The notes below the pieces were generated by a model. That model did not search any database. It worked only from the letters and a program-made list of their open reading frames with translations, and was not told the origin of the DNA. Below, piece after piece: positions 1-34,240 of a stretch of 34,240 nucleotides of DNA (position 1 is the first letter of the stretch; each line of letters begins with the position of its first letter). Origin of the DNA: Pirellula sp. (lineage in GTDB: Bacteria; Planctomycetota; Planctomycetia; Pirellulales; Pirellulaceae); assembly GCA_025459355.1 (NCBI GenBank), contig JALOQS010000022.1:1-34240 (forward strand), in the 5' to 3' direction. A program made the translations under genes and the position numbers.

Positions 1-849
1 GGACTCGCCGATAAGCCTTTGGTCGTCATCAATTGCGCAGCACTTCCCGAATCTCTTTTGGAAAGCGAATTGTTTGGCCACGAAAAAGGTGCCTTTACCG
101 GCGCTGTTGACTCGAAGCTTGGTTTGTTCGAAATCGCCGACGGAGGAACCCTTTTCATCGATGAGTTCGGTGAATTGGCGGGGGGACTACAAGCGAAATT
201 GCTTCGGGTTCTCGAGGATGGTTCGATGCGCCGAATCGGTTCGACGAAAGAACGTAAAGTTAAAGTTCGGTTGATTGCAGCCACAAACCGCGATCTGGGC
301 AAAGAAGTTTCCGAAGGTCGATTTCGAGAAGATCTTTTCTATCGCGTGAACGTCCTGTCAATCAAGATTCCACCTTTGCGAGAACGCACGGAAGACATTC
401 CGTTGCTTATACAGCATTGGCTCGGTGAGGATTGGACACTCGGTCCGGGGGTCTCAGATCTTTTCCAGGGATATGCTTGGCCTGGAAATATTCGGCAATT
501 GATCAACGCACTAGAACGAGCCAAAATCCTCTCTGACGATAAACGAATCGATATTGTTAACCTGCCATCCGAAATAAAAACGACTTCTGATCATGCCATC
601 AGCGTTTTGGAGCACGAGACGCTACCCGAAGTTCGCATCGGGGATGCCATTCCGTTAGAATCGCTCTCTCATCGTCACGTCAAAGAAGTACTCAAGCGAA
701 ATCGTGGCAACAAAACGAAAGCGGCCAAAGAACTCGGGATTGCACGAAGAAGCTTGTATCGCATTCTCGATTCTCTCGCGGCAAAAGAGGAATCAATCGA
801 AAAACAAGCCAACCATTCGGTCAATACCCCTGAGCAGTCGGCCCACTAA
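1..849 (+). CDS. Sigma-54-dependent transcriptional activator (NtrC family), 5' truncated by window edge
   Basis: The reading frame is open from base 1 and begins inside the AAA+ domain, so the true start and any N-terminal receiver or sensor domain lie outside the window. Visible landmarks are the [13 protein letters not shown] loop that contacts sigma-54, a Walker B-like [12 protein letters not shown] (DEIGEL is more usual), and the arginine-finger region [22 protein letters not shown]-terminal Fis-type helix-turn-helix, [20 protein letters not shown], lies at about residues 235-255 of the visible part. The family hydrolyses ATP to remodel sigma-54 RNA polymerase at -24/-12 promoters. The regulated genes cannot be told from this window. 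The family call is secure; the exact subfamily is unknown. Confidence 0.95.
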
Positions 850-879
850 TCTCACCGTCGTCGCAATAGACTAAAAGAA

Positions 880-1554
880 CTACTCTCCCGCCAAAACCGA
901 AATCGCGGTTCGAGCGGGCTCCCAATCTGGATAAATTCTGGCCGCCTCCAAATAGCATTCCATCGCTGCTCCATCATTGCCTAAATGCCAGTAGCACTGC
1001 CCCAGTGCCACACACGCTTGATACGAACAAGCATCCAGCTGCAAACATCGCTTGCAGTCATCTGCTGCGCATTCAATGTTTCCATAGGTAAAGTGAATCC
1101 ACGCTCTGAGGTAATAAACGTCGCCACGACCCTCTGTTTCGTCTGCCAGATGATTAGCCAGATCGATCGCCTGACGATAGGAGCCATTGGCTAGTAACTG
1201 TTCTACCTCGTACGCCGTTTTGCGATGCCAGGGACTTTGAGTCCTGTAACAGATCGCACGACGAGCTTCGTCGGCACTCGTGCGAACGCTGCGCGAATCA
1301 TCTCGTAACAATGCTCCCAGCGGTCTATAGTGAGATTCCGTTCCGAGATACCTCAATGCCCACGCCGCAGCTCGTCGTGTATCCGGTTGATTAGAGGCTA
1401 GCAATCGCTCCAAAGTTGCTGGAGAATACAACTCGCGAACTCGATCAACCCAGTACAACGGAGTCCGCCCCTCAACCGTTGAGATTACAATGGTGTGATC
1501 GTCGCCGATGGTCTGGGCCAGATAGTTTTCAAAAAAGTCGTTTAGTTTGGTCAT
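880..1554 (-). CDS. HEAT-repeat / TPR protein
   Basis: This 224-residue protein has no signal peptide. Residues about 45-95 look like HEAT repeats (RRAAAWALRYLG, then a second helix pair ending SVRTSADEARRAI). Residues about 110-220 form TPR-like helix pairs, with AYEVEQLLANGSYRQAIDLA, AADDCKRCLQLDACSYQACV and ALGQCYWHLGNDGAAMECYL typical in spacing. Such proteins are scaffolds for protein-protein contacts, so no enzymatic role is suggested. A possible ribosome site (AAAGG) lies just upstream of the ATG. It is divergent from the STN-like gene at 1622 with a 67-base gap, so the two may share a control region. The specific partner is unknown. Confidence 0.8.
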   Translation of the reverse strand: MTKLNDFFENYLAQTIGDDHTIVISTVEGRTPLYWVDRVRELYSPATLERLLASNQPDTRRAAAWALRYLGTESHYRPLGALLRDDSRSVRTSADEARRAICYRTQSPWHRKTAYEVEQLLANGSYRQAIDLANHLADETEGRGDVYYLRAWIHFTYGNIECAADDCKRCLQLDACSYQACVALGQCYWHLGNDGAAMECYLEAARIYPDWEPARTAISVLAGE

Positions 1555-1621
1555 GCAGTCGTTACCTTTTCAAAACCTATTCACTCAAGATTCGATCTGC
1601 TAAACCTTAAAAAGTTCCCAT

Positions 1622-2812
1622 ATGTTTTTACCCAATGATCTCACTCTAATTGCCCAACCAGACGTTCGCAACGTTTCTCAGCAAGTTGTTTTTAAGATCA
1701 AAAACTTACCGACAACATGCTTGACATGGTTTGTTTTTCTATTCCTCATTTGCTCATTGGGCACGCACGCCTATGGTCAACATCCATTTCTGGGCAAGGA
1801 ATTTGTCAGCACTTACAAACGCTTGCAAGCTCCTTGGCTTCAAGAAATCAACACGTCGGCAGAAGAAGCGTGTCGTGTTGTATCCAGCGCCTACAACGTC
1901 ACCATTTGGATCGACATGGACGTACCGCGTGATCGTGCGGTCGTGATTTCTAAAGAGATCGCAACACTCGCCGACATGCTTACTGAACTATCTAAAAAGC
2001 TCGATTCCAAGCTGGTTATTTTAGATGATCTCGTTGTGATTGCACCTTTTGAGAAAGCCGATCGAATTGCTTCACAGTACTGGCGAAACAAAACCTCTTC
2101 GCCTGGAAATCTTTGGTCAAAACCTGTCGCTGCACCGATGCAGTGGTCAGCTGGCGCAGACTCTAAAACGATTGCCTCTCAACTGAGTAAAGCGATCAAG
2201 TCCGAGGGGGAATGGATGGAATTGGTCGAATCCGATATCTGGCCGGCTAGACAATTCACTCAAGAGAGTTTGCTCACTGCCGCGACTTGTATCCTCAGCA
2301 GCCTTCAGCTAGAACTCGATCTATCTGCCAAGCCAATCACGATTAAGCGTTTAGCGGACGGCGTGAGTTCTAGCAATAGAGTCGAATGGACTTACACAGC
2401 GGACCAACTCAAACGACTCGGTGATGAGCATTGCAAAAGTTGGAAGCGGGAGCATCCCGAGGTGGTCATCGAGACGCAAAACCGGACGTGGTTGATTTCA
2501 GCGACTCCCGCAGAACATCTGAAATTGGTCGCTCCACTCATTCCTAAAGCCACGTATGCGAAACCCAACTCGGGTAGCTCGGTCTATCAAGGGGAATTGC
2601 GAGGCACTTTGGGAAGCGTTTTGGAGGCTGTTTCGAAAACGATGAAGCTTCAATTTACGCCTTGGCCGTTGCCAGATGCTGTCGCGAAACGCGAGATCAA
2701 AATCACATACCAGCGCGCCACCATGGACGATATATTGGCTGAAATTGGAAAAGCCGGCCGAGTCCAGATCGAACGCTCAGGCACTCAATGCACGATCAAA
2801 ATCTTGGACTAG
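1622..2812 (+). CDS. Secreted protein with two STN-like (secretin/TonB short N-terminal) domains
   Basis: This 396-residue protein has a hydrophobic export segment at about residues 33-52 (TTCLTWFVFLFLICSLGTHA). The long polar stretch before it suggests the real start could be internal. After the signal, residues about 75-145 have an STN-domain pattern: SAEEACRVVSSAYNVTIWID, then a strand, then ATLADMLTELSKKL, then LVILDDLVVIAP. A second copy-like unit occupies the C-terminus (GTLGSVLEAVSKTMKLQF, then ATMDDILAEIGKAGRVQI). STN domains usually precede secretin or TonB-receptor barrels, and no barrel follows here. It is probably a periplasmic protein of unknown function. The domain assignment is by pattern only. 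Confidence 0.7.
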   Translation: MFLPNDLTLIAQPDVRNVSQQVVFKIKNLPTTCLTWFVFLFLICSLGTHAYGQHPFLGKEFVSTYKRLQAPWLQEINTSAEEACRVVSSAYNVTIWIDMDVPRDRAVVISKEIATLADMLTELSKKLDSKLVILDDLVVIAPFEKADRIASQYWRNKTSSPGNLWSKPVAAPMQWSAGADSKTIASQLSKAIKSEGEWMELVESDIWPARQFTQESLLTAATCILSSLQLELDLSAKPITIKRLADGVSSSNRVEWTYTADQLKRLGDEHCKSWKREHPEVVIETQNRTWLISATPAEHLKLVAPLIPKATYAKPNSGSSVYQGELRGTLGSVLEAVSKTMKLQFTPWPLPDAVAKREIKITYQRATMDDILAEIGKAGRVQIERSGTQCTIKILD

Positions 2813-2983
2813 CAAAGATCGTGGTTTAGTGTCTTCGAAGCGAAAAGATTGAGTCTTCGACTAGGCATTGGAATCGCGTACTCCTCCATTCTTTTCTCAA
2901 CACTTTGCGTTTGCGCTTTGACTTGGGACGAGGCTGACGCAAAACAGCGAAATGCACACTGTCATCAAATCGGAGTTACCACG

Positions 2984-4000
2984 CTAGAATTCCTCACGAC
3001 TGGTTACCTCCAGCCCTCCCGCGACAGGACCGCCAGAATCGGTAGGGTACGCGCTTTCTCGAATCTGTTGCTGACGATTGTTCGCATGCCATCTCCCAAC
3101 ACCCCTTCCAACGAGTCGCCCCGTCAGGGACATGACTGGGCCCGCAAAAAACGGCATGCCGGATGTTCCTGGTGCGACTCCGTAAACCTCGGATAGCAAA
3201 CTGCCTCCCACACGCGAGTAAGCCGTCGGATACATCCTTCGTTCAAACTCCCAATCCTCTTGGTTTTGAGCGTAGCTGATGGCGTCTTGCGCAATTCGAC
3301 TATGTTGATACGCTGGTACGATCGGCAAGTATCGACTCACAGCGTACAGCCCAGGCCATGGGTGCCCCAAAAAATCTTTGGCGGTTGCCGCCGCGTAAAC
3401 TGCTCGTGTCGGATCCGATGAGTTCAGGTGAAGCGTTTTCGTGTGTGGGTTATATCGATCCATTCTAAAGACCCGTTCCGGAAGAATGGTGGATGCAATG
3501 ACTCGCACGCTTCCATCCGTGTACTTCCACACGGGATGAATGTCTTCATTGTTCCACAATCGTCGCCACTGATCAGCCGGATTATATTCTCGCCATGCTA
3601 CATGGACATCCGATAGATCATTTTGCGATAGATAAGTTATGGCCTGCGATGCGGCGAGCTCGCGCTGCTCGGCCATGGATTGCCTAGTCCAATTCGATCG
3701 TGAAAGCCTAGCTCTCAATGCATCGATGGGAGCATACAAATGGTTTTCGATCGCATCTAGCTTCGGATGCCCCTCGCGTCCATCTAGGACAGAAGCGATG
3801 GTTGATTGATACGGGACCTGGGATTCGTTGGTTCGACCATATCGATAGGGCTTGTTGGTCGAGCATCCGATTGCGAGCAGGTTCAACACGAAACAAACTG
3901 ACAAACATGCTCGATACGAAATGATTGAGAGGTCGGTCCGTGAGACCGATGGTATCTCCCATTGTGTTTTGGCACTTTCGAATCGAGTCTGTTTCAGCAC
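2984..4000 (-). CDS. Lipoprotein, degenerate paralogue of the neighbouring HEXXH lipoprotein
   Basis: This 338-residue protein starts with GTG. A hydrophobic segment ending in the lipobox LLAIGC gives a lipidated Cys at residue 46. From about residue 125 it aligns with the upstream neighbour (4041-4937): QNDLSDV/ENDLYDV, DQWRRL/DDWRRL, RYNPHTKTLHL/HYNPYTATIHL, TAKDF/HAKDF, LPIVP/LPVVP. Where the neighbour has the zinc motif HEAAH, this protein has YAAAT (residues 202-206), and the candidate third ligand Glu also appears lost. It is therefore unlikely to be a metalloprotease. Only 40 bases separate it from the upstream gene on the same strand, suggesting an operon born by tandem duplication. 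The function is unknown. Confidence 0.8.
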   Translation of the reverse strand: MLKQTRFESAKTQWEIPSVSRTDLSIISYRACLSVCFVLNLLAIGCSTNKPYRYGRTNESQVPYQSTIASVLDGREGHPKLDAIENHLYAPIDALRARLSRSNWTRQSMAEQRELAASQAITYLSQNDLSDVHVAWREYNPADQWRRLWNNEDIHPVWKYTDGSVRVIASTILPERVFRMDRYNPHTKTLHLNSSDPTRAVYAAATAKDFLGHPWPGLYAVSRYLPIVPAYQHSRIAQDAISYAQNQEDWEFERRMYPTAYSRVGGSLLSEVYGVAPGTSGMPFFAGPVMSLTGRLVGRGVGRWHANNRQQQIRESAYPTDSGGPVAGGLEVTSREEF

Positions 4001-4040
4001 TTTTGGTCACCTGTCGTCATCTGGGCGGGTTCATAGGTGA

Positions 4041-4937
4041 TCAAGGCAATTGCTGAGCTTCGTATCTGCCTGCAGCGTGCCCGATGAGAACACCTGCAAC
4101 GTAAAGAGGAGCAGACCATTGGCTTACCGCTGAGCCTGCTGCTGAGCCTGCGTAGGTTCCGTAAGCGGGATAAAGCACGTGTCGAGACTCTTGTTGAAGC
4201 GTCCTGTCTCCACTCTGTTCTGCGTAGGCGAGCACATCATTCGTGGCCACTCTCTCATGGTACAGAGGGACGACAGGTAGAGTATAGAGAGCCGCATAGG
4301 TCCCCGGATATTCTCGGTTAGAAAAATCCTTTGCGTGCGCTGCCTCGTGTAACGCGACAGATGGAATATCGCTATACAAATGAATGGTGGCCGTATACGG
4401 ATTGTAGTGATCCCCGCCGAACAATCGCCCAGGAAAAATCGTCTCACCGGCTGTTGCAACCACACCAAATGTGTATCGCCATGGCCAGGCCACCGATTTG
4501 TTTCTCACCAGACGACGCCAATCGTCAAAGGGGCGATATTGATTCAATCTCGCTTTGACATCGTACAAATCGTTCTCAACCATGTAGTCAACGAGCCACT
4601 GTTCGGTTTCGGGCGAGATGCTGTGATTCTCCGCACGGCGATTCCAAACAAGGATCTTGACGGGAATTCCCCAGATCCAGCCGAAGCCATCAATGATCGG
4701 CCGTGGCTCCCCACGTTCAACGATAGGTTCGCTGTCAGGTGTTAGTTCGACGGGAAGATTGTTTCTCACCCGTTGGATTGATTGTGGCTTAAGAACCCCG
4801 CAACCTGATGGTAAGGCGATTAGCAATGCCAACATGAGGCAGGCGTAAACCATGCGAAATCGGATCGCCATTAGCGAACCATACGCAATCGGACAAACCG
4901 ATGTGGATTGAGAACAACTGTTGATCGGATGACTCAT
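4041..4937 (-). CDS. Lipoprotein with HEXXH motif, putative zinc metalloprotease
   Basis: This 298-residue frame probably truly starts at Met23 (base 4871), giving MAIRFRMVYACLMLALLIAL followed by the lipobox LPSGC. The core motif SVALHEAAHAKDF puts HEXXH at residues 197-201. About 27 residues later, YHERVATND offers Glu228 as a possible third zinc ligand, as in gluzincins. It carries conserved blocks shared with the downstream paralogue at 2984-4000, which has lost the zinc residues. A C-terminal small-residue-rich hydrophobic stretch (SAPLYVAGVLIGHAAG) could associate with membrane. No named peptidase family is recognised. Peptidase activity is inferred from the motif alone; a structural role is possible. 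Confidence 0.78.
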   Translation of the reverse strand: MSHPINSCSQSTSVCPIAYGSLMAIRFRMVYACLMLALLIALPSGCGVLKPQSIQRVRNNLPVELTPDSEPIVERGEPRPIIDGFGWIWGIPVKILVWNRRAENHSISPETEQWLVDYMVENDLYDVKARLNQYRPFDDWRRLVRNKSVAWPWRYTFGVVATAGETIFPGRLFGGDHYNPYTATIHLYSDIPSVALHEAAHAKDFSNREYPGTYAALYTLPVVPLYHERVATNDVLAYAEQSGDRTLQQESRHVLYPAYGTYAGSAAGSAVSQWSAPLYVAGVLIGHAAGRYEAQQLP

Positions 4938-5128
4938 CTCTGGAGCTTAGCAAAACTAGCCCTTGCTCGACCAGTGAGGATTTTTGAGAAGTTGTCATCG
5001 AGGCTCAACGATTCTTTTTCGACCACCTAAAATGCCAGCATAAAATTGCCGGATTGATTCTTGCACCTCGACTTTCTAATCACGATACTCATTCGCGTAA
5101 TTGACACACATTCAAACGAGGACGCGAC

Positions 5129-6146
5129 GTGTTTCGAATTCGTGAAGCTACACTCAATGACCTAGACGAACTCTGGGCGTTAATTGGACAGGCCAGCGTT
5201 GGCATGACTTCTTTGCAAATTGACAAGGATACGCTTCGAGACAGACTTGAAAAATCGGTTTTTGCCTTCTCCAAATCGATAGCTAAAGCAGAGGGGGCAC
5301 CGTACGTGCTGGTGCTGGAAGATCTAACGTCCAATTCACTAGTGGGGACTTCTTGCATCTTTTCAAAGACTGGAGGGTACGAGCCGTTTTACGCCTACAA
5401 GATTGAGAGCACTAAAGCGATCAGTGAGCTATTGCAGTTAGAGACACTCGTTCATTCACTTCACCTGGTGACGGAGCACAATGGGCCCACCGAGATTGGT
5501 AGCCTACGGTAAAGGATGTGGTCGTTTGCTGAGTTTAAGTCGCTTTCTTTACATGGCAGCGCATCCCAAGAGGTTCGCCAGCACTACCATCGCGGAAATG
5601 CGTGGGCATCAAGACGAGCAAGGGATCAGTCCGTTTTGGGAAGCGATCGGGGCACACTTTTTTAAGGTCGATTTTCCGAGAGCAGATTCGCTTTCTATGA
5701 TCGACAAAAAGTTCATCCGAGATTTGATGCCGAGGTATCCCATTTATCTGGAGTTGCTTCCACACGATGCGGTCGAAGCGATCGGGCAGGTTCATGCTCA
5801 AACCAAGCCTGCGTTGGCAATGCTTGAGGGTGAGGGATTTCGAAGAAACTCGCTTATCGATATCTTCGATGGCGGACCTGTCGTGGAATGTGAAACCGCA
5901 AAAATTAAGGCCGTGGCGAACTCCAAAGTGGCGAGCTGGAAACTTGTAGAATCCTCGGGAGAGCACAAAGCATTAGTGGCTCGCCTCGAACGGCCATTTA
6001 TCGCTATCGAAACCAACGTCGACTTTGATAATCAGCATAGTGAGTCTTGTGTCGGCTTAACGCAAACCGCCACGGATTTGCTGCAATTATCGCCAGGGGA
6101 AAAAACGATGGTTCTCATTTTGGATCAGAAACCAAGCCAAGGTTAG
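5129..6146 (+). pseudogene. astA: Arginine N-succinyltransferase, frameshifted
   Basis: Two overlapping frames together make one AstA. Bases 5129-5512 give the N-terminal part (FRIREATLNDLDELWALI, PYVLVLEDLTSNSLVGTSCI). Bases from about 5508 to 6146 in the +1-shifted frame give the rest (SRFLYMAAHPKRF, AEMRGHQDEQGISPFWEAIG, MPRYPIYLELLP, IDIFDGGP). The family enzyme transfers succinyl from succinyl-CoA to arginine, the first step of the AST catabolic pathway. Family members have about eight residues (of the type FLxPxxRK) between the TL/SL strand and the GxGxxLLS loop. Here only four bases remain, consistent with loss of about 20 bases and not of a single base. A GTG start follows a good GAGG site. 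Combined length is otherwise normal. No other ast genes are adjacent. Confidence 0.88.
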
Positions 6147-6148
6147 GC

Positions 6149-7132
6149 CTAGCTTGCTTCGGCGCGTCGAGGTGTTAGTCGATTTCGGGTGAATGCCGAT
6201 GATTCTTCGTGCGAATTGTGCGGCATCAGGTCGGAATCAATAGAGAGTGTTCTGCCCGAAAGAGATTTTGCTCCGGTGTTTTCCTTGAGCTTGACCTCCA
6301 TCTGAGGTGCTGCGATGGCAATTTCGGATTGGTTTAAGTGAGTCTTGATTTGGTAGATAAGTTTGTCGCGGACCAACGCAAAATCGGCCGTTGGCGCCCA
6401 TCCCCTCACGACCCATTCGATAGAGATGTTCGTGAGGCCAACAATCAAGACTTGTGGCTGGAGGTGTTCTTCCGTATGGCGAACTTCGGGAACGGCGTCG
6501 AGAGCACGCGTTAGTACGGTTCTCGTCGCGTCGAGATTGGCGTCATGCGATATGCTCAGCGGAACTTCGATTCGACGATGGGGGTGAAACGTGACGTTTT
6601 CGATCGTGTTCGATGAGATCGAGTTGTTGGGGATGATCAGTCGGCGATTATCGAGCGTATCGACGATGGTATGAAACAAATCGATTTCTTGGACGCGCGC
6701 GGTCACGCCTCCCGCCACGACGAGATCGCCAACTTTGAAAGGGCGGAACACCAACATAAGGATGCCAGCCGCAAAATTGGAAAGTGTTCCCTGAAAGGCT
6801 AGGCCGATTGCGAATCCCATCGCCGCGATGAGGGCCGCGAAACTAGCTGATTGCACACCAAAGTAAGCGAGAACAATGAGCAGCCCGAAGCCTAGCAACC
6901 CACGGTAGACAAGTTTCTCAACAAACTTGCCCAGTGTTTGATCGACTCGCTTCGATAGCGGATTCGCGATGGCTCGTGAAAGGTACTTGGCAACAAAATA
7001 GAAGACCAACATCAATAACAACGCTTCGATTGCTTTGATGAGAGACTGCCCTCCCATTTGCCAAAGGGTGTTCCAATCTCCGGTAGTTACGGCGGTTTTG
7101 ATATCGCCAAGATTTTTTAAGATGGCATCCAT
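6149..7132 (-). CDS. mscS: Small-conductance mechanosensitive channel (MscS family)
   Basis: This 327-residue inner-membrane channel opens under membrane tension and releases solutes on hypo-osmotic shock. Hydrophobic helices occupy about residues 28-50, 75-92 and 95-125. The last has the Gly/Ala-rich pore-helix pattern (AALIAAMGFAIGLAFQGTLS, NFAAGILMLVFRPFKVGD). The beta domain follows, with VTARVQEIDLFHT and RLIIPNNSISSNTIENV, then the alpha/beta C-terminal domain. A polar C-terminal tail of about 50 residues beyond the usual vestibule domain is of unknown role. It converges with astA with two bases between stops. Length is slightly above the 286 residues of E. coli MscS. The family call is secure. 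Confidence 0.95.
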   Translation of the reverse strand: MDAILKNLGDIKTAVTTGDWNTLWQMGGQSLIKAIEALLLMLVFYFVAKYLSRAIANPLSKRVDQTLGKFVEKLVYRGLLGFGLLIVLAYFGVQSASFAALIAAMGFAIGLAFQGTLSNFAAGILMLVFRPFKVGDLVVAGGVTARVQEIDLFHTIVDTLDNRRLIIPNNSISSNTIENVTFHPHRRIEVPLSISHDANLDATRTVLTRALDAVPEVRHTEEHLQPQVLIVGLTNISIEWVVRGWAPTADFALVRDKLIYQIKTHLNQSEIAIAAPQMEVKLKENTGAKSLSGRTLSIDSDLMPHNSHEESSAFTRNRLTPRRAEAS

Positions 7133-7450
7133 TTTGAGACCTCGAAGGAATGAGACGTCATCCTAGGAGGTATCAAAAAAGGAGTTTTGTTTGAAGAGCA
7201 ATCGCGATAAAGATGGCCCGAGCTTCAAAGCGGTAGGACCGCAATGACATTGTCTGGAAAGAAAACTAGTGCCGCAACTTGGAGATGATGTCGATCATAA
7301 CCCGACGCGTAAGCAAGGGAATTTGCCGGTATATTGTCCCTCGCTCACGCTGCGGGCTGTCCCTCGCTCACGCTGCGGGCTGTCCCTCGCTCACGCTGCG
7401 GGTTAGGATTTCGGCGGTTCTCCAATCAAGGTTATCTCATAGTTGTAGCA
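7133..7450. other. Non-coding stretch between mscS and fabF
   Basis: This 318-base stretch separates the start of mscS from the stop of fabF, both on the minus strand. It holds the REP-like element at 7299-7404. Any mscS promoter should lie in the part near 7133-7250, but I see no convincing -35/-10 pair. No convincing gene is present. Confidence 0.6.
7299..7404. repeat. REP-like element: inverted arm plus three 23-bp tandem copies
   Basis: The arm at 7299-7320 (CCCGACGCGTAAGCAAGGGA at its core) is an imperfect inverted match to a unit repeated three times at 7336-7358, 7359-7381 and 7382-7404, with core CCCTCGCTCACGCTGCGGG. The three right-hand copies are identical except for the last two bases. 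The arrangement could fold into a long hairpin on either strand. It lies between the divergent mscS start and the fabF stop. Short frames across it are translations of the repeat and not genes. Similar GC-rich palindromic units are scattered in many bacterial genomes. Confidence 0.85.
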
Positions 7451-8689
7451 CTAGTCGACTCGTCCGCAAATCATCGTTGCGTTATGTCCACCGAATCCGA
7501 AGCTGTTGTTCATGGCGATGCGAACATTGGCTTTTCTCGCAACGTTTGGTGTGTAGTCCAAATCGCAAGATGGATCGGGTGTATCGAGATTGATGGTAGG
7601 AGGAATGACGCCGTTGTAGCAAGCTAGCACGGAGAGGATCATTTCGATGGCCCCGCTGGCGCCCAGCGCGTGCCCCAAGCTACCTTTGGTGCTCGATATT
7701 GCGACGCTCCGGGCAGCATCACCAAAAACGTTCTTGATAGCAACCGTTTCTGCTTTGTCGCCTAGGGGTGTACTGGTTCCGTGCGCGTTGATGTAACTAA
7801 TTTGGTCTGCTGAGAGCTTGGCATCGCGTAAAGCGTTGGACATAGCTCGGCTTGCGCCGCGACCTTGTTCGTCAGGGGCTGTAATGTGTCCCGCATCGCA
7901 GGAGCCGCCGTAGCCTAGGATTTCGCCATAGATTCGTGCTCCTCGTCGACGTGCGTGTTCGTATTCTTCGAAGACTAGAACACCGCAACCTTCGCTCAAC
8001 ACGAATCCATCACGATCCGCATCGAATGGGCGGCTGGCTTTTTCGGGGGCATCGTTCCGAGTCGATAGCGCCTTCATGTTGGCAAAACCAGAGACCCCCA
8101 TAGCGGTGATCGCGGCCTCGGTGCCGCCGGTGATCATGATATCCGCTTCGTCGTATTGAATCGCTTTGAGCGCGTCGCCCATTGCGTTATTGCTGCTCGC
8201 ACACGCTGTAGCGACTGCGAAATTGGGTCCTTGTAAACCATACTGAATGGCAATATTCCCGCCTGCCGCGTTCAGCATCATTTTTGGGATGGTAAAGGGG
8301 CTAACGCGATCCGGCCCTTTGCTGAAGAGGCGAAACATTTGTTCCTCAATTTCATTGAGGCCACCAATACCGGAGCCGAGAATCGCTCCGCATCGGAACG
8401 GATCTTCTTTTGAAAAATCGAGTCCCGAATCTTTGACCGCATAAAAGCCGGCGTACATGGCAAAGAGCGTGAAGCGATCCAGCCTCTTTGCTTCTTTGGC
8501 GTCTATGGTGGGACCAGGCTCAAAATTCTGCACGTCTCCGCCGAACTTGACCTTATGGTTGGTGGTATCGAGGATGGAAAGCGGGTGGATACCACTCTTT
8601 CCATCAACAATCCCATTCCACAGTCCGTTGACGTCCGAAGAAAGAGGAGTCACGCAACCTAAACCAGTAACTACGACACGTCGTCTCAT
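7451..8689 (-). CDS. fabF: 3-oxoacyl-ACP synthase II
   Basis: This 412-residue cytoplasmic condensing enzyme extends acyl-ACP with malonyl-ACP in type II fatty acid synthesis. The Cys-His-His triad is intact: Cys163 in ATACASSNNAMGDA, His303 in NAHGTSTPLGD and His340 in GSLGHALGASG, with Lys335 in SSTKGSLGH. The C-terminal NNSFGFGGHNATMI loop is typical of FabF. Length matches the family. It lies 73 bases downstream of acpP on the same strand, the common acpP-fabF order, and is probably co-transcribed. No fabD or fabG is next to it. A KAS I (FabB) or specialised ketosynthase role is less likely given the acpP linkage. Confidence 0.97.
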   Translation of the reverse strand: MRRRVVVTGLGCVTPLSSDVNGLWNGIVDGKSGIHPLSILDTTNHKVKFGGDVQNFEPGPTIDAKEAKRLDRFTLFAMYAGFYAVKDSGLDFSKEDPFRCGAILGSGIGGLNEIEEQMFRLFSKGPDRVSPFTIPKMMLNAAGGNIAIQYGLQGPNFAVATACASSNNAMGDALKAIQYDEADIMITGGTEAAITAMGVSGFANMKALSTRNDAPEKASRPFDADRDGFVLSEGCGVLVFEEYEHARRRGARIYGEILGYGGSCDAGHITAPDEQGRGASRAMSNALRDAKLSADQISYINAHGTSTPLGDKAETVAIKNVFGDAARSVAISSTKGSLGHALGASGAIEMILSVLACYNGVIPPTINLDTPDPSCDLDYTPNVARKANVRIAMNNSFGFGGHNATMICGRVD

Positions 8690-8762
8690 CGCTTTTCCGC
8701 TCTACATTGTCTGCCAGCGACGCGACGAAGCGGGGCCGCCACGTATGTCATGGGCAGCTTAT

Positions 8763-8999
8763 CTAAGCTTGTTGCTTTTCGATGTAGTCGACAGCCTCGC
8801 CTACTCGCTGAATCTTCTCGGCAGCGTCTTCAGGAATGCTAATGTCAAACTCCTCTTCGAGTTCCATTACCAATTCTACCGTGTCCAACGAATCGGCGCC
8901 CAAATCGTTAACGAAGTGGGTGTCACGGGTAATCTTGTCTTTTTCGACGCCCAATTGTTCCGCAACAATATCGATGACTCGTTCCTCAATAGATGCCAT
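8763..8999 (-). CDS. acpP: Acyl carrier protein
   Basis: This 78-residue acidic protein carries the growing acyl chain on a 4'-phosphopantetheine arm attached to Ser37 in the [18 protein letters not shown] motif. Length and acidity match the family. The ATG is preceded by a purine-rich GAGGGGAGC ribosome site, one of the clearer ones in this window. It is directly upstream of fabF, supporting a housekeeping fatty acid synthesis role. The upstream region of more than 300 bases probably holds its promoter. Confidence 0.97.
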
Positions 9000-9337
9000 A
9001 ACAGGGTGCTCCCCTCAGCTGCTTATTAAAATTCAAAGGATAAGAATGGTTTCAATATCCCCGTGACTCCGTTAATTGTCACAGGGATCGGGTGGGATTC
9101 TAGCAAAAAGGAACATCTGATGAAGGCCAAAGGCTTTATCCCCAGAAAAAATGCCCTGGAGTGGAATGCCAATAAAAATCGCCCTCGATCAGCTCCCAAG
9201 GCGTAGAACCACAAAGTTGCCTCAAAAGAAGACTCAATCAAAAGAGCCTGCCGAATTAGGCAGGCTCACTTCTTTTTCCAGGTGCTTCTCGTCGGCAGAC
9301 GAGAATTCAATACCCAGTTTTTCCTTGAGAAACCGAG
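9000..9337. other. Intergenic region upstream of acpP
   Basis: This 338-base stretch separates the start of acpP from the stop of the NTF2-like lipoprotein gene, both on the minus strand. It contains the terminator hairpin at 9244-9267. The acpP promoter is expected between about 9010 and 9240, but I cannot point to a convincing -35/-10 pair. No convincing gene is present. Confidence 0.6.
9244..9267 (-). terminator. Intrinsic terminator downstream of the NTF2-like lipoprotein gene
   Basis: A perfect 9-bp stem (GAGCCTGCC pairing with GGCAGGCTC) encloses a 6-base loop. On the minus strand it is followed by TTTT. It lies about 70 bases past the stop of the lipoprotein gene ending at 9338, and would insulate acpP-fabF from read-through. 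Confidence 0.75.
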
Positions 9338-10135
9338 CTACTTTGGCAAATTCGCCGGTGGAAGCCCGCCGGCTGCTGGCAGACCACCCACTGGGGGGAG
9401 CCCTCCGGATGTAGGCGAGCCAGCACCAGGAAGCGGTGGCAGCTGTGGCGATGCCCCGAAAGCTCCGCCGGTCGGCAATCCGCCTGCGCTAGCCGGTCCC
9501 GGCTGGACAGCACCACCGGGGAGCCCCCCTGCGGTTTGTCCATTGGGCAGGTTCGCCACTCGCTCTTGCGGCGGGGCTGGCTGTTCCATGGTTGGTTCGT
9601 CAAGATTTTCAAAGTTTACGATCTCTAAATCGTTTTCGGTCGGACCGGTCGCAACGGCCATGCCGGCAATTCGCCAACCTGGAACATCTTTGTACAGAAT
9701 CCATACCACTTCCATTTTTTGTGGCGGCTGTCCTTCTGCCTCTGGCTCCAGCCAAGTCGTAGAGACCAAAATCTCTTCTCCCTGTTCTGTTACCTCATCG
9801 ATTGTAAAGGTGGCTTGAGCTGATCCAGTCGGATCTATCGGGAGCCCCTGACGTTCGATCTCTTTTCTGGCTGCGTTAGTAAAAAGGACTGATAGTTGTT
9901 GGCCATCACCCTTTCGCATGGCTTCCAAAAAGACCCGAACAATCTCTTTGGGTTCGGTCGGTATAACCACTGCCGCGTTCACTGCGGATGGTGCCGCAGT
10001 GCCGCTGGAGACCATTTGCGTGTTGGTGTTCGAAGGCACCTGAGGAGGCGCATCGGCCACGGGCTTGTCTCCGCCGCCGCAACCTACGTAAAACACAGTC
10101 GATATGGCCAATGCGGCCAAAAATTGTTTCTTCAT
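9338..10135 (-). CDS. Lipoprotein with NTF2-like domain and Pro/Gly-rich tail
   Basis: This 265-residue protein begins MKKQFLAALAISTVFYVGCG, a lipoprotein signal with lipobox FYVGC. After a Pro/Ala/Thr linker, residues about 60-160 (PKEIVRVFLEAMRKGDGQQL through WILYKDVPGWRIAGMAVA) resemble the NTF2-like/DUF4878 fold of small secreted domains. The last 80 residues are low complexity with repeated GGLP units (GGLPPVGGLPAAGGLPPANL). Domain assignment is by pattern. No catalytic residues are evident. It is divergent from the thioredoxin-like gene at 10394 with a 258-base gap, and a strong terminator follows at 9244. The function is unknown. Confidence 0.75.
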   Translation of the reverse strand: MKKQFLAALAISTVFYVGCGGGDKPVADAPPQVPSNTNTQMVSSGTAAPSAVNAAVVIPTEPKEIVRVFLEAMRKGDGQQLSVLFTNAARKEIERQGLPIDPTGSAQATFTIDEVTEQGEEILVSTTWLEPEAEGQPPQKMEVVWILYKDVPGWRIAGMAVATGPTENDLEIVNFENLDEPTMEQPAPPQERVANLPNGQTAGGLPGGAVQPGPASAGGLPTGGAFGASPQLPPLPGAGSPTSGGLPPVGGLPAAGGLPPANLPK

Positions 10136-10393
10136 TTGTTTGAAATCCGTTTCCTAAGTAGTGATTGGGTCTGTCACTTTCCCTCAATAAGGGAAATAGC
10201 CCTTGGATGCCATTCACGTCAATAGAGCATTCCTCATGGCCGATAACGCTATCTAAAGGGATCGCATGGCGCAACATGCAAAAACGGTAGAACTGGCAAA
10301 TTCGGCTCAACTTCACAACCTCATTACACCGATGCGAAACCATGTGCGTTTTCGCCGTGCCCCATACGCTCCCAAAATCGTTGCGAGAAAAAA

Positions 10394-11710
10394 ATGCTTA
10401 AGTCCGGATTCCCAACATTTCTAGTCCTCGTCGGAATCCTGCTTTGGTCCAGTCCGCTATCGCTAGCTGATAATTCGTCGATTCGCTGGTTCGACGATTT
10501 CGAGGCTGGGGTCAATCACGCGACTGCCAATCAGTTACCGCTGATGCTTCACTTCTATGGTGAAAGCTGCCCGCCCTGCAAAATGCTGGAGAAACGCGCT
10601 TACAAAAATCCAGAGTTGATCAGCAAAATCAACAAGCAAATGGTAGCCATCAAGATCAATGGCGATCGCGAAAAAGATTTGCGAGAACGCTATCGCATCA
10701 CGAGTTGGCCAACGGACGTTTACCTGACCCCAACAGGCAAAGAACTGTATCGTACGACCAGTCCCCAAGATGCCGCCGTTTACTCGCAACTGGTCGATCG
10801 CGTCGCTCTGCAGTGCGCAGACTGGAACGTTGAACAAATGGCTGCTCGCAAGGCCGAAGAACGACGCTTAGCCAAACGAACATCGACGCAAATGATGCAA
10901 GCCGGCCAATCCTCAATCGATCCGAATATGACCGGTCCCGTTGTTCATCCCGTCGTTACGCAGAGTCGAGTCACTGGACTTCCGCCAACGACAAATCAGT
11001 CACCCTCCAACGCAAAACAACGCCGCATCGAAAATCCGTACATCGCTGAAAATCCTATAGTGGTGCCACCTGCTCAGCAGACTTCAGCGCCTACCATCGC
11101 GCCAAATTTCGCGCCCAACAATCCGCCAGCCGGTGTGAGACTGCCTGTTGCGAATCGTCCCGTTCCAGTTCAGCCAATTGCCGCAGCGATTCAACCCAAC
11201 ATGCATGGCTTTGCCAACAACGCTCCTATGCATAATCCTGCCATGTTGCCTGGCTCGCCCATGGATATGACGGAATCGCAGCACGAACCGATGGCACAAC
11301 TAGCACATGGTTTGGATGGATTCTGCCCGGTGACTCTCGTCATGGCGGTTCGTACCAAGTCATCGGACTATTGGGTAGAGGGCAAACTGGAGTACGCCGT
11401 CCGACACCGAGGTCGCGTTTACTTGTGTGCTTCCGAAGAGGCCAGGCGGACGTTCCTATCTGCTCCGGATGAATTCGCTCCGGCTTTAAGCAACTACGAT
11501 TTGATTCACTTTGTAAAGACCGGTCAATTAATCGACGGGCGAAGCGAGTTCGGTTCCTTTCAACCAACTACTGGCAGAGTGTTTCTCTTTGCCAACAAAC
11601 AGAATTGCTTGGAGTTTCAACAATTGGAATCCCACTACTCCGAATTGCTCCATCGCGGTATATCGGCGGAACGGGTCGCAGAGCAGCCCAACGCTTCGCA
11701 ACTACGATAA
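10394..11710 (+). CDS. Secreted thioredoxin-fold protein with C-terminal YHS-like domain
   Basis: This 438-residue protein has a signal peptide at residues 1-25 (FLVLVGILLWSSPLSLA). A thioredoxin fold at about residues 30-140 carries the redox pair CPPC at 59-62 (FYGESCPPCKMLE) and the cis-Pro in TSWPTDVYL (Pro106). A Pro/Asn/Gln-rich linker spans about residues 160-300. The C-terminal part begins LDGFCPVTLV and continues GRVYLCASEEARRTFLSAPD, the pattern of a YHS-type domain, which is often metal-linked. It may act as a periplasmic disulfide or metal-handling protein; the substrate is unknown. A purine-rich stretch precedes the ATG. The next gene starts 67 bases downstream and may be co-transcribed. 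Confidence 0.85.
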   Translation: MLKSGFPTFLVLVGILLWSSPLSLADNSSIRWFDDFEAGVNHATANQLPLMLHFYGESCPPCKMLEKRAYKNPELISKINKQMVAIKINGDREKDLRERYRITSWPTDVYLTPTGKELYRTTSPQDAAVYSQLVDRVALQCADWNVEQMAARKAEERRLAKRTSTQMMQAGQSSIDPNMTGPVVHPVVTQSRVTGLPPTTNQSPSNAKQRRIENPYIAENPIVVPPAQQTSAPTIAPNFAPNNPPAGVRLPVANRPVPVQPIAAAIQPNMHGFANNAPMHNPAMLPGSPMDMTESQHEPMAQLAHGLDGFCPVTLVMAVRTKSSDYWVEGKLEYAVRHRGRVYLCASEEARRTFLSAPDEFAPALSNYDLIHFVKTGQLIDGRSEFGSFQPTTGRVFLFANKQNCLEFQQLESHYSELLHRGISAERVAEQPNASQLR

Positions 11711-11777
11711 GGGCGCGAACTACCCGTAACCCAGTTTGTTTATACGTTATCTGATTCTCTTGATCGAACCCGATTCT

Positions 11778-13799
11778 ATGCTTTGCTCAAAACCAAATCT
11801 CCGCGCGAGCCATGAAAATCGAAAACGTTCACGACGAATCCTGACCGCCGCTCTGGGGCTCGCCGTGGTCGGGCTAGGGAGCTCACCAGCTCACTCTCAA
11901 GACGATGTGATCTTTTGGTCTCGCCCTGAGTTTATCATCCCCTTTCAAGTAGACGCGAACGGAACTCCGCCACGCGAAGTTATCTTGGAGGCTTCGGACG
12001 ATCTCGGAGCGACATGGTATGTTGTCTCGCGAGGTGACGTTCGAACGAGGCAATTCCGATTCCGTTCACCGAAGAATGGAGACTACATCTTTCGTTTGAA
12101 AATGGTGGATGATTCTGGTCGCACGTTCAATAATCCGGGTGAGCCGCTTCGGATATGCGTGGATACGGAAAAGCCCACCGCAAAACTCGCGATCGATATG
12201 GATTCTTATGGCGATCTGAATGCCAGGATACAGATCGCTGAACCAAATCTAGACAAGGACTCGATCCGGCTAGAGTTTCAAACCGAAGAAACCCAAGAAT
12301 GGCAGCCGATTTCGTTTGACTTGGATCAAAACCAAAATTCCCAAGACTGGCTGGGAACCGGAACGTGGACGATACCTCCCTCCACGAGACAAATCATCAT
12401 TCGACTGACTGGCAAAGATAAGGCGGGTAACACTTTTGAAGTGACGAGAAAGCCTGATATTCCTAAAACAGCAGCGGGGCGGAACGGTATTCAATTCGCA
12501 AGTCAACCGAATCGAAACTCAATCCCAAGCCAAGTTAATAGCAGCCCAGCGATCGGCTCGGGCGCTGTCCTAAAAAAGGACGCATTGCCTAAAGTGCATG
12601 TGCTAGGTCAACAGAATGTTGCACCGAACTCTCCCAAGGTGGATTCCCTCGGAGTCCAGCAACAGTTGATCGAAAATCAGCAAAAGTTGATTGAACAATT
12701 GCTTAATCAACAACGCCAAGAGGCTGCTGCGCGAGCGCTCGATCCGACGCTAAAGTCCGATAGAACGATCGCCGTCGACTCACGCGGTATCCCAGGATTC
12801 GGACTGCCGGTAAGCAAAATAGACCAGTCCCAAGCTCTGGAGATTGGGCCCGCTGCGCCCGAAAGCGTACCTCCAAACTCTGCCTTAAACAAAGGTGCCC
12901 TTAACGGTTCGAGGAACAGCCCGAACAACCCTCCCATCCGCGCTTTGTCGGAAGAAGAGATCCTCGCCATGACCTCGCGTTCGAGCAGCGATGGTGGGGC
13001 CACTCGGGTCGCAGACATGGGGCGTCGATCGCCGGACGGTCAACCAATGTTCGATCCGTCGCAAACCTCTTCGTTGCCTCTGACAATCGATTCAAAAAAT
13101 ATTCCCCCATTGGACACTCCGTCGCTGCCATCATTTGGCTCTCCCGTGGAGCTTTCATCACAGCCTCTTTTCTCCGGTGAGAGAGCCTTTAGCCTGGAGT
13201 ACGGGATCGAAAATGATCTCGGAGTTCCCGTCCGAACCGTAGAACTGTGGGGTACTACCGATGCCGGAAAGACATGGGATTATTGGGGAGACGACCCTGA
13301 TCGAACGACACCATTCGACATTGAAGTAGAATCCGACGGCCTATTCGGTTTTAGAATGGTGATCGTAGGAAACAACGGCTTGGCCCAAAACAGACCGAGA
13401 ACCGGTGACGATGCTGATGCATGGGTGAAAGTTGATACGGTTCCACCCAAAGTCAGAATTCAAAGCGCTCTGTATGGTCGCGGGTCAGAAGCGGGTTCAC
13501 TGATCATCGAGTATCTCGCTAACGACCCAGACTTTGGCGAACGACCGATCTCGTTGTATTATGGATCGACGATCGACGGACCATGGCAAGAAATCACAAC
13601 AGGGCTTACCAACTCAGGCAAATATGCTTGGGCTGCCAATCCTAATCTTCCGCCAGAGATCTTCCTGAAAATCAAAGCGGCTGATGCAGCAGGGAACTTG
13701 GCTGAACACACGATGGATATCCCTATCAAAGTGCAAGGGATTGCACCTCGTGGGAAAATTAGAGGGATAGGCAACGCGCCGCGAATACCATCCCCTTGA
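11778..13799 (+). CDS. Large secreted protein with duplicated beta-sandwich-like domains
   Basis: I place the start at ATG 11778 because an upstream TTG (11736) would put a spurious leader before the signal peptide (RRILTAALGLAVVGLG, cleavage near AHS-QDD). The mature 630-odd residues contain similar units near both ends. Each has a strand pattern EVxLxxSxDxGxTWxxxxxxD (VILEASDDLGATWYVVSRGD; VELWGTTDAGKTWDYWGDDP) followed by FRFRMVxxxGxG-type strands. The middle is Gln-rich and predicted helical (QQLIENQQKLIEQLLNQQRQ), then Ser/Pro-rich. It has no catalytic motif. It is probably an envelope or extracellular protein made with the thioredoxin-like gene upstream. The function is unknown. Confidence 0.8.
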   Translation: MLCSKPNLRASHENRKRSRRILTAALGLAVVGLGSSPAHSQDDVIFWSRPEFIIPFQVDANGTPPREVILEASDDLGATWYVVSRGDVRTRQFRFRSPKNGDYIFRLKMVDDSGRTFNNPGEPLRICVDTEKPTAKLAIDMDSYGDLNARIQIAEPNLDKDSIRLEFQTEETQEWQPISFDLDQNQNSQDWLGTGTWTIPPSTRQIIIRLTGKDKAGNTFEVTRKPDIPKTAAGRNGIQFASQPNRNSIPSQVNSSPAIGSGAVLKKDALPKVHVLGQQNVAPNSPKVDSLGVQQQLIENQQKLIEQLLNQQRQEAAARALDPTLKSDRTIAVDSRGIPGFGLPVSKIDQSQALEIGPAAPESVPPNSALNKGALNGSRNSPNNPPIRALSEEEILAMTSRSSSDGGATRVADMGRRSPDGQPMFDPSQTSSLPLTIDSKNIPPLDTPSLPSFGSPVELSSQPLFSGERAFSLEYGIENDLGVPVRTVELWGTTDAGKTWDYWGDDPDRTTPFDIEVESDGLFGFRMVIVGNNGLAQNRPRTGDDADAWVKVDTVPPKVRIQSALYGRGSEAGSLIIEYLANDPDFGERPISLYYGSTIDGPWQEITTGLTNSGKYAWAANPNLPPEIFLKIKAADAAGNLAEHTMDIPIKVQGIAPRGKIRGIGNAPRIPSP

Positions 13800-13802
13800 T
13801 TG

Positions 13803-13858
13803 CAAGCTTCGTTGAGCAAGCTTCGTTGAGCAAGCTTCGTTGAGCAAGCTGCGACGAA
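13803..13858. repeat. 14-bp tandem repeat between convergent genes
   Basis: CAAGCTTCGTTGAG is repeated exactly three times (13803-13816, 13817-13830, 13831-13844), followed by a degenerate fourth copy beginning CAAGCTGCGACGAA. It lies between the stop of the secreted-protein gene and the stop of cphA, and the period is not a multiple of three. It probably arose by replication slippage. No terminator T-run is evident. Confidence 0.85.
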
Positions 13859-13865
13859 CGATCGA

Positions 13866-16601
13866 TCAAGTTACGAGCTTGGAGCTTCGTTCATTCTCGA
13901 TAGCATTGTTGACGGTATTGTTGACCGCATTGGTGGATTGTTCCAAATTGGCTAGGCTTTTCGTTTCCGACATGTCGGTCACGGGGAGACGGCTAAAGAA
14001 CTCAACCGTTTCGTCAACAACATCTGCTTGAATGAGAATCAGTTCATCAGGCTTTGCGGAATCGAGCGCGTGCTGCACACTCTCTTGCCACGACGAGAAC
14101 CATGAGGTATCTCGAACGCGTGCACCCAAAGCCAAGCCTTCTCGAAAGAGCTGTACGATATCGCCAGGCTTTCGGCCTCGGCAATAACTTCCTTCGTACA
14201 GAATCACGCGATCAAAGTGATGACCGAGCATCTGCCCTTGCCGAATCATGTCTCCGTCTTGGCGGTCACCTGCAGCAGAGTAAACGGCAGATCGTCGCGA
14301 GTTGGGGAAGTTCGATAGCGCCGAGAGCAAACTCTTTAAAGCCGATGAGTTATGTCCATAATCGATGATCAGCGTGCACTGATTGTATTGAACAATATTG
14401 AATCGTCCCGGCGAAGCGGCGGAATTCGAATTAAAGGACTCCAGCCCAGCGCGGATGAGTTCGACCGGTATGCCTTGAACTAGTGCCGCTCCGAGTGCCG
14501 CCATGGCGTTTTCGACTTGGAACCGGATCTTGCCTCCGTGAGTCATCGGAATGCGATCGAGAGGCAGGATCGTTATCTCATTTTGTCCCTGCGCCGACAC
14601 GATTGTGTTGTCGCGGATAAAAATGACTCGTCCACCTTTGGCGCGATGTTCCGTAATGATCGGATGATTGGGATCTTGTGAGAAAAAGAGGACGTGGCCC
14701 TTGCAATACTTGGCCATATCGGAGACCAGAGGGTCCTCGGCATTCAGAACGGCATATCCGTTTGGATCGACAACATCCACGATACATCGCTTGACTTTGG
14801 CGAGTTGTTCAATGGTGTTAATGCCGTTTAAGCCGAGATGGTCTCCCTCACCGATGTTGGTTACGACTGCAACATCGCATTTATCGAACGCGAGTCCTTC
14901 TCGGATAATGCCACCGCGGGCCGTTTCGAGCACGGCCGCATCAATGTTCGGATTCATGAGCACACGCTTTGCGCTCTTGGGTCCACTGCAATCGCCATCG
15001 TCAACACGACGTCCGTTAAAGTAAACGCCATCGGTACTGGTCATGCCGATTCGTTTTCCGGACAAATGGAATATGTGGGCGGTTAGCCGAGTGGTCGTTG
15101 TCTTTCCGTTGACACCAGTGATAGCGATGATAGGAATGCGTCCATTGTTTCCCGAGGGGAACAACATATCGACGATCGCTTCGCAAACAGGCCTTCCCTT
15201 CCCTTCACTTGGCTGGATGTGCATGCGCAGCCCCGGACCAGCATTCACCTCGACGATCCCAGCGTTTTGAGATTCGAGCGGAACGGAAATGTCCTTAGCC
15301 ACAACATCGATACCGGCAATATCAAGCCCGACGACTTGTGCGGCTTCGATCACGCGAGCAGAAACTTGAGGATGAACCAAATCGGTTACGTCGCATGCCG
15401 TTCCACCGCTGCTTAGATTCGCATTGCGACGGATATACACAACTTGTTTTGCATCGGGAACATCGTCGACCGTCAGCCCCTGCTGGGCCAATACCGCTTT
15501 GGAAACGTCGTCCAAGGGAATGTGGCTCATCACGGTCGAGTGGCCATCGCTTCGCAAAGGGTCTTGGTTAACGATATCGACCAATTGCCGGATCGTGGAA
15601 ACTCCGTCGCCGATCACCTTGGGTGGTTCGCGACGAGCAACGGCGACCAATTGGTTACCGATAACCAGCATACGATAGTCATCACCCTCGAAGAACTTTT
15701 CGACAATAATCGTCGGCTCTTCCTTTTCAGCATTTTCAAACGCGAGTTCCACTTCCTGTTGGGTAATCAGGTTGGTAGAAACTCCACGGCCATGATTGCC
15801 GCATTGCGGCTTTACCACGACCGGCACGCCAATTTCCAAGGCCTTTTCCCAGGCCTCCTCTTTGCTAGTAACGACATATCCTTCAGGCACGGGAATCCCG
15901 GACGAGTAAAGGAGGCGTCGTGTGAGCTCTTTGTCCTGGGCTATGGCCTCTCCGATGGCGCTCGTTCGGTCGGTTTCCGCTGTCCAGATCTTTCTCTGAC
16001 GTGAACCGTAACCCAACTGGACCAAACTACCTTCGTTTAGTCGGTAGTGCGGGATCCCTTTTTCTTTTGCCGCCTTGACGATGCCCAAGGTGCTCGGGCC
16101 CAAACAATGCTCATGGACCAAGCTCTTAAGCTGCGCGACTTCGGCCGCGATATCGATCGACGTATCATGAACTGCGGCGAGCACAATTCGTTTGCCAGCT
16201 TCCAAAGCGGCGAGTCCAACGTTCTCGTCGTGATAAGCGAACGCAACTCGATAAACCCCTTCTTCATCGAGCTCGCGGGCTCGTCCAAAGCCGACTTCGT
16301 TTCCGGCAAGGGTTTGCAACTCGAGGACAACATGCTCCAAGATATGAGCCATGTAGGTACCACGACGCAATCGCTCAAAGAAACCACCGCGCTCACCGAT
16401 GCTGCACCGATGTTCAATCATCGTCGGGAACCACGACATCAAACGGTCGTTGAACCCAGGGATCATCTCGGATGACGTATCCTTGAGATCGGCCAGATCG
16501 ACAATCGCTTCAATGACTGGGTAGTTCGCCCACACATTGGGGCCTCGCAATATACTAACCTTGCGAATGGTTAGAGGCGAAGAAGTATTTTCGGTTGACA
16601 T
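13866..16601 (-). CDS. cphA: Cyanophycin synthetase
   Basis: This 911-residue enzyme makes the storage polymer cyanophycin by ATP-driven addition of Asp to the backbone and Arg to the side chains. Three regions are visible. The N domain (1-160) has AHILEHVVLELQTLAG, including an HxxEH motif at 86-90. The ATP-grasp domain (215-480) has VVVKPQCGNHGRGVSTN and VEVNAGPGLRMHIQPSEG. The Mur-ligase-like domain (490-870) has P-loop ITGVNGKTTTTRL, LETARGGIIREGL and the end domain LIIDYGHNSSALKSL. Length is close to the family's usual 870-900, with an extra 40-residue polar C-terminus. It is divergent from the ABC transporter and DUF1854 genes, a known cyanophycin-linked neighbourhood. No cyanophycinase gene is in the window. 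Confidence 0.95.
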   Translation of the reverse strand: MSTENTSSPLTIRKVSILRGPNVWANYPVIEAIVDLADLKDTSSEMIPGFNDRLMSWFPTMIEHRCSIGERGGFFERLRRGTYMAHILEHVVLELQTLAGNEVGFGRARELDEEGVYRVAFAYHDENVGLAALEAGKRIVLAAVHDTSIDIAAEVAQLKSLVHEHCLGPSTLGIVKAAKEKGIPHYRLNEGSLVQLGYGSRQRKIWTAETDRTSAIGEAIAQDKELTRRLLYSSGIPVPEGYVVTSKEEAWEKALEIGVPVVVKPQCGNHGRGVSTNLITQQEVELAFENAEKEEPTIIVEKFFEGDDYRMLVIGNQLVAVARREPPKVIGDGVSTIRQLVDIVNQDPLRSDGHSTVMSHIPLDDVSKAVLAQQGLTVDDVPDAKQVVYIRRNANLSSGGTACDVTDLVHPQVSARVIEAAQVVGLDIAGIDVVAKDISVPLESQNAGIVEVNAGPGLRMHIQPSEGKGRPVCEAIVDMLFPSGNNGRIPIIAITGVNGKTTTTRLTAHIFHLSGKRIGMTSTDGVYFNGRRVDDGDCSGPKSAKRVLMNPNIDAAVLETARGGIIREGLAFDKCDVAVVTNIGEGDHLGLNGINTIEQLAKVKRCIVDVVDPNGYAVLNAEDPLVSDMAKYCKGHVLFFSQDPNHPIITEHRAKGGRVIFIRDNTIVSAQGQNEITILPLDRIPMTHGGKIRFQVENAMAALGAALVQGIPVELIRAGLESFNSNSAASPGRFNIVQYNQCTLIIDYGHNSSALKSLLSALSNFPNSRRSAVYSAAGDRQDGDMIRQGQMLGHHFDRVILYEGSYCRGRKPGDIVQLFREGLALGARVRDTSWFSSWQESVQHALDSAKPDELILIQADVVDETVEFFSRLPVTDMSETKSLANLEQSTNAVNNTVNNAIENERSSKLVT

Positions 16602-17189
16602 TTCAGATGTAAGAAGATTGATTCAGGGCGACGGTACATTTTCGAACGGTCGAGTTAATAATCAAGTTTCATTGATTAAACCGGCGAATCAAACCAAGGA
16701 CGCGACAATGCCTGCATTGGCAAATTGGTGAGAGGAGCATTTATGCTTCTGGGGAGGGGGAGGAATGGGTTTCGAAATCCCGCATGGTTGTTAACTAACG
16801 GCGTTGGTGATCTTCAGCGATGTGACACTTGTAAATGTGCACCCTGCGCATTCCTTCGGACGCCTGCGATTCAATCGATTCGATCGTGATAAACCGTGTC
16901 GCGAGCGGCCTCGGAATGTTTAACCCGTAAATGCGGGACACTTCCCCTAATTATCGATGCCAACTCGTGGAAAGCTATAGGGGAGCGATAAAGAATTTCG
17001 TGGCATCGGTTGTATCGGTTGGGAGTGGTTTTCCGTCGCTCAAAGCGAAAGAACCCGCCGGAAGGTCTAGCATTCGTCCAGATGTGGGGTAGCATTCCGC
17101 AACGCTAAAAACTGCGTATTCTTGGCATCTTGTCAGAAAAACAACCCAATTTTCCTTTCTAAATCTGCATTGCGGCTTCTTCTTTTACC
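16602..17189. other. Divergent control region between cphA and the ABC transporter gene
   Basis: The 588 bases carry no convincing gene. Crossing complementary segments at 16943-16949/16978-16984 and 16955-16962/17001-17008 could form a pseudoknot. An imperfect palindrome, CACTTGTAAATGTG, lies near 16826. Promoters for both divergent transcripts must lie here, but I cannot assign clear -35/-10 boxes. Its length and position suggest joint regulation of the cyanophycin genes. Confidence 0.5.
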
Positions 17190-19385
17190 ATGAATGCACA
17201 GAACGCAACCCATGCCGCCAAAGAACACGGGCGAGGTGATTCCTTGACGGCGACTTGGCAGGCGGGGTTGCCTGAAGGGGAGCGAATTCTCTTTCAAGTT
17301 GCGTTGGACATTAACCAAGATCGTCAATTTGACCAAATAATGTTGGTCCTGACGGGACGCCGATTGCTGGAAATTCGAAACGGCAAACAGACGCGAGACT
17401 GGGAACTGCAATCAGCATTCGCGCTGCGATCTTCTGTTTTTTCCGGTTTGGGTAGCTTGAAGCTGCTAAACAACCAGTCGTTGGTTGCCGAGTGGGCATT
17501 CACGGCCGCCAAAGCATCCGATGTCTCTCGCATCATGGTCTTGGCAAACTCGATTGCACAGGACCAATCCTGCGAAGAGTTGATTCCAACGATGGATATC
17601 GATGGGCCTATCGCAGCACCAGCCGCAGCGAAGAGCTTGTTGCGTTTAACTCGCTTTACCAAAGGCAGAATGGGGCTCGCTTTATTGGGCGTGGCGTTAA
17701 CCCTGGCGGCGACTGCGGCGGGTCTCATTTGGCCCTACCTGACGATGCCGTTGATCGACAATGTTTTGATCCCCTGGCAAAATCTCGATACCGAGCTGAC
17801 TGTTGCCCGCTACTATCAAGATCTCGCGCCATATTTGTTTGGGCTCATTGGCTCGGCATTGTTGGCTTGGTTGCTCGGTTGGGCGCGAACATATGTCATG
17901 AGTTTGCTCAGTGAGCAGGTCAGTGGCGATCTGCGGAACGAGACCTACAAGCACTTGCAAAAGTTATCCTTAGACTTCTATGGTGCGAAACGCACCGGCG
18001 ATTTGATCTCGCGCATCAGCAGCGATTCGGATCGAATATGCAGCTTCCTAAGTCAGCATCTGCTCGACTTTGTGACGGATGTATTGATGATCGTTCTGAC
18101 ATCGATCATTCTCTTTCAACTTGATCCGTGGTTGGCATTGGTCGCACTGTTGCCGTTCCCGGTGATCGCTTGGATGACTCACTTAGTTAGAGTCCGGTTG
18201 CGGCATGGATTCGCGCGGGCCGGCCATGCGTGGGAATCGATGGTAAGTGTTCTTACCGACGCCATCCCTGGTGTTCGTGTGGTCAAGGCATTCGCGCAGG
18301 AACGCAGAGAAGTGGTTCGATTCGAAAACGCGAATAAGCATGTTCTCGATTCCAACGTACGCATCAACAAGCTGTGGTCGTTTTTCGGACCGACCGTCAC
18401 GGCACTTACAGAAGTGGGTTTATTGCTGATCTGGGCGTATGGTGCATGGCTCGTTGCGCATCAAACCATTACCGTTGGAAAACTCGGTGTTTTCATCACT
18501 TACATCAGTCGATTCTACATTCGATTGGATTCCATGAGCCGCATGCTTGCGGACACGCAACGGGCCGCGGCGGCAACGTTCCGGGTATTCGAAATCCTGG
18601 ATCGAACACCTAGCGTTATGGATTCTCAGAACCCCATTGACCCGGGACGATTGCGGGGTGAGTTAGAGCTGCGCGGGATTCGATTTCGATATGACAACCG
18701 TGAAGTCATTTCGGGAATCGATTTAAAGATTCGTGCGGGTGAGCTGATCGGCTTGGTGGGTTCCAGCGGTTCTGGCAAAAGTACGTTGGTAAACTTGGTT
18801 TGCCGATTCTACGATGTTACAGAAGGTGCGATTTTGGTCGATGGCCACGACATTCGGCAATTTCCTATTGAGAGTTACCGAAGCAATGTGGGCATCGTGC
18901 TCCAGGAACCGTATCTGTTCTTTGGTACGATCGCCGAGAACATTGCTTATGGGCGTCCCGACGCGTCCCCTAAAGACATTATTGCTGCGGCAAAGGCTGC
19001 TAACGCGCATGGCTTTATCAGTCGGCTTCCGGATGGCTACGACTCAATTGTGGGTGAGCGAGGCCAAGGTCTATCGGGAGGTGAGCGACAGAGAATATCG
19101 ATTGCCCGCGCGGTCTTAACGGACCCGCGTCTCTTGATTCTCGATGAAGCGACCTCGGCCGTCGACAACGAAACAGAACGCGAAATCCAAGCGGCACTCG
19201 ACAATCTGGTCAAAGGCCGCACGACCATAGCCATCGCACATAGACTTAGCACACTGCGCCACGCTGATCGGATTGTGGTGATGGATAAAGGTGTGGTTGT
19301 TGAGATTGGAAAGCACGATGACTTATTGGCGAGAGATGGTGCCTATGCAAAACTTCATCAAGCCCAACTAGCCGTCCTGCAATAA
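17190..19385 (+). CDS. Cyanophycin-associated ABC transporter, fused permease and ATPase
   Basis: This 731-residue half-transporter has three parts. An N-terminal soluble domain (about 20-140; FDQIMLVLTGRRLLEIRN looks PH-like) precedes six membrane helices at about 165-445, typical of type IV exporters such as MsbA/LmrA. The ATPase domain is complete: Walker A GSSGSGKST near 524-532, signature LSGGERQRISIARA near 628-641, Walker B LLILDEATSAVD near 648 and the H-loop IAIAHRLSTLRHADR. It should work as a homodimer. It is divergent from cphA and 28 bases upstream of a DUF1854 gene, matching a set annotated as cyanophycin-associated in other bacteria. The substrate is unknown; export or uptake of cyanophycin-derived material is a guess. 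Confidence 0.88.
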   Translation: MNAQNATHAAKEHGRGDSLTATWQAGLPEGERILFQVALDINQDRQFDQIMLVLTGRRLLEIRNGKQTRDWELQSAFALRSSVFSGLGSLKLLNNQSLVAEWAFTAAKASDVSRIMVLANSIAQDQSCEELIPTMDIDGPIAAPAAAKSLLRLTRFTKGRMGLALLGVALTLAATAAGLIWPYLTMPLIDNVLIPWQNLDTELTVARYYQDLAPYLFGLIGSALLAWLLGWARTYVMSLLSEQVSGDLRNETYKHLQKLSLDFYGAKRTGDLISRISSDSDRICSFLSQHLLDFVTDVLMIVLTSIILFQLDPWLALVALLPFPVIAWMTHLVRVRLRHGFARAGHAWESMVSVLTDAIPGVRVVKAFAQERREVVRFENANKHVLDSNVRINKLWSFFGPTVTALTEVGLLLIWAYGAWLVAHQTITVGKLGVFITYISRFYIRLDSMSRMLADTQRAAAATFRVFEILDRTPSVMDSQNPIDPGRLRGELELRGIRFRYDNREVISGIDLKIRAGELIGLVGSSGSGKSTLVNLVCRFYDVTEGAILVDGHDIRQFPIESYRSNVGIVLQEPYLFFGTIAENIAYGRPDASPKDIIAAAKAANAHGFISRLPDGYDSIVGERGQGLSGGERQRISIARAVLTDPRLLILDEATSAVDNETEREIQAALDNLVKGRTTIAIAHRLSTLRHADRIVVMDKGVVVEIGKHDDLLARDGAYAKLHQAQLAVLQ

Positions 19386-19413
19386 ACGATTCATTCTTGG
19401 AAGCGACCTATCC

Positions 19414-19953
19414 ATGGTCGGTTGGATCATCAACATGAAAAGTACGGAACTCGATAAACCAAGCCACGATTCTGAATCCTGGAGCGAACCAAAGTTGATT
19501 CGGTTCGAACTCGATGCATTGGGACAGTTAACCTTGCTCGGTCGTGGTGATGCGCGTGTCGAGAATGTTCGGCCCATTCGGCTTTTTCCTTTGTCCAGGC
19601 CCGATGATTGGATCGCGATTTTAGACGCGACCGGACGAGAAATATGCTGTATCGAAGAAATGGGAATGCTCGAACCCGATCAGCGCACGACGCTCGAACA
19701 AGAGCTTGAGAAGCGGGAATTTGTTCCCATTGTAAAGCGGATCGTTTGGGTGTCTGGCAACTCCGAGCCATGTGAGTGGAAGGTTGAGACCGACCGTGGC
19801 TCCACCAGCTTTATCCTTAACGACGAAAAGGACGTTAGGCGTTTAAGCGATCAAGGAGTCTTGGTGGTGGACTCCTTTGGGATTCGCTACATGATCCCGA
19901 ATCGAAATCAGTTGGATTCCTACAGCAGGCGAGTTGTGGAGTGGTACGTTTAG
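19414..19953 (+). CDS. DUF1854 protein, cyanophycin-associated
   Basis: This 179-residue soluble protein has no signal peptide. Family-typical blocks are ENVRPIRLFPLSRPDDWIAI, LEQELEKREFVPIVKRI, WKVETDRGSTSFILNDEKDV and VVDSFGIRYMIPNRNQLD. DUF1854 has no proven biochemical role; its genes repeatedly sit with cphA and an ABC exporter, as here. An internal ATG at 19435 is a possible alternative start. It follows the transporter gene by 28 bases and is surely co-transcribed. Its stop overlaps that of the convergent rnpA by four bases. It could be a regulator or partner of the transporter (inference). Confidence 0.88.
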   Translation: MVGWIINMKSTELDKPSHDSESWSEPKLIRFELDALGQLTLLGRGDARVENVRPIRLFPLSRPDDWIAILDATGREICCIEEMGMLEPDQRTTLEQELEKREFVPIVKRIVWVSGNSEPCEWKVETDRGSTSFILNDEKDVRRLSDQGVLVVDSFGIRYMIPNRNQLDSYSRRVVEWYV

Positions 19954-20402
19954 TTTTGGTTTTGAGCGAGTTTTCGCATTGCTCGAGAGACCAAATAGGG
20001 GAATGACTTCGCGATAGCCTCGTGGTCAGCTACCGCACCCTTCTTGGGTCGTGCGATGATATCAACTGGCGGCAGGCTGGTGCGATGTTTGCGAAAAACT
20101 TCTCGGATAAGTCTCTTCCATCGATTGCGAGTCGGTGCGTTACCCACTCGTTTAGAAACGCTCAAACCCAATCGAGCTTGGTCCCCGTTTTTGGGAGACT
20201 GCTTTGGATGCTCAAGACGGGATTTTGAAGAGTCTGTGTTCGGGCTGGTTGAGTCTCTTTGATCGAGCTTTCTCTGGATGACATGCAACACGAGAACGTC
20301 ATCTGCAACCACGATTCCCTCTCGAAAGGCTCGATCGAAATCGAGCCTAGATTTGATGCGAACATCTGCTGGAAAGGAGTGATCTTCCATCAACCAATTC
20401 AC
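19950..20402 (-). CDS. rnpA: Ribonuclease P protein component
   Basis: This 150-residue basic protein binds RNase P RNA and helps mature the 5' ends of tRNAs. The diagnostic block is RLGLSVSKRVGNAPTRNRWK followed by RLIREVFRKHR, with the RNR motif at 92-94. The N-terminal strand-helix FPADVRIKSRLDFDRAFREG is also typical. A 30-residue polar insertion (about 44-74) makes it longer than the usual 110-125. The GTG start overlaps the rho stop by one base (TAGTG), and a nearby ATG four codons in is an alternative. The gene normally lies beside rpmH; here it is coupled to rho, and no rpmH is seen. Confidence 0.93.
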   Translation of the reverse strand: MNWLMEDHSFPADVRIKSRLDFDRAFREGIVVADDVLVLHVIQRKLDQRDSTSPNTDSSKSRLEHPKQSPKNGDQARLGLSVSKRVGNAPTRNRWKRLIREVFRKHRTSLPPVDIIARPKKGAVADHEAIAKSFPYLVSRAMRKLAQNQN

Positions 20403-21766
20403 TAATCCATCATCTTGGCATTGGCAATGAGCTTTAAGAACTCAGCATTGCTAGAGAAACGGGATAGTTGCTTGGTTAGTTGCTCCATTGCTTCGACAGG
20501 ATGCATCGAATTGAGAGTTCGACGAATCATGGTCACCGCATGATAGGTATCGGCATCGTGCAACAATTCCTCGCGACGCGTACCGGATTGCGAGATATCG
20601 ATCGCAGGCCAAACGCGACGGTCAGCCAGTTTACGATCGAGCACCAATTCCATGTTGCCGGTCCCTTTGAACTCTTGGAATATGAGTTCATCCATGCGAG
20701 ATCCCGTGTCGACCAGAGCGGTACCAACGATGGTCAGCGACCCGCCATGCTCGAATGCCCGAGCGGTTGCGAAGAGCTTCTTTGGAATGTCCATCGCTTT
20801 GATGTTCACACCACCGGTCATGGTGGGGCCATTGTTACCGACGTACTTGTTAAATGCACGAGCGAGTCTGGTGATGGAGTCCATGAGCAAGAATACGTCT
20901 TTACCCATCTCTGCCAGCCGTCGGCATCGATCGACTACCAACTGGCTGAGCCGAACGTGCGACTCGACATCTTCGTCCAAACTGCTAGCGATAACCTCGC
21001 CTCGCTCGACGTTCCGACGCATGTCGGTTACTTCTTCGGGCCGCTCATCGATGAGGAGAACAATCAATTCGACTTCGGGATAGTTTCTCGCGATTCCCTT
21101 GGAGATATGCTGGAGCATAATCGTCTTGCCCGAGCGAGGCGGAGCCACGATTAGTGCACGTTGGCCTCGTCCGAGCGGGGCGAGCAAATCGATCACTCGA
21201 TTCGTGATTGGCTGTGGTCCGATTTCGAGCTTGAGCCAACGTTCAGGGTTGATCGGGGTCAGCGTATCGAACGGTTTTATGTTGATGTATTCTTCAGGCT
21301 TCAGCCCTTCGATGTCCAGAATCTCTTTGACGCGAGGCCCTTGAGAGCGTCTGGTTTGCTGCATAATGGCTCGGATCTTGAGCCCTTGTCGCAGACGGAA
21401 TTTTTCGATCATCGTTCCAGGTACAAACGGATCGGTTCGTTCGCGGGAATAGTTGTTATCTGACGAACGCAAAAATCCGTAACCGTTGGGATGCATTTCC
21501 AGCATGCCGTAGAACTCTTGGCCGGGCTCTTCGACAGACTCTTTGGGTTGCGAAGCGGATTGGCCTTCGGCTCCTTCTTCGCCTTCGGGAAGAGGCTCGC
21601 CATCTTCTCCGACGTTTTCTGCAGGAGCGTTATCGTCCCCTTGAAAAGCCTGTTGATAACCAGGTCCGCGCCGCCTGCGAGGGCGTCTAACTCGGGGGCG
21701 AGGGCCTGCCGAAGATCCTAGGTTATCATTATGAAGTGGGGAACGAAATCGCTTTTTCTTGGGCAT
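20402..21766 (-). CDS. rho: Transcription termination factor Rho
   Basis: This 454-residue hexameric RNA-dependent ATPase ends transcription. The N-terminal 85 residues are not a canonical Rho-N fold. They form a basic stretch (RPRVRRPRRRRGPGYQQ) followed by an acidic one (EDGEPLPEGEEGAEG), probably a disordered RNA-binding extension. The RNA-binding OB fold follows (YGMLEMHPNGYGFLRS, 86-101). Walker A is APPRSGKT (208-215); E. coli has APPKAGKT. LLIDERPEEVTDMRR, FLLMDSITRLARAFN and the GGSLTIVGTALVDTGSRMD segment are well conserved. rnpA is translationally coupled downstream. The 737 bases upstream carry no gene and may include a regulatory leader. Confidence 0.97.
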   Translation of the reverse strand: MPKKKRFRSPLHNDNLGSSAGPRPRVRRPRRRRGPGYQQAFQGDDNAPAENVGEDGEPLPEGEEGAEGQSASQPKESVEEPGQEFYGMLEMHPNGYGFLRSSDNNYSRERTDPFVPGTMIEKFRLRQGLKIRAIMQQTRRSQGPRVKEILDIEGLKPEEYINIKPFDTLTPINPERWLKLEIGPQPITNRVIDLLAPLGRGQRALIVAPPRSGKTIMLQHISKGIARNYPEVELIVLLIDERPEEVTDMRRNVERGEVIASSLDEDVESHVRLSQLVVDRCRRLAEMGKDVFLLMDSITRLARAFNKYVGNNGPTMTGGVNIKAMDIPKKLFATARAFEHGGSLTIVGTALVDTGSRMDELIFQEFKGTGNMELVLDRKLADRRVWPAIDISQSGTRREELLHDADTYHAVTMIRRTLNSMHPVEAMEQLTKQLSRFSSNAEFLKLIANAKMMD

Positions 21767-22503
21767 ACACCAAATCCGAAAAAGAAGGAAACTGGGATTG
21801 TGAATCCACCAGTGAGGGAGAACTAAAACCTTAACGGGAGAAAACAGCCACGACTCTCAGTCGGTCTGATCGACTCCACATCAAAATTCAACGACTTGTA
21901 GTAAAAATCATGAACAGGAAAATCGCCTCAGTGAGCAATGACCGGGCAGACACTGCGTTGGAGAGAACAAAACTCTCCATCCTTGGCATTTCAAATAACC
22001 GCTTTTCGCGAACAGAACCCTGAAACCGCCGAGAACAAACAGCGAGGGAACCAAACTCCGGGAGCTTGCCAACCAAAAGGATCAAGAAACCTTATTGGAG
22101 TAATCTTTTCCACGAAGAAAACCGCGAGGTGCTGGACGTGCGTGCTGGGCGTGTCGGACGTGCGTACTGGTGAGGACTGCGAAATGCATTGATTTCAACC
22201 CACCAACCGTGGCCGGACTCAATCAGTCATCTATGCACTGAGTTCCAACAACGTACGATCAAGTCTTACATGTCGGCCGATCCGTGTCAAGCCAAAGTAA
22301 CGGACTTAGGGATTATGTTGGGACTTTTAAACGAAAAAGCGGAAAAATAAGCCTGGCCCCCGGTGTTTCGCCTGGTTTTCTTGTCCCTCCGGGTCTTGCC
22401 ACTTTCCTATCGTAAGCCGGCTCAGTCGTTTGTCTCCTCTTTGAGAGCAATCATGGTTGAGCCCAAAAAAGTTCGTTTTGTTTACAGAAGAAAACTAGTG
22501 GCT
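21767..22503. other. Long divergent intergenic region upstream of rho
   Basis: The 737 bases between the divergent rho and SDR genes contain only weak frames with no recognisable protein. A direct repeat lies at 22134-22170. I find no tRNA-like fold. The rho-proximal part may be a long 5' leader, since rho is autoregulated through its leader in other bacteria; that is inference here. Confidence 0.5.
22134..22170. repeat. Imperfect direct repeat upstream of rho
   Basis: GGACGTGCGTGCTGG at 22134-22148 recurs as GGACGTGCGTACTGG at 22156-22170, a 22-base period with one mismatch. It lies in the non-coding region between rho and the SDR gene. Whether it binds a protein is unknown. Confidence 0.6.
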
Positions 22504-23241
22504 ATGAAGGCAATCATCATTGGAGCCGCCGGCGGTATCGGTCGCTCGTTGTGCGAGAAAATCTCTTCCGCAGGTGGCGAGGCGTTTCTCATGGGCAGGA
22601 ATGCGGACAACCTCAGACCCATCGCGGAGGCGTTCGGGTGGGGATATGCCGGCTGTGATGCAAGTGACTGGACTCAGCTGGACCAACACTTCTCGGCCGC
22701 CGAAGGTGTTCTCGGCGGAGTGGATTGTGCTATCAACTTAGCGGGCTCAGTACTGCTCAAACCAATGCATTTGACCTCCCAAAAAGATTGGGAAGATACG
22801 ATTCGCACTAACTTAACCACCGCTGCAGGAGTCGTTAAAGCCGCCATTCCACGAATGCAATCCAACGGTGGCTCCATCGTCTTGCTCAGTTCAGCCGCCG
22901 CCGGTATCGGTATGCAAAACCATGAGGCGATCGCGGCCTCGAAATCGGGAATCGAAGGCTTGGTGTTGTCCGCTGCTGCGACCTATGCGTCCAAGAAGAT
23001 TCGTATCAACGCCGTCGCGCCCGGGCTGGTCAAAACACCGCTCACCGAAAGAATTTGGAAAAATGATCGAAGCGCCGAGGCGTCTTTATCTCTTCATCCG
23101 CTCCAACGTTTCGGTGAACCTAGCGATGTTGCAAACGCCATTCTGTTTCTAGCGTCCAAAGATAACTCTTGGATCACTGGGCAGATCCTGGGGGTTGATG
23201 GCGGACTGGGCACTCTAAAAATTCTTCCCCCGATGCGATGA
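22504..23241 (+). CDS. SDR-fold protein lacking the catalytic tyrosine
   Basis: I place the start at ATG 22504 because the nucleotide-binding strand MKAIIIGAAGGIGRSLCEKI begins there. The frame remains open upstream to 22363 without recognisable content. The 245 residues have the Rossmann glycine motif GAAGGIG, the NLAGS variant of NNAG, Ser130 (VLLSSAAAG) and Lys147. The position of the proton-donating Tyr, 13 residues after the Ser, is Ile143 (HEAIAASKSG). The C-terminal NAVAPGLVKTPL and GQILGVDGGLG are typical of classical SDRs. NAD(P) binding is likely, but standard oxidoreductase chemistry is doubtful. It could be a regulatory or altered-function SDR. Confidence 0.85.
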   Translation: MKAIIIGAAGGIGRSLCEKISSAGGEAFLMGRNADNLRPIAEAFGWGYAGCDASDWTQLDQHFSAAEGVLGGVDCAINLAGSVLLKPMHLTSQKDWEDTIRTNLTTAAGVVKAAIPRMQSNGGSIVLLSSAAAGIGMQNHEAIAASKSGIEGLVLSAAATYASKKIRINAVAPGLVKTPLTERIWKNDRSAEASLSLHPLQRFGEPSDVANAILFLASKDNSWITGQILGVDGGLGTLKILPPMR

Positions 23242-23339
23242 GCTATAAATTGTCGGGCATCATGCTGTGAGTCGGCAGCAGATCGGGTAGACTTTCGCGA
23301 GTATTCCCGTTTCCTTTGCTGCACAGGCTTGCCATTACG

Positions 23340-25037
23340 ATGTCGGATAAGATTCACTTTTCTTGCCCCTACTGTAGCACTCAACTCGCTGTCGCTTCAG
23401 CCTACGCAGGTCAACAAGCCAAGTGCCCAGGGTGCGGCGCCATCGTGGCTGTGCCTCTATCGGCAGAAGAATTGGACTCTGACGAATCTGATTCAATGGA
23501 GTCGGACGCAACAAAGGAATGGAATCGTACGGCACCCTACTTCTCTCCTTTATCAACGCCACGAACTGATCAAACCAATTCGACTGGCTCCGTTCCTCCG
23601 AAATTGCAGAGCCCAGAGTTTCAAAGCGCAGAATCACGGAACAACGATTACGCCGAGCCTCGCGCTGGACAAACCTACGCGGCTACAACCCCGGGCCCCT
23701 CGTTCGGGCGTTCCTTGTTAGGCCTAGTCGCTGCGGTTCTGGTCGGGTTTTTCTGCGCCGCAGCGTGGCTCGCTGTACGCATAGCTTTCCAGCTTGAAAT
23801 CGGTATTTTGGCGTGGGCCATCGGTGCATTGATTGGTTTAACCGCCGGCTCCATTGCCAAAAATCCGTCTGCGATCTACTGCTCCTTGGTTGCAGGCGTT
23901 GCGGGTTGTTCGATCTTGGCCTCTAAGCTTGCCATGGTCGCAATCATCATGATTGTGGCGTTGGGGGTGGACGTCTTTGAACAAATCCAGAACATGTTCC
24001 TCTCGAACAAATACGAGCATGCTTATGTCGATCAACAAATCGCCGACAATCAGTACCAAGGGGAAAAGCTCGTATTAGCCGAGACCTTTAACAGAGGTTA
24101 TTTCGAAGAGTTGGATGCTCAAACGATTGTCATCAACGGACGTGAAATCGACGAAAGGAATGGCAACACCGAATTGATGGGCAAGCCGATGGCCGAGTTT
24201 CGAAAAGAAATTCGAATCGCGGTCTCAAACGCAACGAAAGAACAAAAGGAAGCCTGGATCGAAAACGCTCGAAAACGACATCCCGATTGGATAGTCGATC
24301 CCAACTATGCTACCGCCGCCAAAATTCTCATGCTGAGCGAACCCGGTAAGCTTGACGAAGAACTTAAAAAGCAAGCGGCTTACGAAGTGCGGGTCGCTGA
24401 CTATCTTCTTCAATCGAACGACGCATCGGACAACTATCTTGAGGAAACTCCGAACGAAATCTTTATGCTCCGATCGGACACGCTCAAAACACTCGTGCGT
24501 GCAAAGCTCCGAGAACTGGATTCCCAAGGCTTGAAAGATCTGCTCAAAGAAGCGGCCGCAAAAGCTCCCACGTTTGTGCCTAACGAAACGGAGTTTATCG
24601 TCATTGTGGATGAGCTGCTAAACAAAGGGGAACTGCCCGCCGAGATTCGCGAGCATGCAACCAACCGGGTTAGCTATGTGACCGGAAAGGACTTCTCAGG
24701 TGAGCTTTTCGTAAATCTAGGAGAGCCCGAATTCGTCGAAAAAGAACGGCAGCTACGTGAGATTGCCAATCCCATTTGGCTCGCGAGCACGACCGAAGAC
24801 ATCGATCGAAGAATCGCGGAATCCCAACAGCGACATAAAGGCTGGTCCCCGGACTCTACCAATCCTCAATTTTTAGCTTCCAATGAATTAAAAGAGAACA
24901 TCAAAGAAGAAATTGGTGACGGAAGCTTTGTTGGTACGTTAAAAATGGTGTTCAATGCCAGCGATTTGCTATGGCTCTTTCTCGGGTTTGTCTCAGCCTT
25001 CGGTACCGCTCGGTCGCGAGCCGACCGCTCCGCTTGA
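23340..25037 (+). CDS. Membrane protein with N-terminal zinc ribbon
   Basis: The start is set at ATG 23340, just before a zinc ribbon (HFSCPYCSTQLAVASAYAGQ followed by KCPGCG), a CxxC-x17-CxxC pattern common at the N-terminus of planctomycete membrane proteins. A Ser/Pro/Thr-rich linker reaches about residue 115. Hydrophobic helices follow at about 120-145, 145-165 and 170-205. A long charged helical domain of about 330 residues follows, with repeated Lys/Glu-rich segments, and the protein ends with one more hydrophobic segment (LLWLFLGFVSAFG). No enzymatic motif is seen. Its 3' end overlaps the convergent transporter gene by 45 bases. The function is unknown. Confidence 0.78.
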   Translation: MSDKIHFSCPYCSTQLAVASAYAGQQAKCPGCGAIVAVPLSAEELDSDESDSMESDATKEWNRTAPYFSPLSTPRTDQTNSTGSVPPKLQSPEFQSAESRNNDYAEPRAGQTYAATTPGPSFGRSLLGLVAAVLVGFFCAAAWLAVRIAFQLEIGILAWAIGALIGLTAGSIAKNPSAIYCSLVAGVAGCSILASKLAMVAIIMIVALGVDVFEQIQNMFLSNKYEHAYVDQQIADNQYQGEKLVLAETFNRGYFEELDAQTIVINGREIDERNGNTELMGKPMAEFRKEIRIAVSNATKEQKEAWIENARKRHPDWIVDPNYATAAKILMLSEPGKLDEELKKQAAYEVRVADYLLQSNDASDNYLEETPNEIFMLRSDTLKTLVRAKLRELDSQGLKDLLKEAAAKAPTFVPNETEFIVIVDELLNKGELPAEIREHATNRVSYVTGKDFSGELFVNLGEPEFVEKERQLREIANPIWLASTTEDIDRRIAESQQRHKGWSPDSTNPQFLASNELKENIKEEIGDGSFVGTLKMVFNASDLLWLFLGFVSAFGTARSRADRSA

Positions 25038-26354
25038 TTCGGTCTGGTTTTGGCGAAGCCTTTTGATAAAAACCGATGCGATCAACACGAATGCTAGGCT
25101 GACGAGGGAACCCCACCAACAGAATCTAAGAAACTGATTCAAAAACAACTCTGGGTTAACGCCACCACGAGTCGATGCACCCGTTCGAAAAAACATAACC
25201 CCGACATAACCGACATAGCCAATCGAATCGACCACATACATCAAAAATCCAATGTTGCCTCGATCTCGCGTCAGTGCAATGAGTCGTTCAAAAACGGTCG
25301 TGTGAATGGCAACATAGGGTAGATAGAGACCTGCACCGAGAAGCGTCATGAACACGATAGGACTGAATCCCATGTCCTCTCTCATTCGTAGCGCCATAAG
25401 TATTATTGCAAAACCCGCAGCGGATACCGCGAGCGACGCATAGAGTGCATAGAGGTTGTCTCGAATCCAGACTGAAGCCCCGTTAACGATCAAGACCAAT
25501 AACGCTACTTGGAGCTCAATCGTCGTAAAATCGCCCGGTCTCACATCTTTCGATAATCCCGCCAATATCTCTGGCGCAAAATCGTCTCGCAAACTTCTTA
25601 GAATCGTCGCCACAAAGTAAACGATTGCAATCGAGAGCAGCGTTATGCCGTATTTGCTAAGCATGTGCATCCGATCCTCGCCCGTCATGGGTACACGTTG
25701 ACTTCGCTGCTGCATATCCGCCAGATTGGGAGCGGGGATTTGAGTCAGCATCCATACGCTAAAACAGATGGGCACAATAAACAAAGCACCTGCTAAAAAG
25801 GGCATCCATCGTTCGGCAACAGCCGGCTGCAACTGAAGTTGGTTTTGTAAAAACTCAAGCAAATACTGCCCAACGGTCTTGGAGAAACCGCCCGCCAAAA
25901 TGAAACTTGTGCACAAGCCCGCTGTCAAGGCTTCTGTCATGCGCCGCCCCTCTAGAAAGCCCAGCACCAAACCAAAAACCATGCCTAGCGGTAATCCGTT
26001 GAGCCCAATCGCAACGATATGCCATGGGCTCGGCAAAACCGAAAAAAGCAAAAGAGCCCCTTCAGCAATCGCAATGAGAATCAAAATACCTGCCGCACGA
26101 TGAGATGGACGCATCTGCGAGATCACTTTGACCCCAATCAGTTTGGAGATCAAATAACCGAGCACCTGGGTGCCCACCAATACGCTCTTTTGATCCCAAT
26201 CCGCTATGGTTTCGCCCTGGTAGCTCGCCGCAGTAAAGGGCTTCCGAAACATGTACATGCAAAAGTAGGTCGCAAACGCAGCGAACATCGCCCAAGCGTT
26301 AAGTCGAAAGGCCGACTTTTCCAGCCATTGAGAAACCGGTGATGACGAACTCAT
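24993..26354 (-). CDS. DUF5690-type MFS transporter
   Basis: This 453-residue protein has about twelve hydrophobic helices. The N-terminal signature FATYFCMYMFRKPFTAASY matches the DUF5690 family and recalls the first helix of organophosphate:phosphate antiporters (GlpT/UhpT group). GLPLGMVFGLVLGFLEGRRM is the characteristic cytoplasmic loop region. No substrate is proven for DUF5690. It overlaps the PhnZ-like gene by four bases (ATGA), so the two are translationally coupled. This suggests import of a phosphonate or a related compound (inference). The C-terminus (SSGAVGSRPSGTEG) is polar and overlaps the convergent gene at 23340-25037. Confidence 0.85.
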   Translation of the reverse strand: MSSSSPVSQWLEKSAFRLNAWAMFAAFATYFCMYMFRKPFTAASYQGETIADWDQKSVLVGTQVLGYLISKLIGVKVISQMRPSHRAAGILILIAIAEGALLLFSVLPSPWHIVAIGLNGLPLGMVFGLVLGFLEGRRMTEALTAGLCTSFILAGGFSKTVGQYLLEFLQNQLQLQPAVAERWMPFLAGALFIVPICFSVWMLTQIPAPNLADMQQRSQRVPMTGEDRMHMLSKYGITLLSIAIVYFVATILRSLRDDFAPEILAGLSKDVRPGDFTTIELQVALLVLIVNGASVWIRDNLYALYASLAVSAAGFAIILMALRMREDMGFSPIVFMTLLGAGLYLPYVAIHTTVFERLIALTRDRGNIGFLMYVVDSIGYVGYVGVMFFRTGASTRGGVNPELFLNQFLRFCWWGSLVSLAFVLIASVFIKRLRQNQTESSGAVGSRPSGTEG

Positions 26355-26917
26355 CGTACCGAACGGCTTCGATCGAGGCTCGCCTGAAGTCGTTCCGAAA
26401 AAAACGAGATGTCAGGAATCACCATCTCCGAATCCTTTGCCTGATCATCCCATCGCCTCAGTGCAATAGCTTGTTCGAAAAAAGGCTCTTGCCGAAACTC
26501 TTGCAATTCCGCTTCGGACATCGGCCCTCCTTGATCAAGATAACTTTTATACGACGTAGGTGATAATGTTTCGCAATAGTCTGGGGTCACAGTGCACAGA
26601 TATCTCTTTGCCGCGACATGCAGGCGAATGGGATCGGCCACCTCGCGTCCGAAATGTTCGCAGAGCCAGTGATAGGCTCGATTCTCGTGACCATCATCCA
26701 GGTTCTCTAGGTCGCTGGCCGGTAATTTATCCTCTCCCAAGATATGTCCAATATCATGCAATAACGCAGCGACGATCTGCGAATCGACAGCCCCCTGTCG
26801 TTCTGCCAAAACGGCCGATTGGATGGCATGCTCGGCCTGCGTAACTTTTTCGTCGCCATAGATTTCAGTTCCTCGCTGTCGGTACAAGGCGATGATGTTC
26901 TCAGGTGTTGGTTGCAT
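26351..26917 (-). CDS. phnZ: PhnZ-type HD-domain oxygenase, phosphonate degradation
   Basis: I choose ATG 26917 (188 residues, as in PhnZ) over the open extension to 27088. PhnZ is a mixed-valent di-iron oxygenase that cleaves the C-P bond of 2-amino-1-hydroxyethylphosphonate to glycine and phosphate. The expected residues are present: Tyr20 and Glu23 (YGDE), iron ligands His30, His54-Asp55 (ALLHDIGH), His77, His100 and Asp157, and substrate residues His58, Lys104 (HVAAKRYLC), Ser122 and Arg154. The relatives' LDQGGPMS and LRRWDDQAK blocks are also kept. No PhnY hydroxylase gene is visible. Related enzymes act on other hydroxyphosphonates, so the exact substrate is open. The symbol marks similarity, not proven function. 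Confidence 0.85.
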   Translation of the reverse strand: MQPTPENIIALYRQRGTEIYGDEKVTQAEHAIQSAVLAERQGAVDSQIVAALLHDIGHILGEDKLPASDLENLDDGHENRAYHWLCEHFGREVADPIRLHVAAKRYLCTVTPDYCETLSPTSYKSYLDQGGPMSEAELQEFRQEPFFEQAIALRRWDDQAKDSEMVIPDISFFSERLQASLDRSRSVR

Positions 26918-27323
26918 ACAGCGAGTTGAATTCAGAAAAGTGCGATGGTGGTCGATGTGCAGTGATGGTCGATCTTGGTCGATAAAACCTGTTGGTCGAT
27001 AAAACGTGATGGTTCTAAGCCAGAGCCTAGCCAAAGCAAAGTCATCCACGATATCGGTGGCCGACTCGGGCTTCGGACGGATAAGCATAACGAAAACACT
27101 TGAACAAATGCTATCTTTAGAAGGCGTTTTTCGTGTGGTTTCCGTTAAGAATCACCTCCTCGATTTCCTGCAATCGATCGAAATCGGGTCGTCTGATGTT
27201 CCTCTAAACTACCCATTCTGCCCGTACCGTCAGTCCCTCGTAAAGCGGCCTAGCAACCGATTGCCGATCTGTTGTATTACCAAAATCGGTGCGTTCGACG
27301 AATCTAGATCGAGGGATAAAACG
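26918..27323. other. Divergent region between the phnZ-like gene and flgI
   Basis: The 406 bases hold no convincing gene: the frames extending both flanking genes upstream into this stretch match neither family. Four copies of TGGTCGAT lie at 26949-27000, close to the phnZ-like start. The flgI start has a clear GAGGG site just inside the right edge. No sigma-factor box is obvious to me. Confidence 0.5.
26949..27000. repeat. Four direct repeats of TGGTCGAT, possible operator
   Basis: Copies start at 26949, 26966, 26976 and 26993, giving spacings of 17, 10 and 17 bases. They lie 32-83 bases upstream of the phnZ-like start codon. Two copies extend further as TGGTCGATAAAAC. Regular spacing near helical-turn multiples suggests a regulator site, but slippage is an alternative. 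Confidence 0.5.
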
Positions 27324-28448
27324 ATGTTGGTGAATTTGAAAAGCCCATACCAATGTTTGTGCCTGATTGTATTAGCTCTAGCCAACTGGACCAGCGAATC
27401 CGCACGCGGTGATTTACGGATCGGCGATATCTGTCGCTACCAAGGTCAAGAAGAGAACACAATCCACGGAATCGGTTTGGTCGTAGGTCTCAAAGGAACC
27501 GGCGACGGTGATTTTAAAGCCACAAGCCGATCGCTTGGCCAAGCTCTTTTAAAGTTAGGTGGCAATCCATCCATCGATATGCAAGGTAAGATTATCGAAA
27601 AAGAACTTACCAATGCCAAAAACGTGGCCATGGTGCTAGTTCAAGCGACTATTCCTTCGCATGGTGCCATTCAAGGGGACAAGGTTGATTGCAGTATTAG
27701 TGCTCTGTCTGCAAAGAGTTTGGAAGGGGGCAATCTAGTTCAAACCTTGCTGCTCGGTCCACGCGGAGACATCGTTTATGGAATCGCCAATGGTGCGATA
27801 ACCGTCGACAATCCCAAGCTGCCAACGACGGGGCGAATTGCAAACGGATGCAAAATGGAGCAATCGGTCAAAAACCCTTTTGTGGAAGACAATCGAGTCA
27901 CGCTGGTTTTGCCTCAACCCCACAGTAGTTTTGCTACAGCACAGATCGTCGCAGACCGCATCGATGAATACTTTTCCCCCGATGATGGTTCCCTCGGCGG
28001 AAACGCAGCAGACTATAAAAACAAAAAGCGTCGTACCATCGCGACCGCCATCGATCCGAAACATATCGTCGTCAACATTCCAGAAGAATATCGCGAAACG
28101 CCTGTTCAATTCGTTGCACAAATCGAGCGAATCCCACTCGTCAACGTGGCCAACAAAAAACGAGTCTACATCAACGAACGAAATGACGTCATCGTTATTG
28201 GTGAAGATGTCACGATAGCTCCCGTCGCGGTCTCGTACGGCAGTTTGACGATTGCCCCGCAAAATGCGCGAGGCGGCCCCGTTGGCAGCTTTGTTGAAGT
28301 CAATCCAAAAGATGATCCCGCCAAACCAAAGCTTAAGAATTTGGTTGATGCACTGAATGTCCTAAGCGTTCCTACGAAAGACATCGTTGCAATCATCAAA
28401 GGGATACACAAGCAGGGGAACATGTACGGCGAATTGATTATTGAGTAA
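27324..28448 (+). CDS. flgI: Flagellar P-ring protein
   Basis: FlgI forms the P-ring around the flagellar rod in the peptidoglycan layer. The start at ATG 27324 is preferred: it follows a GAGGG ribosome site and opens a signal peptide (LCLIVLALANWTSESARG). An upstream open frame to 27006 has no family similarity. The 374 mature-plus-signal residues include RIGDICRYQGQEENTIHGIG, LVVGLKGTGDGDFKATSRSL, VDCSISALSAKSLEGGNLVQ and the C-terminal LVDALNVLSVPTKDIVAIIK. Length matches the family. flgJ follows after three bases. No flgH or flgA is visible next to it. Confidence 0.95.
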   Translation: MLVNLKSPYQCLCLIVLALANWTSESARGDLRIGDICRYQGQEENTIHGIGLVVGLKGTGDGDFKATSRSLGQALLKLGGNPSIDMQGKIIEKELTNAKNVAMVLVQATIPSHGAIQGDKVDCSISALSAKSLEGGNLVQTLLLGPRGDIVYGIANGAITVDNPKLPTTGRIANGCKMEQSVKNPFVEDNRVTLVLPQPHSSFATAQIVADRIDEYFSPDDGSLGGNAADYKNKKRRTIATAIDPKHIVVNIPEEYRETPVQFVAQIERIPLVNVANKKRVYINERNDVIVIGEDVTIAPVAVSYGSLTIAPQNARGGPVGSFVEVNPKDDPAKPKLKNLVDALNVLSVPTKDIVAIIKGIHKQGNMYGELIIE

Positions 28449-28451
28449 CCC

Positions 28452-28910
28452 ATGAATCTATCTTTCCCAATCAAATCCATTTCTAGCGCCGGATCGCAAC
28501 TCGCGGAGAAGACGCTTGACTCCGAAGCTAACGATCCGAGCAAGCTTGGATTCTCAAGTTTGCTGACCGATGTCGTGACCCGGAACAATGACGCTCGTGT
28601 CGATCCGAAATCGTCCGAGCCATCTCGTTCAGGTGAATCCGACTCCAATGTTGCTCCGAAAGAAAAAGATGTCGAGCAGGAACAATTGCGCAAGGCTTTC
28701 CATAACTTCGTTGGCCAAACTTTCTTCTCGCAAATGCTCTCCTCTCTCCGAAGCACGCAGGAGGGAGCCGCTTATTTCAACGGCGGTCAGGCTGAAAAAA
28801 TCTTTCAAGGGCAACTTGATCAAGTCCTCTCTGAAGAGCTCACCAAGTCGAGCGCCGACCAAATAGCCGACCCGATGTTCGAACTGTTTCAGCTTCAACG
28901 GTCTCGATAG
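28452..28910 (+). CDS. flgJ: Flagellar rod-binding protein, FlgJ N-terminal domain only
   Basis: This 152-residue protein matches the rod-scaffold half of FlgJ: LRKAFHNFVGQTFFSQMLSS, LRSTQEGAAYFNGGQAEKIF and a final MFELFQLQRS. The peptidoglycan hydrolase half found in enterobacterial FlgJ is absent, as in many other phyla, so a separate muramidase must open the wall. The N-terminal 70 residues are polar and low complexity. It lies three bases after flgI and eight bases before cdd, so all three are probably on one transcript. The family call is by pattern and context. Confidence 0.85.
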   Translation: MNLSFPIKSISSAGSQLAEKTLDSEANDPSKLGFSSLLTDVVTRNNDARVDPKSSEPSRSGESDSNVAPKEKDVEQEQLRKAFHNFVGQTFFSQMLSSLRSTQEGAAYFNGGQAEKIFQGQLDQVLSEELTKSSADQIADPMFELFQLQRSR

Positions 28911-28918
28911 AACTTAAC

Positions 28919-29320
28919 ATGTCTACACCTCTGCACCTTGATGAACTTTTTCAGATTGCGAGAGATGCTGCATCGCGGGCTTACAACCCCTATAGCCAGT
29001 TTGCCGTTGGATGCGCAATACAAACATCGAAAGGCAAAGTTTACGCGGGTTGCAACATCGAGAATGCGTCGTTCGGAGTCACTCTATGCGCGGAACGAGT
29101 CGCCGGATCGAAAGCCATTTTTGAGCGAGATCGAGATTGGGAAACCATCGTGGTCGTGTCGCCTCAAGCGGTAAGTTGTTGTGGCATTTGCCGACAATTT
29201 ATCCATGAATTTGCGCCGAATGCCGAGGTTTGGGTCGGTTTTCTTGATCCCCAAAAACCAACGCATGGACCGACAAAAATCCGTGATTTGCTGCCCAGCG
29301 GTATGACTTTGGATCACTAG
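28919..29320 (+). CDS. cdd: Cytidine deaminase
   Basis: This 133-residue enzyme deaminates cytidine and deoxycytidine to uridine and deoxyuridine in pyrimidine salvage. Substrate-binding residues are in YNPYSQFAVGCAI and GCNIENASFG. The zinc site is Cys57 and catalytic Glu59 (TLCAERVAG) with Cys88 and Cys91 (SCCGICRQFIHEF). The usual Pro before the second zinc Cys is replaced by Cys, and the usual Ala by Ile, but the ligands are intact. Length matches the tetrameric class. It follows flgJ by eight bases, an apparently chance operon partnership. Confidence 0.95.
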   Translation: MSTPLHLDELFQIARDAASRAYNPYSQFAVGCAIQTSKGKVYAGCNIENASFGVTLCAERVAGSKAIFERDRDWETIVVVSPQAVSCCGICRQFIHEFAPNAEVWVGFLDPQKPTHGPTKIRDLLPSGMTLDH

Positions 29321-29489
29321 TTTCCGGGGCTCACTGGTTTTCGGGGTACGCAGGTAATCGTCGAGACTTCTTCATCAATCGATAACCCTCTGCTACACTA
29401 TACAATCGCGAATTCACGATTGGTGGCGAGCCACATATTCGGATCGCATATTCATTCCAACGAGAGCCGCGGCAGAAGAAAGTATTCCC

Positions 29490-29795
29490 ATGAAGATCAA
29501 ATGTACCCCCGCACGGCTCGGAACGAGTCCATTCGGCTTTACAGATCGTTTTATGGTTATGCGACTCGCATTGCTCATTGCCGCGTTGGTGTCCCTGCCA
29601 GCGAACACCGCTTGCGCTCACCCTGGGCACGACCACCATGCACCGCAATCAGGAATCATGCATTGGTTGCTTGCTCCAACACATGCTTTGCCGATACTAG
29701 GTTGCCTGGGACTTTTCGTTGGTTTCGCAATTTGGAAGCTTCGTACGACGAAACGTAGATCGTGCGCTGTGGACATTGATCCTGGCCAAAACTAA
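29490..29795 (+). CDS. Small His-rich membrane protein
   Basis: This 101-residue protein has a signal-like segment (MRLALLIAALVSLPANTACA), then HPGHDHHAPQSGIMHWLLAP, then one membrane helix (LPILGCLGLFVGFAIW) and a basic end (KLRTTKRRS). The start may be at 29553, immediately before the signal. The His cluster just after cleavage resembles the N-terminus of HupE/UreJ-type metal-transport proteins, so metal binding is possible but not shown. Composition and motif order make it more convincing than the overlapping minus-strand frame. The function is unknown. Confidence 0.6.
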   Translation: MKIKCTPARLGTSPFGFTDRFMVMRLALLIAALVSLPANTACAHPGHDHHAPQSGIMHWLLAPTHALPILGCLGLFVGFAIWKLRTTKRRSCAVDIDPGQN

Positions 29796-29856
29796 CACTC
29801 GGGCAAAACCAATACACGGCCATCCCACCTCTGCTACCCTCCCATTTAATTTCTAC

Positions 29857-31167
29857 ATGATGAAGACTTTATTACGACAGTTAACCGCGATTTGCACTCT
29901 TGTCGCTGTACCTTGCAGTGGTGCATTGGCAGAAGATTGGCGACAATGGCGAGGCCCCGCCAACGATGGCCACTCTACCGAGCGCGGAATCGTTTCGAAC
30001 TGGTCATTGGACTCCAACGTCAAATGGAAGACTCCGTTACCGGGCCGTGGTGGCTCGACACCGATTGTTGTCGACGGACGTATTTTCTTAACGAGTGGTG
30101 ATGCGGGTGATTTGGTTGCCATGGGGCTCTCCGCTGAAAATGGAGAAGTGCTTTGGAAGACCAAACTTGCAACGGGTGATCAACCAGCTCGGGGTGATGA
30201 AGGAAATTCCGCCTCCGCGTCCCCCGTTTCCGATGGCAAGCATGTGTGGGTCTTCTTCTCGAATGGCACACTCGCGTGTTTGACGGTCGAAGGCAAAGAA
30301 GTCTGGAAGTTCGATGTTGGCGAGCGATTTGGCGCACTGGACATTCAGTTTGGACTAACATCGACGCCCGTTTTAGATGGCGATTATCTTTATCTACAAT
30401 TGATTCACGGCCGCATGCAACGAGGCGACGATACACGAACCGGCCAAGTGATCAAACTGGAAAAGGGGACCGGTGCAACGGTTTGGGTGCACGATCGAGT
30501 GACCAATGCCGATTTCGAGTGCAAACATTCTTACGCCTCCCCCTTTATTCATCGCGAGGGCGAGAGCGCGATGCTGGTGGTGCACGGTGCCGACTGTATC
30601 ACGGCTCATGATTTGGTAACCGGTAAAGAGCTGTGGCGGTTTGCAGAGCTAAACGGCCCAACTCGTTGGAATCCAAAACAAAACGACCCAACCTTTCGAT
30701 TCGTAGCATCTCCACTCATCACGCGCGGCCGAGTGATTGTACCAACCGCCAAAGAAGGCCCGCTGGTCTCACTTAATCTAGAGCAGCTCAAAGGGGACAG
30801 TTCGGCAAAGGCACAAGCGGTCGCATGGGTGTCGCCGAAAACGCCTGATGTTTCCATTCCTGTTGCGGTCGATAACTATATCTATCTGCTTCAGAAAGAC
30901 GGCCGATTGCAATGTGTTGAGTGGGATACAGGCAAAGAGGTTTATTTGCAAAGAGTCCACTCTTCGCAGCATCGCACCAGCCCGATTTATGCAGATGGAC
31001 ATTTGTATATGGCGTCCAGCGATGGCACAGTCAGCGTCGTTAAGACCGGGCCCGAATTCGAATTGGTTTCCTCCAACAACGTTGGTGCCCCGGTTACCGC
31101 GTCACCAGTCATTAGCCATGGGACACTTTACATCCGGTCCTTTGAAGCCATCTTTGCCATTCGCTAA
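29857..31167 (+). CDS. Secreted PQQ-type beta-propeller protein (BamB-like)
   Basis: The start at ATG 29857 leads directly into a signal peptide (LLRQLTAICTLVAVPCSGALA). The 436 residues contain repeated propeller blades: WRQWRGPANDGHS, GSTPIVVDGRIFLTSGDAGD, SAENGEVLWKTKL, VEGKEVWKFDVG, TPVLDGDYLYLQ, LVTGKELWRF, TSPIYADGHLYMASSDGTVS. The family is common and diverse in planctomycetes. No PQQ-binding catalytic residues can be assigned, so a scaffold or ligand-binding role is likely. Its last 15 bases are tandemly duplicated past the stop codon. Confidence 0.9.
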   Translation: MMKTLLRQLTAICTLVAVPCSGALAEDWRQWRGPANDGHSTERGIVSNWSLDSNVKWKTPLPGRGGSTPIVVDGRIFLTSGDAGDLVAMGLSAENGEVLWKTKLATGDQPARGDEGNSASASPVSDGKHVWVFFSNGTLACLTVEGKEVWKFDVGERFGALDIQFGLTSTPVLDGDYLYLQLIHGRMQRGDDTRTGQVIKLEKGTGATVWVHDRVTNADFECKHSYASPFIHREGESAMLVVHGADCITAHDLVTGKELWRFAELNGPTRWNPKQNDPTFRFVASPLITRGRVIVPTAKEGPLVSLNLEQLKGDSSAKAQAVAWVSPKTPDVSIPVAVDNYIYLLQKDGRLQCVEWDTGKEVYLQRVHSSQHRTSPIYADGHLYMASSDGTVSVVKTGPEFELVSSNNVGAPVTASPVISHGTLYIRSFEAIFAIR

Positions 31168-31182
31168 TTTGCCATTGGCTAA
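31153..31182. repeat. 15-bp tandem duplication spanning a stop codon
   Basis: TTTGCCATTCGCTAA (31153-31167, ending in the stop of the propeller gene) is followed directly by TTTGCCATTGGCTAA (31168-31182). There is one mismatch and both copies are in frame, so a second stop backs up the first. It is probably a slippage product. Confidence 0.8.
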
Positions 31183-31240
31183 TTGATGTACGACTATTCT
31201 TCGCAGCACGGATCGCGATCAAAGCTAACGGTTACAAAAC

Positions 31241-32011
31241 ATGGAAATTAACCTCGTCAACAAAATTGCGATTCTGACCGGAGCGGCGTCCGGAGTGGGG
31301 CTTGCAACGACTCTATGTTTGCTTGAGTCCGGTATCACCGGCATTGTGGCGGTCGATTTAGCTGCCAAGGCACCCGTCGAGTTCTCGCCGTTTATGGAAG
31401 GACCGAAACCTCGATTGGTCTATGTTCAAGGAGACGTCGCTTCGGATGAAACCGTCAGCCGATTTGTTTCCGCTGCTTTGGAGCATTATGGCCAAGTCGA
31501 TATTCTGATTAACAATGCGGGTGTGAATATTGTCAAACCGATCCATACTCACTCCGATCAAGACTGGGATTGGATCATGAACACGAACGTCAAAGCGATC
31601 TTTTTGGCCGCTCGACAGATTGTGCCGGTGATGCTCAAACAGCAAAGTGGATTGATTCTAAACATAGGTTCCATCTCTGGTTTGGTTGGTCTTAAGAACC
31701 AAGGTGCCTATGCCGCATCCAAAGGCGCCGTCCATCAAATGACTCGGCAAATGGCAATTGAATATGCCGCCAGTGGAATTAGGGTCAACACATTAGCCTT
31801 AGGCACGGTCGATACACCTGTCGTCTACTCGTCAGCCAAGCAAACGAAAGATCCTGAAGCATTTATTCAGGGCTTGCGATCTCAGCATCCTCTCGGTCGA
31901 ATCGCGACTGCTGACGAAGTTGGCAAGTTTATCGTCTTTCTTTCGAGCGACCATGCCACATTCTTTACGGGTGCTACCTTATCGCTCGACGGTGGCTTTA
32001 CCGCTCAATAG
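31241..32011 (+). CDS. SDR family oxidoreductase
   Basis: This 256-residue classical short-chain dehydrogenase has all the landmarks: TGAASGVGLAT for cofactor binding, acidic Asp at the end of strand 2 (IVAVDLAAK, favouring NAD over NADP), NNAGVN, catalytic Ser in LNIGSISGLVG and Tyr-Lys in YAASKGAV. The C-terminus GATLSLDGGFTAQ is typical. The substrate cannot be read from sequence; sugar or acid alcohols are common for this group. A second SDR follows after 27 bases, so the pair is an operon. Its start lies 73 bases after the propeller gene. Confidence 0.93.
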   Translation: MEINLVNKIAILTGAASGVGLATTLCLLESGITGIVAVDLAAKAPVEFSPFMEGPKPRLVYVQGDVASDETVSRFVSAALEHYGQVDILINNAGVNIVKPIHTHSDQDWDWIMNTNVKAIFLAARQIVPVMLKQQSGLILNIGSISGLVGLKNQGAYAASKGAVHQMTRQMAIEYAASGIRVNTLALGTVDTPVVYSSAKQTKDPEAFIQGLRSQHPLGRIATADEVGKFIVFLSSDHATFFTGATLSLDGGFTAQ

Positions 32012-32038
32012 CATACTCCTTAAATCGATTTAACAACC

Positions 32039-32845
32039 GTGGATCTCAAGCTAAAGAATCATCGAGTGCTCATTACTGGTGCAGCCAGCGGTATTGGTCT
32101 GGCTACAGCCCGATTGTTTGCCGAAGAGGGAGCCAGCCTCGTTTTGTGGGACGTTTCTGACAAAGTGAGAGAGGTCGCAGCCGAATTCAAAAGCACCGGC
32201 GTAGCCGCCGAGGCCTATATATTGGATTTGGTGGATTTGGGACAAATCACACTGGCAACTCAGGCCGCCACGAACCATGACCAGCCGTTGCATCACGTCG
32301 TGCACTGCGCTGCCATTGGGTCGGGCAAGTTCGGATTCCCGTTTACGAATCTCGAACCAGTCGATTGGAAGAAGACGCTCGAAATCAACATTATGGGCAT
32401 GGTGAACGTCGCTCATTGTTTGGCACCAGTACTAACTGCAAAACGTTATGGCAGTTTTGTGTTTCTTGCTTCCGTCGCAGGTCAAATTGGGTCTCAGACC
32501 GATCCGCCGTATAGTGCGAGCAAGGCTGCGAACATCAACTTTGCGCAGTGCATGGCCAAGGATCTGGCCAAGCATAACGTTCGCGTGAACACGGTTTGCC
32601 CAGGCATGGTTCAGACCCCACTCAATCGTTCGGTTTGGCAGGCCTGGTATGAACAAACACCTGAACCGGAGCGGCTTAGTTACGAAGATTGGACACACAA
32701 AAAAATCCAATCCATCGTACCACTGGGGCGATGGCAAACCAGCGACGACCTCGCGACCATGATTGTGTTCTTAAGCTCGGATCGGGCGAAAGAGGTAACA
32801 GGTCAAACCATCAATGTCGACGGTGGTTTCGTAATGCATTGGTAG
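32039..32845 (+). CDS. SDR family oxidoreductase
   Basis: This 268-residue protein starts with GTG. The glycine motif TGAASGIGLATA, Asp in LVLWDVSDK (NAD preference), catalytic Ser in FLASVAGQIGS and YSASK are complete. The usual NNAG is HCAAIGSG here. The C-terminal domain has an insertion rich in Trp/Tyr (VWQAWYEQTPEPERLSYEDW) that likely shapes the substrate pocket. GQTINVDGGFVMHW ends the fold. It is paralogous to the gene just upstream and probably co-expressed, suggesting two sequential or alternative dehydrogenations. The substrate is unknown. Confidence 0.93.
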   Translation: MDLKLKNHRVLITGAASGIGLATARLFAEEGASLVLWDVSDKVREVAAEFKSTGVAAEAYILDLVDLGQITLATQAATNHDQPLHHVVHCAAIGSGKFGFPFTNLEPVDWKKTLEINIMGMVNVAHCLAPVLTAKRYGSFVFLASVAGQIGSQTDPPYSASKAANINFAQCMAKDLAKHNVRVNTVCPGMVQTPLNRSVWQAWYEQTPEPERLSYEDWTHKKIQSIVPLGRWQTSDDLATMIVFLSSDRAKEVTGQTINVDGGFVMHW

Positions 32846-33090
32846 TTAACTGTTACGCGTCGGAATTGTTGCGGGCCGGATGTTTCGGACCTTGCTTTGG
32901 TCGTAACACCTAACGGCTCGGTTAAGCATCGATCGGAAGAATAGGAAACCCAAGACACCGTTGGAAATCCGGCATTTGAAAAGATTGGCTTTCTTTCAAA
33001 CGTCCAACTTCACCCTTCAAACTTCTTTGTCCGCCTTGGGCGGCAGCATTACTGACTGAGTCGGTCTCTTATTCTGTGAACGTTCATTGG

Positions 33091-33672
33091 CTATTTTGCT
33101 AACTTGAACCTTAATTCCGGGGTTAGTTCGCTTGCTTTTTTTACTGGGAGATTTTCCATTAGTGTTTCAAATTCGCGAATTTTGTTTTCGTGGATGCTAA
33201 CGCTAAACAATCGACTTGCATCGGGACGTGTCGACGGCGTACGTCGCTGCAATGCTGAAAGAGAGTTTAGATCGATACCAAGCTCTGCAAGTCTTGTCTT
33301 ATCGACTTCCTGAAACTGGTAGATCCCTGTATTTGGTCGCCGTGTCGAGCAGAGCATCTGAAAACTGGGAGGATAGGCATTCTTGATTGTTTGAATAGCG
33401 ACCATTATAGAGAGCGAATTCATGCATATAAAATATCTGTTGCGTACACCGCTGCTCTCTTCGAAGGGCTTTGCGGGCCGCGTTGGGTACAACTCAACAT
33501 CAGTGCGTTGCAGCAATGCATAAAGATTACCAGAGTCTCCGGACCGTAAAAGTTCGACATCCTGGCCAGAGGTTGTTAGCTCTAACCCATGTGTGGTAAG
33601 TACGAGAAGCATCAACCTTGATATTGACCCAATTAATGACAGGTGTTTTGATCTAGCTCTCAATAGATTCAT
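33091..33672 (-). CDS. Exported protein of unknown function
   Basis: I place the start at the ATG ending at 33672, where TAATG links it to the stop of the upstream gene; the frame stays open to 33696. It begins MNLLRARSKHLSLIGSISRL and continues MLLVLTTHGLELTTSGQ, a signal-like segment. The remaining 160 residues are soluble and mixed, with PPSFQMLCSTRRPNTGIYQF and a C-terminal charged helix. No family is recognised. Coupling to the gene at 33672-34055 suggests a two-gene unit. Confidence 0.6.
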   Translation of the reverse strand: MNLLRARSKHLSLIGSISRLMLLVLTTHGLELTTSGQDVELLRSGDSGNLYALLQRTDVELYPTRPAKPFEESSGVRNRYFICMNSLSIMVAIQTIKNAYPPSFQMLCSTRRPNTGIYQFQEVDKTRLAELGIDLNSLSALQRRTPSTRPDASRLFSVSIHENKIREFETLMENLPVKKASELTPELRFKLAK

Positions 33673-34055
33673 TACTTGGTTTTCCCGATTGGCCATGTAT
33701 TCTTGTGACTTGCATGACAGAATATGTACGGATCATAAAATCTAGTAAAATCGATTCCAGCTTCTCTATAGACGCGACAGTCCAAACTTAGGCAATTTGA
33801 CTCGTCCGGGTTCGCCGGATTCGGGACAATGACCCAAGTGCACCCTTTAAGAGCTTTGACCGCAGCGTCAACTTTCATAATTGTTTCAGGGCGATGGTAG
33901 CCTAATGCGACTTCGGTGACGGTCGTGGTTTCTAATGTGGGCAGTGAAGACGTTGCGAAAGAGGTGGTGAGCGATTCGATAGAATCATACGCGGCATCGA
34001 AGAGAGGCGATGCGAGAGATGGGCTTGCGGGTATCGTGATGGGGGGAGTGTTCAT
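33672..34055 (-). CDS. Protein of unknown function, coupled to downstream exported protein
   Basis: This 127-residue protein has no signal peptide. The N-terminal half is rich in Ser, Thr and Pro (LTTSFATSSLPTLETTTVTE). The C-terminal half has a compact feel, with IMKVDAAVKALKGCTWVIVP and Cys residues (NCLSLDC, IFCHASHKN) that could bind metal or form disulfides. No family is recognised. Its stop overlaps the next start by one base. The region upstream to the window end (34056-34240) shows no gene and probably holds the promoter. Confidence 0.55.
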   Translation of the reverse strand: MNTPPITIPASPSLASPLFDAAYDSIESLTTSFATSSLPTLETTTVTEVALGYHRPETIMKVDAAVKALKGCTWVIVPNPANPDESNCLSLDCRVYREAGIDFTRFYDPYIFCHASHKNTWPIGKTK

Positions 34056-34240
34056 GCGGTAAATTGTAAACGGGGCAATAAGCGGATCGCTAGCTGGATT
34101 TCGGGATTTTTTGTAGAAGTAGGCCGTAACAAGGCTTTGCGCTTAGGTTTAGTCACATCTTTTGCAATTTTGAGGTGTCTACCAGCTGAGATTTCGCAAT
34201 TTTGATTTGTCAACGTGGGGGATTTGGGAGCGAGGTCAGC

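Follow-up and report, generated by a model that had tools for sequence, protein, structure and literature searches.

A PhnZ-type HD oxygenase gene overlapping a DUF5690 gene in Pirellula: a probable transport and cleavage pair for aminophosphonate catabolism

The stretch of DNA analysed here (the window) is one whole contig of 34,240 nt from a Pirellula sp. genome that is 76.5% complete. Two overlapping genes on its minus strand are the subject of this study:

26351-26917, minus strand: putative HD-domain oxygenase of the PhnZ/TmpB type, 188 aa (P0001), based on TIGR03276, TmpB (6npa) and twelve residues
26858-26860, minus strand: codon of Tyr20, the first residue of the YxxE lid (Tyr20/Glu23), placed by mapping on PhnZ and TmpB
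26351-26354, minus strand: ATGA overlap of the HD stop codon and the DUF5690 start codon, read directly
24993-26354, minus strand: DUF5690 membrane protein, 453 aa (P0002), probable aminophosphonate transporter, based on PF18943 and the neighbourhood

The four-base overlap of the two genes, already described in the first-pass annotation, was found as stated, and translation of the two genes may be coupled at this site. The HD reading frame is open up to 27088; its start was placed at 26917 because the protein starting there aligns to the TIGR03276 profile from residue 5 onwards, opposite profile position 4.

Alignment of P0001 with PhnZ and TmpB supports its assignment to the PhnZ-type oxygenases. 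Among the twelve residues placed, the lid pair Y24/E27 of PhnZ, whose role was described previously (PMC8177086), corresponds to Y20/E23 in P0001, the diiron ligands H34, H58, D59, H80, H104 and D161 correspond to H30, H54, D55, H77, H100 and D157, and K108, S126 and R158 correspond to K104, S122 and R154. TmpB carries the same twelve. The earlier statement that all placed PhnZ residues are kept therefore stands (12 of 12 on both alignments), as does the offset of four, from which only the pair H80 and H77 deviates (three). A mixed-valent diiron centre can be predicted for P0001 from these ligands. In a search of solved structures TmpB (6npa, E 1e-33) and PhnZ (4mlm, E 5e-24) were the only significant relatives. 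The closest NCBIfam model is TIGR03276, a hypothetical equivalog, on which P0001 scored 204.5 bits, 10 bits under the cut-off of 214.6; 34 of 60 genomes contain a match of at least 195 bits, with 19 passing the cut-off and 15, including the genome of the window, falling just short.

These data bear on a rival view, in which P0001 would be an ordinary HD phosphohydrolase paired with DUF5690 by chance. The YxxE lid is present in PhnZ and TmpB and missing from MIOX, as far as described in PMC8177086, and Y20 and E23, like the K, S and R residues, are invariant in 33 aligned HD rows (alignment A4, built with 32 of the 35 HD matches of the named loci introduced below, leaving out L152 and the short L159 and L176). 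All twelve residues were also found in each of the 14 HD neighbours of DUF5690 in two phylum samples. With the lid, the ligands and the phosphonate residues all kept, an ordinary phosphohydrolase was rejected.

The second protein, P0002, matches DUF5690 (PF18943) with 402.4 bits at a cut-off of 25, covering positions 1-381 of the 382 in the profile. The first-pass annotation had described it as a 12-TM protein whose first helix recalls phosphate-ester antiporters. Averaged hydropathy agrees with the former in that 18 pieces above the threshold, merged by eye, give about 12 hydrophobic segments, with a charged loop at about 204-235 separating the first six from the last six; the by-eye merging makes this count an estimate and not a proof. 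The likeness of the first helix to GlpT is visible (YFCMYMFRKPF versus YAAYYLVRKNF), and profile comparison backs it weakly: with hhalign, the probability for GlpT-type antiporters was 70% with alignment A1 (26 of 39 DUF5690 proteins) and 6% with the larger, 81-row alignment A3. In the weak A3 comparison the OPA set nevertheless scored best (30.1, whereas the ten single controls, of which eight were other MFS carriers and two were carriers outside the MFS, gave 14.8 to 22.0). The basic phosphate-binding residues of GlpT are R45, K80 and R269; in the weak A1 alignment they stand opposite R37, K71 and R253 of DUF5690, which are invariant in all 81 rows. BLASTP gave no significant match between DUF5690 and GlpT, and Pfam no match of P0002 to MFS_1 at E up to 1; in sequence searches of solved structures, neither P0002 nor the 81-row profile found a relative. 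Taken together, the data hint weakly at a kinship with GlpT.

More can be learned from the neighbourhood of DUF5690, the survey of which had been proposed as a check. We looked within 8 kb of DUF5690 for five aminophosphonate genes, encoding the PhnZ-type HD protein, PbfD, PhnX, a PhnX-like protein and the HpnZ dehydrogenase, using HMMs built from clusters of relatives, with thresholds chosen after inspection of score gaps. At least one of the five was present at 72 of 80 named loci (58 of 80 when the dehydrogenase is not counted); these are the best 80 of at least 512 and lean to close homologues, and some of them are the same contigs as the relatives' loci described below, so that the sets overlap. 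In the phylum samples, which do not have this leaning and for which the DUF, PHNX and PXL thresholds were slightly lower than for the named loci, the corresponding numbers were 20 of 30 loci in Bacteroidota and 13 of 23 further loci in Planctomycetota (9 of 23 without the dehydrogenase), and none of the five genes was found in the stretch examined at 10 loci in each of the two phyla. For the PhnZ-like HD gene alone we counted 35 of the same best 80 named loci, 9 of 30 in Bacteroidota and 5 of 23 in Planctomycetota, in several orders and strands. A rare association of DUF5690 with PhnZ-like genes had been named as evidence against the proposed unit; we find the association to be common, but not the rule. 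PbfD, PhnX or PhnX-like genes and the HpnZ dehydrogenase are near DUF5690 about as often or more often. What DUF5690 is tied to is the set of aminophosphonate genes as a whole.

This tie is a close one, the tagged genes being nearly always less than 3.5 kb away. In a ring control, the numbers of tags at 0-3.5 kb and at 3.5-7 kb were 100:0, 39:2, 22:0 and 47:1. Further, of the 294 genomes sampled from the phylum of the window, its own included, 11 have both an HD and a DUF5690 gene, against 1.8 expected, when the line for HD is set at 170 bits, after inspection of the gap from 172.0 to 60.7. The linkage is thus far above background and chance pairing was rejected, which leaves the phosphohydrolase explanation as a whole very improbable. 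DUF5690 itself is present in 23 of the 294 genomes and, over the cut-off, in 29 of 296 genomes of the phylum of Mucilaginibacter. One genome (G629) has a single DUF5690 match under the cut-off, with 23.1 bits.

We also annotated genes lying no more than 600 bases away from a tagged gene at the named loci (118 of 143, those encoding more than 700 aa being left out) and met 22 Pfam families at least twice. Among Bacteroidota neighbours, 4 of 10 proteins had no Pfam match. The survey is in line with the claim that DUF5690 is a phosphonate importer as far as the link to phosphonate use is concerned, while transport is a role that we infer; judged by its neighbours in several phyla, DUF5690 is probably an aminophosphonate importer. 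It could instead belong to the pathway in another role, exporting phosphate or an aldehyde, or sensing like UhpC. Indeed, the direction of transport cannot be read from sequence, and UhpC, a sensing relative of GlpT, is about as close to DUF5690 as UhpT (26.9 and 25.6); moreover, other carriers can be near, as a branched-chain-type ABC permease domain is encoded by 2 of the 118 flanking genes. We nevertheless regard this explanation as unlikely, because DUF5690 is located beside catabolic genes at most loci examined, and neither a phosphonate-binding protein nor a histidine kinase is among the 22 families, with a response-regulator domain met twice.

In four genomes of the genus, the HD and DUF5690 genes end a run of the order pbfD-phnX-HD-DUF5690. 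The representatives from the G002 cluster exceed the cut-offs of their models: PbfD-type, TIGR03364, 436.9 bits (cut-off 285.1); PhnX, TIGR01422, 326.2 bits (cut-off 220); HpnZ, TIGR03366, 368.2 bits (cut-off 328.1). At 16 of 42 relatives' loci, some of which are cut by contig ends, HD, PbfD, PhnX and PhnX-like genes are lacking. In the window pbfD and phnX are absent beside the HD and DUF5690 genes, and no PhnX over the cut-off was found in its genome (76.5% complete), but a PbfD/PhnX-like fusion protein is encoded on another contig (C434). The first-pass view of a self-contained two-gene module for uptake and cleavage is not supported, and a free-standing two-gene invention was rejected in view of the larger cluster present in relatives.

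Neither a hydroxylase nor a phosphonate importer turned up among 20 further open frames of the window compared with Pfam, some short frames being left out, or among three SDR genes, which bears out the earlier observation that a PhnY hydroxylase and an ABC phosphonate importer are lacking nearby. In the genome as a whole, likewise at 76.5% completeness, neither PhnY or TmpA nor a TauD match was found, and two PhyH-family proteins, both encoded on other contigs, score far below the PhnY cut-off. Among the NCBIfam models, the one that one of them (L212:1375-2142, minus strand, contig C120) matches best is the Gimesia methylphosphonate hydroxylase. The HD enzyme might thus act on another self-made alpha-hydroxyphosphonate, for example one that a PhnY-type hydroxylase encoded elsewhere makes from methylphosphonate, as is the case in Gimesia maris, whose PhnZ cleaves both R-HAEP and hydroxymethylphosphonate, according to PMC10574752. 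However, the match of the C120 protein reaches 80.7 bits at a cut-off of 500, PhyH and TauD are absent from the 22 families of the flanking genes, and the score of P0001 is 158.6 with the model of Gimesia PhnZ1 (cut-off 300) versus 204.5 with TIGR03276. We consider this route even less likely than an exporting or sensing DUF5690.

The reading which we prefer, with a probability of about 0.7, is that, within a gene set for aminophosphonate catabolism, the pair forms the end responsible for transport and oxidative cleavage. DUF5690 would bring an aminophosphonate through the inner membrane, perhaps by exchanging it for phosphate. The HD protein would be a mixed-valent diiron oxygenase like PhnZ and TmpB and would cleave, with O2, the C-P bond of an (R)-alpha-hydroxy aminophosphonate; (R)-1-hydroxy-2-aminoethylphosphonate (R-HAEP) is the most likely substrate, and glycine and phosphate would be the products. 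AEP and N-methyl AEP may take another route in the same genome, via the PbfD/PhnX-like fusion. The earlier idea of a prehydroxylated substrate matches published thinking on R-HAEP, as presented in PMC8154272 and PMC11203657. Going beyond this, we tentatively propose, at somewhat less than even odds, that DUF5690 is a not-yet-named family of aminophosphonate transporters common to Planctomycetota, Verrucomicrobiota and Bacteroidota, apart by sequence from AepP/GlpT and the ABC systems, which would exchange phosphonate for phosphate and so return the phosphate released by PhnX or the HD oxygenase. DUF5690 is not named in the literature we searched. Much is known about the enzymes that break down aminophosphonates. 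DUF5690, if a carrier, would add a further carrier family, and surveys of the phosphonate cycle could then count these bacteria. In addition, the HD-DUF5690 clusters supply a genetic setting for a question posed in PMC11203657, namely what oxygenases of the TIGR03276 clade do in clusters already holding PhnX.

With PhnZ and TmpB, P0001 shares all twelve placed residues, at an identity of 33% (56/169) in one alignment and 41% (71/175) in the other. The PhnY*/PhnZ and TmpA/TmpB pathways have a partner alpha-ketoglutarate hydroxylase, while in the scanned frames of the window none was found and DUF5690 adjoins instead; the pair was therefore not assigned to either pathway. PhnHD of the Achromobacter phosphonatase operons falls under TIGR03276, the NCBIfam model nearest to P0001, and occurs with HpnW (PbfD-type) and PhnX, with phnW absent from the operon; HAEP was proposed as its substrate by simulation, and the transport genes of this cluster are phnSTU, in place of the DUF5690 of the window (all according to PMC11203657). 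PbfD-PhnX clusters are described in PMC10590968, for example in Mariniblastus fucicola, whose PbfD oxidises M1AEP and AEP. Relatives of the window have pbfD, phnX, HD and DUF5690 together, whereas in the window the HD and DUF5690 genes stand alone; the word DUF5690 does not occur in that article. The transporter closest in setting is AepP, a GlpT-like AEP permease and one of three known AEP transporters, with homologues in some Bacteroidetes and Verrucomicrobia (PMC8316502). AepP is 27.75% identical to GlpT according to the same source, while the best E value of DUF5690 against GlpT is 0.75. AEP transport was shown for AepP and is proposed here for DUF5690, which, like AepP, would be a secondary carrier placed beside aminophosphonate genes.

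The two genes considered here belong to an assembly of 5.1 Mb (76.5% complete), in which the window (C147, 34240 bases) is an entire contig:

26917-26351, minus strand, HD-domain gene, 188 aa
26354-24993, minus strand, DUF5690 gene, 453 aa
27006 (start), plus strand, divergent to the pair, flagellar P-ring gene FlgI (Pfam, 217 bits)

The end of the HD gene and the start of the DUF5690 gene share the sequence ATGA, which confirms the overlap described in the first-pass annotation. The HD reading frame stays open upstream as far as 27088, but the match to the TIGR03276 profile sets in with profile position 4 at residue 5 of the protein starting at 26917, and the homologues in relatives mostly have 182-224 aa (lengths as called). 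Since FlgI starts divergently at 27006, no additional partner gene precedes the pair. The annotation had also pointed out that no PhnY hydroxylase or ABC phosphonate importer is nearby and, indeed, a Pfam scan detected neither a hydroxylase nor a phosphonate importer in the 20 other frames of the window. A convergent 573-aa frame (23316-25037, plus strand) and the DUF5690 gene share 45 bases at their 3' ends (24993-25037). Elsewhere in the window, two frames at 5129-6146 (plus strand) overlap one another, and the match of the second (5481-6146) to arginine N-succinyltransferase, AstA, was limited to the C-terminal part (profile 135-334 of 337); either the gene is split or the assembly contains a frameshift.

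Because of its structure matches, kept residues and model scores, the HD protein is predicted to be a PhnZ/TmpB-type oxygenase, closest to the TIGR03276 group. Among solved structures it matched TmpB (6npa, E 1e-33) and PhnZ (4mlm, E 5e-24), with 71/175 and 56/169 identical residues over the printed alignments, and the remaining rows were unrelated proteins with E 0.8. The residue match to PhnZ noted at first pass held, and all 12 residues examined are kept: Y20 and E23 of the YxxE lid, the ligand positions H30, H54, D55, H77, H100 and D157, H58 as the second His of HDxGH, and K104, S122 and R154, which by analogy with PhnZ we take to be substrate residues. In an alignment of 33 rows (this protein and 32 others) they are invariant, except that H54 is Asp in locus L155, and all 12 are present in 14 of 14 further HD genes near DUF5690 from two phylum samples. 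The roles of the lid and ligand residues are described in a review (PMC8177086). The score against TIGR03276 ("phosphonate degradation HD-domain oxygenase") was 204.5 bits, slightly below the cut-off of 214.6, while the Gimesia hydroxymethylphosphonate model (158.6 bits) and the TmpB model (157.6 bits) both have cut-offs of 300, far above.

Degenerate HD paralogues, still open frames, were seen in the window's genome and in four other genomes of the genus (L118:11041-11622:+, L064:12388-13002:+, L119:7524-8141:+, L120:7601-8209:- and L121:6251-6853:-). All five lack the HD motif as well as five or more of the six metal ligands, L119 and L121 retain His at H77, and the L064 copy sits within a phosphonate cluster; a regulatory or structural pseudo-enzyme is possible. 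Further, the top NCBIfam match of a PhyH-family protein on another contig of the window's genome (C120, L212:1375-2142:-) is the Gimesia methylphosphonate hydroxylase (80.7 bits, cut-off 500).

The DUF5690 protein matches PF18943 with 402 bits across the whole profile length. When hydropathy was averaged over 81 homologues, 18 pieces exceeded the threshold, which were merged by eye into approximately 12 membrane segments, six plus six around a charged loop. The invariant residues include R37, K56, K71, R86, E135, R137, E141, R253, R256, H351, E356, R357 and D376. Sequence searches detected no relative with a solved structure. A likeness of the first helix to phosphate-ester antiporters had been proposed, and a first profile comparison with GlpT/UhpT/UhpC (the OPA set) gave a probability of 70%, with R37, K71 and R253 opposite GlpT R45, K80 and R269, the basic phosphate-binding residues of GlpT. 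When the DUF5690 alignment was enlarged, the probability fell to just 6%, yet the OPA set (score 30.1) and its single members (25.6 to 29.3) still scored above ten controls, eight of them other MFS carriers and two from outside the MFS (14.8 to 22.0). We regard the likeness to GlpT-type carriers as a hint and not as a result.

Relatives were examined in a set of 60 genomes, comprising the window's own and others from its genus, family and order; 41 of them contain DUF5690 and 34 a TIGR03276 match of at least 195 bits. Mariniblastus fucicola, mentioned below, is a planctomycete. The stretches around the DUF5690 and HD genes revealed a recurrent gene cluster, whose representatives, all from the single genome G002, matched TIGR03364 (436.9 bits, cut-off 285.1), PhnX, phosphonoacetaldehyde hydrolase (326.2 bits, cut-off 220), and, with 368.2 bits (cut-off 328.1), TIGR03366, "putative phosphonate catabolism associated alcohol dehydrogenase". 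TIGR03364 takes in PbfD enzymes, for which conversion of N-methyl-AEP and AEP to phosphonoacetaldehyde was shown and one of which comes from M. fucicola (PMC10590968). At least one of HD, PbfD, PhnX and PhnX-like was present in 26 of 42 DUF5690 loci of relatives and none in 16, some of which are cut by contig ends.

On named contigs, we used the best 80 of at least 512 DUF5690 relatives, by their titles mainly from Planctomycetota and Verrucomicrobiota, also from Bacteroidota and a few others. Within 8 kb of these best 80, HD was found at 35 loci, PbfD at 33, PhnX at 29, PhnX-like at 14 and the HpnZ dehydrogenase at 56; any of the five genes was present at 72 and any of the first four at 58. 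For the 48 of them that extend 5 kb in either direction, these last two counts were 46 and 39. In six of the best 80 (L140:5487-6914:+, L148:5679-7106:+ and four more), a 476-aa protein of one cluster recurs near DUF5690; that of L140 is an aldehyde dehydrogenase, possibly for an acetaldehyde or phosphonoacetaldehyde step.

Since the best 80 lean to close homologues, two less biased phylum samples were taken. In that of Mucilaginibacter oryzae, DUF5690 exceeded the cut-off in 29/296 genomes, and 20 of 30 Bacteroidota loci had HD (9), PbfD (16), PhnX-like (17) or PhnX (1) nearby; at six (L246, L251, L255, L256, L257 and L261) PhnX-like, DUF5690 and PbfD follow one another on one strand, separated by short gaps, and canonical PhnX is absent from the stretch. 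In that of the window's phylum (DUF5690 in 23/294 genomes), 13 of 23 Planctomycetota loci, the window's excluded, had any of the five genes and nine any of the first four. The survey of DUF5690 neighbours suggested at first pass did often reveal HD genes, but most loci, in the best 80 as in both phylum samples, are without one (HD was nearby at 5 of the 23 Planctomycetota loci). As 10/30 Bacteroidota and 10/23 Planctomycetota loci had none of the tagged genes nearby, DUF5690 may also act outside this pathway.

The background expectation was that tagged genes are equally common at 0-3.5 kb and 3.5-7 kb. In loci that reach 7 kb or more in both directions, the respective counts were 100 and 0 for 42 named loci from the best 80 of at least 512 (one more past 7 kb), 39 and 2 for 25 Bacteroidota loci, 22 and 0 for 16 Planctomycetota loci, and 47 (one a degenerate HD paralogue) and 1 for 23 loci of relatives. 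An HD match of at least 170 bits was found in 23/294 genomes of the window's phylum sample, and together with DUF5690 in 11, compared to 1.8 expected; in six of these 11, the window's among them, the two are less than 1.4 kb apart. Within 400 bases of DUF5690 in the best 80 of at least 512, HD lies upstream in 13 cases on the same and in 13 on the opposite strand, and in two it lies downstream, so the link outlasted rearrangement.

A tree of 39 DUF5690 proteins, rooted at the midpoint, places that of the window with 15 genomes of the same genus (support 0.997), as a branch outside the others (0.593). Among these 15, four have pbfD-phnX-HD-DUF5690 on one strand and the dehydrogenase in divergent orientation, two have phnX-HD-DUF5690 at a contig end and two pbfD-phnX-DUF5690; a subclade of seven has none of the genes nearby. 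Based on these gene orders, the pair, proposed earlier as a minimal two-gene module, is best read as the tail of a pbfD-phnX-HD-DUF5690 run. The window's genome also has, on contig C434, a single frame (L122:2871-4517:-) with a PbfD part (TIGR03364, 291.3 bits, cut-off 285.1), which scores this high even though the contig end truncates its start, and a PhnX-like part (TIGR03351, 225.2 bits, cut-off 218.9). No other such fusion was found among loci L062-L209, and no PhnX exceeded the cut-off in the window's genome, of which about a quarter may be missing (best 91.9 bits, the C434 fusion).

All functional statements made here are based on homology and gene order. The literature collection searched yielded no assignment of DUF5690 to this pathway and contains neither "DUF5690" nor "PF18943". 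PhnZ converts R-HAEP to glycine and phosphate, and its homologues occur in 15/1186 phnWX and 24/75 phnWAY clusters, but never alongside PbfA, which also acts on R-HAEP (PMC8154272). Growth on AEP as nitrogen source requires the GlpT-like permease AepP (PMC8316502). The lid glutamate reaches hydrogen-bonding distance of the substrate amino group (PMC8177086), and its invariance here therefore favours an amino substrate. Together with PhnHD, these observations point to R-HAEP as the likeliest compound on which the HD enzyme would act, and DUF5690 would carry aminophosphonates in general, whereby we infer direction, coupling and cargo. PhnHD belongs to the TIGR03276 clade and is located near phnX and hpnW in Achromobacter; HAEP was proposed as its substrate from simulation, and its authors call the function unsettled (PMC11203657). 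The enzyme of the window is a new member of an already known group.
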